Source: Prevotella sp. (GTDB taxonomy: Bacteria; Bacteroidota; Bacteroidia; Bacteroidales; Bacteroidaceae). Taken from it: a stretch of 64,000 nucleotides of DNA. Shown piece by piece: positions 1 through 64,000 of this stretch (its first letter is position 1; each line of letters starts with the position of its first letter). The translations under genes and the position numbers were made by a program. The stretch is from NCBI GenBank assembly GCA_017428055.1, contig JAFRRN010000020.1, forward strand, positions 1 to 64,000, given 5' to 3'. The notes beneath the pieces are model-generated. The model was given only the letters and a program-made list of their open reading frames with translations. It was not told the DNA's origin and searched no databases.

Positions 1-1
1 C

Positions 2-1999
2 GACAACCCAACCGTTAGCGAGAACATCAACTATTGGACGATTGAGAATCTCTCCGCTACAGGCGGTAGTGCCGGTGTCACCAATTATGGCGAAACAGAA
101 TTCTACCAAAGGACTTTTGATTTCTTCCAAAACATCGCAGGTCTTCCTATTGGAACGTATGAGTTTGGCGTGACTGGTTTCCACCGTGCTGGTAACCACT
201 CCACATATTTCTATGCCGGCGAGGACAAGATCTTGATCCCTGGCGTTGAAAGCTCTGTTGTGAACACAATGGCACAAGCCAAGGATTACTTTGACGCTGG
301 CAATGGTAAGGTTGCCTTGAAGTTCGCTCTTGAAGGTGAAAGCAACGATATCAAGATCGGTATCGTGAACAACGACACCGAGACCGACAAGTGGACCATC
401 TTCCGCAACTTCACCTTGAAGTATTTTGGCTCACAAGTTGACCTCTCCATCTATGAGGACGCTTGGGCACAGGCTGTTGCCGCCGCTGAGGCTGCTATCG
501 CCGACAATCCTAACGTGACGGGTGAGGAACTCGCTGCCGTGAATGCAGCCAAGGCTGACACTCCCGAGCAGACCAAGGCAAGCTACATCGAGAAGACTGA
601 AGCTTTGACCGCCGCCACACAGGCCCTCGTCAATGCCGCTCCTGCTTATAACGCATACGTTGCAGAGAAGGCCATCGCCGAGATGATTGGTGTTGAGGCT
701 GGTGAAGATCCTACTACTGCCGCTGCCGCTGTTGAGGCTACGAACAACCTGAAGGTTGCTGAGTTCAACTATGTGAAAGAGGAATATCCTAACAACTATG
801 CAGAAGTCATTGGTACATTTGACACATGGACTGGCACAGCCACCGTTGCTGGTGAGCCCGCAGAACCCAACTATCTTGATTCTGAGCACTGGAGTGGCAC
901 AACCCACGCTTACTATGAGCAAGCATCCAATGGCTGGGGCAATGCTGGTGGTTGGACAATCAAGTATGAGAAGACTGCCAAGTTGCCAGCCGGTGACTAT
1001 ATGTTGAAGGTTGCCGCTCGTTCTTCCGCTGGTACTACAAGTTCTGTTTCTTGTACAGCTACTGAAAATACCGTAGCATTACCAAGTGTTGGCAATACTG
1101 CTAAGGGTATTGACCTCGAAGGTAACGCATCATTCGAAGGCGACAACTTCGCTCACGGTGGAGCTGGTTTCGGTTGGGAATGGCGTTTCCTCCCCTTCAC
1201 CTTGACAGAGACAACTGAAGTGACGATGACATTCTATGCTAAGGCTACTTCTCAATATCAGTGGATGTCTATCGCCGACGGTACACTGCTCTCGAAGCAA
1301 GAGATTCAGAATATCGTTGAAATCGCTGGCACAGACGAGGCTGCTCCCGAGGCTCAGGTTGCATCACAAGTGCTTACCGACCGCAAGTTGCTTGCTGGTT
1401 TGAACACCGTGATATTCCCATTCGAGACCACGAAGGAAGAATTGGGTGCTGCTACCGTTCTTGAATATACAGGTACTACTGAAGAGGCTGACGGCTTGAC
1501 ATTGAACTTCAAGGAAGTTGCCGCTGTAGACGGTGTTGTTACCTTGCAGGCTAACGTTCCTTACGCAGTGTTCGCTGACGCTGACCAAGAGGAAAACCTC
1601 ACCTTCGGTGCAAAGAACATCAATCCTGGTGGTGGATGGTACAATGAGTGTGTAACAGAAGACCCGAATGGCCAATTCGACTTCAGAGGTACTTACAGCG
1701 AAATGAGGAAGAATGATAATAGTACTATCGTTGCTGGCGACTATGTAGCAGGTGCTCAAGCATTCAAGAAGGCTAAGGGTGGTAACGGTCTGAAAGCTTA
1801 CCGTGCATACTTGCAGAATGTAAGCGGAACAGAGGCTAAGGTTGCCTTCAACTTCGGTGGTACCATCGTTGACGGTATCGAAGCAGTTGAACTCCTGAAC
1901 AACCTCTCTGGCGACATCTACAACCTCAATGGCCAGAAGCTCGAGAAGGCTCAGAAGGGCATCAACATTGTCAATGGCAAGAAAGTCATGGTAAAATAA
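2..1999 (+). CDS. Large secreted protein, 3' part (start outside window)
   Basis: The frame is open from base 2, so at least 665 residues of a larger protein are present and the start is upstream. The visible part alternates beta-rich stretches with an Ala/Glu-rich helical linker (about bases 460-780), then a jelly-roll-like segment with many Gly, Ser, Thr and aromatic residues, as in carbohydrate-binding modules. It ends in a short conserved-looking tail (DIYNLNGQK, then GINIVNGKKVMVK) of the kind seen at the C-terminus of many secreted Prevotella proteins and resembling type IX secretion sorting tails. No catalytic motif was recognised. It is followed after 28 bases by a tiny gene and a terminator. 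Function unknown; extracellular or cell-surface location is inferred from the tail and composition. Confidence 0.75.
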   Translation, partial: DNPTVSENINYWTIENLSATGGSAGVTNYGETEFYQRTFDFFQNIAGLPIGTYEFGVTGFHRAGNHSTYFYAGEDKILIPGVESSVVNTMAQAKDYFDAGNGKVALKFALEGESNDIKIGIVNNDTETDKWTIFRNFTLKYFGSQVDLSIYEDAWAQAVAAAEAAIADNPNVTGEELAAVNAAKADTPEQTKASYIEKTEALTAATQALVNAAPAYNAYVAEKAIAEMIGVEAGEDPTTAAAAVEATNNLKVAEFNYVKEEYPNNYAEVIGTFDTWTGTATVAGEPAEPNYLDSEHWSGTTHAYYEQASNGWGNAGGWTIKYEKTAKLPAGDYMLKVAARSSAGTTSSVSCTATENTVALPSVGNTAKGIDLEGNASFEGDNFAHGGAGFGWEWRFLPFTLTETTEVTMTFYAKATSQYQWMSIADGTLLSKQEIQNIVEIAGTDEAAPEAQVASQVLTDRKLLAGLNTVIFPFETTKEELGAATVLEYTGTTEEADGLTLNFKEVAAVDGVVTLQANVPYAVFADADQEENLTFGAKNINPGGGWYNECVTEDPNGQFDFRGTYSEMRKNDNSTIVAGDYVAGAQAFKKAKGGNGLKAYRAYLQNVSGTEAKVAFNFGGTIVDGIEAVELLNNLSGDIYNLNGQKLEKAQKGINIVNGKKVMVK

Positions 2000-2027
2000 T
2001 CAAACAATAACACATTATATATTTATT

Positions 2028-2204
2028 ATGAAGAAAGTATATTTTGCACCAGAGACTACACAAACAAACGTAATCGTTGAGAGTCTCCTTCAGAATTTGA
2101 GTAACCAAGGTGGTGGTAACTGGTCACAAGGTGGCGTTGGCGACGATGATCCCGACGACCCAACCGATGATGACGGCCGCGCAAAACCCAGCGTATGGGA
2201 ATAA
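2028..2204 (+). CDS. Small acidic 58-residue protein
   Basis: ATG to TAA reads 58 codons. The N-terminus is MKKVYFAPETTQTN, followed by a hydrophobic-amphipathic stretch (VIVESLLQNL), a Gly/Asn linker and a strongly acidic Asp/Pro run (about residues 39-49) before RAKPSVWE. It lies 28 bases after the secreted protein gene and before a perfect terminator, so it is probably cotranscribed. Short proteins that start MKK-x-Y-x-x-P-E and end in an Asp-rich, Trp-containing tail recur in Prevotella genomes (family knowledge, from memory); their role is unknown to me. It has no clear signal peptide or lipobox. It is below common gene-caller length cut-offs and easily missed. Confidence 0.65.
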   Translation: MKKVYFAPETTQTNVIVESLLQNLSNQGGGNWSQGGVGDDDPDDPTDDDGRAKPSVWE

Positions 2205-2246
2205 TCCCAAGCGTTAGAGATTGAACAAAATCCTCTATAAGAAAGG

Positions 2247-2278
2247 CGGGTAGGCTAACAGAGCCTACCCGTTTTTTT
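2247..2278 (+). terminator. Rho-independent terminator
   Basis: A perfect 10-bp stem (CGGGTAGGCT with AGCCTACCCG) closes a 5-base loop and is followed by seven T. It ends the transcript carrying the secreted protein and the 58-residue gene. Confidence 0.93.
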
Positions 2279-2408
2279 AGCACACAAAAAAATGTAAATG
2301 AATACACATTTCCTGTCACAGACTGAAAAGGATTAACAGCATCATGCGGTCACAAATATGTATTTCCATCATTTGAATCAACTTAACGACACAAAAATAC
2401 AATGATTA

Positions 2409-2440
2409 TTTGTACGATAACAAATTATTTCGTAACTTTG
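2409..2440 (+). promoter_or_regulatory. Bacteroidetes-type promoter for the DUF4143 ATPase
   Basis: TTTG at 2409-2412, 20 bases, then TAACTTTG at 2433-2440. This matches the known TTTG-N19/21-TAnnTTTG consensus for the primary sigma factor of Bacteroidetes. The predicted start of transcription is about 2447, some 30 bases before the ATG. Confidence 0.85.
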
Positions 2441-2477
2441 GACAATTTTAAAGTTGAACTTTAAATTTGTCCGAACC

Positions 2478-3659
2478 ATGAATAAGACTTTGATTGACAG
2501 GCAATTGCTTCCATCCATCAACACGGCATTCCAATATCTCCCCATCATCACGCTTACCGGCCCGAGACAATCGGGGAAGACCACTTTGTGCCGTAATTTA
2601 TTCGCCTCTCTCCCTTATGCCAATTTGGAAGATGCCTCCATCCTACAGGAAATCCAAACAGACCCCAAAGGATTCTTGACCAAATATCCCCAAGGACTCA
2701 TCCTTGACGAGGCGCAAAACTATCCGGAGATATTCTCCCATCTTCAAGTCATTGTCGATGAAGACAGGTATCAAGGCAATACTAACCACAAATATATTGT
2801 ATCGGGAAGCAACAACTTCTCGTTATTGGAAAAGACGGCACAATCCATGGCAGGACGGACAGCGGTGATGACCCTACTTCCCCTCTCTACAGCGGAAATC
2901 CTCAACTATGAGGATGATGCAAATACCAACAAACTGATACTTTATGGAGGCTACCCGGCCATTTGGAAGACAGACATCCGTGGGCGGGAAATACTTCTTT
3001 CTAACTATTATACTACTTACATTGAAAGAGATGTCCGAAAGCTCATCAACGTTAAAGACCTAAAAGCATTCCAGACCTTTATCAGATTGTGTGCAGGGAG
3101 AGTAGGTCAAGAATTCAACGCTTCTTCCCTCTCGATAGAGACAGGGGTAAGTGTACCTACTATCCAGCATTGGATGAGCATCCTCATCGCCTCGTATGTC
3201 GTTTACTTGTTGCATCCCTTCCATTCTAACATTGGAAAAAGGCTAACCAAAACGCCTAAACTATACTTTTATGACACAGGCCTTGCTGCGTACCTATTAG
3301 GCATCAACACCATTGAGCATATAGAAACACACCCTCTCAGGGGAAACCTTTTTGAGAATATGGTCATCAATGACATGATGAAAGCGGGCAGCAATCTCGG
3401 AAAAGAGGAACGGCTTTTCTTTTACAGGGATAAAAGCCAACATGAGGTGGATGTCATCCGAACAACACCCGACAAGACCGAAGCGTACGAGATAAAAGCC
3501 GGGAAATCCTTTTCTACCAGTTATTTCACCAATCTCAACTATATCAAAGGACTCCTCCACGATAAACTCTCCAAGACCATGGTCGTCTATGATGGCGAAC
3601 AGGAAAACATGCAATATGAGAACGGCATTATCAACTTTCGCCATTTGAAGTTTTATTAA
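2478..3659 (+). CDS. AAA ATPase with C-terminal DUF4143 domain
   Basis: 393 residues from the ATG at 2478; an upstream TTG at 2454 is in frame but the promoter spacing and the family start (MNKTLIDRQ) favour 2478. A Walker A motif (GPRQSGKTT) lies near residue 32 and Walker B (LILDEAQ) near residue 75. The C-terminal third has the DUF4143 pattern with EVDVI and YEIKAGKS, a PD-(D/E)xK-like arrangement. Proteins of this family are common and often multi-copy in Bacteroidetes; their biological role is not established. It has its own promoter and is followed with no gap by the HExxH gene. Confidence 0.88.
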   Translation: MNKTLIDRQLLPSINTAFQYLPIITLTGPRQSGKTTLCRNLFASLPYANLEDASILQEIQTDPKGFLTKYPQGLILDEAQNYPEIFSHLQVIVDEDRYQGNTNHKYIVSGSNNFSLLEKTAQSMAGRTAVMTLLPLSTAEILNYEDDANTNKLILYGGYPAIWKTDIRGREILLSNYYTTYIERDVRKLINVKDLKAFQTFIRLCAGRVGQEFNASSLSIETGVSVPTIQHWMSILIASYVVYLLHPFHSNIGKRLTKTPKLYFYDTGLAAYLLGINTIEHIETHPLRGNLFENMVINDMMKAGSNLGKEERLFFYRDKSQHEVDVIRTTPDKTEAYEIKAGKSFSTSYFTNLNYIKGLLHDKLSKTMVVYDGEQENMQYENGIINFRHLKFY

Positions 3660-3986
3660 ATGCGAATCATCCACAACCGCTTCATCCCATTCAAGAAATA
3701 CGATGCCATCAATTTGTTTGGCATCCTCTTCTGCCGCAAGGGCGTGACCGTCACGACCGACCTCATCCAGCATGAGCGCATCCACACGCGGCAGATGTGG
3801 GAGCTGTTGGTGGTGGGCTTCTATCTATGGTACATCGCGGAATGGCTCATCCGCTTGCCGATGAAAGGCCGCGCCTATTCCAACATCTCCATGGAGCGCG
3901 AGGCATACGATCACATGGACGACCCCAATTACCTACTCCACCGCAAGCCATACGCCTGGGTCAAATACTTGAGAAATAGCAAATAG
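3660..3986 (+). CDS. Small HExxH-containing protein (108 residues)
   Basis: The ATG follows the previous stop codon directly, so translation is probably coupled. The protein has HERIHTRQM (an HExxH zinc-peptidase-like motif) near residue 38, a short hydrophobic segment (about 49-65, LLVVGFYLWYIAEWLI) and an ERE-AYDH motif near residue 80 that could supply a third ligand. I recognise it only as a conserved Bacteroidetes protein without an assigned function; the length is far below that of known peptidases, so activity is uncertain. The region is richer in G+C than the preceding gene. Confidence 0.72.
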   Translation: MRIIHNRFIPFKKYDAINLFGILFCRKGVTVTTDLIQHERIHTRQMWELLVVGFYLWYIAEWLIRLPMKGRAYSNISMEREAYDHMDDPNYLLHRKPYAWVKYLRNSK

Positions 3987-4019
3987 CGTATTCGAATGAG
4001 ACATTTGAATACGCTATTT
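3981..4019. terminator. Long hairpin between convergent genes
   Basis: AAATAGCGTATTC at 3981-3993 pairs perfectly with 4007-4019; allowing one G-T pair the stem extends to 18 bp with a three-base loop. The stop codon of the HExxH gene is inside the left arm. There is no strong T-run, but its site between a plus-strand and a minus-strand gene suggests bidirectional transcript-end protection or termination. Confidence 0.6.
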
Positions 4020-4037
4020 GCATGTTATCAATCTTGT

Positions 4038-6053
4038 TTATTCCACGATGATGATGCCGCCCATAGGCTGGATGGTAACCTTCGCCTCACCTTTCTTATT
4101 CACTTTCAAGGTCTTTAGGGAAGCGGTGGGAAGGATTTCCCCGGCTTTCTTGGGTTCATCCACATAGTAGCGGACGGTTTTGTTAGTGAACATCGGGATC
4201 GACAGCGTGAGAGTCATCGCCTTGTCCGTACCGTTGATGCCACCCACATACCACTTGTTACCCGTGCGTCGGGCGATAACCGCATAGCGTGTGGGATAGC
4301 CATCAATGAATCGCGTCTCGTCCCAACGGGTTGGTACTTGGCGAAGGAAGTCGAGTTCAAACTGTGGCAGTTCATCAAGGTTGTTGGGGTACATCGCCAC
4401 GCAGTTCACGCTTGTCTGGTTGGTGATGGCTGTTGCCATCTCGAAGATGTCGGATGTATACCGCTGGTGACGGCTCTTGTTGTCACGGCTCATGTGGTGG
4501 TTCATCATCATGCCGCCCCAATCAAACGAGCCGACGGCATTCCGTGCGAAGGGGTGCATCGACATCTCAAATCCCTCTTGCTTGGCATGGTAATCGGTAA
4601 AATACACATTCTCCGATGCCAATGCCGCCTCGCTTGCCACATAGTTGGGGTACATCCTCTCCCACCCTCTTGGCAACGTACAACCGTGGAAAATCACTTG
4701 GATGCCATAGTCGTTGGCATCGCTAAGGATGTCCTCATAGAGGCGCATGGTCTCTTGCTTGTCGCCTCCGAAGAAGTCTACCTTAATCGCCTTCACGCCA
4801 ATCTTCTTCATCCACGCCATCTCACGCTTGCGCTTGATGGCATTGTTCATGATGCCACGTGGTCCTTGCGGTGCATCGTTCTCAAAACCATTGGAGTTAT
4901 ACCAAAGCATCAACTTCACATTCTTCGTCTTGGCATACGCTGCCAACTGCTCGATACGTTCCCATCCAATCTGCGTGTCCCACAGTCCATCTACAAGGCA
5001 ATACTCATACCCCATGGTGGAAGCGAGGTCTATCATCTTCACTTGGTCGTCATAGTTGGTGGCATTGTCTTGCCACACCAGCCAACTCCAAGTGTATCGC
5101 CCTGGCTGATAATCCTCCGATGGCTCATAGAGCGGTTTCACGAAATCGAAGGGGATGGTTGTCTCCACGATGGGCTTTAAGGTTTTACCCACGGTGATGG
5201 TGCGCCAAGGAGTCTCGCCGGGGAGCATGATACCCGCATACTCGGAGCCGAAGCCATTGTTCTCACCCTTTTGGGGATAGGCGACGGTGTAGCCATGGCC
5301 TGACTCGTAGTCGCTCAATCGCGCCCCGCAATATTCACTCGTCACGCCCGTCTCGCTGATGAGCACCCAGTGTTCGGTGTGTTGCGGCAATGCCGCAACA
5401 TACGGGACGGAGGGGGTAGATGATGAAGAGGGGATGCGGAAGAGGCAGGGGAAGGTATAGCCCACGCCAAACCGCGACTTCTTGTTCATCGGTGCATCTG
5501 CCTCATAGTCCTCCTCATAGCTGGGCTTGGTACGCTCCCACCCTGTCATCGGCGTAATCTGCGGGCAGATAAAGGTACGTGTCTCATCGGGAAGGTTGAA
5601 AGCTGTAGCCTCTTCATAGACGATGGCACATTTGGGATTGTCCTTGGGCCCTCGCCCCAGAGTGTACTTAAAGGCGATGTCGTTGTTCTCCACACAGAAG
5701 ATGACGCTCATGGGAATCTTCGCCTCTGTCTCGAAGTCCACTTGCAGACGGTTTGCCACCACTGACACGCTGGAGAACTTCGACCGAGAAAGGAGGTAGG
5801 CATAGCGCAATGTCTCTTGCTTGGCGTCGGGCAACATCCTCAGTCCTTTCGTGAAATCGCCCACATTGGTCTTCAAGCCGAGGGCAGAGGGCTTGACAAT
5901 CTCCTTCCCGTCATATTGAACGGCGTATGATGCCTTTCCTTCGTCACACGAAATCGTTACAACGAGCCGTCCGTCCGGCGATGAAACAACTTTGCTGTCG
6001 GCAAAGGCATACGCAGATGCCAACAACGCTAAAGATAAAAACAGTTTTCTCAT
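4038..6053 (-). CDS. Glycoside hydrolase family 97, alpha-galactosidase-like
   Basis: 671 residues, the usual GH97 length. A signal peptide (MRKLFLSLALLASAYAFA) predicts export to the periplasm. An N-terminal beta-sandwich (about 20-290) precedes the barrel, which contains LMLWYNSNG, VDFFGGDKQ and FARNAVGSFDW, then a C-terminal beta-domain. Asp426 in VDFF sits where the retaining GH97 enzymes carry their nucleophile, so an alpha-galactosidase-type retaining activity is more likely than the inverting SusB type; YPNYVASEAAL carries the candidate acid/base Glu. The start overlaps the creatininase-like gene by four bases (ATGA). Its place at the end of a sialic acid operon fits digestion of host glycans. 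Substrate is inferred. Confidence 0.88.
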   Translation of the reverse strand: MRKLFLSLALLASAYAFADSKVVSSPDGRLVVTISCDEGKASYAVQYDGKEIVKPSALGLKTNVGDFTKGLRMLPDAKQETLRYAYLLSRSKFSSVSVVANRLQVDFETEAKIPMSVIFCVENNDIAFKYTLGRGPKDNPKCAIVYEEATAFNLPDETRTFICPQITPMTGWERTKPSYEEDYEADAPMNKKSRFGVGYTFPCLFRIPSSSSTPSVPYVAALPQHTEHWVLISETGVTSEYCGARLSDYESGHGYTVAYPQKGENNGFGSEYAGIMLPGETPWRTITVGKTLKPIVETTIPFDFVKPLYEPSEDYQPGRYTWSWLVWQDNATNYDDQVKMIDLASTMGYEYCLVDGLWDTQIGWERIEQLAAYAKTKNVKLMLWYNSNGFENDAPQGPRGIMNNAIKRKREMAWMKKIGVKAIKVDFFGGDKQETMRLYEDILSDANDYGIQVIFHGCTLPRGWERMYPNYVASEAALASENVYFTDYHAKQEGFEMSMHPFARNAVGSFDWGGMMMNHHMSRDNKSRHQRYTSDIFEMATAITNQTSVNCVAMYPNNLDELPQFELDFLRQVPTRWDETRFIDGYPTRYAVIARRTGNKWYVGGINGTDKAMTLTLSIPMFTNKTVRYYVDEPKKAGEILPTASLKTLKVNKKGEAKVTIQPMGGIIIVE

Positions 6054-6820
6054 AAATATAATTCTGATGTTTGTTTGATTTTCGTAAATTCACATAAGAA
6101 GTCCACGTATGCCTGCACGACAGCCTCGGCAAAGCGTTTCCCCTTTTCAGCCGTTGACTTCATGGGGTTGCCGATGCCCGTGTCAGTGGTTACCATACTC
6201 CAATCCCTCGGTACCCAAACCTTTCCTTCTTTCATTGCCTTGAGGGAGAATGTCTTTGCGTTTCCCTCGCCCGCCTCATCAAGGTGTACGAGTTCAGGGT
6301 GGTAGTGCATCATGACTGATGTCTCTATCTCATCGGCATGTTCGCCTGGTTGCTCAAAGTAGTCAGTTGGTCGCGCCATCTTATACCATTCACTCGACGC
6401 AATGATGAAATCGGGATAGTCGAGCAACAAGTCTCTAATCATCGGCTTAAAGACATTGCCGCCATGACCGTTCACTATCAACATCTTCCGAAATCCCTGT
6501 TCATATAAGGAAGCCACGATGTCGGTCAGGATGGCCTTCTGCGTCTCATACCGGGCATGGATACAAAAGGGCAGCTGTCGTTGTCCGGGGTTTTGCGCAC
6601 CCATGTTGACGGGCGGCAATACCATGCAACGCACACCTTTATTAATATATACGGCATTTGCCGCATCGAGAGCTATGCCATGCGAAAGAATGCAGTCCGT
6701 GAGATAGGGCAGATGGAGGTTGTGGGGCTCTGTCGCGCCCCAAGGTAATAATACGATGTCGTATTGCTGGCTGCGGGTGCGGCCGTATGTGGCGGTGGAT
6801 AGGTCTATGGGGGATTTCAT
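6050..6820 (-). CDS. Creatininase-family amidohydrolase
   Basis: 256 residues. The family signature is clear: PWGATEPHN near residue 27, then LTD, VNGHGGN near residue 120, and GEHADEIETS near residue 160, which together form the two-metal site of creatininase/creatinine amidohydrolases. No signal peptide, so cytoplasmic. It overlaps both neighbours by four bases (ATGA), so it is translated with the sialate epimerase gene and the GH97 gene. Family members open cyclic amides or hydrolyse related C-N bonds; the substrate here is unknown. The context suggests an amide of a sialic acid or amino sugar rather than creatinine (inference). Confidence 0.85.
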   Translation of the reverse strand: MKSPIDLSTATYGRTRSQQYDIVLLPWGATEPHNLHLPYLTDCILSHGIALDAANAVYINKGVRCMVLPPVNMGAQNPGQRQLPFCIHARYETQKAILTDIVASLYEQGFRKMLIVNGHGGNVFKPMIRDLLLDYPDFIIASSEWYKMARPTDYFEQPGEHADEIETSVMMHYHPELVHLDEAGEGNAKTFSLKAMKEGKVWVPRDWSMVTTDTGIGNPMKSTAEKGKRFAEAVVQAYVDFLCEFTKIKQTSELYL

Positions 6821-8079
6821 GGGATGGGGGAAATGGGGTTAATGGGGTTGATGGGTTGATGGGATATAGATAAGATTTCTTGGCAAAGCGTATGGCTCTT
6901 GACCATCATTCTCGGCACATGGAATGGTCCCTTGAAGATGTTGCCCTTAGCGGGTTGAGCTACCGAGCCATCCCGATGCAGATAGCCATACCACTCGCCA
7001 TGTTCATGGTCGGGGAAGTGGGCATACGTCCAATCGCTGATGAGCTGGTGTCGCTTTAGGTATTTCTCATCGCCTGTTGCTTGATAGGCATAAAGTGATG
7101 CAATGATAGCTTCACATTGTGGCCACCAGAACTTCATGTCCTGCGAATAGTCCTGTGGAGGGAGGTTACGGCAGTCGCGGAAGTTGATGATGCCGCCGTA
7201 TGGTTCATCCCATCCCCATTGCCACGACCAGTCGAAGATGGTCAATCCCAACTCCGTGAGGTGCTTATCCCATTGGCGATGTTTAGCCTCCTCCAAGATG
7301 AACCATGCCGTCTCGATGCAATGTCCAGGGTTGATGGTTCGCCCCATACACGTATCGATAAACTCGCCATGAGGACCGACGGTTTCCAAAACCGCCTGAT
7401 ATTCGGGATGGACAAAATATCTCTCAAGGGCATCTATCGAAGCATCGATGCGGGCGGTGAGAGCTGTCTCGATAGCATGTTCATTGTCACAAGAGAACGA
7501 ATCATCGGCACAGGCAGCACGTAAACGCGAAGCCGTATTGATGAGGATCATCGTGAGCGAATGCCCTTGCGACTCAAGGGCGGGCAAATACTTGGAATCC
7601 AAGAGCCCCGCCGTTCCCGCATAGCGTATCACCAATTGGAAAATCTCATTCGCCCTTTCGACAAAACGTGCATCCTTTGTGGCGATGGCATATTCCGCCA
7701 TAGCGATAATGGCGAAACACTCTGAGAAAAGATAACGACGCTTCCGCAAGGGAGTACCATCATCTTTCACTTCGAAAAACATACGCCCGTCCTCGTCTAT
7801 ACAATACTTTTCGATGAAGTCGATACAACTGCGCGAGGCATCGAGCCATTCTTGCCTTTGCTCAATATGATTGTAGGCAAAGGCACAGATGAATCCGAAC
7901 CGCCCTTGGAACCACACCGACTTCGTGGAATCCATCAGCGACCCATCCCTATTCAAACACGTATAGACACCCCCGTTGACAGTGTCAAGACCATGCTTGA
8001 GCCAAAAGGGCATGATGTCTTTTGTCAAGTCATCCTTATATCGTTGTGCCCAATACTTTAGATATAGTTCTTTGTCCAT
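6817..8079 (-). CDS. nanE: N-acylglucosamine 2-epimerase (NanE-type)
   Basis: 420 residues of the AGE/renin-binding-protein alpha/alpha-barrel family, with WFQGRFGF, FSECFAIIA, GHCIETAW and KFWWPQCEA motifs along the sequence and the active-site His residues of this family. In Bacteroides fragilis the equivalent NanE converts ManNAc to GlcNAc without phosphate (established for that pathway). It lies directly downstream of the sialate lyase gene, fitting this step. The last 14 or so residues (PINPINPISPIP) are encoded by a copy of the GGGGTTAAT-type repeat also found upstream of the lyase gene and are absent from typical family members. The stop overlaps the next start. Confidence 0.88.
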   Translation of the reverse strand: MDKELYLKYWAQRYKDDLTKDIMPFWLKHGLDTVNGGVYTCLNRDGSLMDSTKSVWFQGRFGFICAFAYNHIEQRQEWLDASRSCIDFIEKYCIDEDGRMFFEVKDDGTPLRKRRYLFSECFAIIAMAEYAIATKDARFVERANEIFQLVIRYAGTAGLLDSKYLPALESQGHSLTMILINTASRLRAACADDSFSCDNEHAIETALTARIDASIDALERYFVHPEYQAVLETVGPHGEFIDTCMGRTINPGHCIETAWFILEEAKHRQWDKHLTELGLTIFDWSWQWGWDEPYGGIINFRDCRNLPPQDYSQDMKFWWPQCEAIIASLYAYQATGDEKYLKRHQLISDWTYAHFPDHEHGEWYGYLHRDGSVAQPAKGNIFKGPFHVPRMMVKSHTLCQEILSISHQPINPINPISPIP

Positions 8080-8090
8080 CGTTCAAAAGA

Positions 8091-9008
8091 TTATAGTTGG
8101 TTGCAACGGGTAAAGAAGCCGATTTCCTCCAATTCACAACGCATGGCTTGTTCCTCTTCATCAGTCATGTTTTGAAATGGCACACGGTTGGGACCAAGGT
8201 CAAAGCCTATCAGTTTCATGATACGCTTGCCACCAACGATGTTACCTCGGTAATGGCAGATGACATTGATGACAGCTTGTGAGAAGTTCTGTTTCTCCCT
8301 TGCCGTCTCGATGTCGCCGCATTTCCATGCCTCGATGATGCCCACCAGTTCACGTCCGTTGTAATTGGTAGTACCACCAATGCCGCCCTGCGCCCCACCC
8401 TGTGCCAATGATGGGAGGATGGTCTCATCCTGTCCGTGCAACATGTCATACTTTCCGTCTTTGTACAGTCGGCATTGGTTGTACTCATACAAACTCTCAA
8501 ACGTATACTTGATACCCGCAAAGTTGGGGATTCGTCCATCCACCGCCTTCAACAAATCAAGCATGGGCAGATAGGCACCATTGAAAGCCGGGATATGGTA
8601 ATAATAAAAGGGTAACGATGGTGCGGCTGCGGCTATTTGCTCGCAATACTTCACCAGCTCCTCGATACGGCCAATCTTGGGGAATGGCGGAGCCATGCTG
8701 CCAATGCCCCATGCACCAATCTCTTGGGCATGGGCTGCCAAGCGAACACTCTCCCGTAGGCAGCAACTACCCACATGTACGATGACCTTGAATCCTTGGG
8801 GAGAAACACTCACCCATCGTTCTGCCAGAGCCATTCGTTCCTCTGTGGTAAGCATATAGCCCTCGCCCGATGAGCCATTGATAAACACGCCCTGCAATCC
8901 GTTCTTTTGCAACATGGTGGCATACTTCTCTATTGGCTCCAAGTTCACGTCGCCATTGGGATGGAATGGGGTGAAGGGAGCGTCTATGAGTCCTTTGATT
9001 TTATTCAT
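8091..9008 (-). CDS. nanA: N-acetylneuraminate lyase
   Basis: 305 residues, a DHDPS-like TIM barrel. The carboxylate-binding loop GSSGEG is at residues 45-50, the Tyr motif FYYYHIP at 134-140 and the Schiff-base Lys at 167 in GIKYT. It cleaves Neu5Ac to ManNAc and pyruvate in the cytoplasm (the Bacteroides protein is also called NanL). It sits between nanT and nanE in the same direction, the nanLET combination known from B. fragilis. A repeat tract of 9-bp units occupies the gap upstream. Confidence 0.93.
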   Translation of the reverse strand: MNKIKGLIDAPFTPFHPNGDVNLEPIEKYATMLQKNGLQGVFINGSSGEGYMLTTEERMALAERWVSVSPQGFKVIVHVGSCCLRESVRLAAHAQEIGAWGIGSMAPPFPKIGRIEELVKYCEQIAAAAPSLPFYYYHIPAFNGAYLPMLDLLKAVDGRIPNFAGIKYTFESLYEYNQCRLYKDGKYDMLHGQDETILPSLAQGGAQGGIGGTTNYNGRELVGIIEAWKCGDIETAREKQNFSQAVINVICHYRGNIVGGKRIMKLIGFDLGPNRVPFQNMTDEEEQAMRCELEEIGFFTRCNQL

Positions 9009-9023
9009 ATTATTGATTATTAT

Positions 9024-9088
9024 GGGGTTAATGGGATTAATGGGGTTAATGGGGTTAATGGGGTTAATGGGGTTATTGGGTGGGTAAT
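9024..9088 (+). repeat. 9-bp tandem repeat GGGGTTAAT, G-quadruplex-prone
   Basis: Six consecutive 9-bp units (GGGGTTAAT with single changes) occupy 9024-9077, followed by two more G3 runs. The plus strand carries at least seven G3/G4 runs separated by 3-6 bases, a strong G-quadruplex pattern. It fills the gap between nanT and nanA, so the operon transcript is C-rich here and the template strand is G-rich. A degenerate copy encodes the C-terminus of NanE at 6825-6860 and a C-rich copy lies before the helicase gene. Confidence 0.9.
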
Positions 9089-9096
9089 GGGATGGT

Positions 9097-10329
9097 TTAT
9101 GACTTGTTATCGGTGGTGGGATGAAGAGTAGATAATTGCAGGATGAGAGCCAGGGCTACCACGCCTCCCAACAAGGCAAAGCCTATTCCGAGGTTGCCTC
9201 CATCCGTCCATTTTCCTAACACTTGTGTTACCATCGCCCCGGCAAACACACCCGTCATGTTCATGATACCGTATGCCGTGGCACGATATTTAGCGGAGAT
9301 AAACTGGCAAAGGATGGGCATGTTGTTGGCATCAAACATGCCATAGCCCACTCCAAAGAGCAAACCCGCACCCACTACGGCAAACAGGCTATGCCCCATG
9401 CCCAACAACAGCAAGGCGGGGATGGTCATGCCGAGACCGATGGCACTGGTATAGACACGTCCTCGCAGGTTGCGCTGCACCCATCGGTCGCTCAGCCAAC
9501 CGCCGAATAGCACACCGACAAACGACGACACGGCAATGGTGATGGTCGATAGCGGTCCTGCGCTCGACATGGGGATATTCAGGTTTTCCGCAAAGAGCGT
9601 CGGCAACCAATTCTTCGTCGCCCATCCCGGTAGGCTCGGCACGGCGAAATAGAACAATATGACCCAAAAAGCCCATGTGGAAAGCACCACTCCCAGTCCT
9701 TGAAACACAGACGCCTTACGGGAAGTATGTTGGGAAATAGCCGTCTCCACGGCATGTTTGGGATTCTCGAAAAGCAACAACATCAGCACCACGGAATAGA
9801 CGATGCCGACGATGCCAAACCAATGGAACGCCGACTGCCACGAGAGCATTGCCGCCAACGTGGCACCGAAGCCGCCAACTGCCTGTCCCACATACAGTCC
9901 TGTCATGTGTACACCGATTGCCAGGGAGCGCGACTTCCCCTCATGCCAATCGGCGATGAGAGACAATGCCGACGGGATATATAATGCCTCACTGATACCC
10001 ATGAACGCCCGCAGCCAATAGAGTTGGTTGAAATTATCGGCATAACCCATGAGGAATGTCACCGCAGACCATACGAACAAGCTACCCACGACCAGCCACT
10101 TACGACTCACACGGTCTGCCACGATGCCCGCAAACGGACTCACGATGCCGTAAATCCACAGGAAGACAGCCATCAATGCGCCAAAAGCCTCGGCACGGTT
10201 GAGTTCGGCAATGTCTGCCTTCATCGCCTCCTGCATCGTGGAGAGCATCTGGCGATCCATATAGTTCAACAGGGCGACCACCCAGAGCAGGGCAACCACG
10301 AGCCATGGATAATATCTTTTTTCTTTCAT
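9097..10329 (-). CDS. nanT: MFS transporter, sialic acid uptake (NanT-type)
   Basis: 410 residues with about 12 hydrophobic segments. The N-terminus has the MFS anion:cation symporter pattern (LLNYMDRQ) and the loop motif GIVADRVSRKW near residue 70. Its place between the esterase/mutarotase fusion and the lyase gene identifies sialic acid as the likely substrate, as for NanT of Bacteroides fragilis. Inner membrane. It is separated from the upstream esterase gene by only six bases. Some related MFS proteins carry sugar acids, so the substrate is inferred from the context. Confidence 0.85.
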   Translation of the reverse strand: MKEKRYYPWLVVALLWVVALLNYMDRQMLSTMQEAMKADIAELNRAEAFGALMAVFLWIYGIVSPFAGIVADRVSRKWLVVGSLFVWSAVTFLMGYADNFNQLYWLRAFMGISEALYIPSALSLIADWHEGKSRSLAIGVHMTGLYVGQAVGGFGATLAAMLSWQSAFHWFGIVGIVYSVVLMLLLFENPKHAVETAISQHTSRKASVFQGLGVVLSTWAFWVILFYFAVPSLPGWATKNWLPTLFAENLNIPMSSAGPLSTITIAVSSFVGVLFGGWLSDRWVQRNLRGRVYTSAIGLGMTIPALLLLGMGHSLFAVVGAGLLFGVGYGMFDANNMPILCQFISAKYRATAYGIMNMTGVFAGAMVTQVLGKWTDGGNLGIGFALLGGVVALALILQLSTLHPTTDNKS

Positions 10330-10335
10330 CTGGTA

Positions 10336-13300
10336 TTAATAAAAATAATGTTTTATCTCAATCCTACAAACCGAAGGGGTACGGATGCCTGGTTTCAATT
10401 CGCCTCCTATCAAGTATAGCGACTCCTTGTGTTTTACTAAAGCCGCCCCTGCCCGTGCCAAATGTTGGCTCATACCGGCAGTAACCCACTCATCTACGAG
10501 ATAGACAAAAATATAAGGGTTAAACTGATACCATTCAACGGGGTGTGTCATATAGTCGGGGGCTGGATGGTTCAATGCCTTCAAGAAAATGTCTTTGTTC
10601 ACTCCACCCATCGCCACAAGCGTTATTTCATTTATGTTCACCGCAGCCGCCCCACCAAGAAACACTTTCTCTTCATCGAACATAAGGGTAGCACCATCTA
10701 CATCATAAACTTCACTGGCATCAAATTTCAACCCATCCAACATCAAGGAAGCCTTTTTTCTCTTGGTCTTTGGCGTGTAACCACCCCAAACATAATAGTT
10801 TCCATTGATGAAACCACTCACAGGCTGACGGAGTTCCCGCTTGATTTCCGCTAAGAGTTTCCATCCCTCCTGTACTTTATCAAGGTCAAGAGTATACACT
10901 TGATGTCCTCCAAACACTACCAAGAGGTTTTCTTGAATCGCCCCGGTGAAGTTGTCGAGTGCCACGGGCAAGGATGGCAATGGCTCTATGACAGCCTCTC
11001 CATTTTCCATCCGAATCTTGAAAACCGACTGAAAGGATGTATCCTCATTGTTGCCGCCAACGCAAATCACGCCATCGGCGGCAGTGACACTTACGCCGTA
11101 TGCCGCAGCGACGGGCAACTCCCCTATTCTCTCCCATTTCAATGTGCCACTGTCATTGAGCCGCGCAGCATAAATGCCACGATAATAATGTTTCTTACCA
11201 CCCTCGGCGGCTGGCACATCGGGAAAGTTGCATCCCCCTGCCATAATAAGGTAATCGTCAATCACGCCCGCATAACAAGCTGAGACACCTTGGCCGATGC
11301 CTTTCTCGTCATCAGGGAATCCCGTCAATGGCTCCACTACTAAGTTCGACTGACTGCTGAATGTTGATAGGGGCATCCCCTCAAACTGATAGAGATTAGC
11401 ACGCGTGAACGGTTGCCAAGCATAACGAACATAGATAGGCGTTTTCACAAGGGGTGATGACAACACCACAACACCATCTTCCAATTGGGCGTTGGCTTCA
11501 TGAAACAGGCTATCCCGCCCAGCAATCTCAAAACCCAAAAGCCGCTCCCCGTCAACATAGCAAGAGTCGTAACTGGTAAAAAAGATATACATCTGCCCAT
11601 CCTCAGTGATTATTTGAATAGGAGTGGGACTGTTTGTCTCCATTTCATATTCGTAGGTATGTTGGAGCATTTGACTTGCCAACCGTTCACCAAGAGGTCT
11701 CTTTTTGGGGAAATGCACATCGAGGGAATCACCCAAGTCATGACTCACGACCAACCATGTTTCATCCAACCGGTCTGCCAAACGCCGTTGGCTGTCGCGA
11801 AACCGTGGCCATGACGGACGGTTTAGGCTTGAGAGTTGAACGACATAGAATGGCAAATAGGGATTCTGGAAATAATCACGCCAACTCAATTCGAGCAATG
11901 TGAAGAGACGTTCATGCAACTCAACGTTATGGGCATTGCTCTCCCCTTGGTACCATGCCACACCCTTGATGGAATAATGGTCTAACGGCATGATGCCCGC
12001 CTCAAACATATAGCACGGCTCGTATGGGTGTCGCTGGAGAGGAGACGATGCCTGGGCAATGTTTTTCAACGCTCGTTCACGAGCCCAAGGCTGTCCGTAA
12101 TCACCATGATACCAGTCGTATAGGATAGGTGGGAAGTACCATTCAAGGGTCTTCCTGTCTATCCACGACTCGGTAGTCGTTCCTCCCACGGCATTGCAGA
12201 TAATGCCGACGTGTACTTGGAGACTATCTGCCAGAACTCGTCCTACATGATAAGCGATGGCAGAGAAATCCCTCACACTCTCCTTGGAACACGTTTTCCA
12301 ACCTGGTTGATGAAGATAGCGTAATTGATTCACGGAATCTAAGACATGGCTCTCCCACTCCATTTGGCTCGTGGGATAACGTGCAGACATATTATATAAA
12401 TGCAATAGGGTTTGGAAATCGGCATTCGCCAGATCTTCCTCCGCCGTGTAACAAGCATCGAGTGGGAACTCCATATTCGACTGGCCACTACATAGCCACA
12501 CATCCCCTACCCATACATCATCAAATTGAATCTGTCTTTTCGATGTCTGAAACGTCAAGGTATAAGGACCACCCGCTACCATCATCGGAAGATTCACCTC
12601 CCATTCCCCGTCTTCCTTGGCATGGGCAGTTGTTTTGTTGCCATTGAAAATAACTGATACCATCTCCCCAGCATCTGCCTTCCCATGGAAACGGATAGGA
12701 CTTTCTCGTTGGATGACCATCCCCGAGCCATAAATCTCTGGCACTTGCAAACCACCATAGTCGCCCGAAAGGGCTTGATAAACAGTCTTGGCGAGAATCT
12801 CTGTCCCCTCGGGACTGGGATGGAGGGCATCGGGGAAGAGGTCGGGGCGGTTGTATAGTGGGGCATGAAGGTTTATCAACCCCACATTGGCAATCCTTGC
12901 TGTACGCTGTATAGCCTGCTGGATAGCATCATGCCAGTCGTGTGTGCCACTCTGGAAACGGTGATGCCGATGGCCAATGGGTGTCATTAGGCATATCCAA
13001 ATCTTTGCCTTGGGATTGGCGACACGGAACGAGTCTATCAAGGCGAGATAGTCGGGCACAAACTCGTCGGCATAATTGGGCCAGTTACGGGGATCCGTAT
13101 CGTTCAGTCCGAGGTGGATGACCACCTCATCGGGCTTGAATGCCAACGCATCCCTAAACTCTTGCTGTTGCATATAGGGACGATGCCCACGACGCAGGAG
13201 TGTCGTTCCCGAATGCCCAAAGTTGCGCACTTCATATTGTTCGCCCAACATCTGCTGCAAAAGGACGGGATAGGCTTGCGTCTCTCGTTCGGGCAAGCCG

Positions 13301-13428
13301 TAGCCATACGTGACACTATTGCCCACACACGCCACACGGATGGCTTGCTGTGCGCCGGATGTCAGGAAACAAAAGGGTAAGAACAACAAGGCCAAAAGCC
13401 TTCTTCCTCTACCGCCATCCATCTTCAT
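10336..13428 (-). CDS. Three-part fusion: two SGNH sialate O-acetylesterase domains and a NanM-like mutarotase
   Basis: 1030 residues. After a signal peptide (about 1-26) comes an SGNH esterase domain (about 29-222: GNSVTYG with Ser38, GLND near 110, Asp200/His203). A small beta-domain leads to a second SGNH domain of the sialate 9-O-acetylesterase type (about 225-690: SGQSNMEF with Ser317, GGTTTESW near 415, WYQGESN near 493, Asp570/His572). The last 330 residues form Kelch-like blades (IMAGGCNFPD, VCVGGNN, VVFGGH, YVWGGY) matching N-acetylneuraminate epimerase/mutarotase NanM. The protein would therefore remove O-acetyl groups and equilibrate the anomers in the periplasm before NanT. Two-domain NanS esterases are known in Bacteroidetes; the added NanM in one chain is unusual. 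Confidence 0.86.
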   Translation of the reverse strand: MKMDGGRGRRLLALLFLPFCFLTSGAQQAIRVACVGNSVTYGYGLPERETQAYPVLLQQMLGEQYEVRNFGHSGTTLLRRGHRPYMQQQEFRDALAFKPDEVVIHLGLNDTDPRNWPNYADEFVPDYLALIDSFRVANPKAKIWICLMTPIGHRHHRFQSGTHDWHDAIQQAIQRTARIANVGLINLHAPLYNRPDLFPDALHPSPEGTEILAKTVYQALSGDYGGLQVPEIYGSGMVIQRESPIRFHGKADAGEMVSVIFNGNKTTAHAKEDGEWEVNLPMMVAGGPYTLTFQTSKRQIQFDDVWVGDVWLCSGQSNMEFPLDACYTAEEDLANADFQTLLHLYNMSARYPTSQMEWESHVLDSVNQLRYLHQPGWKTCSKESVRDFSAIAYHVGRVLADSLQVHVGIICNAVGGTTTESWIDRKTLEWYFPPILYDWYHGDYGQPWARERALKNIAQASSPLQRHPYEPCYMFEAGIMPLDHYSIKGVAWYQGESNAHNVELHERLFTLLELSWRDYFQNPYLPFYVVQLSSLNRPSWPRFRDSQRRLADRLDETWLVVSHDLGDSLDVHFPKKRPLGERLASQMLQHTYEYEMETNSPTPIQIITEDGQMYIFFTSYDSCYVDGERLLGFEIAGRDSLFHEANAQLEDGVVVLSSPLVKTPIYVRYAWQPFTRANLYQFEGMPLSTFSSQSNLVVEPLTGFPDDEKGIGQGVSACYAGVIDDYLIMAGGCNFPDVPAAEGGKKHYYRGIYAARLNDSGTLKWERIGELPVAAAYGVSVTAADGVICVGGNNEDTSFQSVFKIRMENGEAVIEPLPSLPVALDNFTGAIQENLLVVFGGHQVYTLDLDKVQEGWKLLAEIKRELRQPVSGFINGNYYVWGGYTPKTKRKKASLMLDGLKFDASEVYDVDGATLMFDEEKVFLGGAAAVNINEITLVAMGGVNKDIFLKALNHPAPDYMTHPVEWYQFNPYIFVYLVDEWVTAGMSQHLARAGAALVKHKESLYLIGGELKPGIRTPSVCRIEIKHYFY

Positions 13429-13430
13429 TC

Positions 13431-15422
13431 TTATAATGGTTTATATTCCACAAAAGCCTCCATCGCCTCATAGCAAGCCAAGCCGAGGTCATCATAGAGC
13501 TTGGCAGTACCACGGTTACGGTCCTCGGCACGTTGCCAGAACAACCTCTCGTCATTGCCAAGGAATGGTGCGCTCTCCATTTGGCTCTGGTGCTTCAAGA
13601 TAGAATTACGCTTTGCACGGAGTTCTTCGGGCGACATCGGCACACACATCTCGATGTTCTCGATTTCCCATTCCGCCCATGCGCCGCGATACATCCAGAT
13701 GCGGCAGTCGTTGAGCCAAGCCTCGCCTTTCTGTTTCTCCTCGTCGATGGCGGCAAGGACGGCATCGGTGCATTTGCGGTGTGTGCCATGTGGGTCGGCA
13801 AGGTCGCCCGCCACATAGATCTGATGGGGTTTGATTTTTGCCAAGAGAGCCTGTACGATGCGCACGTCCTCCTCTCCCATAGGGAGTTTCTCAATCTTTC
13901 CACTCTCATAGAAAGGCAAATCAAGGAAATGCACGCGGCTCAAGGGGATATCATTATATGTGCTGGCGGTACGCGCCTCGCCCCTGCGGATGAGTCCCTT
14001 GATGGTCAGGATGTCGCGGGTGTCCATGTCGCCTTCCTTCTTGGCGGCGAGGAACGCCTTAATCTCATTGTATTTCTTGGTGATGACCTGGTCTTCGGAG
14101 TTGCCGAAAAGTTGGTTGAAGCCATTGATAAAGTGCATGAAACGTGCCACCTCCTCATCACCCACGGCGATATTGCCGCTGGTCTGGTAGGCGATATGCA
14201 CCTCATGTCCCTGCGACACGAGCCGTTGGATGGTGCCACCCATTGAGATGACATCGTCATCGGGGTGTGGCGAGAACACCAATACCCGCTTGGGGAACGG
14301 CGTAGCGCGTTCGGGACGGTACGTATCGTCGGCATCGGGCTTGCCTCCGGGCCATCCCGTGATGGTGTGTTGCAGGTCGTTGAAAATCTTGATATTGGCA
14401 TTGTAGGCAGAGCCATACAAGGCAAGCAACTCGCTCAATCCGTTTTCGTTATAGTCTTTATTGGTTAATTTCAAGATGGGTTTGCCCGTCTTTTGGCAAA
14501 GCCACACCAAGGCGGAGCGCACCAGTTTATCGGTCCATTGGCACGACTTCACCAACCACGGATGTACGATGCGTGTCATTCGGGAGGCGGCAGCCAAGTC
14601 AATGACCACATGTGCATCGTTGTGCGTCTGCAAGAATGATGCTGGGATAGCATCGGTGATGCTGCCCTCCACCATCTTGTGGATAATGTCTGCCTTCTCC
14701 TCTCCCCATGCGGTGATGAACACCTTATGGGCTGACAGGATGGTATGCACACCCATCGTGATGGCACAGGGTGGCACGGGCTCATTAGTGCCGAAACTCA
14801 AGGTGGACTCCTCGCGCGATGTGGCATCAATCAACATCAATCGCGACGATGACGTTAGCCCAGACCCCGGCTCATTGATGGCGATGTTACCTATACGACC
14901 AACGCCCAAGAGGATGATGTCCATCCCCCCGAAAGTCTTGATGCGCTGCTCATAGAGTTGGCAATATTGATGTACGCTGTCTTGCGCAATGGTGGCATCG
15001 GGCGTGAAGATGTTTTGTCGGTCGATGTCAACATGGTCGAGGAAACGTTCACGCAACTGCCCGAAGGCACTATGCTGCGCATTGGGAGCAAGTGGGAAAT
15101 ACTCGTAGGCATTGAACACCACGACGTTGCGGAAACTGACTTTCTCCTCTTTGTGGCGGCGGATCAGCTCGGCATAGACGGGTGTGAGCGATGTACCCGT
15201 GCCAAGACCTAAAACACAGAACTGCCCATCGTGTTGTTTACGGAGGATTTCGTCAACGATGGCATCAGCAATACTTGCCACCGCCTCCTCTATCTTCGGG
15301 AAGATGTCGGTGGGTATTTTCTCCATCCGCGTGATTTCGGAACGGTCAACGGCTGTCTTTGGCTTGTAAAATTCTTCGGGTACTTTGTTGAGTACGACTT
15401 GGGAGCTTAGGTTGAGTCTCAT
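13431..15422 (-). CDS. Degenerate NagB-like domain fused to a PIG-L/LmbE deacetylase
   Basis: 663 residues. Residues about 25-330 are homologous to glucosamine-6-phosphate deaminase, but against the intact NagB encoded next door the catalytic residues are replaced: Asp72 by Tyr106 (FNAYEYF), Asp141 by Ile177 and His143 by Asn179 (GVGRIGNIAINEP); Glu148 is kept as Glu184. Residues about 375-663 are a PIG-L metal-dependent de-N-acetylase with PHPDDD at 385-390 and DPHGTH near the end, both consistent with a zinc site. Homologues are often annotated as a second NagB. The sequence argues instead for a sugar-phosphate-binding pseudoenzyme domain attached to an active deacetylase, which may act on GlcNAc-6-phosphate (inference). 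Cytoplasmic; gap of 2 bases to the esterase fusion. Confidence 0.83.
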   Translation of the reverse strand: MRLNLSSQVVLNKVPEEFYKPKTAVDRSEITRMEKIPTDIFPKIEEAVASIADAIVDEILRKQHDGQFCVLGLGTGTSLTPVYAELIRRHKEEKVSFRNVVVFNAYEYFPLAPNAQHSAFGQLRERFLDHVDIDRQNIFTPDATIAQDSVHQYCQLYEQRIKTFGGMDIILLGVGRIGNIAINEPGSGLTSSSRLMLIDATSREESTLSFGTNEPVPPCAITMGVHTILSAHKVFITAWGEEKADIIHKMVEGSITDAIPASFLQTHNDAHVVIDLAAASRMTRIVHPWLVKSCQWTDKLVRSALVWLCQKTGKPILKLTNKDYNENGLSELLALYGSAYNANIKIFNDLQHTITGWPGGKPDADDTYRPERATPFPKRVLVFSPHPDDDVISMGGTIQRLVSQGHEVHIAYQTSGNIAVGDEEVARFMHFINGFNQLFGNSEDQVITKKYNEIKAFLAAKKEGDMDTRDILTIKGLIRRGEARTASTYNDIPLSRVHFLDLPFYESGKIEKLPMGEEDVRIVQALLAKIKPHQIYVAGDLADPHGTHRKCTDAVLAAIDEEKQKGEAWLNDCRIWMYRGAWAEWEIENIEMCVPMSPEELRAKRNSILKHQSQMESAPFLGNDERLFWQRAEDRNRGTAKLYDDLGLACYEAMEAFVEYKPL

Positions 15423-15464
15423 GGTTGATAATAAGTTTGATAGGTTTATTGGGGAAGTTCAGGT

Positions 15465-15540
15465 GTTCAGGAGTTACAAGGATTCAGACATTAGACTTCT
15501 AATGGAGGAGTATTGTCTGAACTCCTTGTTGCTCCTGAAC
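15465..15540. repeat. Imperfect palindromic repeat element, copy 1
   Basis: Left arm 15465-15490 (starting GTTCAGGAGTT and ending TTCAGACA) pairs with 15514-15540 (starting TGTCTGAACTCC) with a few mismatches. The loop contains CATTAG and CTAATG. It lies between nagB and the NagB/PIG-L gene. The same element, including the CAGACATTAG core, is at 18989-19107. Confidence 0.8.
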
Positions 15541-15550
15541 TCCAAACATT

Positions 15551-16342
15551 TTATAGGTTGTCCTTCTCGATGTCCTTGAAGTACTTGTATGTGCCGACCT
15601 TCAACTCGTCAGTGGCAGCCTCGTCGCACACGATGATGCCATGCTGGTGCATCTGCAAGGCACTGATAGTCCACATCTGGCAAACGCCACCCTCAACGGC
15701 AGCCTGCAAGGCACGTGCCTTGTGGTGTCCGTTCACTAAGATCATCACCTCACGGGCATCCATGACAGTGCCAACACCCACGGTCAAGGCAAGCTTCGGC
15801 ACCTTGTTAATATCATTGTCGAAGAAACGGCTGTTGGCGATGATGGTGTCAGTAGTCAATGTCTTCAAGCGGGTGCGTGAACTCAACGAGCTGCCCGGCT
15901 CATTGAAAGCGATATGGCCATCTGGGCCGATGCCGCCAAGGAAGAGGTCAATACCACCTGCCTCCTTGATCATCTCCTCATAGTGGGCGCACTCTGCCGC
16001 CAAGTCGTCGGCGTTGCCATTGAGGATGTGGATGTTTTCCTTGGGGCAGTCGATGTGGTCAAACAGGTTGCGAGCCATGAAAGAGTGGTAGCTCTCGGGA
16101 TGCTCCTCGGGCAGTCCGACGTATTCGTCCATGTTGAACGTCAGCACGTTCTTGAACGACACACGCCCTTCCTTGTTGGCTTTCACCAATTCGGCATACA
16201 TTCCCTCGGGAGAGGAGCCGGTGGGAAGCCCCAGCACAAACTTGCGTTCCGGCGTGGGATTAAACTCGTTGATTCTCTTGATGACATGCTCGGCAGCCCA
16301 TTTGGATAGCTGCGCATAGTCCGGTTCGATAATTAGTCTCAT
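15551..16342 (-). CDS. nagB: Glucosamine-6-phosphate deaminase
   Basis: 263 residues, collinear with E. coli NagB. All catalytic residues are present at the same numbers: Asp72 in FNMDEYVGL, Asp141 and His143 in [11 protein letters not shown], and Glu148. It converts GlcN6P to Fru6P and ammonia in the cytoplasm, the last step of amino-sugar use. It is the first gene of the minus-strand sialic acid operon, directly after a good promoter. The downstream gap of 128 bases holds a palindromic repeat element. Confidence 0.96.
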
Positions 16343-16377
16343 TTTTCCTTAAAATTTAATGTAAGAATAACAATATG

Positions 16378-16409
16378 CAAAGATACGACTTTTCATTATT
16401 TTTGACAAA
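16378..16409 (-). promoter_or_regulatory. Promoter of the nagB/nan operon
   Basis: On the minus strand TTTG (16409-16406), 20 bases, then TATCTTTG (16385-16378), an exact Bacteroidetes consensus. The predicted transcript starts near 16371, leaving a leader of about 28 bases before nagB. No other promoter of this quality was seen down to 4 kb, so one long transcript is likely. Confidence 0.87.
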
Positions 16410-16786
16410 AGATAGTGGTATTTTTTTGGCAGAAAAAATGATAATCACACAAGTTTGTCAAGTCTGTATGTTCGGGAGTTGGGGAGATACAGGAGGCCGG
16501 TCGATACTCCAAAACGTGCCCTCCATACAGCAGTGCTTGCTTTTTGATGTATGTAGGAGTTCTGAAGAGACCGATTGCCTACCATGCGAGATTGTCAAGA
16601 TTTTATCACGAAACGGCTCAAAATGGCGGGCTGTTTTGCAAACAAATGAAATGTTGGTCGAAAATACGCGAATGGTGGGCGGTCTTGCAATCGGTTGAAT
16701 GTCAACGAGATACGAAAACGAGGGTCAAAAAAGGCCTTGTAAAGCACCATTTTACCCCAAAAAAAGAGGGCATTTGCGCCAAATAA

Positions 16787-16839
16787 GTGTGGCATTTATC
16801 GGTCGCCGATGCCGCATCCGTGACCGATAAATGCCACAC
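16787..16839. repeat. Perfect 18-bp inverted repeat
   Basis: GTGTGGCATTTATCGGTC at 16787-16804 is exactly complementary to 16822-16839, with a 17-base loop that is itself G+C-rich. It sits in the non-coding interval between the nagB promoter and kdsA. A run of A/T follows but no strong T-tract on either side. Confidence 0.85.
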
Positions 16840-16988
16840 AAAAAATGTTAAACGCATATATCCACCCTTTTTCACCCCATTTTCCGTTCCAAACAACCCA
16901 TTTTTTCCTTTGCAAATTTCTATTTCGCAAGTTTTGGTGGAGGTAATTTTGTCAAGAAATTTCGATGTTTTATGAAAGCTTTGCCGTC

Positions 16989-17019
16989 AAAAAAAAGAAG
17001 TCCCAAATCATAGGACTTC
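16989..17019 (-). terminator. Terminator-like hairpin reading leftward
   Basis: GAAGTCC (16997-17003) and GGACTTC (17013-17019) form a 7-bp stem with a 9-base loop. On the minus strand it is followed by eight T (16996-16989). No clear minus-strand gene precedes it, which makes its purpose uncertain; it could stop stray or antisense transcription into the nag/nan promoter, or end a small RNA. Confidence 0.55.
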
Positions 17020-17146
17020 ATTTATTTGTTAATTTACGTTAGTAGAAAAATAGTAGTGTTTGTATAGTTGGAAATCGGTAATTCTTCCAAATGATGCTGC
17101 AAAAATAAGAATGAATTTCCTCATTGAAAAAAAAACAAATCATTAA

Positions 17147-18972
<1,826 letters not shown>

Positions 18973-18988
18973 GATTGACATGAATATG

Positions 18989-19107
18989 AGGAGTTCAGGA
19001 GTTCAGGAGTTTCAAGGAGTTCAGACATTAGTTTCGTTGTCAACAATGCTAATGTCTGAACTCCTAAACTCCTTGAAACTCCTGAACTCCTTAAAACTCT
19101 TGAACTC
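18989..19107. repeat. Imperfect palindromic repeat element, copy 2
   Basis: Left arm 18989-19031 consists of GGAGTTCA units ending in CAGACATTAG; the right arm from 19049 is its reverse complement (CTAATGTCTGAACTCC and further CTCCTGAACTCC units) with one 8-base extra unit. A 17-base loop separates them. Copy 1 is at 15465-15540. The right arm is translated as the N-terminus of the phospholipase-D protein. Confidence 0.85.
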
Positions 19108-20365
19108 CTCTCTCCGTACCCTCAGCCTTCTCTGCATCTTCTATGTTCATGCCAACGCCCAATCTTCTGACTCCGCCATCGTCAACACGTTGCGGGAAGA
19201 AGGCGTAACCTTCTCTCATAACAACTCCGTGACATTGCTCATGAGCGGACAGGAGAAGTTTGACGATATGTTTGAGGCGATTCGCAAGGCACGTCATTCC
19301 ATCCACCTTGAATACTTCAACTTCCGCAATGACTCCATCGCCATGTGCCTCTTCGACATCCTGGCCGAGAAAGCCAAGGAGGGGGTGGAGGTAAGGGCTA
19401 TGTACGACGCATTCGGCAACGCCTCCAACAATCGCCCCTTGAAACGGAAACACATCAAGGCGTTGCAAGAGAAAGGAATAGAAATCGTGAAATATGACCC
19501 TCTGACATTCCCGTGGATTAACCATGTGTTTACCCGCGACCATCGAAAAATCGTGGTCATCGACGGGCAGGTTGCCTATACCGGTGGGATGAACGTCGCC
19601 GACTATTACATCAACGGCACCGAACAAGTGGGCGAATGGCGTGACATGCACTGCCGCATCGAGGGCGATGAGGTGAACCAACTGCAAAAGATTTTCCTCC
19701 GTATATGGAACAAGGCGACACACCAAGACATCCACGGACCGCAATATTATAGGGGGCTGCGTACCCCTGACTATCTCACAGGACTGAAAGCAGACACCTG
19801 CCAGACGGCAGGAAAGAAGATGGTGGGCATCATCAACCGCGAACCGCGAACGAGCAACAAGGTGATTCGCCAGTTCTATACCCATGCCATCGACTATGCA
19901 CAAGACAGCATCAAGCTCATCAATCCCTACTTGACCCTCAACCACAAATTGAAAAAGGCATTGAAAAACGCCGTCAAGCGAGGCGTAAAGGTAGAGGTGA
20001 TGGTATCTACGCATAGCGACATTCCCCTGACTCCCGACTGTGTGTTCTATAACGTACATAAACTGATGAAGAAAGGCGTGGACGTGTGGATGTACAAACC
20101 TGGCTTCCACCACACGAAAGTCATCATGGTGGACGGGAAGTTCTGCACCGTGGGTAGTGCCAACCTCAACTCCCGCAGCCTGAGATGGGACTATGAAGAT
20201 AACGCGGTCATCATCGACCCTTGCACCACGAAGGAGTTGAGCGACATGTTTGACGCTGACAAGAAAAATAGTTTCAAGCTTACCAAGGAGACATGGGACG
20301 AGTTCCGTACCCCCTGGAATAAGTTTGTGGGATGGTTTGCCCATCTCCTCGCCCCATTTCTCTAA
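19046..20365 (+). CDS. Phospholipase D / cardiolipin synthase family protein
   Basis: About 439 residues. Two HKD motifs are present: HRKIVVIDGQVAYTGG (near residue 170) and HHTKVIMVDGKFCTVGSAN (near residue 355), so it is a complete two-domain PLD protein, most likely a cardiolipin synthase. In place of the usual two N-terminal membrane segments there is a signal-like hydrophobic stretch ending in YVHANAQS. The start is uncertain: ATG at 18980, 19046 and 19052 are all in frame, and the first 20 or so residues (ELLNSLKLLNSLKLLNS) come from the right arm of a palindromic repeat. It follows kdsD closely and may be cotranscribed. Confidence 0.85.
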   Translation: MLMSELLNSLKLLNSLKLLNSSLRTLSLLCIFYVHANAQSSDSAIVNTLREEGVTFSHNNSVTLLMSGQEKFDDMFEAIRKARHSIHLEYFNFRNDSIAMCLFDILAEKAKEGVEVRAMYDAFGNASNNRPLKRKHIKALQEKGIEIVKYDPLTFPWINHVFTRDHRKIVVIDGQVAYTGGMNVADYYINGTEQVGEWRDMHCRIEGDEVNQLQKIFLRIWNKATHQDIHGPQYYRGLRTPDYLTGLKADTCQTAGKKMVGIINREPRTSNKVIRQFYTHAIDYAQDSIKLINPYLTLNHKLKKALKNAVKRGVKVEVMVSTHSDIPLTPDCVFYNVHKLMKKGVDVWMYKPGFHHTKVIMVDGKFCTVGSANLNSRSLRWDYEDNAVIIDPCTTKELSDMFDADKKNSFKLTKETWDEFRTPWNKFVGWFAHLLAPFL

Positions 20366-20407
20366 CATGAAATTGATAATAGCATAAAATACGGAATCAT
20401 CATCGAC

Positions 20408-21004
20408 ATGAACAAAAGCCATCAACCGAAGATTGCCATCATCGACCCGAACACATTGGCAGCGATAGGCCTTCGCCAAGTACTACAGAATGTAATACCC
20501 TTCGCGAAGATAGACACCTTTGGGTCGTTTGCGGAATTGGAAGCCAACAATCCCGACGGCTATGTCCATTATTTCGTGTCGATGCACTTGGTATTGGAAA
20601 ATAGGAGCTTCTTCCTCGACCACCGCCAGAAGACTATCGTCTTGACAACATCGACGAAAGACCATACCCAGTTGAGCGACTTCCACGGACTGTGCGTCAA
20701 TGTCCCCGAGGAGCAACTCATCAAATCGCTGCTATTGTTGCAGCAACATGCCCATGGGCATGGCAAGCGTCTTCCCATCACATTACCAGAACAAGCAAAC
20801 CCATTGAGCGACCGCGAGAAAGAAGTGTTGTCGCTCATCGTACAGGGATATATCAACAAGGAGATTGCCAACCTACTGAACATTGGCATCACCACCGTGA
20901 TTACCCATCGTAAGAACATCATGGAGAAATTAGGTATGAAAAGCGTGTCGGCACTGACCATTTATGCGGTGACGCACGGATTTGTAGACATCAATAGAAT
21001 ATAG
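20408..21004 (+). CDS. LuxR-type DNA-binding regulator with degenerate receiver
   Basis: 198 residues. The C-terminal 65 residues are a LuxR/GerE helix-turn-helix (LSDREKEVLSLIVQGYINKE, then TTVITHRKNIMEKLG). The N-terminal 125 residues have a receiver-like beginning (KIAIIDPN) but no recognisable phospho-accepting Asp (VSMHLVLENR takes its place), so control by phosphorylation is doubtful. It ends three bases before lon, placing it in the lon-tgt transcript. Confidence 0.85.
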   Translation: MNKSHQPKIAIIDPNTLAAIGLRQVLQNVIPFAKIDTFGSFAELEANNPDGYVHYFVSMHLVLENRSFFLDHRQKTIVLTTSTKDHTQLSDFHGLCVNVPEEQLIKSLLLLQQHAHGHGKRLPITLPEQANPLSDREKEVLSLIVQGYINKEIANLLNIGITTVITHRKNIMEKLGMKSVSALTIYAVTHGFVDINRI

Positions 21005-21007
21005 ATT

Positions 21008-23464
21008 ATGAGTAAGAAAAACAATACATCCATCCAGATGATCGCCGACTATGAGGGCGATATAAGTAAGATTTTGGAAGAGCCATTCGACGGGGAGGTA
21101 CCCATCCTCGCCACAAGAGACTTGGTGATGTTCCCAGGAGTTCTCAACCCCATTATCATTGGCAGGGAGTCGAGCAACAACCTCATCCGACGAGCCAACA
21201 AGAACCCCAATATGGTTTTCGCCGTTATCTGCCAAAGAAATAAGGAGATTGACAACCCGGGCATGGAAGACCTCTTTGAATACGGGGTGCTGGCAAAGCT
21301 CACCCGCATCATCGAAATCCCAGGACAAGAGGGAATGCTCACCGCCATCATCCAAGCCATGGGGCGTTGCCGCCTCTTGGAATTGACGGGAACAGAGCCT
21401 TTCCTCATCGGCCATGTCGTTTCTGACTCCGAGGAGATGCCCCCGCGTAACGACAAGGTATTTCATACTGCCATTGACGACATCCGCAAGCAGACACGCA
21501 TCTACATCCACGCCAACGAGGAGATCCCCGACGAGTCGGAGTTTGCCCTGCGCAACATCCAAAACGAGGTGATGATGCTCAACTATATCTGCACGGTCAT
21601 GCCCTTCAGCGTCAACGACAAGATGAAGATGCTGATGGCAGAGTCGCTCTTCGAACGTGCCATCAGGGGATTGAAAGTGTTGAGCAAGGAAATCCAACTG
21701 CTTGAGATACACCATAATATCGTATCGAAGACACGGGAGGAGATTGACGAACAACAGCGCGAATACTTCTTGCAACAGCAGATCAAGAACATCAAGGAGG
21801 AGTTAGGCAACGGTCATGGCTCTCCCGAAAAGCAAGAGTTGGAAGAGAAGGCATTGACAAAGAAGTGGTCCGATGAAGTGCAAACGACATTCGAAAAGGA
21901 AATGGACAAACTCGACCTCCTCAACCCACAAGGCCCGGAGTATAGTGTGCAATTGAACTACCTGCAAACCATGGTAAACCTACCTTGGGGAGAATACACG
22001 AAAGACGACCTCGACCTGAAACGCGCAGAGCGCATCCTCAACAAAGACCACTACGGCATGGAGAAGGTGAAAGAACGCATACTGGAATACATGGCGGTAC
22101 TCAAGTTGCGTGGAGACCTGAAGTCGCCCATCCTTTGCCTGTATGGTCCCCCGGGCGTGGGCAAGACATCCCTCGGCAAGAGCATCGCTTCAGCAATGAA
22201 ACGCAAGTATGTGAGGATGAGCCTTGGCGGCTTGCACGACGAGAGCGAGATTCGCGGGCATCGCCGCACATACGTGGGAGCCATGCCGGGACGCATCATC
22301 AAGAACATCCAAAAGGCGGGTTCGTCGAATCCCGTGTTCATCTTAGACGAGATAGACAAGGTCACACAGCACACCATCAACGGCGACCCCTCGTCTGCCT
22401 TGCTTGAGGTATTAGACCCCGAGCAGAACAATGCCTTCCACGACAATTACCTTGACGTGGATTATGACCTGTCCAAGGTACTCTTCATCGCCACGGCCAA
22501 TGACCTGAATACTATCCCCCGCCCCCTACTCGACCGCATGGAAATCATCGAGGTGAGCGGCTATATCACCGAGGAGAAGATAGAGATTGCCAAGCGACAC
22601 CTTATCCCCAAGGAATTGGACAACAGCGGATTGAAAGTTGACAAGGCGGTCCCGACATTCACCAAGAGTGCCATCGAGAAAATCATCGAGCAATATTCAC
22701 GCGAGAGTGGGGTGCGACAATTGGAGAAACAAATCAACAAAGCCTTACGCAAGCTGGCATTCATGAAGGCGAGAGACGGCGAACTGTCCTACAAGAAAAT
22801 CACTCCCGACCAAATCTCGGAGTTGCTTGGCAAGCCCCCTTATTACCGTGACATCTACCAAGGCAACGACTATGCGGGGGTCGTGACAGGCTTGGCATGG
22901 ACAAGCGTGGGAGGCGAGATCCTGTTTATTGAGACTTCGCTGTCGAAAGGCAAGGCTGGCAAGCTCACCTTGACGGGCAACCTCGGCGACGTGATGAAAG
23001 AGTCGGCAGTCATCGCGTTGGAATATGTGAAAGCCCATGTGGACTTCCTCGGCATCGACTACCGCATCTTCGACCAGTGGAACATCCACATCCACGTGCC
23101 AGAGGGTGCAACACCAAAAGACGGACCATCGGCGGGCATTACTATTGCGACCTCCATCGCCTCGGCTCTCACGCAACGAAAGGTGCGTAAGAACACTGCC
23201 ATGACAGGCGAGATAACGCTCCGTGGCAAGGTCTTGCCCGTGGGCGGCATCAAGGAGAAAATCCTTGCCGCCAAACGTGCGGGCATCACAGACATCTTGA
23301 TGTGCCAAGACAACAAGAAAGACATCGACGAAATCCCCGATGTCTATCTCAAGGGGGTCACGTTCCATTATGTGGAAAACGTGAAGGACGTATGGGATTT
23401 CGCCTTAACGGACGAAATTGTCAAAAACCCCATTGCGCTAACCGTTGAAGAAGAGAAGAAATGA
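21008..23464 (+). CDS. lon: ATP-dependent protease Lon
   Basis: 818 residues: LON substrate-binding domain (about 35-240), coiled-coil, AAA+ module with Walker [10 protein letters not shown] near residue 380 and Walker [10 protein letters not shown] near 445, and a C-terminal protease domain with Ser708 in DGPSAG and Lys749 in GGIKEK, the catalytic dyad. It degrades damaged and regulatory proteins in the cytoplasm. Full length for the family. The stop overlaps the tgt start by four bases. Confidence 0.97.
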
Positions 23465-24588
23465 CCTTTGAACTACAACATACCGACAACGCCTCCGACG
23501 CAAGGGCAGGGAAGATCTCCACCGCACACGGAACCATAGAAACGCCCATCTTCATGCCTGTAGGCACGTGTGGCTCGGTCAAAGGTGTCCATTTCGAGGA
23601 GCTGAGGCAACAAGTAAAGGCACAAATCATCCTCGGGAACACCTACCACCTTTACCTTCGCCCAGGACTCGACATCCTCCGCAAGGCCGGTGGACTCCAT
23701 GGATTCAATGGGTGGGAGCGTCCCATCCTCACTGATTCAGGTGGATTCCAGGTGTTCTCATTGACTGGCATCCGCAAGTTGCGCGAGGAGGGATGTGAGT
23801 TCCGCTCACATATTGACGGGTCGAAGCACATCTTCACCCCTGAAAACGTGATGGATACCGAGCGCATTATTGGTGCCGACATCATGATGGCGTTAGATGA
23901 ATGCCCCCCTGGACAGAGTGATTATGCCTACGCGAAAAAGAGTTTGGGGCTGACACAGCGATGGCTTGACCGTTGTATCAAACGATTTGAGGAGACCGAA
24001 CCGCTCTATGGCTACGGGCAGAGCCTGTTCCCCATTGTCCAAGGATGTACCTATAAGGACTTGCGACGCGATGCCGCCAAGCACGTGGCAGATAAGGGAG
24101 CGGACGGAAACGCCATCGGTGGACTTGCCGTGGGCGAGCCTACGGAGGTGATGTACGAGATGATAGAGGTGGTCAACGAGATTCTCCCCAAGGACAAACC
24201 ACGCTACCTGATGGGTGTCGGGACGCCACAAAACATTCTCGAAGCCATCGAGCGCGGCGTGGATATGTTCGATTGTGTCATGCCGACTCGCAATGGCCGC
24301 AATGGTATGCTCTTCACTTACCAAGGCACAATGAACATGCGCAACAAGAAATGGGAGTACGACTTCACGCCTATCGACGAGAATGGCTGCGATGTGGAAC
24401 GCATCTACACCAAGGCTTACCTCCATCACCTCTTCAAGGCACAAGAGTTGTTGGCGTTACAGATAGCCAGCATCCACAACCTCGCATTCTACCTCCGCCT
24501 TGTGGGCGATGCCCGTCGCCATATCATGCAGGGGGATTTCGTGGAATGGAAACGCTCCGTCATCGAACAATTAGGAAAAAGAGTATAA
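23461..24588 (+). CDS. tgt: Queuine tRNA-ribosyltransferase
   Basis: 375 residues. Motifs ILGNTYHLYLRPG, LTDSGGFQVFSL, GNAIGGLAVGEP and GVDMFDCVMPTRN identify bacterial Tgt, which inserts preQ1 at position 34 of tRNAs with GUN anticodons. The usual C-terminal zinc cluster (CxCxxC then His) is altered: only one Cys (NGCDVERIYTKAY) and the His (IASIHNLAFY) remain. From memory this change is shared by other Bacteroidetes Tgt proteins, so the enzyme is probably active. The start overlaps lon. queC of the same pathway is at 37.4 kb. Confidence 0.95.
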   Translation: MTFELQHTDNASDARAGKISTAHGTIETPIFMPVGTCGSVKGVHFEELRQQVKAQIILGNTYHLYLRPGLDILRKAGGLHGFNGWERPILTDSGGFQVFSLTGIRKLREEGCEFRSHIDGSKHIFTPENVMDTERIIGADIMMALDECPPGQSDYAYAKKSLGLTQRWLDRCIKRFEETEPLYGYGQSLFPIVQGCTYKDLRRDAAKHVADKGADGNAIGGLAVGEPTEVMYEMIEVVNEILPKDKPRYLMGVGTPQNILEAIERGVDMFDCVMPTRNGRNGMLFTYQGTMNMRNKKWEYDFTPIDENGCDVERIYTKAYLHHLFKAQELLALQIASIHNLAFYLRLVGDARRHIMQGDFVEWKRSVIEQLGKRV

Positions 24589-24592
24589 GCTG

Positions 24593-25708
24593 ATGTTAAA
24601 GAAACTTGACCCGAGACGATACATCAAGACACTTGATTGGTACATCATCAAGAAGTTCATCGGCACTTACATCTACTCCATTGTGCTGATTATCTCCATA
24701 TCCATCGTGTTCGACGTGAACGAACACTTAGCGAAATTCACACAATACCACGCTCCACTCAAGGCGATAGTCTTTGACTATTACATGAACTTCGTGCCTT
24801 ATTTCGCTAACTTGTTCAGTCCGCTGTTCGTATTCATTGCCGTCATCTTCTTCACTTCCAAGTTGGCGGGCAATTCGGAAATCATCTCCATGCTGGCAGC
24901 GGGTGTCTCTTTCAAGCGGCTTATGCGTCCGTACATGATTTCCTGCGTGATTATCTCCTTGCTTTCCTTTTATCTCAGTGCCTACGTCATCCCTCATGGC
25001 ACGGTGATACGGCAGAACTTCGAGTCGATGTACAAGAACAAGAAGAAAAACACATCCGCCGAGAACGTACAACTGCAAGTGGGACCGGGCATTATCGCCT
25101 ACATCCAGCATTACGACAACACCCTCAAGCGGGGCTATGGATTCTCATTGGACAAGTTCGACAACAAGAAACTGGTGAGCCACATGACCGCAACGGAGAT
25201 ACAATACGACACCATCTCCGACTCCAAATACCATTGGAAAGCGAGCCATTGGAAGGTGCGACAACTCAAAGGGCTACGCGAACATATCACCAGCGGGGCG
25301 AAATGTGATACGGTCATCATGATGGAACCCACCGACCTCGTCTATTCCAAAGGTCAACAAGAGACTTTCACCAGCCCTGAACTCAAGGAATACATCTCCA
25401 AGCAAATCAATCGAGGCAGCGGCAACGTGGTGCAATACCAAGTGGAATACCACAAACGCATCGCCTCATCCTTCGCCTCGTTCATCCTCACCACCATTGG
25501 CGTTTCACTCTCGTCACGGAAGCGCAAGGGCGGCATGGGGCTTTACCTTGGCATCGGTCTGGCATTGAGTTTCACCTACATCATGTTGCAAACCGTCTGT
25601 TCCACATTTGCCATCAACGCCAACACGCCACCCATGCTCGCCGCGTGGATTCCCAATATCATTTTCGCGGTAATCGCATACTTTTGTTATCGCCATGCAC
25701 CCAATTAA
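24593..25708 (+). CDS. LPS export permease, LptF/LptG (YjgP/YjgQ) family
   Basis: 371 residues with about six membrane segments, three at each end, around a large periplasmic domain, the typical layout. The N-terminus IKKFIGTYIYSIVLIISISI and the C-terminal LSSRKRKGGMGLYLGIGLALS are characteristic. It forms the inner-membrane part of the Lpt complex that extracts LPS. Whether it is LptF or LptG cannot be decided here. The start is four bases after the tgt stop. Confidence 0.9.
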   Translation: MLKKLDPRRYIKTLDWYIIKKFIGTYIYSIVLIISISIVFDVNEHLAKFTQYHAPLKAIVFDYYMNFVPYFANLFSPLFVFIAVIFFTSKLAGNSEIISMLAAGVSFKRLMRPYMISCVIISLLSFYLSAYVIPHGTVIRQNFESMYKNKKKNTSAENVQLQVGPGIIAYIQHYDNTLKRGYGFSLDKFDNKKLVSHMTATEIQYDTISDSKYHWKASHWKVRQLKGLREHITSGAKCDTVIMMEPTDLVYSKGQQETFTSPELKEYISKQINRGSGNVVQYQVEYHKRIASSFASFILTTIGVSLSSRKRKGGMGLYLGIGLALSFTYIMLQTVCSTFAINANTPPMLAAWIPNIIFAVIAYFCYRHAPN

Positions 25709-25751
25709 AAATAGGAATTATGAAGAAGTGCTTCGCAGAATTGAATTATCA

Positions 25752-25805
25752 AGTACACCATACCCATTCATCCCATTACCCCCATTAACCCCATAAAACC
25801 CACCA
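25752..25805 (-). repeat. C-rich degenerate repeat before the helicase gene
   Basis: The plus strand reads a series of CCCATTA / CCCCATTAA units ending just before the helicase ATG. Its complement is the GGGGTTAAT type seen at 9024-9088, so the G-rich strand here is the minus strand. It forms most of the presumed leader of the helicase message. Confidence 0.75.
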
Positions 25806-25809
25806 AACC

Positions 25810-27087
25810 ATGTATTTCGACGAATTAAACTTAAACGACAACATATTAGACGCTCTCGACGACATGCGATTCGAAGAGTGCACTCCCATACAGGAGAAGT
25901 GCATACCCGAAATCCTTGATGGACACGATGTTTTAGGCGTGGCACAGACAGGAACTGGCAAGACCGCCGCATACCTCCTACCCATCCTATCGTTGCTTGA
26001 CGACGGGGGCTACCCCGAGGATGCCGTCAACTGTGTCATCATGGCTCCCACCCGCGAACTCGCCCAACAGATAGACCAAGCCATGCAGGGCTTTGGCTAT
26101 TATTTAAATAATGTGGGGAGCTGCGCCATCTACGGCGGAAACGACGGCACACGCTATGACCAGGAACTGCGGTCGCTCCGCATGGGGGCATCTGTCATTA
26201 TCGCCACGCCGGGGCGGCTCATTTCCCACCTGACAATGGGCAACCTCGACATGAGCCGCGTATCGTTCTTTGTCCTCGACGAGGCAGACCGTATGCTCGA
26301 CATGGGATTCTCCGAGGATATCCTCTCCATTGCCAAACATCTGCCCAAAGAGCGTCAGACCATCATGTTCTCTGCCACCATGCCCGACAAGATAGAGGAA
26401 CTTGCCAAGACGCTGCTCCATGACCATGTGGAAGTGAAGATTGCCGTGAGCAAACCCGCCGAGAAGATCCAACAGTCTGCATACATCTGTTATGAGCCTC
26501 AAAAGCTGAAAATCATCAAGGACATGTTCTCGCACGAGCAGCTCAAGCGCATCATCATCTTCTCTGGGAAGATCAATAAGGCGAAAGACATCAACCGCGA
26601 ACTCAAACGTATGGGCATCAATAGCGGGGAGATGCACAGCGACTTGACACAACCCGAGCGCGATGAGATGATGTTCCTCTTCAAGAGTGGACAGATTGAC
26701 GTTCTTGTGGCAACGGACATCCTCTCACGAGGTATCGACATCGATGACATCTCCATGGTCATCAACTACGACGTGCCGCGTGATGCCGAAGACTATGTAC
26801 ACCGCATCGGACGCACGGCAAGGGCGGAAAAGGACGGGCGAGCAGTCACCTTCGTCAGCGACAAAGACATCCGCTATTTCATGCAGATAGAGCAATTCCT
26901 TGAAAAGACCATCGACAAGAATCCCCTTCCACAAGGAATCGGAGAGGGACCGGAATACAAGGCAACCCCTAAGAAAGAAAGCCGCCATAGGCATTCTCAC
27001 CACAAGGGAAGGAAAGGGAAAGGCGGGAAGAGACCAACCAACAAGAAAGGGAGCGGCAAATCCCGTAAGGCCAAAGACAAAGGATAA
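25810..27087 (+). CDS. DEAD-box RNA helicase (RhlE-like)
   Basis: 425 residues with all helicase motifs in order: Q motif, AQTGTGKTAAY, PTRELAQQ, TPGRL, DEAD (VLDEADRMLD), SAT (FSATMPD), ATDILSRGID and HRIGRTAR. A basic tail (about 375-425, rich in Lys, Gly and Arg) should bind RNA. Cytoplasmic; roles in ribosome assembly or RNA decay are typical. A C-rich repeat lies immediately upstream of the ATG. Confidence 0.93.
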   Translation: MYFDELNLNDNILDALDDMRFEECTPIQEKCIPEILDGHDVLGVAQTGTGKTAAYLLPILSLLDDGGYPEDAVNCVIMAPTRELAQQIDQAMQGFGYYLNNVGSCAIYGGNDGTRYDQELRSLRMGASVIIATPGRLISHLTMGNLDMSRVSFFVLDEADRMLDMGFSEDILSIAKHLPKERQTIMFSATMPDKIEELAKTLLHDHVEVKIAVSKPAEKIQQSAYICYEPQKLKIIKDMFSHEQLKRIIIFSGKINKAKDINRELKRMGINSGEMHSDLTQPERDEMMFLFKSGQIDVLVATDILSRGIDIDDISMVINYDVPRDAEDYVHRIGRTARAEKDGRAVTFVSDKDIRYFMQIEQFLEKTIDKNPLPQGIGEGPEYKATPKKESRHRHSHHKGRKGKGGKRPTNKKGSGKSRKAKDKG

Positions 27088-27108
27088 AAAACCAGTTGCC
27101 TCTTGGAT

Positions 27109-28119
27109 TTATAGGTTCATTGCACCACAATGCGGACAGCGGCCTTTTTGCTTAATCTTCCCACCACAATGGCCGCAAAGATAGTAGGGATGACGATGCT
27201 TAAAATAACGATAGAGGGCAAAAATCACATAGGCAATGAAGAGGAGATACCCTATATAGTATAAGGTGGAAATACTGAACACGATGTAATCTGCCGCACA
27301 AACACCAGCTAAACCACAGAGATAGAGAATGGTCTCACCCAACGGAAGATGTCCATAAGCATCTTCGACGACTGCCAGTCCAACGATCAGCATAGTCCAT
27401 ACCAAACCCAAAAACACAACGAGCAAACCCGACTGGGCGAAAGGATTGAGCGTAGGATGATAATAAAAATGCTGCCATTGCTCAGGGCAAGACAATTGAA
27501 TCGTGGCATATATCACAGCTCCAGTCGATACCACTAAAGTAAGCAACGTCGGATAGAATGAGTCGATGTCGTTGAAATGGACGATATGGGCATTTCGTTT
27601 GGCTATCACCCGCCAAAGATAGGCAAACGCAATGAGCGTGATGACAATGAAAAAGACAAATGTGTGTTGGTCGGAAAAGGTAGATATGAACTGGGAGATA
27701 GGGTCATCGGGGACGACATTGGGCAACAGTTCCGTCTCGTGAACCCACCCAAAGGATGGTTCTGCCGTTGCCACCTGCACCCATACAGAGTCGATGCTGT
27801 CATTCGGCACGATGCGGATGTCTGCCACGACGACATTCTCGTGCTTTGTAACAACAAACGAGTCGGTAAGCAAATCCGACAGTTTCTCCTCGGGCTGTTG
27901 GCGGAGCAAGACAATGGAATCTGCCTTGACCACGAAATTATAGTTAAAGGAATAATGCCTCTTTGGTAATGAAGAATGATGAATGAAGAACGAAGAATCG
28001 GCTAACGCCATTGACTCTTTTTCAAAGGATTCATCATTCCTTAATTCTTCATTTTCATGATGGCATGACACCACAAAAAAGACTATCAAGAATGGGAGGA
28101 TGTATTTAAGTCGTCGCAT
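27109..28119 (-). CDS. Membrane lipoprotein with C-terminal zinc ribbon
   Basis: 336 residues. It begins with a lipobox-like signal (FLIVFFVVSC), has an SH3-like soluble region (about 60-130), about five membrane segments (145-300) and ends in a zinc ribbon (CGHCGG then CPHCGAMN). Residues about 20-50 are encoded by a GAAGAATGA-type repeat. No function is recognised. It overlaps the U32 gene by 14 bases and is probably cotranscribed with it. If the N-terminus is lipidated outside, an odd number of membrane segments would place the zinc ribbon in the cytoplasm. Confidence 0.75.
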   Translation of the reverse strand: MRRLKYILPFLIVFFVVSCHHENEELRNDESFEKESMALADSSFFIHHSSLPKRHYSFNYNFVVKADSIVLLRQQPEEKLSDLLTDSFVVTKHENVVVADIRIVPNDSIDSVWVQVATAEPSFGWVHETELLPNVVPDDPISQFISTFSDQHTFVFFIVITLIAFAYLWRVIAKRNAHIVHFNDIDSFYPTLLTLVVSTGAVIYATIQLSCPEQWQHFYYHPTLNPFAQSGLLVVFLGLVWTMLIVGLAVVEDAYGHLPLGETILYLCGLAGVCAADYIVFSISTLYYIGYLLFIAYVIFALYRYFKHRHPYYLCGHCGGKIKQKGRCPHCGAMNL

Positions 28120-29995
28120 AGATATTCATCTGGCATTTCTTACAATCAAACTGCAAACGGAAGCGGCGGCCATCGGAAAGCCGCAGGAAGAGAGGTTCGC
28201 GCCACGGCATCTGCCGATGCCCTTGATGGGTGCAATAGCCGAGTTCGTAACGGATGCAATGGCGGCATTGCATCACCAACGGCTCCGACATGGGTTTCCC
28301 ACCTGTCAGTTCAAAGGCATCGACGGAGAGGGGGATGCCCTGTGACTCATAAAAACGTTGTGCCAAATGGTTGGCAACATTATTCAAATACGACGGTTTG
28401 ACATCCCGTATGGCAGTCTGCAACGGTCTTTTATCTAACGTTTGACCGTCATTGGCTGCGGGCAGATACACAGATCTGCCCCTACAAGTGGCATTGACAG
28501 ACTCCCATAAGACCTTCTGTAACCCCTCGATAGCCGCTCTGCGCCATTCCGTCAACTGCTTAGATGGAATAAAATACCGCCCCACCCCATTCAGTTGGAT
28601 TTCCTCACTGACGAATGGCGTGTTGCCTAACTTGGTAAGTTGGCGAATGATGTTCTCATCCTGTGGCTTTTGTGCCAATTCCTTTGTAAATGAAGAACGA
28701 AGAACGAAATGTGAAGAATCGTCTTTTAATGAAACATCGAGCACGAAGCATGAAGCATCTTCACTCAATACCATTTTGATGGGAATCTTCCGCTCGGCGG
28801 TCTTACCCGCCAAGAATTTGCTGAAAGCCTCGTCGTTGTTGCGATAGAGACGCATACCCACCTGCAAGCCCTGCGGCATAGACAGGGGGAAGAGGTGGTT
28901 GCCATCGGCACGGTTGACACGGAAGCCCACCAACTGCCTATTGTCATCAAGAAAACACAGACCGTCGCCATTGGCGAATGCCGCTGTCCCTGCCACGACA
29001 AGTGCCTTGGGCATGATGGTTTTCACCGTCCCCACAAATTCACCCTTTGCCTTGGGGGTGTCAAAGGAGGCGATGCCCGCCTTTCTCCCATGGAGAAAAT
29101 AGTCGGTATAGCCACGGTTGAAAGTCTTGTTGAGGTTAGGAGTGAAATGGTAAGTGACACGTCCGAGCGACGCACGGCAATATTCATCGGGCCTTCGGGC
29201 GATGATGGCATTGAGCCGTTGGCTATAGGCAGACACCACATTTTTTACATAATCGATGTCCTTGAGCCGACCCTCTATCTTAAACGACACGACTCCCGCA
29301 TCCGCCAACTCCTCCAAGTAGTCAATGCGGCACATATCTTTCAGGGAGAGGAAATGCCGCTGGCTGTCAATCACCTTGCCCTCGCCATCCATTAAGTCAT
29401 ATTTCATTCGGCACATTTGGGCACACTCGCCACGGTTGGCACTCCGTTTCATGCAATGTTGTGACGCATAGCACACGCCGCTATAACTCACGCACAAAGC
29501 TCCATGAACGAATACTTCCAACTCCACGTTGGGTTCTTGATGATGGATGTCGCGAATCTCATCTACAGATAGCTCACGCGCCAACACCACCCGCCGAAAG
29601 CCAATATCCCGTAGCCAAGCCACCTTCCCCGCCGAGCGGTTGTCGGTCTGCGTGGAAGCATGGAGCGTTATATCTTTAGTGGGAAACGAGGGAGACAGGA
29701 AAGCCATGTCCTGCACCAATAAGGCATCGACATCCGCTTGTTTCAAGTCGCTTACCATCCGCTTGGCATCCTCCAACTCATCGTCATAGACAATCGTGTT
29801 GGTGGTCACATAGACCTTGGCTTGAAACTGATGGGCATAGCGGCACAGTTCGGCGATGTCGGCAATGGTGTTGCCCGCAGCAGCCCGCGCACCATAGCGT
29901 GGCGCACCGATATACACCGCATCGGCTCCGTGGTCGATGGCGGCAATGCCCGTGGCAAGGTCTTTGGCGGGAGCCAGCAGTTCAAGCTTTCGCAT
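28106..29995 (-). CDS. U32 family protein with DUF3656 domain (RlhA/YdcP-like)
   Basis: 629 residues. The N-terminal U32 domain starts MRKLELLAPAKDLATGIAAI and contains the signature EVFVHGALCVSYSG followed by a Cys cluster (QHCMKRSANRGECAQMCR). The C-terminal half matches the DUF3656 region of E. coli RlhA, which hydroxylates 23S rRNA C2501; the length agrees. Related U32 proteins (TrhP) hydroxylate tRNA, so the exact target is uncertain. A stretch of about 25 residues near 410-440 is encoded by a short GAAGAACGAA-type repeat and looks inserted. Confidence 0.85.
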   Translation of the reverse strand: MRKLELLAPAKDLATGIAAIDHGADAVYIGAPRYGARAAAGNTIADIAELCRYAHQFQAKVYVTTNTIVYDDELEDAKRMVSDLKQADVDALLVQDMAFLSPSFPTKDITLHASTQTDNRSAGKVAWLRDIGFRRVVLARELSVDEIRDIHHQEPNVELEVFVHGALCVSYSGVCYASQHCMKRSANRGECAQMCRMKYDLMDGEGKVIDSQRHFLSLKDMCRIDYLEELADAGVVSFKIEGRLKDIDYVKNVVSAYSQRLNAIIARRPDEYCRASLGRVTYHFTPNLNKTFNRGYTDYFLHGRKAGIASFDTPKAKGEFVGTVKTIMPKALVVAGTAAFANGDGLCFLDDNRQLVGFRVNRADGNHLFPLSMPQGLQVGMRLYRNNDEAFSKFLAGKTAERKIPIKMVLSEDASCFVLDVSLKDDSSHFVLRSSFTKELAQKPQDENIIRQLTKLGNTPFVSEEIQLNGVGRYFIPSKQLTEWRRAAIEGLQKVLWESVNATCRGRSVYLPAANDGQTLDKRPLQTAIRDVKPSYLNNVANHLAQRFYESQGIPLSVDAFELTGGKPMSEPLVMQCRHCIRYELGYCTHQGHRQMPWREPLFLRLSDGRRFRLQFDCKKCQMNIYATT

Positions 29996-30057
29996 CGTTC
30001 TACATTCCGTGGAAAAGAAAAATCCTTTTAGTACTATTCAGTCCCTTTTCAACCCAT

Positions 30058-31020
30058 TCACAATGCCTGAATTTCTTCTTCTGATAATCCCGTGACTTCC
30101 GAAATGAAAGAAGTAGCCATGCCACTCGACTTTAAATTCCTCGCAATTTCCATCGACTTTTTCCTTTCGCCTTCTACCATGCCCTCGGCTCTTCCCTCGA
30201 CTCTTCCCTCAACAATTCCCTCGGCTCTTCCCTCAACTAATCCTTTTGCTCTTCCCTCAGCCATTCCCTTGGCTTGCGCTTCTTTACGGGCTGTGGTGAG
30301 GGCATATTTCAAAGTATTGTAATTGTCAAGGTAAACCTTCCAACTTTCATCGTATTCAAGTCTATCCTGCTCATTGAAGTTTGCTATCTTGGCCTGCTCA
30401 AACAATTTCGTGAATATCCGCTCTTGAAGTGCTGCCGGCCTATCCAATAGCCGCGAAAGGTTCTTGAGAACGAAAAGCCACTTGTCGAACATTCCCTCCA
30501 GTTCCTCCTCGGTCTTCTTGAACTTGGGCATCTCGAGATAAATGAAGGTCAGTTTGTCATAAAACACCTCATGTGTCTTCGTATCCATCAACTTCACCTC
30601 ATGATGATAATAATTATCATCTTTGAAGTCAAAGGTGAAATTCAGGATTCCAATGGTATATACACCCTTCAAATGATAGTCCCATTTCTTGCCACGCTCC
30701 GCCTGTTGCCGAATAGGGGTCGTGGCATAATAGATAGTCCTGTCCTTGAAGAACTCCTGCGTCATGTTTTGCATCTCGACGATGAACCTCTCTCCCCTTT
30801 CGTTTTCACAATAGACATCAAACACCTGCACCCTTTCCAAGGCATTATCCCCAAATTGTTCGGTTTTCAGGTATGTCAAGTCTTTGATCTCCTGCTCTCC
30901 TTTGAGAAGAGCATTTAAGAAACTGATAAGGAACTCTTTGTTAAACTCCGTCCCAAACAAATACTTAAAACCAAAATCGGTATAAGGATTGACGAATACA
31001 TCTGGTGAATTTGTTATCAT
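30058..31020 (-). CDS. Rpn-family nuclease / PD-(D/E)XK transposase-like protein
   Basis: 320 residues. The N-terminus (FVNPYTDFGFKYLFG) and the VFDVYCENERGERFIVEMQ motif (Asp, then Glu-x-Gln) are those of the Rpn/YhgA-like PD-(D/E)XK family, which promotes RecA-independent recombination in E. coli. Residues about 250-285 are a run of EGRAEG-type tetrapeptides. A minus-7 promoter element lies 50 bases upstream. It is next to two further nuclease genes. Confidence 0.88.
   Translation of the reverse strand: MITNSPDVFVNPYTDFGFKYLFGTEFNKEFLISFLNALLKGEQEIKDLTYLKTEQFGDNALERVQVFDVYCENERGERFIVEMQNMTQEFFKDRTIYYATTPIRQQAERGKKWDYHLKGVYTIGILNFTFDFKDDNYYHHEVKLMDTKTHEVFYDKLTFIYLEMPKFKKTEEELEGMFDKWLFVLKNLSRLLDRPAALQERIFTKLFEQAKIANFNEQDRLEYDESWKVYLDNYNTLKYALTTARKEAQAKGMAEGRAKGLVEGRAEGIVEGRVEGRAEGMVEGERKKSMEIARNLKSSGMATSFISEVTGLSEEEIQAL
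30178..30279. repeat. 12-bp tandem repeat inside the Rpn gene
   Basis: About eight units of 12 bases (CTCGGCTCTTCC and variants) encode four-residue repeats of the type G-x-V-E-G-R-A-E. The unit length is a multiple of three, so copy-number change would keep the frame. Confidence 0.85.
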
Positions 31021-31071
31021 AAGAATAGATTTATGTTACTGTTGTTTCATTATATATATACTTACTTGCGG

Positions 31072-31079
31072 CAAAGATA
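31072..31079 (-). promoter_or_regulatory. Minus-7 element for the Rpn-family gene
   Basis: On the minus strand TATCTTTG matches TAnnTTTG. A TTTTG lies 23 bases upstream, longer than usual. The expected start of transcription is near 31065, about 45 bases before the ATG. Confidence 0.6.
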
Positions 31080-31115
31080 AGAAAAAAAGTTGACATATCC
31101 ACCAAAACCCCTTAA

Positions 31116-31190
31116 TTATTGAAATTCCTCTCTCGTAACGGGTGTTTGGGAATCTATTACGCACACCTCGTCGTAGGTCATAACAATCCT
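31116..31190 (-). pseudogene. Remnant of a methyltransferase 3' end
   Basis: This strand encodes MTYDEVCVIDSQTPVTREE and then a stop, matching the C-terminus of the restriction-methylation protein at 32355 (LTYDEVVIVDPQTPITRDE). Most differences at the DNA level are in third positions. An in-frame stop lies directly upstream and no start or body of the gene is present. It abuts the end of the YhcG gene, so the YhcG gene is flanked by two versions of the same gene tail. Confidence 0.8.
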
Positions 31191-31199
31191 TTACGCATT

Positions 31200-32327
31200 T
31201 CATCTTTCCTTTTCCCCACCTATAGTGGTTGGTGAGGATGATTCTATGAACTCACAAAACTCATTCAACGACTGTTGGATAACCTCTTTTGGTATTAGCA
31301 TTCGATGGTATTCCGCAACCATTGTTGGACTTAGACTACGACTCATAGCATATTCCACGACGCTATGGTCTGCTGAAGGACAAAGCAGAATCCCAATACT
31401 TGGATTCTCGTTGCTACGTCTAACATCCCTATCCAAGGCCTCAAGATAAAATTCCAATTGTCCTATATACTCTGGCTTGAAATGTTTTGCTTTCAACTCA
31501 ATAGCAACCAAACATTGCAATCCCCTATGATAGAACAGCAAATCTATCTTAAACATAGAACCACCAACTTGCAGAGGATATTCACTATCAACGAACAAGA
31601 AATCCTTACCTAGCTCCAAGATGAATTGTTTGATGTGTTCCAAAATGCCTTTATGCAATTGCTTCTCACTATGTCGGCTTGGTAAATTGAGGAAATCGAT
31701 GAAAGCCCTGTCTTTAAACTGTGCCACCGACTGTGGATAAGCAGACTTGAGGCCAATCGACAAATTCTTCTTGTCGCCCATGAGCGAGCCAAAAGTATCA
31801 TTCAAGATACATCGTTGTAGTTCTTTATACTTCAAATGTTCTCTATTGGCATATATGATGTAGAAGATTTGTCGCTCTACATCCTTGCAACGGTTCAATA
31901 TCTCAATATGGTTGGAGAATGTCGTTAATGTCAAAACTTTCGGCATTTGTGCAGATGCCGTCTGCACAATTTCTGTGTTTATTTGTGCAGATGCCGCCTG
32001 CACAGAAAGAGGAAAAGACAAAGATGCCACTCGCGAATAGAATTCCGTGGAGGAATATGCTTCATAGAACATAACCATATTATACAAATTCCTTCGACTA
32101 TATCCTTTTAGTGTAGGGTCCTTTGCCCTCAGATATTCCGACAATTGTGTGACGACCTTACTACCCCACTCTTTGCTTTTTAACCGCTGTGACACTATCT
32201 GCCCAACCTTCCAACTCATCTGTAACGACTCCTCGTTGACATCAACAAGTGCCTTCGTGCGGTGAAACACTATGACATTGCGTATTTCTTCAAATTGTTT
32301 CTCAAAATTTTGTAGCTCGTTGCTCAT
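31200..32327 (-). CDS. YhcG/DUF1016 family PD-(D/E)XK nuclease
   Basis: 375 residues. The N-terminal half has the DUF1016 pattern (SWKVGQIVSQRL, LKGYSRRNLYNMVMFYEAY); the C-terminal half is a PD-(D/E)XK nuclease fold with FKIDLLFYHRGLQCLVAIELKAKHF. Such proteins are frequent beside restriction-modification genes and may act in defence. The gene is visibly richer in A+T than the neighbours. It is 27 bases downstream of the restriction-methylation gene and reads the same way, so it is probably in its transcript. Confidence 0.88.
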   Translation of the reverse strand: MSNELQNFEKQFEEIRNVIVFHRTKALVDVNEESLQMSWKVGQIVSQRLKSKEWGSKVVTQLSEYLRAKDPTLKGYSRRNLYNMVMFYEAYSSTEFYSRVASLSFPLSVQAASAQINTEIVQTASAQMPKVLTLTTFSNHIEILNRCKDVERQIFYIIYANREHLKYKELQRCILNDTFGSLMGDKKNLSIGLKSAYPQSVAQFKDRAFIDFLNLPSRHSEKQLHKGILEHIKQFILELGKDFLFVDSEYPLQVGGSMFKIDLLFYHRGLQCLVAIELKAKHFKPEYIGQLEFYLEALDRDVRRSNENPSIGILLCPSADHSVVEYAMSRSLSPTMVAEYHRMLIPKEVIQQSLNEFCEFIESSSPTTIGGEKER

Positions 32328-32354
32328 ATCTTTATATAGGTTATTTATCTACAA

Positions 32355-35300
32355 TTATTGCTCTCTCATATATTCATCCCGCGTGATGGGCGTTTGTGGG
32401 TCAACGATGACAACTTCATCATAGGTCAAGCCGTAGAGACGGTAGACGCGGAGGTCTATCTCCTTGTCGGTGTAGGCTATCTGTCGGGATAGGTCTTGGC
32501 AGGCCTGGGCGTTTTGGTTGAAGTAATCCTCCCACTCGTCTTGTTGCGAAAGCGAGAGTTTTACTTTCTGCTTCCTCAACTCCGAGACAAAGGAACCAAA
32601 GGTCATTTGGTCAAACTTCTGCAACGAACCCGTTATCCTTACGCCCTCCACGTTATCAACCAAACGGCGGAGGAAACGGTTTCGTTTCTCTTGCAACTCT
32701 TTGTTTAGGGAAATCATCGTGTCGGCAAGTGAAACGAAAGGCTGTTGAGATTCTATATCTATATTTGGAATAGGTACTTCAGCTAAAGGCTTATTAAAAT
32801 ATTCTCTGGCATTCCCCTTGGCTTTACCTATGAAACCATAAAACCAATCAAGTAACTTTGAATTGAGCAATGAGAGTAAATACTTAATTGAGATGTCTGA
32901 ATTATCTTTAATGATAATAGCTCTAATGTCTCCTCCATCATTAAAGTATTGATTGTCATCAAATGCAAATCTGTTATGTTCGGCACGATAAGGAACAATT
33001 AGCTTTTCTTTTGCATCGAAAACGACTTTGTTCCTTGGTCTTTCAAGTCTATACCATTTGTACGATCCCTTAATAACTTCATTTCTTTCAGATAAAACTT
33101 GTTTATGACTTAATAAATACTGATAAACGTTAGGATACTTCTCTATCTCTGTCGCATTGTCTGTGTATATTAAAACATTCCCACGATTATTGATGAAATA
33201 CGGCTGAATGTCTCCATTCTTCACATTTTTCCTAATGATGTCGGTTTCAAAATTGTTGACACGTGCAAATTCATCTGATACTGTAAACACATCGTTTTTC
33301 CCAGAAGTGGAGCCCTTCTCAATAATAGCAATATCTTCCATCCGAATAGAAACGCCTTTCATCTTATCTATAATAATGGATGATGTTGTATCTGCTATAA
33401 GCCACGAATCTTGGAGAGTATTCCTTTCGAGGCGACAACTATTGAAATCACTTAACAAATCAATTCCATTGATTGATAAATCATTCTTCTTGTTGTATAT
33501 CTCAATGGGTTCCTTTAGTTCTTTCTTTTTTGCAAATAGAATGGCTGTATGAACATTTGCATCCTCAAATATCATTGCATTATGGAAATTGATAATTCGT
33601 TCTGCATAATTGCCAAGGAAAATCCTTAGTTTCTTTGCATATTCATTTCCTATATAATAATTTGAAGTGATGAAGCCAAGTAATCCATGATGATTAAGCA
33701 AACCTACCCCTTGATATATAAAATAGTACATCAAATCATTATATCCTGTATGTATTTCTGAATAATGGGATTTGAAATATTCATGATTATGTGGTTGTGT
33801 ATTGATATTCACATACGGCGGGTTTCCAATCACCACATCGAATCCTCCTTTGGCAAAGACCTTTGGGAACTCGTGCTGCCAGTCAAACGCCTTGTCGCCT
33901 GCTACGGCGGGGTCGCTAATGAGGGAGTTGCCGCATTTGATGTTTTGGTTGAGGGAATTGAGCTTGCGGTGGGGCTTGGCGGTGCGGAGCCAGAGGGCGA
34001 GTTGTGCTATCTCCACGCTCTCCTCGTTGATGTCCACGCCATAGAGGTTGTTTTCGAGGATGCTTTTTTCCACGTCTTGGAAGATGAGAGATGAGCCTGC
34101 CACCTTCGCTTCCATCTCATCGATGAGTCGATGCTCCGCGATGAGGAACGACAGGGCGGCGTTGAGGAAGGCACCGCTGCCGCATGCGGGGTCGAGGATG
34201 GTGACCTGGAGGAGCCATTCGCGGTATTGCCGCAGCTGGTCGAGGAGACGTCGCTTGGTGGCGGTCTGTCGCTTTTGGTCGGCGAAGTATTGCTCCTCGT
34301 CGATGCCCAGCTCGTGTTTCTTCTCTTGGCAGAGCCGTCCCACGGTGTGGGTTACAATGTATTTCGTGATGTATTGCGGCGTGTAGAACACGCCGTCTTG
34401 CTTGCGCTTGGAGACGACAGGGGCTTCTGTTTGTTGCGGTGACACCGCAACAGACGGGACGAAGGGGGTTGTAGAGGCGAGAGCCTTTGCCTTGACCTCT
34501 TCAATCTCAGAGAGCGAATGCTCGAAGATATGCCCGAGGATGTTCACATCCACGTCGCTCTCGAAGTCGTAGGCGGAGAGGCGGCGGGTGTGTTCCACCA
34601 ACAACGGGTCGCTGATGGTAAGCGCGTCGAGCACCTCGTCGGGCTTGAAGAGCCCTCCGTTATAGGCAAATATCTCGTATTTCTTGCCTTGGTAGCCCTC
34701 ATTCAGATAGTTGAAGTGTTTTTTCAGGATGTCATAGAGAGGCCGGTATTCGTCATTGTCCTTCAGCAACTGCCACCGCTCGATGATATGGGCAATCATG
34801 TTTGTGGGCAACAGCCCGCCATCCTCGGCGAAGAAGATGAAGAGGAGGCGGTCGAGCAGTTTCTGCGTCTTCTTGAAGAGCAGCAACTGCCAGTCCTTGA
34901 TGTCGCTTGCCCAAGGGTTGCTCTCCCCATACGGATTGTTGGCGAGTATGTCTGCGAAGAGCAGACGCTTGAATTGCGAGTAGTCACGGTATAGGGCGTT
35001 GGTGATCTGGTCCTCTTTCGACACCGACTCCCCCATCATCCGCAACGCCGTGCCTTTCCTTACTTCCTGCCAGGCAAGGCAGAGATAGAGTTCCTTGAAA
35101 TCATCCTCAGCCATATAGAAGAGGCTCCACTCACGGTAAGCCACGGCATTGTCGATGTAAAGGCGCAGCTTCTCGAAATTGGATGTGATGACCAGACGGG
35201 TGCCAACGTGCTGGTTCTTATACCCAAAGGCCTGTGCCTCGACCTTGGAGAGGTCGGTCGTCTTGTGGTCTTTCAGCTCAATCACACCGATGACCTTGCC

Positions 35301-35579
35301 CTCGACGATGATTGCCCCGTCGGCTTTCTTGGCATTGGTGGCGTTTTTCTGCTCCGTGATGAGGTTGTAGCCGGGCGAGGGATTGAGGGTATAGCCCAAT
35401 ATTTTCACGAACAACTCGCGCAGGAAGCCCTCCTGGAACTGCTCTTCCTTCGACTGGAGGATGTTAGCCTGTATCTCCCTGTCCATGAAATAACGGCGGT
35501 ACTTGTCCCACGCCCCGTCGGTCTCCTCCTTTGGCAGGGCGGCAAGATACTTCTTGACGATATTCTTCTGAAACAACAT
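32355..35579 (-). CDS. Type IIG-like restriction enzyme/DNA methyltransferase
   Basis: 1074 residues. A nuclease-like N-terminus has the PD-(D/E)XK core DGAIIVEGKVIGVIELKDHK near residues 95-110. The adenine-methyltransferase core shows motif I TILDPACGSGAFLNAAL near residue 460 and motif IV IGNPPYVN near residue 586. The C-terminal third is a TaqI-type specificity region ending in a coiled segment. This is the Eco57I-like single-chain layout. Bases about 32745-33800, the specificity part, are much richer in A+T than the G+C-rich flanks within the same gene, which suggests replacement of the recognition domain. An array of palindromes lies upstream. Confidence 0.9.
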   Translation of the reverse strand: MLFQKNIVKKYLAALPKEETDGAWDKYRRYFMDREIQANILQSKEEQFQEGFLRELFVKILGYTLNPSPGYNLITEQKNATNAKKADGAIIVEGKVIGVIELKDHKTTDLSKVEAQAFGYKNQHVGTRLVITSNFEKLRLYIDNAVAYREWSLFYMAEDDFKELYLCLAWQEVRKGTALRMMGESVSKEDQITNALYRDYSQFKRLLFADILANNPYGESNPWASDIKDWQLLLFKKTQKLLDRLLFIFFAEDGGLLPTNMIAHIIERWQLLKDNDEYRPLYDILKKHFNYLNEGYQGKKYEIFAYNGGLFKPDEVLDALTISDPLLVEHTRRLSAYDFESDVDVNILGHIFEHSLSEIEEVKAKALASTTPFVPSVAVSPQQTEAPVVSKRKQDGVFYTPQYITKYIVTHTVGRLCQEKKHELGIDEEQYFADQKRQTATKRRLLDQLRQYREWLLQVTILDPACGSGAFLNAALSFLIAEHRLIDEMEAKVAGSSLIFQDVEKSILENNLYGVDINEESVEIAQLALWLRTAKPHRKLNSLNQNIKCGNSLISDPAVAGDKAFDWQHEFPKVFAKGGFDVVIGNPPYVNINTQPHNHEYFKSHYSEIHTGYNDLMYYFIYQGVGLLNHHGLLGFITSNYYIGNEYAKKLRIFLGNYAERIINFHNAMIFEDANVHTAILFAKKKELKEPIEIYNKKNDLSINGIDLLSDFNSCRLERNTLQDSWLIADTTSSIIIDKMKGVSIRMEDIAIIEKGSTSGKNDVFTVSDEFARVNNFETDIIRKNVKNGDIQPYFINNRGNVLIYTDNATEIEKYPNVYQYLLSHKQVLSERNEVIKGSYKWYRLERPRNKVVFDAKEKLIVPYRAEHNRFAFDDNQYFNDGGDIRAIIIKDNSDISIKYLLSLLNSKLLDWFYGFIGKAKGNAREYFNKPLAEVPIPNIDIESQQPFVSLADTMISLNKELQEKRNRFLRRLVDNVEGVRITGSLQKFDQMTFGSFVSELRKQKVKLSLSQQDEWEDYFNQNAQACQDLSRQIAYTDKEIDLRVYRLYGLTYDEVVIVDPQTPITRDEYMREQ

Positions 35580-35750
35580 GTCCTTCCTTGTTTAACGTTT
35601 TCCAATCATCAATCCATGGTGAGCCATCCATGATTTGACGACAAATATACACATAAAAATCCAAAGTCAACGTTGTTTGGGAAAGAAACTGATAGTATAA
35701 GACAAGTTCATCCTACGCTTTGCCATCGACAGAGTTATCATTTGGATTCG

Positions 35751-35877
35751 GTATCTGCCACAGATAATAAGATTATATGACACATATAATCACTTTATAT
35801 GATACAGATAATAACTTTATATGATACATATAAAATCATTATATGCCGCATATAATAAACGTAAATACGGCATTTAC
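35751..35877. repeat. Six palindromes phased at exactly 22 bp
   Basis: Six 17-bp units of the form 7-3-7 begin at 35751, 35773, 35795, 35817, 35839 and 35861. Units 2, 4 and 5 are perfect TTATATG-N3-CATATAA palindromes; units 1 (GTATCTG-CCA-CAGATAA), 3 (TTATATG-ATA-CAGATAA) and 6 (GTAAATA-CGG-CATTTAC) each match in six of seven positions. The middle three bases and the 5-bp gaps vary. A 22-bp step is two helical turns, so all sites face the same side of the DNA. The array is 170-300 bases before the start of the restriction-methylation gene. It looks like a cooperative operator or iteron set. Confidence 0.88.
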
Positions 35878-35916
35878 GAAACGCGAAGCATAAATCCGAA
35901 AAAAAGGAAGGGGGCA

Positions 35917-36582
35917 TCAGTCGATGACAAAGAGGTCTTTGCCCTCCACTCGGAAATGAATGTCGTGGCCGTCGAAGAGCATCCCATAGACCTTGTTGGG
36001 GTCGTCGTGGTAATGCGGACGTGGGTCGAGCGCGAGCGTTTGCGACAATGCCGCCCGCTCGTCATCGTCGAAAAGCGATGCCACTGAGGACGACAGATGC
36101 ACCGTGAGCCTCGGCCATGAGCGGCGGTCGGTGAACCCGCCCCGCGCCTCAGGGTGTGCATCGGCGTATGGAAGATAGGGCTTGATGTCGTAGATGGGTG
36201 TGCCGTCCATGAGGTCTGCGCCAAGGACATGGATAATGGGGCCACGGGGCGACTCCCATTCGATACGGTCAATCTTCACCACCGACAGCCCTAACGGGTT
36301 CGGACGATAGGGCGAGCGCGTGGCAAACACCCCCATACGCTCGTTGCCTCCCAACACGGGCGGTCGCACCACAGGGCTATTGGCACCGTGCTTGTTGGCG
36401 GAAAACTCCCATATCAACCAGATATAGTCAAACTCTTCCATGCCACGGAGGGAATCGACGTTGCGAAACGCCGGTTCAAACACGACTTCTCCTTGCAGCT
36501 CTTGCACCAGTCCGCTCTGCTTGGGAATGCCAAACTTGGTTGGAAAAGGGGAATGGAATGTGGCAATGGGCTGTATCTCCAT
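35917..36582 (-). CDS. trmO: tRNA (t6A37)-N6-methyltransferase TrmO
   Basis: 221 residues. The UPF0066/TsaA beta-barrel appears in the first 140 residues with GLVQELQGEVVF, FDYIWLIWEFS, GVFATRSPYRPNPLGLS and VLGADLMDGTPIYDIKPYLPY, followed by a C-terminal domain as in the E. coli protein. It methylates N6-threonylcarbamoyladenosine at position 37 of threonine tRNAs. It begins one base after the PAP2 stop codon. Confidence 0.93.
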   Translation of the reverse strand: MEIQPIATFHSPFPTKFGIPKQSGLVQELQGEVVFEPAFRNVDSLRGMEEFDYIWLIWEFSANKHGANSPVVRPPVLGGNERMGVFATRSPYRPNPLGLSVVKIDRIEWESPRGPIIHVLGADLMDGTPIYDIKPYLPYADAHPEARGGFTDRRSWPRLTVHLSSSVASLFDDDERAALSQTLALDPRPHYHDDPNKVYGMLFDGHDIHFRVEGKDLFVID

Positions 36583-36583
36583 G

Positions 36584-37267
36584 TCAGATACGATAGAAGA
36601 ATGAGGCGGCGAACAAACAGAACATGGTTAGAAGTCCCACGTATAGGGGTATATAAATGTGTTTTTGCCCTGTCTCCACATAAACTCCTGTCAAGCGGAC
36701 AAACACCCGATAGACCGTCCAAGCCCCGACAAGGCCCAACAACATCCCCACAAGGATGTCGCCAGGGTAATGTACGCCGAGGTACAAGCGTGAGTAACAT
36801 ACCGTCATCGCCCACGCCGCCATGAACATCGAGAGCCATTTCTGGCGGAAAAGCAACACGATGAAAAAGGCGATGCCCCAACAATTAGACGCATGGTTGG
36901 ACGGAAAGCCGTACCTTCCGCCACGGTAGCCGTTGACCACATGGACCATCGCCGAGAGGGGGTTGTCGGTATTGGCGGGGCGCAGCCTCGCAAAGGATGA
37001 CTTGAGGACGCTTGCCGTGAAGGCATCCGTGAACAAAATCATCACCCCTATCGCCACGGCGCACCACAGAAACGCCTTCAACGAGTGGTTTCTGAAGATG
37101 ACATAGACCAATGCCACGTATAGGGGAATCCACATATATTTGTCGGATACGAGCCACATGAATGTGTCCCAATAGGTCGAGTGCATCCCGTTGACCGCCA
37201 GAAGCATCTGGTGGTCGAGGTCAACGAGTTGCCTATAAAGACTTAAAGCCAATTCATTCATCATCAA
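36584..37267 (-). CDS. PAP2-family membrane phosphatase
   Basis: 227 residues with five or six membrane segments. The three phosphatase motifs are KSSFARLRP, PSNHASN and SRLYLGVHYPGD, so the catalytic His residues and Arg are present. Likely substrates are undecaprenyl pyrophosphate or lipid A phosphates at the outer face of the inner membrane; the sequence does not decide. It is close-packed with trmO. Confidence 0.9.
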   Translation of the reverse strand: MMMNELALSLYRQLVDLDHQMLLAVNGMHSTYWDTFMWLVSDKYMWIPLYVALVYVIFRNHSLKAFLWCAVAIGVMILFTDAFTASVLKSSFARLRPANTDNPLSAMVHVVNGYRGGRYGFPSNHASNCWGIAFFIVLLFRQKWLSMFMAAWAMTVCYSRLYLGVHYPGDILVGMLLGLVGAWTVYRVFVRLTGVYVETGQKHIYIPLYVGLLTMFCLFAASFFYRI

Positions 37268-37395
37268 ATAGATTATGGATAGATTCTTGAGGATGATTAT
37301 CTTTGCAGGGCATCAGATGATGACTGACATCGTTTTTATCCCAAATTTGAGAATCAGGGAATTGTATTTTTACCTCTAACCTCTATTTCACAAAT

Positions 37396-38058
37396 TCAGG
37401 ATTCATCTATAGCGTAAACGGTGGGGTCGTCGATTCCCGCGTCATGCAATGCCTCGCGCCGCTCAACGCACGTACCGCACTTGCCGCAATGCACCTCGCC
37501 GCCCTTGTAGCAACTCCACGTCTCGGCATAGTCGATGCCCAACTGCTTGCCACGGAGGGCGATGTCGGTCTTGGTGATGTGGGTATAGGGGGCAAAGATG
37601 CGGATATGCTGGTAGGTACCTGTCACGGCGGCGGAGTCCATCGCGGTGATGAACCCTCCCCGGCAATCGGGATAGATGGCATGGTCGCCATCGTGGTTGG
37701 CGATATAGACCCTGAACAATCCCTCGCTCTCGGCGATTCCCACGGCAATGGCGAGCATGATGCCATTGCGGAAGGGCACAACCGTGGACTTCATGTTGGC
37801 GTCAGCATAGTGTCCTTCGGGGATGGCATCGCCCCCCTGTAGCAACGAACTCTTGAAATACTGGTGCATAAAGTCGAGGGGAATCACGATGTGACGGATG
37901 CCGAGACGCTCACAATGCAAGCGGGCAAAGGGTATCTCGCGGGCGTTATGGTTGCTGCCGTAGTCAAAGGAGATGGCGAGGGCGATGTCTTCTTGATATT
38001 CATAGAGCAGGGTGATGGAATCCATCCCCCCGCTCACGATGATTGCACCCTTTTTCAT
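37396..38058 (-). CDS. queC: 7-cyano-7-deazaguanine (preQ0) synthase
   Basis: 220 residues from the ATG at 38058, which overlaps the transporter stop by four bases and gives the family start MKKGAIIVSGGMDS; the in-frame upstream extension is the transporter gene in another frame. It has the PP-loop SGGMDS and the zinc-binding Cys set CYKGGEVHCGKCGTC. It makes preQ0 for queuosine synthesis, the pathway finished by Tgt at 23.5 kb. Confidence 0.94.
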   Translation of the reverse strand: MKKGAIIVSGGMDSITLLYEYQEDIALAISFDYGSNHNAREIPFARLHCERLGIRHIVIPLDFMHQYFKSSLLQGGDAIPEGHYADANMKSTVVPFRNGIMLAIAVGIAESEGLFRVYIANHDGDHAIYPDCRGGFITAMDSAAVTGTYQHIRIFAPYTHITKTDIALRGKQLGIDYAETWSCYKGGEVHCGKCGTCVERREALHDAGIDDPTVYAIDES

Positions 38059-39590
38059 GCCACCCTCTCCAAGCGTTTCATCATGGTGAACATGAAGATG
38101 GCGGCGACAAGGCAGACGGCGATAAACACGCCCCAGACAATCCACAAGGGGAGGTTGCCCCAGAGGTAGCCACCCACTCCCACGAGCTTGTTGCCGATGG
38201 CGGTGGAGACAAACCAGCCACCCATCATCAGTCCCTTATACTTGGGAGGTGCCACTTTGGACACAAACGAGATGCCCATAGGCGACAGCAACAACTCGCC
38301 GAAGGTAAGGATGAGGTAAGTGCCTATCAGCAAATTGGGCGTCACATCGGCAACATGCTTGCCAACGGTGGTGCCATCTGCCAACGTTTCCGTCTCCGGC
38401 ATGGGCAGTCCCCACGAGAATACCGCCATCAATACGTATGCCAAAGCGGCGACAACCATACCGTATGCAATCTTGCGCGGGGCGGAAGGCTCCTTGCCCT
38501 TGGCTGCCAACGAGCCGAAGATGGCAAGGCTGACGGGTGTCAATGCCACGACATAGAAGGGGTTGAACTGTTGGAATATAGGAGCGGAAACGGCAACCGA
38601 ACCGTCAAGGTTGGCATATTTGAAGCCAAGGAATGCCAGGGCGGCGAGGATGACAAGGGCAGAGATGGTCTTTGTCTTTGAGGTCTTGCCCTGGAAGAAC
38701 GAGAAGCCGGCATAGACGATGAAGATGATGGCAACCAAGTTCCACACGTCGAATGCCATGCTTTGTACGCCCGTAGACGACTTAGCGGTGAACTCGTCCG
38801 CGAAATAGGTCAGCGAAAGACCGTTCTGATGGAATGCCATCCAGAAGAAGATGACCACGGCGAAGACGAGGCACAATGCCACTATGCGCTGCTTGGTTTC
38901 CTCTTTCGTCAATTCGGGTTCGTTGGTTTCAGCCTTTCCCTTGGCAGCCTGTCCCTTTCCTCCCTCCACATGACGGAAGGTTGGGCGGAAGACGTAATAG
39001 ATGCAGATGGAAAGAATCAACGACGCACACGCCACCGCGAAGGCGAAATGGTAGGAGTCGTTGACGCTCACGCCCAGATGTTGCTGAGCCCATTCCATAA
39101 TCCTGACGGCAGCGGTCGGTGCGAAGAGGGCACCGATGTTGATCGCCATGTAGAAAATAGAGAAACCAGAGTCGCGCTTGTCCTTGTATTGCGGGTCGTT
39201 GTAGAGGTCGCCCACCATCACTTGCAAGTTGCCTTTGAACAGGCCAGTGCCGAACCCGATCAGCACCAATGCCGCCAACATCACGACGAGTGCCAGCGTA
39301 TTGCCGCCAAGGGGTACGGAAAGCAACAAATAACCCGCAAACATAATCAAGATGCCAATGGTAACCATGCGGCCAAAGCCGAACTTGTCGGCGAGCCAGC
39401 CACCCACAATGGGGAGGAAATAGACGAGCATGAGGAAGTCGCTGTATATCTCGCCAGCCCATCCAGCATCCAGTCCGTAGTTTGCACGTAGAAACAAAGC
39501 GAAGACGGCTAACATGGTATAATAGCCGAACCGCTCTCCTGTGTTGGCAAGAGCCAACGCATAAAGTCCTTTAGGTTGTCCTTCAAACAT
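38055..39590 (-). CDS. POT/PTR2-family peptide transporter
   Basis: 511 residues with about 14 membrane segments. The proton-coupling motif NTGERFGYY is at residues 16-24 and GGWLADKFGFGR near residue 60. It imports di- and tripeptides with protons through the inner membrane. It shares a start/stop overlap with queC, an arrangement that suggests one transcript but no obvious functional link. Confidence 0.9.
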   Translation of the reverse strand: MFEGQPKGLYALALANTGERFGYYTMLAVFALFLRANYGLDAGWAGEIYSDFLMLVYFLPIVGGWLADKFGFGRMVTIGILIMFAGYLLLSVPLGGNTLALVVMLAALVLIGFGTGLFKGNLQVMVGDLYNDPQYKDKRDSGFSIFYMAINIGALFAPTAAVRIMEWAQQHLGVSVNDSYHFAFAVACASLILSICIYYVFRPTFRHVEGGKGQAAKGKAETNEPELTKEETKQRIVALCLVFAVVIFFWMAFHQNGLSLTYFADEFTAKSSTGVQSMAFDVWNLVAIIFIVYAGFSFFQGKTSKTKTISALVILAALAFLGFKYANLDGSVAVSAPIFQQFNPFYVVALTPVSLAIFGSLAAKGKEPSAPRKIAYGMVVAALAYVLMAVFSWGLPMPETETLADGTTVGKHVADVTPNLLIGTYLILTFGELLLSPMGISFVSKVAPPKYKGLMMGGWFVSTAIGNKLVGVGGYLWGNLPLWIVWGVFIAVCLVAAIFMFTMMKRLERVA

Positions 39591-39664
39591 AATAATTTAT
39601 TGTTAAATCGATATTTATCAAATGAAAAATGACTACACACCCAATACAATGGCAGGGTCAATGT

Positions 39665-39835
39665 TCAACTTATTCTGAATATTTCCTCTTCATAATCAGC
39701 TACCAAATCCGAAATCAAATCCAATTCTATCATATTCTTATCATCCGCAGGCGTATCATTACCAACGACCTTCAATAGTTCGTTGATACGATTACAAGCT
39801 GCATAGTATTGCTTTTCTGTCATTATCTGTCCCAT
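39665..39835 (-). CDS. HigA-like antitoxin N-terminal fragment (56 residues)
   Basis: ATG to TGA gives 56 codons. The sequence has VVGNDTPADDKNMIELDLIS and then DLVADYEEE, resembling the dimerising N-terminal part of HigA-family antitoxins, but the XRE helix-turn-helix that should follow is missing and there is no toxin gene next to it. It is either a small free-standing protein or the truncated remnant of a toxin-antitoxin locus. It occupies most of the 316-base gap between the transporter and the PorT gene. Confidence 0.62.
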   Translation of the reverse strand: MGQIMTEKQYYAACNRINELLKVVGNDTPADDKNMIELDLISDLVADYEEEIFRIS

Positions 39836-39906
39836 AATCTATATTTCTGCTTATTATCATTACTTCTATATTATTCCACATATTGCAATAAACCAAATAA
39901 ATTACA

Positions 39907-40701
39907 TTACTTTGTTTTGGTTATATCAAACAGATAAGTCAACTTGATGACAATATTGCCAAAGTTGGACTTGGAGAAATAGTCGCGTTTGGAATCGCCA
40001 TAGATGTTTCCAAGGCCATAGTAATAGCGTCCTTCCAACAGGAAATGCCCCAGTTTGGGGATGGAGCACTCGAGACCAGCACCTACGGCGATGCCATAAT
40101 CGAAATGATGCTCTATCGACATGGTGTCCTGCGCACAGGTCTTGTTGATGCGGTCGTTGAGGTTCATCTGGGCGAAATCGAAGTTCGATTTAGAACTTTC
40201 ATTGAGGTAAAAGCCAAATTGCGGACCTGCCTGGAAGAAGAATTGCACACCTTTTTGCTCCCTTCCCCATGCGAGATGGGCAAAGATGGGCAACTGGATG
40301 TAATTGGCGGTGCGGCTGTACTCCTCCGCCAATCCCGTGTAGGCATTGATGACGGGCTGGTCGTTTTTATCGAGAATATCCTCTTTCCATCCCAAGCTGG
40401 CATAGTTGAATTCTGCATAGACGGAACAAATCGTGTTAAAGTACTTCTCGCAGACATAACGGGCGGTGAAGCCTCCCGTGATGCCGCCATGAAGTCCCTG
40501 TGGGACAGTGGGGACAAAGCCTACATTGCTCAATACATATCCACCGTTAAAGCCAATGGCAAGGTCATTTCGGTGTTCTCCCACCTGTGCCTGTGAATGA
40601 AGAACGAAGAATGAAGAATGAAGGACCATCAAACATATAACAAGTGTCGAATGAAGGTTTGACGATAGCCATACACCAACAGATGCACCCTTTTTCACCA
40701 T
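39907..40701 (-). CDS. PorT-family outer-membrane beta-barrel protein
   Basis: About 264 residues from the ATG at 40701; the upstream in-frame ATG at 40743 would place an acidic stretch before the signal peptide. The mature part has alternating beta-strands (GFNGGYVLSNVG, ANYIQLPIFAHLAWG, QFFFQAGPQFGFYL, LLEGRYYYGLGNIY) and ends at a strand, as in porin-type PorT proteins, some of which serve type IX secretion. The hydrophobic signal core (HSSFFVLHSQAQ) is encoded by a GAAGAATGA-type repeat. Confidence 0.82.
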   Translation of the reverse strand: MVKKGASVGVWLSSNLHSTLVICLMVLHSSFFVLHSQAQVGEHRNDLAIGFNGGYVLSNVGFVPTVPQGLHGGITGGFTARYVCEKYFNTICSVYAEFNYASLGWKEDILDKNDQPVINAYTGLAEEYSRTANYIQLPIFAHLAWGREQKGVQFFFQAGPQFGFYLNESSKSNFDFAQMNLNDRINKTCAQDTMSIEHHFDYGIAVGAGLECSIPKLGHFLLEGRYYYGLGNIYGDSKRDYFSKSNFGNIVIKLTYLFDITKTK

Positions 40702-40756
40702 CAAATCATTTTGTATGGCGGCAGAAGATTCTTCACTCTTCATTCCTCACCCTTCA

Positions 40757-42133
40757 TTAATAATTGATCGACTCGATGTTTCCATTCTTCATGTAATGCA
40801 CCAACATGAAAGCCTCGTTCTGCATACCACCCGTCGCGCCCGCCGACTTGAAGTTGAGGGGGGTCTGCAAGTGGGCGTATGCGTTCTGGTCTTTCGTCCC
40901 TTTGAAGTCCTTACCATATTGATGGAGACCCCGCAAGAAGAAGTTCGCCTGGTCATAACCAGTAATGGCGAAACGAGGGAGTGCCGTCATCATGTCACCT
41001 TTGAACCATTGTTTGTAATTGCGTTCTAATTGTTGGGTCTTGGCAGACTCGGCATTATAATAGAATGTGGTGGGGATATATGTCTCGTATTTGTGGAAAT
41101 AGTTGTTGTAGACCTTCGTGTACATCAGCCATTCCGTATAGCCATACAGAGAAATATTGACATTGGGGTTGGCGGCGATGAGCGTGTTGATCTTCGCCAA
41201 CGTGGCATTCAACTGGGGGGAACGACCCGTGTTGAGAATCACCACATTGGGCTGCGTGGCACTGAAAGCACGGGAAAACGCCTCATCGGGCGACTTCAGG
41301 TTGGTGATGCTATATTTAACGCCCTTGCCATCCAACTGCTTCCGCAGTCCCGAAGTGAACACTCCTTTCTGGCTGGTGGAGTCGTTGCAATCCACGAAGA
41401 TGGGATGATGCGACGGGAATCGCTCCATGAATGCCTTGATGGCATCGTCATTGAGGTTGGTGGGCGACTGGTAAACCTGGAACACATTGGGATTGGTGAG
41501 TACGGCATCGCCTTGGATGGAGAAGGGGATGACCATCTTGATGTTGTACGTGCGGCAGAAATCAGACAGCGCATTCGTCTGTTTGGTATAGAGAGGACCG
41601 AAGATGATGTCACAATTGTCGGCATCCTTCTCCAACAAGGTTTGCCGTATGTCGGCATCGATGGGAACGTTCCATGCGTGGATGTCGGTGGAGATGCCCT
41701 CCGCCTTCAACGTCTCGCAAGCCATGAGGATGCCACGGTAGTATTCCACCATGCGTCGACCATCGCCATCAATATTGTGCAAGGGCAGCATCACGCCAAC
41801 GCGGATGGCACGGTTGCGCACGTCGTTGGCACCATAGAGCTTGAGACGCTCCGCCTCTGCAGCTTTCTTCGCCTCCTCGGCTTTCTGTTCCTCTGTCTTT
41901 TCGTATGGGATAAACACCATGTCGCCTTTCTTCAGCTCATATCCCTCTTTCTTCATCTCGGGATTAGCCTCCATCAAATCGACCATGGAGATGTTGTATT
42001 TCTTAGCTATGCCAAATACCGTGTCTTTCTTCTTAGCCTTATAAATGTCGCGCCATTGGGTGGTTTGCGACCAAGATACCATACATAGCGACAAGGATAA
42101 ACACAACAAAATACTCCTTAATTTTATCATCAT
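40757..42133 (-). CDS. LysM domain plus periplasmic-binding-protein domain
   Basis: 458 residues from the ATG at 42133. After a signal peptide (MMIKLRSILLCLSLSLCMVSW) comes a LysM domain (about 32-80, VFGIAKKYNISMVDLMEANP) and then a type I periplasmic-binding fold (about 105-430, VGVMLPLHN, CDIIFGPLYTKQTN) like branched-chain amino acid binding proteins and LpoA. The LysM suggests binding to peptidoglycan in the periplasm. TATATTTG on the minus strand at 42167-42160 is a likely minus-7 element. The PorT gene follows closely. Confidence 0.85.
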   Translation of the reverse strand: MMIKLRSILLCLSLSLCMVSWSQTTQWRDIYKAKKKDTVFGIAKKYNISMVDLMEANPEMKKEGYELKKGDMVFIPYEKTEEQKAEEAKKAAEAERLKLYGANDVRNRAIRVGVMLPLHNIDGDGRRMVEYYRGILMACETLKAEGISTDIHAWNVPIDADIRQTLLEKDADNCDIIFGPLYTKQTNALSDFCRTYNIKMVIPFSIQGDAVLTNPNVFQVYQSPTNLNDDAIKAFMERFPSHHPIFVDCNDSTSQKGVFTSGLRKQLDGKGVKYSITNLKSPDEAFSRAFSATQPNVVILNTGRSPQLNATLAKINTLIAANPNVNISLYGYTEWLMYTKVYNNYFHKYETYIPTTFYYNAESAKTQQLERNYKQWFKGDMMTALPRFAITGYDQANFFLRGLHQYGKDFKGTKDQNAYAHLQTPLNFKSAGATGGMQNEAFMLVHYMKNGNIESINY

Positions 42134-42278
42134 AACCCTCCGTTTTTGATTTCCGAATGCAAATATACACGTATTTTTGAAAATTACGGACTGTTTTATC
42201 AAAAAAGTTGCGGGAAGTCCTTGCAGAACTCCCCACAACTATATGTAAATGAGTGTTATCCGTGGAATGTAAGTTTAC

Positions 42279-43154
42279 TCATTTCGTATCCTCCCGAAAC
42301 TCCGAGGGCTTGCGCCCGGTCTTGATTTTAAACTTGGAGGAGAAATAGTCGGGGGAGTCGAAATTGAGACGATAGGCAATCTCCTTGATGCTGAGGTTGG
42401 TGGTGGAGAGCAGTTCCTTGGCTCGTTGCAGACGCAGTTCCTGTTGGTACATGGCGGGGGCGATGCCTGTATATTCCTTGAACAACTTACGGAAATTGCT
42501 ATATCCTATGCCGAGATCCATGGCGATTTGCTGGATGGTGAGGTTGCTCTCGAGCGACTCGCGTATGCGTAACCTCGCCTTGTTCATCACGTCGACATAG
42601 TCGTGTTGCTTCTTGAGTGTGATGTTGCGCTCCAGGGAATACATCAAACCGACAAGGTGGTTGACGATGCCGGCGAGGGTCTGTTGCGCGTAAGCCGCCT
42701 CTTCCTTCGCCTTATCGAATGCCTCGTCATAGAGATGGACTATCTCGCTGCTGAACCCCACGTGGTAAATGGGCTTGGTTGGCGACAGGAAACCCGCCCT
42801 CACACGGTCATCCACGTTCCTCCCCTTAAAGCCTATCCAATAGCTTTTCCATCCTTTGGTCTCCAAGGGGTGGTAGGAATGCCACTCGCCAGGGAACAAC
42901 AGGAAGAGGTCTCCCTGCTTGATGCGGATGGGCTTTTGGTTGGTTGACTCAAACGTCCCCTCACCTTCCGTGAGATAGAGCAATTGGTACTCGTTGAGGA
43001 TGCGCCCCTTCTTGAGGTCGAAATAATAGCCATCGGCATGGCCGCGCGTGGGGTATTCATCACCCGGTGCTATCTCCTCGTAGCCCACTGTACTAACCGT
43101 GAGTCCCCAGAGGGCATCACGCTCGTTGGCAATCAGGTATTTACTCGTTTGCAT
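42279..43154 (-). CDS. AraC-family transcriptional regulator
   Basis: 291 residues. The N-terminal cupin-like sensor (about 1-170) includes YLTEGEGTFES and FLLFPGEWHSY; the C-terminal 100 residues are two helix-turn-helix motifs ending in RLNFDSPDYFSSKFKIKTGRKPSEFR, typical of sugar-responsive AraC proteins. It lies 24 bases after the AlaX-like gene and could be in the fabD-amylase transcript. The effector is unknown; a sugar is likely from the family. Confidence 0.9.
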   Translation of the reverse strand: MQTSKYLIANERDALWGLTVSTVGYEEIAPGDEYPTRGHADGYYFDLKKGRILNEYQLLYLTEGEGTFESTNQKPIRIKQGDLFLLFPGEWHSYHPLETKGWKSYWIGFKGRNVDDRVRAGFLSPTKPIYHVGFSSEIVHLYDEAFDKAKEEAAYAQQTLAGIVNHLVGLMYSLERNITLKKQHDYVDVMNKARLRIRESLESNLTIQQIAMDLGIGYSNFRKLFKEYTGIAPAMYQQELRLQRAKELLSTTNLSIKEIAYRLNFDSPDYFSSKFKIKTGRKPSEFREDTK

Positions 43155-43178
43155 GGTATGGAAAGGATTAAAAATGGA

Positions 43179-43682
43179 TTATTGGATAACCTTATAACGG
43201 ATGCGGAAAGAACAGGCGGACTGGTCCCAATTGGTACCCAACATCTCAAAACGCCCGATCTGCGACGTGCTACGCACATGCTTACCGATGCAGGGACAGA
43301 CATCGAAGTCGCCGATGCGCACCAACCGAATGGTGTCGCTGGCATCGTCGGGCAACCGTTCCAAAGACAACAAAGCATCGGGCGACCCCTCCTCGGCATC
43401 CATGACCATGCCCTCTAACTGTACGCGGGTGACAAATTCAAATGTCACGGGCAGGTCTTCCTCTAACAACTCGTTCATCCGACGTTCTATCTCCTTCTCC
43501 TCCTTGCGGTCAGGCATACGGTCGAGGATATAGGAAATCTTGCTCTTCTTGCGTTCAATGTGGGCATTGCGGCTACGCTCACACCCGAACATCCGCACCA
43601 TCACCTGGTTGAGCAGATGCTCCGCCGTGTGGGCAGGGGGAAATTCCTCCTTGTTATGGTCATTCAAAAAAATATCGTCCAT
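43179..43682 (-). CDS. AlaX-like tRNA editing domain protein
   Basis: 167 residues from the ATG at 43682, which overlaps the amylase stop (TAATG); a start eight codons upstream would overlap further. It has the two zinc motifs of the alanyl-tRNA synthetase editing fold, HTAEHLL near residue 18 (HxxxH) and CIGKH (CxxxH) near residue 132. Such free-standing proteins hydrolyse mischarged Ser-tRNA(Ala). The domain has all four metal ligands, so it should be active; the specificity is inferred. Confidence 0.82.
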   Translation of the reverse strand: MDDIFLNDHNKEEFPPAHTAEHLLNQVMVRMFGCERSRNAHIERKKSKISYILDRMPDRKEEKEIERRMNELLEEDLPVTFEFVTRVQLEGMVMDAEEGSPDALLSLERLPDDASDTIRLVRIGDFDVCPCIGKHVRSTSQIGRFEMLGTNWDQSACSFRIRYKVIQ

Positions 43683-45349
43683 TATCTTTTGAGATTGATT
43701 TTCCATATATTGACACCACGGCTCTCCATCTGAACGTTGACACGACCATCCTTGCGAAGTGCAAAAGCCTGCCGTTTCTTGGAGAGTAGGTCAACCGCCT
43801 TCACATCCTCTTCGTCGATGTGCAGGAAGTCAAAAGCGTATGCGGGGATGCAGAAGTCTATGCTTACGGGTTGGTCATCGTAGTTAGCAGCGACCATCAA
43901 CAAGTCGTCCCCCGCCTTTCGCAGGAACACATATTGGCGTTGGAGATGGGTATTGGCATACATCAAGTCAAAGAAGAATCCCTCGCTGACACATTTCTCC
44001 TGTCGGGCGATGTTCAATATCTTGTCGTGGATGGCATAAACCCACTTCTCCTCTGGGGTGAGTTGGTGCTTCGCAGCACGGCATACAGTGTCAACAGCCC
44101 AGTAATCGAAGATGGTCGTACGCCCATCCCTGCCGCTAAAGCCCTCGCTATCCATGCCTCTCTCGCCATATTCCTCTCCGAAATAGAGCATAAAGGGGTT
44201 CTGTTGCATCAACACGGCAGAGGCAAGCGCAGGGATTCCCTTCAGCGGCGAGCCGGCGAAAAAGTCGCTGCCAATACGTTGCTCGTCATGGTTTTCGAGG
44301 AAATACAACATCTTGTCGCGTATGTCATCCGTCGATTGCCAGGCATGTGTGATGGCAGAAGTGGGTGCCTGGTGGCAGGTCACGGCACGTAACGTGTCGT
44401 ACATCCCAACCTTATCATAGAGGAGATCAAATCCACTGGCGATGTAATGGCGGTATTCATGGGGATTATACACCTCGCCAATGAACTGGATGTGCTTGAA
44501 TTTCTTACGCACGATGGCTGTGGCGTATGCCCAAAATTCGGCAGGAACCATCTCCGCCATGTCGCATCGGAAGGCATCAACGCCCTTCTTCGCCCAAAAG
44601 AGGAGGATGTCCGTCATCTTCTTCCACGTGCTGGGAATGGGGTCGAAATGCCCTACCCTACCCGCATAATAGTCTACGCCATAGTTCAACTTAACTGTTT
44701 CATACCAGTCATCGTGTCCTGGGTAAGGATCGAAATGGTCATTGCCCGTCGCCTTGGCAGGCTCTTCGATGTAGGGTTTACCGTCTCCTTGCGACAAGTC
44801 AAAATGCGGCGCAAACCGCTGACCGGGACAATAATAAAAGTTATTCTGTGGGTCGAAGCCCTTGGAGGCATCATCCCCCACGCCCAAGTCCTTGACATTC
44901 CGTGGCTTGCATTGGGAATGGTACTGTCGGGCAACGTGGTTGGGGACGAAATCGATGATGACTTTCATTCCCGCTTGGTGTGTCCGTTCCACAAGATGCT
45001 CAAACTCCGCCATCCTATGATCGACGTTGGTCGCCAAGTCGGGGTCAACATCGTAGTAGTCTGTGATAGCGTATGGCGACCCCGCCTTGCCTTTCACGAT
45101 GGCGGGGTGGTTGCGCGGGATGCCATAACCGATGTAGTCGGTTTGCGTAGCATGGCGGATGATTCCTGTATACCACACATGCGTAACTCCCAACTTGGCT
45201 ATTTTCTTCAGCGCAGCGTCGGTGAAGTCATTCATCTTGCCACAACCGTTTTCGGCAATCGTGCCATTCGCGATGCGCGACGTGTTGCGATTGCCGAAAA
45301 GACGTGGTAAGACCTGGTATATGATTGTCTTCTCCATCCGAAATGTCAT
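43682..45349 (-). CDS. GH13 alpha-amylase family protein
   Basis: 555 residues from the ATG at 45349, which overlaps the fabD stop by four bases (ATGA). There is no signal peptide, so it acts in the cytoplasm. GH13 regions are clear: VIIDFVPNHV, VDAFRCDMAEM (nucleophile Asp), IQFIGEVYN (acid Glu) and FLENHDEQRI (third Asp). It should act on maltodextrins or glycogen-type alpha-glucans; the substrate is not decided by the sequence. Context with fabD is unusual. Confidence 0.9.
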   Translation of the reverse strand: MTFRMEKTIIYQVLPRLFGNRNTSRIANGTIAENGCGKMNDFTDAALKKIAKLGVTHVWYTGIIRHATQTDYIGYGIPRNHPAIVKGKAGSPYAITDYYDVDPDLATNVDHRMAEFEHLVERTHQAGMKVIIDFVPNHVARQYHSQCKPRNVKDLGVGDDASKGFDPQNNFYYCPGQRFAPHFDLSQGDGKPYIEEPAKATGNDHFDPYPGHDDWYETVKLNYGVDYYAGRVGHFDPIPSTWKKMTDILLFWAKKGVDAFRCDMAEMVPAEFWAYATAIVRKKFKHIQFIGEVYNPHEYRHYIASGFDLLYDKVGMYDTLRAVTCHQAPTSAITHAWQSTDDIRDKMLYFLENHDEQRIGSDFFAGSPLKGIPALASAVLMQQNPFMLYFGEEYGERGMDSEGFSGRDGRTTIFDYWAVDTVCRAAKHQLTPEEKWVYAIHDKILNIARQEKCVSEGFFFDLMYANTHLQRQYVFLRKAGDDLLMVAANYDDQPVSIDFCIPAYAFDFLHIDEEDVKAVDLLSKKRQAFALRKDGRVNVQMESRGVNIWKINLKR

Positions 45350-46233
45350 TGGATTCCGTGGGCGGTGACTTCCTTGGAAATCTTGGCGATCATGCCCTGC
45401 AATGCCTTGCCGGGACCGCACTCGGTGAAGTCGTCGGCACCATCGGCAATCATGTTCTGTACACTGGCAGTCCACCTGACAGAGCTTGTCAACTGGGCAA
45501 TGAGGTTGGCCTTGATTTCCGCAGGGTCGGTATGGGGCTGTGCATCAACATTCTGGTAGATGGGACAGCGTGGTTCCTTGATGTCGGTAGCCTCGATGGC
45601 GGCTTGCAACTCATCCTTAGCGGGTTGCATCAGGGGTGAATGGAACGCGCCACTTACTGGCAATTGCAGGGCGCGCTTGGCTCCTGCCGCCTTCAACTTC
45701 TCACATGCGGTGGCAATGGCATCGACATTACCCGAGATAACCAATTGACCGGGGCAGTTGTAGTTGGCAGGCACCACCACGTTTCCATCCGTACTGACCT
45801 CCTTGCAAACCTCTTCGATGGTCTCGTCTGGCAGGGCAATGACTGCCGCCATGGTGCCGGGTGCTTTCTCACAAGCCTTCTGCATCGCCAAGGCACGGGC
45901 ATGGACGAGGCGCAAGCCGTCCTCAAACGACAACGCCCCTGCCGCCGTGAGGGCGGAGAACTCGCCGAGGGAATGTCCTGCCACCATGTCTGGCTGGAAG
46001 GCATCGCCCATGCACAAGGCAGAAATGACGCTATGGAGGAACACGGCGGGCTGTGTCACCTTGGTTTGTTTCAGCTCTTCCGCCGTTCCATCAAACATGA
46101 TGTCGGTAATATTGAAGCCAAGCACCTCATTCGCCTTGTCGAAAAGTTCCTTGGCTAAACTGTTGTTCTCATACAAATCCTTGCCCATTCCGACGAATTG
46201 GGCACCCTGTCCGGGGAAAACAAATGCTTTCAT
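45346..46233 (-). CDS. fabD: Malonyl-CoA:acyl-carrier-protein transacylase
   Basis: 295 residues. GQGAQFVGMG is near the N-terminus, the catalytic Ser88 is in GHSLGEFSAL and the His is in SGAFHSPLM. It loads malonyl groups onto ACP for fatty acid synthesis. It is the first gene after a promoter at 46264-46294 and overlaps the amylase start. Confidence 0.96.
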   Translation of the reverse strand: MKAFVFPGQGAQFVGMGKDLYENNSLAKELFDKANEVLGFNITDIMFDGTAEELKQTKVTQPAVFLHSVISALCMGDAFQPDMVAGHSLGEFSALTAAGALSFEDGLRLVHARALAMQKACEKAPGTMAAVIALPDETIEEVCKEVSTDGNVVVPANYNCPGQLVISGNVDAIATACEKLKAAGAKRALQLPVSGAFHSPLMQPAKDELQAAIEATDIKEPRCPIYQNVDAQPHTDPAEIKANLIAQLTSSVRWTASVQNMIADGADDFTECGPGKALQGMIAKISKEVTAHGIQ

Positions 46234-46263
46234 CTTTCTATGTTGTTAGTTTTGAATTGATTG

Positions 46264-46294
46264 CAAAGGTAACACAAACTTTACACAATGCAAA
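46264..46294 (-). promoter_or_regulatory. Promoter of the fabD operon
   Basis: On the minus strand TTTG (46294-46291), 19 bases, TACCTTTG (46271-46264). The start of transcription is expected near 46257, about 24 bases before fabD. Confidence 0.85.
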
Positions 46295-46309
46295 AATAAT
46301 TAATCATTT

Positions 46310-47548
46310 TTATAGCTTACCCTGCTCACCCAAGTAACTATCCTTGAACCCAAGGAAGTAAAGTACGCCATCAAGACCAATGGTGTTGATGCTCTGCTTG
46401 GCATTGGCAACGACACGCGGCTTGGCGTGGAATGCGATGCCTAAACCCGCCTCGGAGAGCATGGGCAGGTCATTGGCTCCATCGCCCACGGCAATCGTTT
46501 GGGCGAGATTCACCTTTTCGACTTGCGCTATGAGTTTCAGCAATTCCAACTTCCGATGCCCATCGACGATTTCACCGACGTATCGACCCGTGAGTTTCCC
46601 GTCTTCATCTATCTCCAACTCGTTGGCATAGACATAGTCGATGCCATAGCGACGCTGGAGATATTCGCCGAAATAGGTGAAGCCACCACTGAGAATGGCA
46701 ATCTTATAGCCGCATCTCTTCAGGATGGTCATCAACCTGTCTACACCTTCCGTGATGGGAAGATGCTCGGCGATGTCTTGCATGACGCTCACGTCGAGTC
46801 CCTTGAGGAGAGCCACACGCTGCGTAAAACTCTCCTTGAAATCAATCTCTCCCCGCATGGCTCGCTCGGTGATGGCTTTCACCTGTGCACCAACGCCGGC
46901 ACGTTCCGCCAACTCGTCGATGCACTCTGTCTGTATAAGCGTGGAGTCCATGTCAAAGCAGATGAGCCGCCGCATACGTCGGAACATGTCATCACGCTGG
47001 AAAGAAAAGTCTATATCCATCGTCGAGGAGATACGCATCAATTCCCCTTGCATTCGCGAGCGGTCCTTGGGCGTTCCACGCAATGACAACTGAAGACACG
47101 CACGGACGTTCTTGCCAGGCATCTTAATGCTCTTGCGCCCTGTCAGTCGGATGATAGAGTCAATGTTAAGTCCCTGTTCAGCAACCACTTGCGTGGCAGC
47201 CTCAATCTGTCTCGCCGACAGCGAGCGTCCAACGAGGGTCAGGATATAGCGGTGTTTGCCCTGCCTTCCCACCCAAGCCTCATACTCATCGTCTGAGACA
47301 GGCGAGAATCCGATGTTCACGTTCAGTTCGGTTGCCTTAAACAACAATTCCTTCATCACCTGCCCGGAGTGTGCCTCATCAATACGGATGAGGATTCCCA
47401 ACGAGAGCGTGGAATGAATATCGGCTTGGCCGATGTCAAGGATATCGGCATCATACTTGGCAAGTATGCCCATGATGGATGCCGTCAAGCCAGGGCGATC
47501 CTGCCCTGTAATCCTTACGAGTATCTGTTCTTCTTGTTCCATAATCAT
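46310..47548 (-). CDS. serB: Phosphoserine phosphatase with two ACT domains
   Basis: About 412 residues. Two ACT-type ligand-binding domains (about 5-180) precede the HAD phosphatase with FDMDSTLIQTECIDELA, SGGFTYF and GDGANDLPMLSEAGLG. It makes serine from phosphoserine; the ACT domains probably sense serine. ATG codons at 47548 and 47542 are both plausible; a longer frame runs into the terminator hairpin upstream. Confidence 0.94.
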   Translation of the reverse strand: MIMEQEEQILVRITGQDRPGLTASIMGILAKYDADILDIGQADIHSTLSLGILIRIDEAHSGQVMKELLFKATELNVNIGFSPVSDDEYEAWVGRQGKHRYILTLVGRSLSARQIEAATQVVAEQGLNIDSIIRLTGRKSIKMPGKNVRACLQLSLRGTPKDRSRMQGELMRISSTMDIDFSFQRDDMFRRMRRLICFDMDSTLIQTECIDELAERAGVGAQVKAITERAMRGEIDFKESFTQRVALLKGLDVSVMQDIAEHLPITEGVDRLMTILKRCGYKIAILSGGFTYFGEYLQRRYGIDYVYANELEIDEDGKLTGRYVGEIVDGHRKLELLKLIAQVEKVNLAQTIAVGDGANDLPMLSEAGLGIAFHAKPRVVANAKQSINTIGLDGVLYFLGFKDSYLGEQGKL

Positions 47549-47550
47549 GA

Positions 47551-47587
47551 AAAAATCCCAGCCATCCGTGCAAGACAACCGGGATTT
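47551..47587 (-). terminator. Terminator of the rpsF-rpsR-rplI transcript
   Basis: On the minus strand AAATCCC and GGGATTT form a 7-bp stem with a 21-base loop, directly followed by a T-run (TTTTT). It lies 43 bases after the rplI stop and just before serB. Confidence 0.7.
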
Positions 47588-47629
47588 CCTATCGAAACGC
47601 TGTTTTACAGTGCGAAAAATTCCTGATGA

Positions 47630-48175
47630 TTATGCTTCATCGAGCTCTTCCATCTCGGCCAACTCATCCTCGAAAGCCTCCTCTTCCACGGAAGCCTCTT
47701 CAACAGGAGCAGCCTCGGGAGCGGGGGCGGGCTCGTTCTCTGCCACAACCTTGACGGGTACTTTCACCTCTACCTCTTTGTGGAAGTGAATTGTAGCCTC
47801 GTAATCACCTACCTGCTTGGCGTCGCGCATGGTGACAATCTTGCGGTCAACCTCAATGCCCTTGGCGGCAAGAGCCTCGACCACCTGTGCCACACCTACC
47901 GATCCATACAGCTGACCGGTGACAGCAACCTTTGCGGGAATCTCCAATGCCACGCCCTCAAATGCCTTCGCCTTGTCCTCGGCGGCTGCCTTCTGGGCTG
48001 CAAGCTTGTGGGCTTGTTGCTTTTGGTTCTCTGCCAACACCTTCTTTGCGGATGCCGAGGCGATGACAGCCTTACCCGTGGGAATCAGGTAGTTGCGTCC
48101 ATATCCGTTCTTGACGGTAACGATATCGTTCTTATATCCCAGGCCGATAATGTCTTCTTTCAATATAATTTCCAT
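47630..48175 (-). CDS. rplI: 50S ribosomal protein L9 with acidic tail
   Basis: 181 residues against about 148 in E. coli. The N-terminal RNA-binding domain (MEIILKEDIIGLGYKNDIV, GYGRNYLIP) and the C-terminal domain are intact; the extra 33 residues are Glu/Ala/Pro-rich. It is the last gene of the rpsF-rpsR-rplI set. Confidence 0.97.
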   Translation of the reverse strand: MEIILKEDIIGLGYKNDIVTVKNGYGRNYLIPTGKAVIASASAKKVLAENQKQQAHKLAAQKAAAEDKAKAFEGVALEIPAKVAVTGQLYGSVGVAQVVEALAAKGIEVDRKIVTMRDAKQVGDYEATIHFHKEVEVKVPVKVVAENEPAPAPEAAPVEEASVEEEAFEDELAEMEELDEA

Positions 48176-48192
48176 AATGATTCCTCCTTTAA

Positions 48193-48462
48193 TTATTTCA
48201 TCAAGTCAGTAACGTATGGAAGAAGGGCAATCTGGCGGGCGCGTTTCACGGCGGTAGCCACACGGCGCTGGTATTTCAGAGAGGTTCCCGTGATGCGACG
48301 GGGAAGGATCTTACCCTGCTCGTTCAAGAACTTCTTGAGGAACTCGGGGTCTTTATAGTCAATGTACTTGATGCCACTCTTCTTGAAACGGCAATACTTC
48401 TTCTTCTTCGTGTCGATGGAAGGAGCGTTCAGATAGCGGATTTCAGACTCTTGTGCTGCCAT
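48193..48462 (-). CDS. rpsR: 30S ribosomal protein S18
   Basis: 89 residues with the S18 core ([34 protein letters not shown]). It lies between rpsF and rplI, the conserved order. No second copy was seen in the window. Confidence 0.97.
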
Positions 48463-48465
48463 AGG

Positions 48466-48810
48466 TTAAGCCTCCTCTTTTTTCGCAAGCTTGGCGCGGC
48501 GCTTTTCAGCGTATGCTGCGGCATACTTGTCAAGTTTAACAATCATGTGACGGATTACTCTCTCATCGCGGCGATAGGCTGTCTCAAGGGTCTTGATGAC
48601 AGATGGCTCTGCCTTGAACTCTACCAAGTTGTAGAAGCCGGATGTCTTCTTCTGGATTTGGTAAGCCAGCTTCTTCAATCCCCACTGCTCTTCGTTCACG
48701 ATCTCTGCGCGATTTTCAATGAGCAAGTTCTTGAATTTGGCAACCGCTTCCTTCATCTGGTCTTCAGACAAAACGGGAGTTAAAATGAAAACGGTTTCGT
48801 ATTGATTCAT
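48466..48810 (-). CDS. rpsF: 30S ribosomal protein S6
   Basis: 114 residues beginning [18 protein letters not shown], with [18 protein letters not shown] and VIRHMIVKL typical of S6. It is the first gene of the set. It binds S18 in the 30S platform. No canonical primase or single-strand-binding gene interrupts the set here. Confidence 0.97.
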
Positions 48811-48934
48811 ACTACTTTGTGAATAAAAAATGAATTAAATAAATGTTTGATTTGCAAATTGCGGCTGCAAAAGCACATTTTTTTTTACAAATGACCAAAT
48901 TATTTTCGTAATTTTGCCACAAAAACCATTGATT

Positions 48935-49114
48935 ATGAAGATTTTATACCGTCTTATGGGCCTCCCAATGGTCATCTTCGGTGTTGCTTGGCTGGCTATC
49001 TGCCTTCTCACGGGTCTGTCCAATTACAACACCTGCCTCCTCATTGGAACGGTTTTGGTTATCCTCGGCATCGTCATGTATATAGCCAAGACGAAGCGGA
49101 AGAGTCCCTATTGA
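48935..49114 (+). CDS. Small two-helix membrane protein (59 residues)
   Basis: The ATG at 48935 is 19 bases after TAATTTTG (48909-48916), a likely minus-7 element. The protein has two hydrophobic segments (LPMVIFGVAWLAICLLTGL and LLIGTVLVILGIVMYIA) and a basic C-terminus (KTKRKSPY). It is divergent from rpsF. I do not recognise the family. Confidence 0.65.
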   Translation: MKILYRLMGLPMVIFGVAWLAICLLTGLSNYNTCLLIGTVLVILGIVMYIAKTKRKSPY

Positions 49115-49145
49115 CCATATCCGTCGCAAAACATTCGTTCATTTC

Positions 49146-49205
49146 GGCTATAGCCGCACGGCCTTTTGGCTTAAGCCGCAAGGTCTTTTGGCTATAGGCA
49201 AAAGG
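49146..49205. repeat. 22-bp repeats with palindromic cores
   Basis: GGCTATAGCC (49146), GGCTTAAGCC (49168) and GGCTATAGGC (49190) start exactly 22 bases apart; the first two are perfect 10-bp palindromes. The intervening 12 bases are also conserved (GCACGGCCTTTT, GCAAGGTCTTTT). The array follows the small membrane protein gene. Confidence 0.8.
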
Positions 49206-49284
49206 TGACAAATGATGCCTTTGTTCCCGATAACCGATAACGACACTCCCACCAACAGATACCTTCACACCCCAAGAGCCATAC

Positions 49285-49319
49285 AAAAAGGCTGGGCAAC
49301 ACGATGCTGCCCAGCCTTT
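49285..49319 (-). terminator. Terminator after rpmA
   Basis: A perfect 12-bp stem (AAAGGCTGGGCA at 49287-49298 with 49308-49319) and a 9-base loop. Reading leftward it is followed by TTTTT and so ends the rplU-rpmA transcript; it can also stop transcription from the left. Confidence 0.88.
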
Positions 49320-49372
49320 CTTATCATGAAACCCACCATCCCTAAAGGGAATCTGTGGAACATAAATGCTAA

Positions 49373-49630
49373 CTATACTTCCGGCAAGACGCTGACAAAA
49401 CTCTTGTCGCGGCGGCCCCTGTGGAATTGCACTGTGCCGTCGATGAGCGCATAGAGGGTGTCATCCTTGCCAATGCCGACATTCTTACCGGGGTTGTGCT
49501 TGGTACCGCGCTGGCGCACAATAATGTTTCCGGCGATACATTTCTGTCCGCCCCAAATCTTAACGCCTAACCTTTGCGATGCTGACTCGCGTCCGTTCTT
49601 AGAACTACCAACTCCTTTTTTATGAGCCAT
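49373..49630 (-). CDS. rpmA: 50S ribosomal protein L27
   Basis: 85 residues, [16 protein letters not shown] then [16 protein letters not shown] and [14 protein letters not shown], a full-length L27. There is no Firmicutes-type cleavable N-terminal extension. It is 19 bases after rplU, the conserved pair. Confidence 0.97.
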
Positions 49631-49649
49631 TTGAAAATCCTCCTAAACT

Positions 49650-49967
49650 TTAAGCGATAACTGATTTAACCTTTACCTCTGTGAACTGCTGGCGATGGCC
49701 TCTCTTCTTGCGATAGCCCTTACGGCGCTTCATCTTGAAGACGATGACTTTCTCTCCCTTGACCAATGGGTTCACAACCTCTACTACTACCTTTGCCCCT
49801 TCAACAGTGGGAGCACCAACTGTGACTGCGCCCTCATTGTCGATGAGGAGCACCTTGTCAAACTCAACAGTTGCGCCTTCCTCGGCGTCATTCATGTGGT
49901 TCACATAGAGCTTCTTGCCCTCTTCCACCCTGAACTGCTGACCGTTAATTTCTACAATTGCGTACAT
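49650..49967 (-). CDS. rplU: 50S ribosomal protein L21
   Basis: 105 residues from the ATG at 49967, where the family start [12 protein letters not shown] begins; the longer in-frame start at 50033 would add 22 unrelated residues. The C-terminus [21 protein letters not shown] is typical of L21. A promoter and a leader hairpin lie upstream. Confidence 0.97.
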
Positions 49968-50062
49968 TTTAATATTTAAACGGTTAATCCGCAAGGCGTC
50001 TGGCATCGTGCCAGCACTTAACAGAGCCTCCACGGCATCTCATGATTATATCTTCCACAAGT

Positions 50063-50095
50063 CCCAAACAGTGCTGTTTTGGGCTTGCAAAGGTA
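50063..50095 (-). promoter_or_regulatory. Promoter element and leader hairpin of rplU-rpmA
   Basis: On the minus strand TACCTTTG (50095-50088) is a minus-7 element; the transcript starts near 50081. The leader immediately contains a hairpin in which CCCAAAACAG pairs with CTGTTTGGG (50083-50063, one bulged base), about 95 bases before rplU. Such leaders can mediate feedback by a ribosomal protein (inference). Confidence 0.6.
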
Positions 50096-50130
50096 CGAAT
50101 TATTACTGAAACATACGATTATATACGGTT

Positions 50131-50173
50131 GCAGCCGCCAAAAGATTAACTCAATTTAACTTTTGGCGGCTGC
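50131..50173 (-). terminator. Perfect 14-bp hairpin after rprY
   Basis: GCAGCCGCCAAAAG (50131-50144) pairs exactly with 50160-50173 around a 15-base A/T-rich loop. It begins 13 bases after the rprY stop and probably ends or protects the rprXY transcript; no T-run follows on the minus strand. Confidence 0.65.
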
Positions 50174-50186
50174 TAAACCTTACTTT

Positions 50187-50885
50187 TCAGTCCTCTTCGG
50201 GTGTAATCAACTTATATCCCTTGCCGTGGATGTTGATGATTTCTATCTGGTCGTCGTCCTTCAAGTGCTTGCGCAACTTGGTGATATACACGTCCATGGA
50301 GCGGGCGTTGAAGTAGTTGTCGTCGATCCAGATGGTCTTCAGGGCGAAGTCGCGCTGCAAGATCTCGTTGGCATGTGCGCAGAGCAGGGCGAGGAGTTCG
50401 TTCTCCTTGGTCGTCAACTTGGTCTGCTTGTCGCCGATGGTGAGCAATTGTTTCTGAGTATCGAATGTAAAACGCCCGATGCGATACAACGTGGAGTCCT
50501 TGCTCTTCTTGCCATGCACGCGGCGCAGGATGGCCTCGATGCGCATTACCAGTTCTTCCATGGAGAACGGCTTGGTGATATAGTCGTCTGCCCCAATCTT
50601 AAACCCTTCAAGGATGTCCTCTTTGAGGGTCTTCGCCGTCAAGAATATGATGGGCATCTCTGCATTCGCCTGGCGTATTTCCTGTGCCAGGGTGTAGCCA
50701 TCCTTCTTGGGCATCATCACGTCAAGCACGCAAATGTCGAACTTGGTCTTGAGGAAAGCCTTGTAACCTGCCTCCCCGTCGGGGCAAAGCTCGGTGGTAT
50801 AGCCCTTTGCCTGTAAATACTCGCGAAGCAACATGCCGAGGTTCTCGTCGTCTTCGCACAACAAAATCTTCAGATTCTCTTCCAT
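50187..50885 (-). CDS. rprY: Response regulator RprY
   Basis: 232 residues of the OmpR type: receiver domain with acidic pocket EDDE (11-14), phospho-acceptor Asp55 in VLDVMMP and Lys in TKPF, then a winged-helix DNA-binding domain (about 130-228). It matches the RprY regulator first described in Bacteroides fragilis. It follows rprX at 18 bases. Confidence 0.93.
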   Translation of the reverse strand: MEENLKILLCEDDENLGMLLREYLQAKGYTTELCPDGEAGYKAFLKTKFDICVLDVMMPKKDGYTLAQEIRQANAEMPIIFLTAKTLKEDILEGFKIGADDYITKPFSMEELVMRIEAILRRVHGKKSKDSTLYRIGRFTFDTQKQLLTIGDKQTKLTTKENELLALLCAHANEILQRDFALKTIWIDDNYFNARSMDVYITKLRKHLKDDDQIEIINIHGKGYKLITPEED

Positions 50886-50903
50886 AATGATTGTTTTTAG
50901 ATG

Positions 50904-52466
50904 TTATGATTCTTTGATGATAGGTAATTTGAGAGTGAACGTCGTACCCTTGCCATACTCGCTATCGACCTTGATCTCGCCGTTATGCAAGTCCACGATG
51001 TTCTTCACGTATGCCAGTCCGAGGCCAAATCCCTTCACGTCGTGTACGTTACCCGTATGGACGCGGTAGAACTTGTCGAACACTTTCTTGAGGTTATCCT
51101 TCTTGATGCCGATGCCCGTGTCACGGACGGAGAGGTATAGGCTATCCTTGTCGTTCCATGTACGTAGGTAGATGTCTATCGGCTGGTCGGGCTTTCGGTA
51201 CTTCACGGCATTGTCAAGCAGGTTGTTGATGACATTCTGGAAATGCACCTCATCCACGTAGATGGCAGAGTCGATAGCTCCAATGTCGGTGTAGATCTTG
51301 CCTCCCGTATGCTCCACGCGAAGGGTGAACGAGTTGGCGACGCTCTCAACCATCTCGTTGAGGTCGAGTTCCTTTTTCTTGAACACCGTCTTCTTACGGT
51401 CGAACATCGACATCTGCAACACTTTCTCCACGAGGAAACGCAATCTCTTCGTCTCATCGTTGATGACTGTCCCAAGGTGATTCATCATCGCGGGGGTCTT
51501 GTTGACGCTCTCGTCGTTGAGCATCTGCGAGGCGAGGGATATGCTCGCGATGGGTGTCTTCAGCTCATGGGTCATGTTGTTGATAAAGTCGTTTTTGATT
51601 TCCGAATACCGTTTCTGGCGGAATATCACGAAAATGGTGAAGATAAACGTAATCAACAGGACGACGGTGAATATCACGGCGGGGATCATGAAACGCACCG
51701 AGGAGAAGATATAGCTGTTGATGTCGGGGAAATGCACCTTCAACACACCCATCTTCGACTGCGGGTCGTTGCGGAAAAGCACCTGCGAATAGGTGTATTC
51801 CTCGCCCTCCTCGGAGTATTCGGAACAACGGTACACCTCCCGACCGTCTTGTGTCAAGACCTTGAAGTGGTAGGGAATCTTGATGCCATTGTTCATCAAC
51901 TCGGCATTGAGGTCACGGTCGAGCAACTTGAAGTTGATCCTCTCCTTCAGCGGTTTCTCTGATGCGGAATAAAGAATGGAATAAACCACCTCGTTGAGCA
52001 ACGCCTTCTGGTAGACGAATCGGTTGTGAACGATCTCCTGCATCGACTTGCTCGCCTCGGAGATGACATTCTTGTCGGTGCGAAGAATCATCCCCTTGGG
52101 CATCTTGGAGGGCTTCGTGGCGATGGTTTTCAACTCAAAGGAGGAATAGACCGTACCATCCTTGCCCGCCACCGAATACTGGTGCGACTGCTGGACTGTG
52201 CCGTCGGGGAATCCTGAGCGCGACCCCATCGAGTCTTTGCTGAATGCCCGCCGCTCCGTCTCGTTGACATCTTTTTCCAAATATCGTAAGGTTTCGTTCA
52301 ATTCCAAGTTACGGCTGGCCTGGTAAAGGGCGCGGTTCACCGACTCATCAAATTGCTCCTTCTTCATCTCTGCCATCTCGCGGATGTATTGCAGTTGAAG
52401 TAACAGAAGCCCAAGGAATGAGAGTCCCATGATTATCGCTATTGTCCAAATCGTTCTCTGTTTCAT
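50904..52466 (-). CDS. rprX: Sensor histidine kinase RprX
   Basis: 520 residues from the ATG at 52466 (MKQRTIWTIAIIMGLSFLG); the longer in-frame start lies in the promoter region. Two membrane segments (about 5-25 and 255-280) bound a periplasmic sensor. The cytoplasmic part has the H-box MTHELKTPIAS, an N-box NNLLDNAVKY and G-boxes DTGIGI and GFGLGLAYV. It phosphorylates RprY. A minus-7 element lies 30 bases upstream. Confidence 0.93.
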   Translation of the reverse strand: MKQRTIWTIAIIMGLSFLGLLLLQLQYIREMAEMKKEQFDESVNRALYQASRNLELNETLRYLEKDVNETERRAFSKDSMGSRSGFPDGTVQQSHQYSVAGKDGTVYSSFELKTIATKPSKMPKGMILRTDKNVISEASKSMQEIVHNRFVYQKALLNEVVYSILYSASEKPLKERINFKLLDRDLNAELMNNGIKIPYHFKVLTQDGREVYRCSEYSEEGEEYTYSQVLFRNDPQSKMGVLKVHFPDINSYIFSSVRFMIPAVIFTVVLLITFIFTIFVIFRQKRYSEIKNDFINNMTHELKTPIASISLASQMLNDESVNKTPAMMNHLGTVINDETKRLRFLVEKVLQMSMFDRKKTVFKKKELDLNEMVESVANSFTLRVEHTGGKIYTDIGAIDSAIYVDEVHFQNVINNLLDNAVKYRKPDQPIDIYLRTWNDKDSLYLSVRDTGIGIKKDNLKKVFDKFYRVHTGNVHDVKGFGLGLAYVKNIVDLHNGEIKVDSEYGKGTTFTLKLPIIKES

Positions 52467-52496
52467 ATTTACGCCGTTACATCGGAATTGACACCG

Positions 52497-52504
52497 CAAA
52501 GATA
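52497..52504 (-). promoter_or_regulatory. Minus-7 element for rprX
   Basis: On the minus strand TATCTTTG matches TAnnTTTG. No clear TTG element lies at the right distance, which may point to regulated expression. Confidence 0.6.
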
Positions 52505-52695
52505 CGGATTTCTTAATTCTTTAACACGTAAATGTTAATTAATTACTCACTATTCAACTATTTTAACATTATCAATCATTTTTATTTCAACATATCAAAC
52601 TAACTTTACAAATCAGAAACCCAAAACCAGTCTTTCATTCATCTTGATGAAACAAATGGCAAAACGGGAAAAGATGATTTTTTCAGACAAACTCC

Positions 52696-52726
52696 TTTGT
52701 CTTTTGGTAAATTGTTTATACATTTG
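52696..52726 (+). promoter_or_regulatory. Promoter of the LUD gene
   Basis: TTTG (52696-52699), 19 bases, TACATTTG (52719-52726), the full Bacteroidetes consensus. Start of transcription near 52733. The 300-base gap between rprX and this gene is A/T-rich and holds the two divergent promoters; nothing else was seen in it. Confidence 0.82.
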
Positions 52727-52766
52727 TATGCGGAAAGCATTTACACAACCAGAAAAATTGATTATC

Positions 52767-53405
52767 ATGGCTACTCCACGCGAATTAAGGAATGGCAAAC
52801 TTGCCAACAAACTGATAGACAACTTGCACAAAAGACATTACGATGCTTATTATTGTCCCACTGGGGCAGATGTTATTGATAAGGTAAAAGAACTCATCCC
52901 CGAAGGAAGCTCCATCTCGTGGGGCGGGTCATATAGCATCAGGGACATCGGCTTGACGACTTATCTCAAAAACGGCAACTACCAAGTGTACGACCGCGAT
53001 GACGTAACCACGCAAGAAGACAAGTTGCGCATCTACCGAAAAGCCTTCGAATGCGACTATTACCTCGCATCGGCCAATGCCATCAGCGAGGATGGGGTCA
53101 TCGTCAACATCGACGGCAACGGCAACCGTGTGGCGGCCATCACGTGGGGACCGACCCACGTCATCCTCGTCATCGGCCTCAACAAGGTGTGCCAGGACGT
53201 GGACGCCGCCATCAAACGCGCCCGCTCCACCGCCGCCCCGTGGAACATGGCACGGTTCGACTTCAACACGCCCTGCCAGACGGACGGCACCTGCCACGAC
53301 TGCAAGTCGCCTAATTCCATCTGCAACTACATCAGCATCCAGCGAATGTCGCATCCCGCCAAGCGCCATATCGTCATCCTCGTGGGCGAAGACTTAGGCT
53401 ATTAA
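52767..53405 (+). CDS. LUD-domain protein (LutC/YkgG-like)
   Basis: 212 residues from the ATG at 52767, which follows the promoter (MATPRELRNGKLANKLIDNL). Motifs are SISWGGSYSIRDIGL, DYYLASANAISEDG and DGNGNRVAAITWGP. Related LutC proteins take part in lactate oxidation with LutA/LutB, but those genes are absent here, so the role is open. A Cys cluster near the C-terminus (CQTDGTCHDCKSPNSIC) could hold a metal. Confidence 0.88.
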   Translation: MATPRELRNGKLANKLIDNLHKRHYDAYYCPTGADVIDKVKELIPEGSSISWGGSYSIRDIGLTTYLKNGNYQVYDRDDVTTQEDKLRIYRKAFECDYYLASANAISEDGVIVNIDGNGNRVAAITWGPTHVILVIGLNKVCQDVDAAIKRARSTAAPWNMARFDFNTPCQTDGTCHDCKSPNSICNYISIQRMSHPAKRHIVILVGEDLGY

Positions 53406-53434
53406 CCCCACCTAACGGCTACACCTTATTATAT

Positions 53435-55474
53435 ATGATTGTCTGCATAGCCGAAAAGCCCAGCGTGGCACGTGACATCGCACGGGTCATTGGTGCCACC
53501 AAGTCCATGCAGGGCTACATGGAGGGCAACGGATTCCAAGTGACATGGACTTTCGGACACCTCTGCACCCTCAAGGAGCCACACGACTACCAACCCAACT
53601 GGAAGCATTGGAGTCTCTCGGCTTTACCCATGCTGCCCCAGCGGTTTGGCATCAAACTTATCGAAGACGACGGCATCAAGAAGCAATTTGCCATCATTGA
53701 GCGGCTCATGCAACAGGCCGACGGCATCATCAACTGTGGTGACGCCGGGCAAGAGGGTGAGTTGATACAGCGATGGGTGATGCAAAAGGCACAAGCCAAA
53801 TGCCCCGTGCGGCGGTTGTGGATTTCCTCGATGACAGACGAGGCGATCAAGGAGGGCTTCCAGACGCTCAAAGACCAGTCGGAATACCAACCTCTATACT
53901 TGGCAGGATTGTCAAGAGCCATCGGCGACTGGATCCTCGGCATGAACGCCACGCGCCTCTATACGTTGAAATATGGACAGAACCGACAGGTGTTGAGCAT
54001 CGGAAGGGTGCAAACCCCTACCCTTGCGCTCATCGTCAACCGCCAAAAAGAGATCGACAACTTCACGCCCGAGCCATATTGGATTCTCGCCACCATCTAC
54101 CGCGACACGCAATTCACCGCCACCAAGGGGAAGTTCACGTCGAAAGAGGAGGGTGAGAAAGCTTTTGCCACCATCGAGGGGAAGCCCTTTACCGTGACCG
54201 ACGTGCAAAAGAAGAAAGGTACCGAGGCTCCGCCAAGGCTCTTCGACCTCACCTCCCTGCAAGTGGAATGCAACAGGAAGTTCGCCTATTCCGCCGAGAC
54301 GACGCTCAATCTTATCCAAAGCCTGTACGAGAAGAAATACACCACCTACCCCCGTGTAGACACCCAGTTTCTCCCCGATGATGTCTATCCCAAGTGTCCG
54401 AACATCATGAACGGGCTATACCAAACCACGTTTGGCGGCATCAAGCCCTACGCACCAATCGTCAAGCCATTGGGCGGAAAGCCCCTCCTCAAAAGCAAGA
54501 AGGTGTTTGACACTTCCAAAGTTACCGACCACCACGCCATCATTCCCACGGGGGTTATTCCGAAAGCCCTCTCCGACATGGAGCGCAACGTGTTCGACCT
54601 GATCGCGAAGCGGTTTATCGCGGCTTTCTATCCCGATTGCAAGTTTTCCACCACGACGGTATTGGGCGAGGTGGGCAATCCTGAAGACCAAGAACGCATC
54701 GAGTTCAAGGTGACAGGCAAGGAAATCCTTTCACCTGGATGGCGCACCGTATATGCCTCGGAGGCAAAAACCGTGGAAGAGGATGATGCAAAGAAAGACA
54801 ATGAGGAGCGTACCTTGCCCAATTTTGTCAAGGGAGAGAGCGGCCCGCACCAACCCACTCTCACGGAGAAGTGGACTACGCCGCCAAAATACTACACGGA
54901 AGCCACCCTGCTCAGGGCAATGGAGACGGCGGGCAAGTTCGTGGAAGACGAGGAACTTCGTGCCGCATTGAAGGAAAATGGCATAGGAAGGCCATCGTCA
55001 AGGGCGGGCATCATCGAGACGCTCTTCAAACGGCATTACATCCGTCGCGAGCGAAAGAATCTCATCGCCACGCCCACGGGCATCGAACTCATCGACATCA
55101 TCAAGGAGGAACTGCTGAAGAGTTGCGAACTGACAGGCATCTGGGAGAAGAAACTCCGCGACATCGAGCATCGCAAATACGATGCCGCACAATTCGTAGA
55201 TGAGCTGAAACAGCAGATCACCACCATCGTCAACGATGTGATGCGGGAAAACAACACGCACCACATCACCCTCACCACCGACGAGGATGTCAAGAAAAAG
55301 AAGCCCAAACGCCAAGCCACCAAGAAAGAAACCACGCTAAAACCCTCCGATAGCCTCATCGGCAAGCCCTGTCCCGTCTGCGGCAAAGGAACCATCGTCA
55401 AGGGGAGAACCGCCTACGGCTGCTCTGATTGGCAGCATTGCCAATACCGCCTGCCATTTAATGATAACTCATAA
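53435..55474 (+). CDS. topB: DNA topoisomerase III
   Basis: 679 residues. The Toprim domain starts MIVCIAEKPSVARDIA with CGDAGQEGELI; IGRVQTPTL and YTTYPRVDTQFL (catalytic Tyr) mark the type IA core. A zinc ribbon (CPVCGKG then C and C) closes the protein. It relaxes and decatenates DNA. Bacteroidetes often carry additional TopB copies on mobile elements, but the codon use here agrees with the neighbours. The stop codon is inside the first unit of a tandem repeat. Confidence 0.93.
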   Translation: MIVCIAEKPSVARDIARVIGATKSMQGYMEGNGFQVTWTFGHLCTLKEPHDYQPNWKHWSLSALPMLPQRFGIKLIEDDGIKKQFAIIERLMQQADGIINCGDAGQEGELIQRWVMQKAQAKCPVRRLWISSMTDEAIKEGFQTLKDQSEYQPLYLAGLSRAIGDWILGMNATRLYTLKYGQNRQVLSIGRVQTPTLALIVNRQKEIDNFTPEPYWILATIYRDTQFTATKGKFTSKEEGEKAFATIEGKPFTVTDVQKKKGTEAPPRLFDLTSLQVECNRKFAYSAETTLNLIQSLYEKKYTTYPRVDTQFLPDDVYPKCPNIMNGLYQTTFGGIKPYAPIVKPLGGKPLLKSKKVFDTSKVTDHHAIIPTGVIPKALSDMERNVFDLIAKRFIAAFYPDCKFSTTTVLGEVGNPEDQERIEFKVTGKEILSPGWRTVYASEAKTVEEDDAKKDNEERTLPNFVKGESGPHQPTLTEKWTTPPKYYTEATLLRAMETAGKFVEDEELRAALKENGIGRPSSRAGIIETLFKRHYIRRERKNLIATPTGIELIDIIKEELLKSCELTGIWEKKLRDIEHRKYDAAQFVDELKQQITTIVNDVMRENNTHHITLTTDEDVKKKKPKRQATKKETTLKPSDSLIGKPCPVCGKGTIVKGRTAYGCSDWQHCQYRLPFNDNS

Positions 55475-55551
55475 GACTTATAAGACCTATAAGACTCATA
55501 AGACAAATAAGACTTATAAGACCTATAAGACCAATAAGACCAATAAGACCT
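55471..55551 (+). repeat. Nine tandem 9-bp units ATAAGACNN
   Basis: Nine uninterrupted 9-bp units (ATAAGACTT, ATAAGACCT, ATAAGACTC, ATAAGACAA and so on) run from 55471 to 55551. The topB stop codon TAA is bases 2-4 of the first unit, so a gain or loss of units would not alter topB. Only the last two bases of the unit vary. Confidence 0.93.
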
Positions 55552-55593
55552 ATAAACCTCAATTATTCAATAATCACAAAAATCATCAATATT

Positions 55594-56172
55594 ATGAAAA
55601 CAGACAAATCCTTCCTCCCACTAAGAGGCAATTATCGTTCACTCATCGTATTCCAAAAAGCGGAATGCATTTATGATGTCACCTATTATTTCGCCCACAA
55701 ATTTTTAGAAAAAGGCGACCGCACCATCGACCAAATGATACAAGCCGCAAGGTCTGGCAAACAAAACATCGCCGAGGGAAGCTCTGCCAGCTCAACATCA
55801 AGAGAAACAGAACTTAAACTAATGAATGTTGCAAAGGCAAGTCTCCAAGAACTTCTCATTGACTATGAAGATTACTTACGTGTGCGTAACCTGCAACAAT
55901 GGAAGGAAAACGACCAAAGATACATACAAACACGTAGCGTCTTGGCGAAACACAATGATTCAAGTTATTATAGAGAAGCGATTACTACCCGTTCTGCGGA
56001 AACGATAGCGAATATCGCCATTACGCTAATTCACCAGACAGACACAATGCTCCTCAGGCTGATAGAAACGCTAAAGCGACAATTTATCCAACAAGGAGGA
56101 ATCCGTGAGGAAATGACCAGGGCACGCATACATTTTCGCAATCAGCAAGACAATAAAATTGACAAGAAATAA
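55594..56172 (+). CDS. Four-helix-bundle (S23/Avd-like) protein with C-terminal extension
   Basis: 192 residues. The central part (FQKAECIYDVTYYFA, DRTIDQMIQAARSGKQNIAEG) is the four-helix-bundle fold known from 23S rRNA intervening-sequence proteins and from Avd of retroelements. The ARSGKQNIAEGSSASS motif and the sequence to residue 150 belong to the variant with a longer C-terminal part. There is no reverse transcriptase or rRNA nearby, so the role is unknown. Confidence 0.82.
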   Translation: MKTDKSFLPLRGNYRSLIVFQKAECIYDVTYYFAHKFLEKGDRTIDQMIQAARSGKQNIAEGSSASSTSRETELKLMNVAKASLQELLIDYEDYLRVRNLQQWKENDQRYIQTRSVLAKHNDSSYYREAITTRSAETIANIAITLIHQTDTMLLRLIETLKRQFIQQGGIREEMTRARIHFRNQQDNKIDKK

Positions 56173-56298
56173 CAACTATGCCCAATAAAAACCCAATAAA
56201 TGCTATTATTTGTTTCAGTTTTTATCTCCAACATGCTTATAAACTCGAATTATTTACCTATATTTGCAAAAACAAACATATCATCATCAACAATACCT

Positions 56299-58152
56299 AT
56301 GAGGAAATCTATCAAACCCATCGCACTCCTCATGCTCGCCATGACAATGTCATGCGGTAGCAACAATGAAGACGAATCGCAAGTGCCAGACAAGACCGAT
56401 GGCACCATCACCATCACAAACGCTGGCAACGAGGGAACGCCAGAGAATCCCGCAATAGCCACGGCAGGACACCCCGCCACCATCACGCTCTCGCAGAAGA
56501 GCACTTACCAAGAGCCCGACGGTTCGACATTTACCTGTCAGCCACAAGCCTCCATCCACATGACCGTGGACAGAGACACCGTGAGGGCAAAGACCTTGGC
56601 AGACCTGCTCAAACTCAAACTGACAACCAATAACAATGCCACTACAGGCGAAAACCCCAGCGTAGTGAGCAAGGTACAAGACTACAACGTGGGCGACCTC
56701 ACCGTCTCTTTCGACATCAAGCACGAAGTATATACCCACCGCAACACCAAGGGCAAAGATATTGAAATGCCCTATCTCCGCCTCTCCTCCGCCAAGCTCG
56801 GCGAAGCACACTCCGAGGAACAAGCAGCCAAAGGCATCAAGAACGTCTCTGTGAGAGGTGTCAAGTTGACGCGCGTAGCCCCGTCATCAGCAAGGCGCAT
56901 CAAGCACACCACCGAACAAGCCTACCATGTGCAAGTGAGTTTCACCATCGATGCGGAAACCGTGCATCAAGAAGATGGTAACATGAATACAACCTATTCG
57001 TTGGAAGCCGACTATGTGGGCATCGTGGAAACCACCAAGGATTATCCAGACCCAACGCTCACATACGACTATACCATCAACCCACTAAGCGGTACCACCG
57101 ACAAACAATCGCCTTTCACCATCAGCGCAGATGCCACGGAGATGAAGATAGATTTCCAACAAACGGCACAATATTCATGGTTCGACTTCACGCAGATGGA
57201 ACTCCGCGTAGTTACATACGAACCGAAGGCGTATGTTGAGGTGAATGCCGCTAAGGCAGACACCATTTGGGTGAGTGATATCTCTGAACTTGAAAAGAAA
57301 TTGGAGCCCGCTCCAACTATAACCAACAGCGGCGATAATCCGGTTGAAAATACCGGTATCCGCACGTTTGAAGTTGCAAAAGGGCAGAAAATAACTTGCA
57401 AGTGGGGAGATCAAACTTATAAGCCAATCACAGTTGAAGGAACAGAGGTTAAGCTTCCATATCTGACCCTGAGCACACCTGAAATCAGTGATATTAAGGT
57501 GGCTGAAGTGGCAAACGGGACGTTGATAGGTAAAAAAGGTAAGCTTTATACGGTAACAATCACGATTTCACAAGATTTGACGGTGGCAAACGCCAGCGAG
57601 CCAAAAAGCGAGCATTTGCAATATGTGGTGAAATTTCTTGCCGCTATTGCAAAAGAACAGCCGAAACTTGCGAATATTAAGTACCGCAAAGGTGATCCTA
57701 AGGATATGTGGCGTGAACCGCATGATAACATTCCTTTGACCTATCAATACCTTGTCTATCGTGACAGCATCTTCTCTGATGGTTCTGTCCGCACGGCAGT
57801 AACCGGTAGCGGTAGAACAGCATTATCATGGGCACTTGATATTAAGTCTATCCATGGCTCTTACAATCAGCGCAAAGAAGATGTGCGAGGTGTACCGGTC
57901 TACTATTTTGCGGATCAAACGGATTTATTAGATGAAGCTTACGGAAATGTGAAGGTATCACGAAAAATTGCGGTGCCGGATATTTCCCTGGTAACACTGG
58001 AGGAAAGAAATCTGGCTAAAGCAGAGCCTGATGAGTGGACACGCTATCCGCAATATAATCCGAATGCCCCTAAACCCGGCTGGTATTGGAGTGACTTTGG
58101 TTGGGCAAAAGATGCATATATATACTATAATTATGCAGGCGGGGGGGTTTAA
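56299..58152 (+). CDS. Lipoprotein, mosaic, frame broken at a run of seven G
   Basis: 617 residues from the ATG at 56299 (MRKSIKPIALLMLAMTMSC, a lipobox). The mature part is a series of beta-rich segments with similar motifs (VQVSFTIDAETV, YTVTITISQDLTV); the family is not recognised. From about 57.2 kb the base and codon use changes: C-ending codons give way to T- and G-ending ones (GAT, GGT, CCG, GCG), so the 3' half appears to come from another source. The frame stops at 58150 directly after GGGGGGG (58141-58147); adding one G would join it to the downstream 97-codon frame. Confidence 0.75.
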   Translation: MRKSIKPIALLMLAMTMSCGSNNEDESQVPDKTDGTITITNAGNEGTPENPAIATAGHPATITLSQKSTYQEPDGSTFTCQPQASIHMTVDRDTVRAKTLADLLKLKLTTNNNATTGENPSVVSKVQDYNVGDLTVSFDIKHEVYTHRNTKGKDIEMPYLRLSSAKLGEAHSEEQAAKGIKNVSVRGVKLTRVAPSSARRIKHTTEQAYHVQVSFTIDAETVHQEDGNMNTTYSLEADYVGIVETTKDYPDPTLTYDYTINPLSGTTDKQSPFTISADATEMKIDFQQTAQYSWFDFTQMELRVVTYEPKAYVEVNAAKADTIWVSDISELEKKLEPAPTITNSGDNPVENTGIRTFEVAKGQKITCKWGDQTYKPITVEGTEVKLPYLTLSTPEISDIKVAEVANGTLIGKKGKLYTVTITISQDLTVANASEPKSEHLQYVVKFLAAIAKEQPKLANIKYRKGDPKDMWREPHDNIPLTYQYLVYRDSIFSDGSVRTAVTGSGRTALSWALDIKSIHGSYNQRKEDVRGVPVYYFADQTDLLDEAYGNVKVSRKIAVPDISLVTLEERNLAKAEPDEWTRYPQYNPNAPKPGWYWSDFGWAKDAYIYYNYAGGGV

Positions 58153-58439
58153 CATTTTTTAACATCGCCTCCGTGTGGTATAACCATATCCTCTATGTAG
58201 AAGATAGCATCAATGGTGGGCAATTGATTGATTTCTTGGGTGATGAAAATGATATTGATGATGTGGATTATCGTCCGCATTTTGATTTCAGCTTCAATGA
58301 GGAAGAAACAACCATGCCAACCGGCGAGCCGGCAAAAGTGTTTACACACAAATGTATTACTACTTTTTTGGGCAAGCAATTCCACTACGAAATTGTAGAT
58401 AGCGTTTACCAATACGATCCTGCTAATCCGCCATTTTGA
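58143..58439 (+). pseudogene. Separated 3' end of the lipoprotein gene
   Basis: In the frame offset by one base the sequence reads GGLTFFNIASVWYNHILYVE and on to DPANPPF and a TGA at 58437, without a proper start of its own. Composition and style match the preceding lipoprotein, so this is its C-terminus cut off by the seven-G run. It may be restored by slippage at the run. Confidence 0.75.
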
Positions 58440-58467
58440 GCTTTAATGGATGTGAAACGGTGAACGA

Positions 58468-58546
58468 AAAGGTATGGTTTACTCGAAATAAACATATCGT
58501 TTACAACTATTAAACATGGTGTTTACACCGACTAAACCATACCTTT
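58468..58546. terminator. Long inverted repeat between convergent genes
   Basis: AAAGGTATGGTTTA (58468-58481) pairs exactly with 58533-58546. The 51-base interior contains further short repeats (AAACAT, GTTTAC in both halves) that can fold. It lies between the lipoprotein end and the vWA gene that reads toward it, so bidirectional termination is likely. Confidence 0.65.
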
Positions 58547-58561
58547 CTTCATGCTTAAAGT

Positions 58562-59206
58562 CTAATCTTCCTCTTCCTTAAAGAAAGAACCCTTGGCGGG
58601 CATGGGAGCGTCATTCGCTAAATAAGCCGAATAGCGTCTACGGCTACGACGTTCACAGGCAAACATCTTCTTGGTACCCTCCTCGTCTTGATGGAAATTC
58701 ATGTGTTCGTCAATGGCAAAAGAGTGCGCCATGGATTCCACATCGAGGTTGTCCGTGCCAATGAGGGTGAAAGTCCACCCCTGCGTCTTCAGCTTTTCAA
58801 TCAGTCCGCGCACCATCTTGAGCGTCCATTCGCGTGAGCTGTTCTCCTCTCCGTCTGTGATAATGGTCACCAGCACGTGGTCATCCTTACCAACGACGGC
58901 ATTGAGTTTCGATACCGAGAGCCCGATGGCATCATAGAGAGGGGTGCAACCGCCAGGGTTGTAGTTCTCCCACTTCAAATCGACCACCTCCTCTGCTGCC
59001 CTGTTGTCGTAGTGCCAAGTGGTGTGTGTGCTATCGAAGGTGATGAGCGACACGCGCTGGTCGGTGTCAGGGTACTGCCTCTGGATGGACCGGATGGTGG
59101 CGAGGGTTTCATTCATGCCCGAGAAGGCTTGCTTACGGATGACAGACATGCTGCCACTCTCGTCAACGATAATCAAATTAAAAACTTTCTTCTTCATGTT
59201 CGTCAT
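58562..59206 (-). CDS. von Willebrand factor A domain protein
   Basis: About 214 residues; ATG codons at 59206 and 59197 both fit, and the frame is open further upstream. The MIDAS motif DESGSM is near residue 13, with a Thr in GGCTPLYDA and an Asp in ITDGEENSS, so metal-dependent adhesion is probably intact. It has no signal peptide and ends in a basic then acidic tail (ERRSRRRYS, FFKEEED). Cytoplasmic vWA proteins often assist ATPases or assemble complexes; no ATPase is next to it. It is divergent from the sigma-like fusion and shares its upstream region. Confidence 0.85.
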   Translation of the reverse strand: MTNMKKKVFNLIIVDESGSMSVIRKQAFSGMNETLATIRSIQRQYPDTDQRVSLITFDSTHTTWHYDNRAAEEVVDLKWENYNPGGCTPLYDAIGLSVSKLNAVVGKDDHVLVTIITDGEENSSREWTLKMVRGLIEKLKTQGWTFTLIGTDNLDVESMAHSFAIDEHMNFHQDEEGTKKMFACERRSRRRYSAYLANDAPMPAKGSFFKEEED

Positions 59207-59322
59207 GTTTTGATAGGTGAAAAAATGTTTGTTTTGAATGCTCTCTCTATCTTTAAAGAAATTTTTCAAGGAAAATTAAGCAGTAATCTAAATTTTTTGT
59301 TTAATTTCGCAAAAAACAATGA

Positions 59323-60417
59323 ATGACCATGTACGGACAATTGACAGACAACGAGATCCTTGATGGCTTCCAAAGGGGAGACTCAACGACGATACGCTAT
59401 TACTTCTACGAATATTGCCACACCGCCTATCATATCTATGACCGGAAATACGAGTTAAGCCATAAGCAGAACCTTGACTTCATGTCATTGGCTCACCAGT
59501 ATGCCCTTTATCTGATGGAACACCATTGGCAACCGCTGAAAAACCGTTCTCCAAACGTCACGCTACGCACATGGATGATCAACGGCTTCCGTTACATCGT
59601 ACTCGATGCCTTGAAATGGTACAAGAAGGAATATGGCAGTATCACCTTCGAAGAGTATCTTCGCACATTTGATGTGACAGACGATTTAAGGCTCCTGTTT
59701 AACAAGACCATCGAGGACATCTGCGATTATCACCTACAGCATCAAGATCGAGTGATTGTCCAGTTGCTGCTGATAGCGGGCTTTAGGACAAAAGACGTGG
59801 CCGGAATCTTGGACATTACACCTTCGGCTGTCTCCCAGAGGTATAGAAAGATCTTGGAAAAGGTGATTATCCCTTATTTCCGTGAGAATTTCGATATGGA
59901 CTTTGACACGCCTGAGATGTTTGACGAACAAGAAACCATCTCTTATTACAGTATGCCAGAGACAAGTTATGCTGGAATATGCCCTTCAGAGGACAGGCCT
60001 CTCTATCAAAAGAAAGCCACAAATAGCGCAACGTATGCTGACACCGTTAAGAAGAGAACAGATAAGAGATTCATGAATTCGCTCGAAGCTGATGAGATTT
60101 TCGTGTTTGGAAGCAACCTCCGAGGGTTGCATGAATATGGTGCTGCCCGCTTGGCATACGTGAGATATGGTGCCATTATGGGGCAAGGCGTTGGTTTACA
60201 GGGACAAAGCTACGCCATTCCAATGATGCAGGGGGGAGTTGATACCATCAAGCCGTATGTGGATGAGTTCATCATGTTCGCCAAGGAGCACGGTAAACAA
60301 AAGTTCTTGGTCACACCCATGGGTTGGGACATAGCTGGCTTCAATGAAAGCGAGATTTCGCCCTTGTTCGAGGAAGCCCATGTTGTGAACAATATCGTGT
60401 TGCCCCTTTGGTGGTGA
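59323..60417 (+). CDS. Sigma-70-like domain fused to an A1S_2505-type domain
   Basis: 364 residues. The N-terminal 190 residues look like a small sigma factor: a helical region 2-like part (NEILDGFQRGDSTTIRYYFYE, WMINGFRYIVLDALKWYKKE) and a region 4-like helix-turn-helix (DRVIVQLLLIAGFRTKDVAG, ITPSAVSQRYRKILEKV). After a linker, residues about 250-364 match the A1S_2505 phage-associated domain (EIFVFGSNLRGLHEYGAARL, GQGVGLQGQSYAIPMM, KFLVTPMGWDIAGF). I know the two parts separately, not together. The second domain may bind a nucleotide-derived ligand or act as an effector (inference). The gene is divergent from the vWA gene. Confidence 0.8.
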   Translation: MTMYGQLTDNEILDGFQRGDSTTIRYYFYEYCHTAYHIYDRKYELSHKQNLDFMSLAHQYALYLMEHHWQPLKNRSPNVTLRTWMINGFRYIVLDALKWYKKEYGSITFEEYLRTFDVTDDLRLLFNKTIEDICDYHLQHQDRVIVQLLLIAGFRTKDVAGILDITPSAVSQRYRKILEKVIIPYFRENFDMDFDTPEMFDEQETISYYSMPETSYAGICPSEDRPLYQKKATNSATYADTVKKRTDKRFMNSLEADEIFVFGSNLRGLHEYGAARLAYVRYGAIMGQGVGLQGQSYAIPMMQGGVDTIKPYVDEFIMFAKEHGKQKFLVTPMGWDIAGFNESEISPLFEEAHVVNNIVLPLWW

Positions 60418-60444
60418 TGGAAGAATGGAAGAATGGATAAAAAC

Positions 60445-60475
60445 TTGTCCATATCGAAAAAAAAGCTTATCTTTG
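60445..60475 (+). promoter_or_regulatory. Promoter of the DUF3472 gene
   Basis: TTG (60445-60447), 20 bases, TATCTTTG (60468-60475). Transcription is expected to start near 60482, leaving about 28 bases before the ATG at 60511. Confidence 0.85.
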
Positions 60476-60510
60476 TAGCTTGAAATCCTAAACAATCTAA
60501 CTTATATCAA

Positions 60511-63500
60511 ATGAAAAATCTGACAATGAAAATGGCGGTTCTCCTATCCATGTTGTTGTGGAGACCGCAAGCCTATGCAACGGAATGGACCATTTCCGTA
60601 ACACCCAATGGCACCTATGGAGGCTATATAGAGACGACGGACGGGCTGTCGCAGCACGACGTGGCATATTCCACGACGTGGCCCATCGAGGGTTATCTGC
60701 CCGTGTTCTATGTACACTTCCCCGTGGGAACGTTCACCGTCACGTCCAATAACGCTAACGCCGTGCGCGTGAATGTGCGGGATGTGTCAACGGGAACGGA
60801 CGTAGCCACCAACAAGTCAGCCAGAAACTTCACTTTCACCTCGTCGGAAGAGGGATGGTACAGGCTTCAACTGACGGGCGGAACACCCGGCACGACCGTT
60901 CTACAAGACTTCACCGTGACCTCAACTAACGCCACGGGAACCAACAGCAACGTCTTTCTGGCGGGCTGGCGTTCAGCACCATCGCTCCATTTGTTCACCT
61001 TCGGCTCCTCTGACCCAAGCCTTCCATCGGGCAATGCCTTCGACTGGATCTACGACGAGGTGATGATTCCCACCGATGCCGACTATTATGGCACGTATGC
61101 GGAGGCGTTTGGATTCAACAGCGGGTATATAGGCATCCAAAACAATGGCAGCAACGGCGGCACCACCAAACGCACCATCATCTTCTCCAGTTGGGACAAT
61201 GGCGACACAGACTCCGACCCCGAACTGGCAGACTTCAAGCGCAGCGGCATCATCGCCACGGGCGAGGCCGACGAGATCACCGCCGAGCGCTTTGGCGGAG
61301 AGGGCACGGGATGCCACATCATGATGAACGGCGGCCTATGGAAGCCGGGGCAATGGGTGCGGTTCCTGCTGAATACCCGTCCCGAGCAAATCACGCTCAG
61401 CGACGGCACCACCTACAACAACACGTTGCTTTCCGCCTGGTACTGGGCAGAGGGTGTGGACACCGAGTGGCATTACATCGGCACAATTCGCCAGTCGGGC
61501 ACAACCAATTACTTCGGGTCGGGATTCAACGCCTTCCTTGAGGAATACACCCGGGGCAACACGAGCCAAGGATGCGCCCAGCACAAGGCATACTACCGCA
61601 GGATTTTCACCCGCTCCATGCAGACGGGGACGTGGTACAACCGCAACCTGTTTGACTGGAGCCACACCGACGGGGGCACCAGCGACGGCGCACGAAACGA
61701 CTGGTACCAGTCTGCCATCGACGATTTCCAAGGTGAGCCCGCCATCTACATGCAGTCTGGCGGTTACACCGACAAGTACGAGGGCAACAGCAACCTCCCC
61801 CTAATCCAACCAGACAACATCGTCCCCGACGACGAAACGTTGCAGTCACTCATCACGACATACATCGAGCCAGCCATCCAAAAGCAAGACGAAGACCGCA
61901 TGGCTCTCGCCATACAGGATGTCTACACCCAATTAGACCAAACGGAATGGACCGTCATTGACAAATCCTCGGAGGAGACCGTCGGCGAAGGTGACAACGG
62001 AAGGGCGTCGATGGCGGTAGATAATGACAACTCCACCTATTGGCACACATCATGGTGGAGCAGCGGAAACCAAAGCTACCCGCATTCCCTGTCGCTCTTG
62101 CACGACGGGGCTGTCACCATCGACATGATCCGAGTCAACATCCCCAGCGGCAGAAGCAGCATCTACCGACCCAAAACCGTGGAGGTGATGACATCCGCCA
62201 ACGGCAGTTCGTGGACATCGGTGGGGTCATACGACCTGCCCGACGCATCGGAGCAAGACATCGTGTTGGGGTCTTCCCTCACGACAAAGTACCTGAAACT
62301 GAACTTCACGGCGGGCTATGGACAGTATCTTGTCATCAGCGAACTCGAATTCTTCCAAAAAGACGAGGCAACGATGTTGGCAAACCTTCGCGCCATAGCA
62401 CAAGACTATCTTGACCGAGCCGACCTATTTAACAGTTACTCCACGGAAGACCTTGCCGCCTTACAGGCCGTCTATGACAACAATGCCAGCACCATCACTG
62501 ACTACCAGACGGCTTTAAGCGACCTCGCCAAGAACGGTCAGTTGCTGAAATATGGCGAGGTGACGGAGGTAGCCCATCTCAGTGCCGAGAAAGCCTACTA
62601 TGTTTTCAACGCATCGGGCTATGGGGCGATGGTCGCCAATGGGGGCATCCCCACCCTCCGCAACGCCAACCCCGTCTCGGGATCTGGCCATTATTATGAC
62701 TGCCAAAATACCTATAAGGCAAAGGCAAGGGTGCAAGACGAGGCGAATAACTGGATGATCCTGACCACCGACAAGTTCCCGGGCTACTATTACCTATATA
62801 ATATTGGAGAGGGAAAGTATCTCAACCCACAGTATAACTCCAACTTCAGCGAGACGCCACAACCCTTCAGCATCACCCTGAAGAATGGATACTTCGTGCT
62901 GACAGCCCTCAACTACAATTACAATGGGCAGACACAGGTTTGCGTGGCACCACAATTCGACAGCTCCCCCATATCGGTATGGAACAACGACGCGGGCAAC
63001 TATTTCGTCATTTACGACAACTATAGCATCACCCCGTCGGCAGAACTCATCGACGAATTGCGCACCGAGGTGTACAAAGACTCACGCCAACAGGCAGGAA
63101 CCGTGGCGGTCATCAACATCAGCGACGGCATGGAAACCTACGCTAACACCAGCGCGCTCGACTTCAGCAACGTGGAAGGGCTACGGGCTTACCGTGCCTC
63201 TGAATACAACCAACAGACAAACGCCCTCCTGCTCCAGCAAACCTCGAAGACGGCAGCGGGAGAGGGATTGTTGCTGAAGGGCGAAAACGGCGAATATGAA
63301 GTTCCTTACATCAACTCCGCTGACGCCGGCACGAATATGTTTGTTGGCGTGACACAAGCCTCTTCCATCCCTTCCACCTCTGGGTCGAACACCAACTTCA
63401 CCCTATCCAATGGCACCAATGGCCGTACTTTCTATCCTTTTGCTGGCGGTACCATCCCTGCCAATAAAGCCTACCTCCGCATCCCCACCGACAAGGTTGC

Positions 63501-63723
63501 AGACAACCCCGAGGACGGGATGGCATTGTTCTTCGATAGGGGTACCAAAGGTGATGTGAACGACGATGGAAAAATCGACGTGACAGACGTCGTGCTGATG
63601 GTCAACGTCATACTAAACAATCGTTCGGCTTTCTTCAACCCCTGGGCTGCCGATGCCAACGATGACGATGAAGTGAACATCAACGACGTGGTGATAATTG
63701 TCAATTTAATACTCAACAATTAA
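60511..63723 (+). CDS. Secreted DUF3472 - F5/8 type C - dockerin protein
   Basis: 1070 residues. Signal peptide about 1-23 (MAVLLSMLLWRPQAYA). A DUF5077-like beta-domain (25-150) and DUF3472 (about 150-430; FDWIYDEVMIPTDADYYGTY, GLWKPGQWVRFLL) are followed by a discoidin/F5/8 type C domain (about 475-620; DNDNSTYWHTSW) and a further beta-rich part. The last 65 residues contain two dockerin-like calcium loops (GDVNDDGKIDVTDVV and DANDDDEVNINDVV). The protein should bind glycans outside the cell and attach to a cohesin-like partner, or use the dockerin as a fold-stabilising end. It has its own promoter. Confidence 0.87.
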   Translation: MKNLTMKMAVLLSMLLWRPQAYATEWTISVTPNGTYGGYIETTDGLSQHDVAYSTTWPIEGYLPVFYVHFPVGTFTVTSNNANAVRVNVRDVSTGTDVATNKSARNFTFTSSEEGWYRLQLTGGTPGTTVLQDFTVTSTNATGTNSNVFLAGWRSAPSLHLFTFGSSDPSLPSGNAFDWIYDEVMIPTDADYYGTYAEAFGFNSGYIGIQNNGSNGGTTKRTIIFSSWDNGDTDSDPELADFKRSGIIATGEADEITAERFGGEGTGCHIMMNGGLWKPGQWVRFLLNTRPEQITLSDGTTYNNTLLSAWYWAEGVDTEWHYIGTIRQSGTTNYFGSGFNAFLEEYTRGNTSQGCAQHKAYYRRIFTRSMQTGTWYNRNLFDWSHTDGGTSDGARNDWYQSAIDDFQGEPAIYMQSGGYTDKYEGNSNLPLIQPDNIVPDDETLQSLITTYIEPAIQKQDEDRMALAIQDVYTQLDQTEWTVIDKSSEETVGEGDNGRASMAVDNDNSTYWHTSWWSSGNQSYPHSLSLLHDGAVTIDMIRVNIPSGRSSIYRPKTVEVMTSANGSSWTSVGSYDLPDASEQDIVLGSSLTTKYLKLNFTAGYGQYLVISELEFFQKDEATMLANLRAIAQDYLDRADLFNSYSTEDLAALQAVYDNNASTITDYQTALSDLAKNGQLLKYGEVTEVAHLSAEKAYYVFNASGYGAMVANGGIPTLRNANPVSGSGHYYDCQNTYKAKARVQDEANNWMILTTDKFPGYYYLYNIGEGKYLNPQYNSNFSETPQPFSITLKNGYFVLTALNYNYNGQTQVCVAPQFDSSPISVWNNDAGNYFVIYDNYSITPSAELIDELRTEVYKDSRQQAGTVAVINISDGMETYANTSALDFSNVEGLRAYRASEYNQQTNALLLQQTSKTAAGEGLLLKGENGEYEVPYINSADAGTNMFVGVTQASSIPSTSGSNTNFTLSNGTNGRTFYPFAGGTIPANKAYLRIPTDKVADNPEDGMALFFDRGTKGDVNDDGKIDVTDVVLMVNVILNNRSAFFNPWAADANDDDEVNINDVVIIVNLILNN

Positions 63724-63774
63724 GGAAAGACCCACAGACACATATCTGTTGGAATGCAAAAAATGAATCGACTA

Positions 63775-63805
63775 TTGGGAAGTTAAAATATATTTCGTAA
63801 CTTTG
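63775..63805 (+). promoter_or_regulatory. Promoter of nhaD
   Basis: TTG (63775-63777), 20 bases, TAACTTTG (63798-63805). Transcription should start near 63812, 13 bases before the ATG. Confidence 0.82.
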
Positions 63806-63824
63806 CGTTGGTAAAGCATCAGCC

Positions 63825-64000
63825 ATGACACTAATCATCATAACCATTTTGCTATTGTGCTATGTTCTCATCGCCACCGAGAACGTGACGAACGTGAACA
63901 AGGCCGCCGTCGCCATATTCGCCGGGGCGGTGGGATGGGTGCTATACATCTGCTATGGCACTGACTACGTGATGAGCCAGCACCCCACGGAATACTTCGA
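63825..64000 (+). CDS. nhaD: NhaD-type Na+/H+ antiporter, 5' end
   Basis: 58 codons are visible before the window ends. The N-terminus (MTLIIITILLLCYVLIATEN) and the following VNKAAVAIFAGAVGWVLYI are typical of NhaD antiporters in Bacteroidetes. A promoter lies just upstream. The identity rests on two membrane segments only. Confidence 0.75.
   Translation, partial: MTLIIITILLLCYVLIATENVTNVNKAAVAIFAGAVGWVLYICYGTDYVMSQHPTEYF

Follow-up and report, generated by a model that had tools for sequence, protein, structure and literature searches.

What is an array of phased palindromes doing beside a set of defence genes? The question is raised by a locus of Prevotella sp. in the window analysed here, the first 64,000 nucleotides of contig JAFRRN010000020.1. 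At positions 35751-35877, with no strand assigned, six palindromes of 17 bp (two 7-bp arms around a 3-bp centre) are separated by 5-bp spacers and begin at 35751, 35773, 35795, 35817, 35839 and 35861, an exact step of 22 bp. The units match, in order, 6, 7, 6, 7, 7 and 6 of 7 arm pairs, a total of 39/42. When the surrounding 260 bp were shuffled 2000 times with dinucleotides preserved, no six-unit score exceeded 25. At steps 18 to 32, and with a minimum of 18/21 pairs for three palindromes, the window contains this run and no second one. The six 7-3-7 palindromes over 127 bases reported in an earlier, sequence-only reading of this DNA are thus confirmed. Two of the compensating arms quoted there (GTATCTG/CAGATAA and GTAAATA/CATTTAC) each pair at 6/7 positions, not at 7/7, and the compensating changes, while present within the array, are modest: in the alignment with the orthologous array of one related genome, one unit is changed symmetrically in both arms, two on one side only, one carries two unpaired changes and two have unchanged arms. 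Between the window locus and this related genome the phasing is kept exactly and the arm symmetry is mostly kept. As to the proposed two-turn phasing, 22 bp corresponds to 2.1 turns at 10.5 bp/turn; over six units the sites would therefore shift to other faces of the helix, except in DNA wound at close to 11 bp/turn. Symmetric half-sites, the fixed step and the lack of an RNA wobble bias (see below) are consistent with dimer binding, as the same reading had proposed.

The array does lie upstream of defence genes. The minus strand carries the gene of a type IIG restriction enzyme-methyltransferase (32355-35579; Pfam Eco57I, E 1.8e-43; PADLOC REase_MTase_IIG, E 9.5e-254) and a gene for a DUF1016/YhcG-type nuclease (31200-32327), which is a PDC-S02 defence candidate by Pfam and PADLOC and a neighbour outside the element. 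A PDDEXK_2 gene (PF12784, PD-(D/E)XK nuclease family transposase; 30058-31020 of the window) adjoins the restriction and YhcG genes and has no PADLOC match. On the other side of the array, the gene of the tRNA methyltransferase TrmO (35917-36582, minus strand; PF01980, E 9.9e-45) has its stop codon 39 bp away. It is very improbable that the array controls the restriction/defence genes locally, be it as an operator or as the silencer or sensor first suggested. Its position upstream of the type IIG and PDC-S02 genes fits such a role, and the related genome has kept the array together with its TrmO side and, towards the restriction gene, a long reading frame; however, the TrmO stop is nearer to the array than the start codon of the type IIG gene (171 bp), a promoter-like TAnnTTTG stands between array and gene on the minus strand (35642-35649, 70 bp upstream of the start), and the same palindrome family recurs at about 30 other loci of the genome. 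The flank that holds the promoter-like site is nearly identical in the related genome. We infer that the window array has no specific tie to the restriction gene; a phased palindrome array adjoining defence genes need not regulate them. The suggestion of a plasmid-type iteron fares no better, the palindromes being present at many loci, and no rep domain was found among the Pfam matches of the 10 neighbouring window proteins.

The family of the window array, named here after its TATATG letters, is dispersed over the genome (G000, 4.2 Mb in 106 contigs). BLAST of the array region gave 13 further partial matches at 12 other loci, and a covariance model of unit pairs (R1) found 24 loci at E<=0.1, the window included, 18 of which made up its training set. 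A model of the element ends (R2) added eight loci at E<=0.026 (three in the R2 training set, two with one end only), which brings the sequence family to about 32 loci. In a one-unit search that presupposes no spacing, 58 places were found against 14 for the reversed control; 50 of them were listed, and all 19 neighbours no more than 100 bp apart in that list were spaced by 22 bp (17) or 44 bp (2). The number of units, n, ranges from 1 to 6 in the elements inspected, and the multi-unit arrays measured keep the 22-bp step. The smallest element seen, a one-unit form, is a perfect 45-bp palindrome at C62:13180-13224 (L134:281-325; stretch C62:12900-13500), thus the length of an element is 45 + 22(n-1). 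Tandem repeats of 22 bp with imperfect palindromy (GTACATGCCCTTTGTAC-CATTC) or nearly none (TTTATATGACACAGAGCAATGC) were read by eye in L141 (G000:C36:2900-3550) and L012 (G000:C37:66519-69574); the period of 22 bp may persist after the symmetry is lost, or arise before it.

The 22-bp ruler is shared by arrays with different letters. A sequence-free scan (three 7-3-7 palindromes with at least 18/21 pairs) of 799 kb of the own genome, in which 10 kb of contig C17 were counted twice, found ten arrays at step 22, of which no more than two have TATATG letters; the other steps from 14 to 40 gave two matches at 33, which are the same arrays as at step 22, and a separate one at 37. In the first 400 kb, picked away from the known arrays, there were three arrays, all at step 22 and none of the TATATG type. 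When at least 20/21 pairs were demanded over steps 14-40 and loops 0-9, only step 22 with loop 3 (6) and step 22 with loop 5 (5) were left, the latter being the same geometry centred on the spacer. The letter sets seen are GTCCAAG/CTTGGAC, GTAAACA/TGTTTGC (with GTTTGCG/CGCAAAC), TGGTAAT/ATTACCA and TATATG, with a further set, TTTTCCG/GGGAAAA, at the loose threshold only. Several families of one genome have thus the same 22-bp geometry and different arm letters. At the loose threshold of 17, single matches occur at several other steps, and more at step 33. The false positives of the scan were assessed at four other steps in 18 stretches: three scores of 16-17 were seen among 72 tests (L170, 17/21 at step 23 and 16 at step 24; L163, 16/21 at step 23), to be compared with three stretches at 16-17 at step 22. 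Single loose matches are not trustworthy.

Elsewhere in the genus, 200 kb of G044 held three arrays at step 22 and one at 32, and 100 kb of G056 one at step 22, while 80 kb of G070, 400 kb of G016 and 400 kb of G040 contained no step-22 array; the feature is therefore absent at such density from some genomes of the genus. G044 has 22-bp-step families of its own, CAAAGTT-AAT-AACTTTG and CAATATA-GCC-TATTTTG, for each of which the 200 kb contain three places at the loose threshold of 17/21 (stretches L257, L258, L261 and L260, L261, L263, respectively).

Sequence constraint is most pronounced in the family with GTCCAA arms. With up to three mismatches allowed, the own genome has 57 occurrences of the GTCCAAG pair at 22 bp, none of them reversed; the pair is absent from 149 other genomes of the genus (the related genome G077 lies outside this set) and has no exact match in viral contigs. 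The 13 arrays inspected have three units each, and 39/39 units carry an exact GTCCAA-N5-TTGGAC, whereas the seventh arm base, the centres, the spacers and the flanks vary. Ten of the 13 were the top matches of the pattern and their perfection is therefore partly due to selection; the sequence-free scan detected the remaining three arrays and one of the ten. Over 863 kb, GTCCAA-N5-TTGGAC has 12 exact sites, all in four triplets, one site at one mismatch and 18 at two; the corresponding numbers are 0, 0 and 41 for the N6 control and 0, 1 and 42 for N4, so that two-mismatch sites are rarer than in either control. Successive half-sites up to 40 bp apart are spaced by exactly 11 bp, in alternating orientation, in 20/25 cases, and these 20 are the four triplets. 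Comparison of the 13 flanks with part of the own genome yielded nothing useful as to paralogous empty sites. The TATATG family is much looser: only 10/39 columns are invariant in 43 selected unit pairs, and one-sided arm changes between species are common, and this speaks against carrying the GTCCAA argument over to the window array. The TATATG family may be decaying or less constrained.

What two of the families have in common, apart from the ruler, is the cap at the element ends. In the window, the left cap, an inverted end in the TTATCATTTGGATTCGG region that looks like the ends of other elements, occupies 35730-35750 on the plus strand (R2 match 35733-35767, E 2.0e-4), and the right cap, an inverted copy reading ATTTATGCTTCGCGTTTC from outside to inside, 35878-35895 on the minus strand (R2 match 35861-35895, E 3.0e-5); both ends belong to the R2 training set. 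Both caps are kept at the orthologous locus, and many arrays of the window's family end in an inverted cap. The end consensus, built from 30 ends picked for good preservation, is TATCGTTTGCnTTTn preceding GTATATG. The GTCCAA (26 ends) and GTATATG (30 ends) families have a common cap, TnAA..TATCGTTTG, in the same register: their alignment scores 1.81 at shift 0 and at most 0.95 at 13 other shifts, and the TTATATG flavour likewise peaks at register 0 (1.05 and 1.02). From the cap centre to the first unit the distance is again 22 bp. The five-base centres of GTCCAA (13 loci) and TATATG (28 loci) overlap, GCCGC, GATAC and GATGC being found in both, with unrelated arms.

The 38 loci of the own genome, all families taken together, show no operator-like placement. 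Thirteen lie between tandem, six between convergent and six between divergent genes, three within short uncertain ORFs, and ten have no two callable neighbours; 5/13 tandem arrays are closer to the upstream stop than to the downstream start. The 13 GTCCAA loci are likewise mixed (six tandem, three divergent, two convergent and two in ORFs with uncertain starts). A preference for 3' ends and convergent gaps, suggested by the first own loci (11 tandem, 5 convergent, 0 divergent), was lost when the other families and another ORF caller were taken into account. Genes beside the non-TATATG arrays encode HolA-like, CstA, DnaA, pectate-lyase-like, FTCD and other proteins. Among 10 proteins beside six such arrays one has no Pfam match, and the rest are unrelated to each other and to defence. 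The mixed orientations and unrelated neighbours suggest that the arrays are neither regulon-like nor tied to defence.

When the array was compared by BLAST with its own genome and with those of 39 relatives, matches came from the own genome only. A degenerate 2.5-unit pattern searched in 84,980 species genomes retrieved 56 stretches, 46 of them titled Prevotella or Prevotellaceae and ten scattered over other taxa, with 14 from RUG12198, nine from RGIG7572 and many from ruminant guts; it had no exact match in viral contigs. The array flavours differ among Prevotella genomes. In RGIG7572 (G077, a related Prevotella MAG) gene order and flanking DNA identify the orthologue of the window locus, the array of which has six units and both caps in the same register. 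For five of nine G077 arrays the own genome has an element at the corresponding place, and for four it has none. The unit numbers (G077/own) are 6/6 at the window and 3/2, 3/5, 3/1 and 3/2 at the others; the difference is a clean 44 bp at the 3-versus-1 locus, where the one-unit element of L134 faces three units, while two further loci differ by a net 22 and 44 bp. For the reverse comparison the flanks of 18 own elements were used, 11 of which aligned, the remaining seven giving no match, a weak match or a contig end. The 11 aligned loci comprise one with an array of the same type in G077, seven without an array and three with a 22-bp-step run of different letters. These three runs, found in the same gap at contigs C3, C102 and C17, score 16, 17 and 17 of 21 (at most 15 in 300 shuffles each) and are weaker than the own arrays, with 5, 5, 6; 4, 7, 6; and 6, 6, 5 of 7 pairs per unit. 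No clean empty site or target duplication was found at the loci, also 11 in number, where one genome only has an array, the intergenic flanks being often too diverged to align.

That the arrays act in RNA, as small hairpins strung along a transcript, is very improbable. The unit arms do covary (43 cells changed on both sides vs 19.1 in shuffles, mostly the difference between two flavours) and some arrays stand directly behind stop codons; however, on the presumed sense strand 31 G-U and 34 A-C mismatches were counted among 763 pairs (31/35 tandem arrays; of the four left out, three belong to records outside Prevotella and one has an ambiguous orientation), and the lack of a G-U preference argues against selection on an RNA hairpin. 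Moreover, arrays are present in divergent gaps too, and Rfam at gathering scores gave no match in the window. A tRNA scan of the window also found nothing. The most serious competitor, although we consider it rather unlikely, is a MITE-like, non-autonomous minisatellite with inverted ends, moved by a putative transposase and gaining or losing whole 22-bp units, whose palindromes would be DNA structure at most. The shared inverted caps, the perfect 45-bp palindrome of the one-unit element, the presence or absence of elements between species, the clean 44-bp difference in unit number (net 22 or 44 bp elsewhere) and the restriction of the GTCCAA family to one species (the own genome only, of 150) all agree with it. 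Against it, no parent transposon was seen, no two end-model matches lying 0.7-3 kb apart in the 106 contigs, from which a collapsed element could be missing, and neither a clean empty site nor a target duplication was obtained from the often diverged flanks. A drifting repeat would show a decay series, which the invariant GTCCAA half-sites lack, and unrelated letters on one ruler are left unexplained by this model.

A new REP/RAYT branch, mobilised by a Y1 (HUH) transposase, we regard as a less probable form of mobility. Short, species-private, multi-copy extragenic palindromes are what such a branch would leave, and the window's genome has one Y1 gene. In RUG12198 (G076), both Y1 loci (3.3 kb) carry a 22-step palindrome run of 18/21: at L128:2071-2150 four AT-rich units lie about 230 bp past the Y1 match between inverted flanks CCTAAACTTT...AAAGTTTAGG, which resemble other array ends of this genome, and at L131:152-212 the run is about 1.3 kb from the Y1 match. 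These loci favour a REP-like mobile element and speak against a reading in terms of protein sites. However, the other four of the six Y1 loci have no run, that of the own genome, cut by a contig end, included; Y1 (PF01797) was found in just 4/8 of the array-bearing genomes searched and not in the other four (incomplete MAGs, G077 among them), and the end consensus of two families has, by eye, no directional GTAG or CGTC tag.

The nearest known systems are the BrickBuilt MITEs and the REP/REPIN elements, and each fails at least one of the features compared. According to the part of its description drawn on here, BrickBuilt of Porphyromonas gingivalis, the nearest described element, has 19 dispersed copies, described as always intergenic, with strain-variable unit number; its 23-nt tandem units form one direct-repeat family with some indels and up to 22.8 copies, and a leader and tail of up to 285/318 nt bear IS5-like ends (GAGACCTTTGCA) (PMC4596501). 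The likeness, as far as that part goes, lies in the same order, tandem units of near-equal length, a leader and tail with inverted ends, and predicted stem-loops (PMC4596501). The present elements are similarly intergenic and dispersed and have inverted-repeat ends (3/38 loci overlap short ORFs and ten are unplaced). They differ from what is given there for BrickBuilt in period, symmetry, ends and the single sequence family: instead of a 23-nt direct repeat without spacers there is a 22-bp step of palindromic units, 1-6 per element; instead of the IS5-family ends GAGACCTTTGCA there are short caps, TATCRTTYGC, with the consensus TATCGTTTGCnTTTn in the 30 well-preserved ends; and several unrelated unit sequences coexist in one genome. 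REPs, in the parts of two reports that we used, are linked with RAYT genes and bear a terminal tag, GTAG or CGTC, on one side, and tandem REPs of P. fluorescens SBW25 are spaced by 72/112 bp (PMC3116915, PMC3733652). With REP/REPIN the arrays have in common that they are many-copy, short, lineage-private extragenic palindromes of inverted organisation, with a possible Y1 neighbour in one genome; on this partial account they differ in that no tag is seen, the step is 22 bp, and Y1 was not found in half of the genomes searched. Tandem operators of cooperating dimers, such as the ARG boxes of ArgR and the lambda CI operators, offer another parallel, with 17-18-bp palindromes about two helical turns apart and contacts between neighbouring dimers. 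Such operators serve one regulon, whereas the arrays stand at unrelated loci, with several private letter sets on one ruler. Plasmid iterons, also repeated at a step of about 22 bp, are directly repeated at a single origin accompanied by a Rep gene, while the present units are palindromes dispersed over the genome. No description of 22-bp palindrome arrays in Prevotella was found in the open-licence papers searched.

We propose, with a probability of about 0.5, that these are dispersed elements built of sites for a homodimeric protein, one subunit per 11 bp. An element would consist of a cap, n palindromic 17-bp units with 5-bp spacers and an inverted cap, placed in intergenic DNA and dispersed over the genome. 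The arms of each family would be the half-sites of a putative sequence-specific homodimeric DNA-binding protein, whose subunits may line up along the DNA at one per 11 bp, with head-to-head and tail-to-tail contacts in turn. The invariant half-sites, free centres and spacers and alternating 11-bp spacing of the GTCCAA family are what the packing of a homodimer along the helix would require, and it is the constraint on these half-sites, as read from the DNA, which suggests an operator array of a dimeric protein. Dispersal, species privacy, the constant unit number of one family and the shared inverted caps point to sites that travel as an element, and the elements would have spread by copying in each lineage. 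The role of the bound array is probably in local chromosome or DNA architecture. The absence of a family from relatives would also fit a young repeat without function.

In bacteria, a family of dispersed palindromes usually has a single sequence and depends on a single enzyme. In the present genome one geometry is common to different letter sets, which seem to have been replaced in place between species at a few loci, and this points to a protein family. More tentatively than the protein-site reading itself, we suggest that gut Prevotella may possess a class of arrays with alternating half-sites every 11 bp, in several species-private letter sets per genome, read by diversifying homodimers that form short filaments, the ruler being conserved while the letters turn over even at the same locus. 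Such a protein family would combine a fixed assembly geometry with a fast-changing specificity in a major rumen genus.
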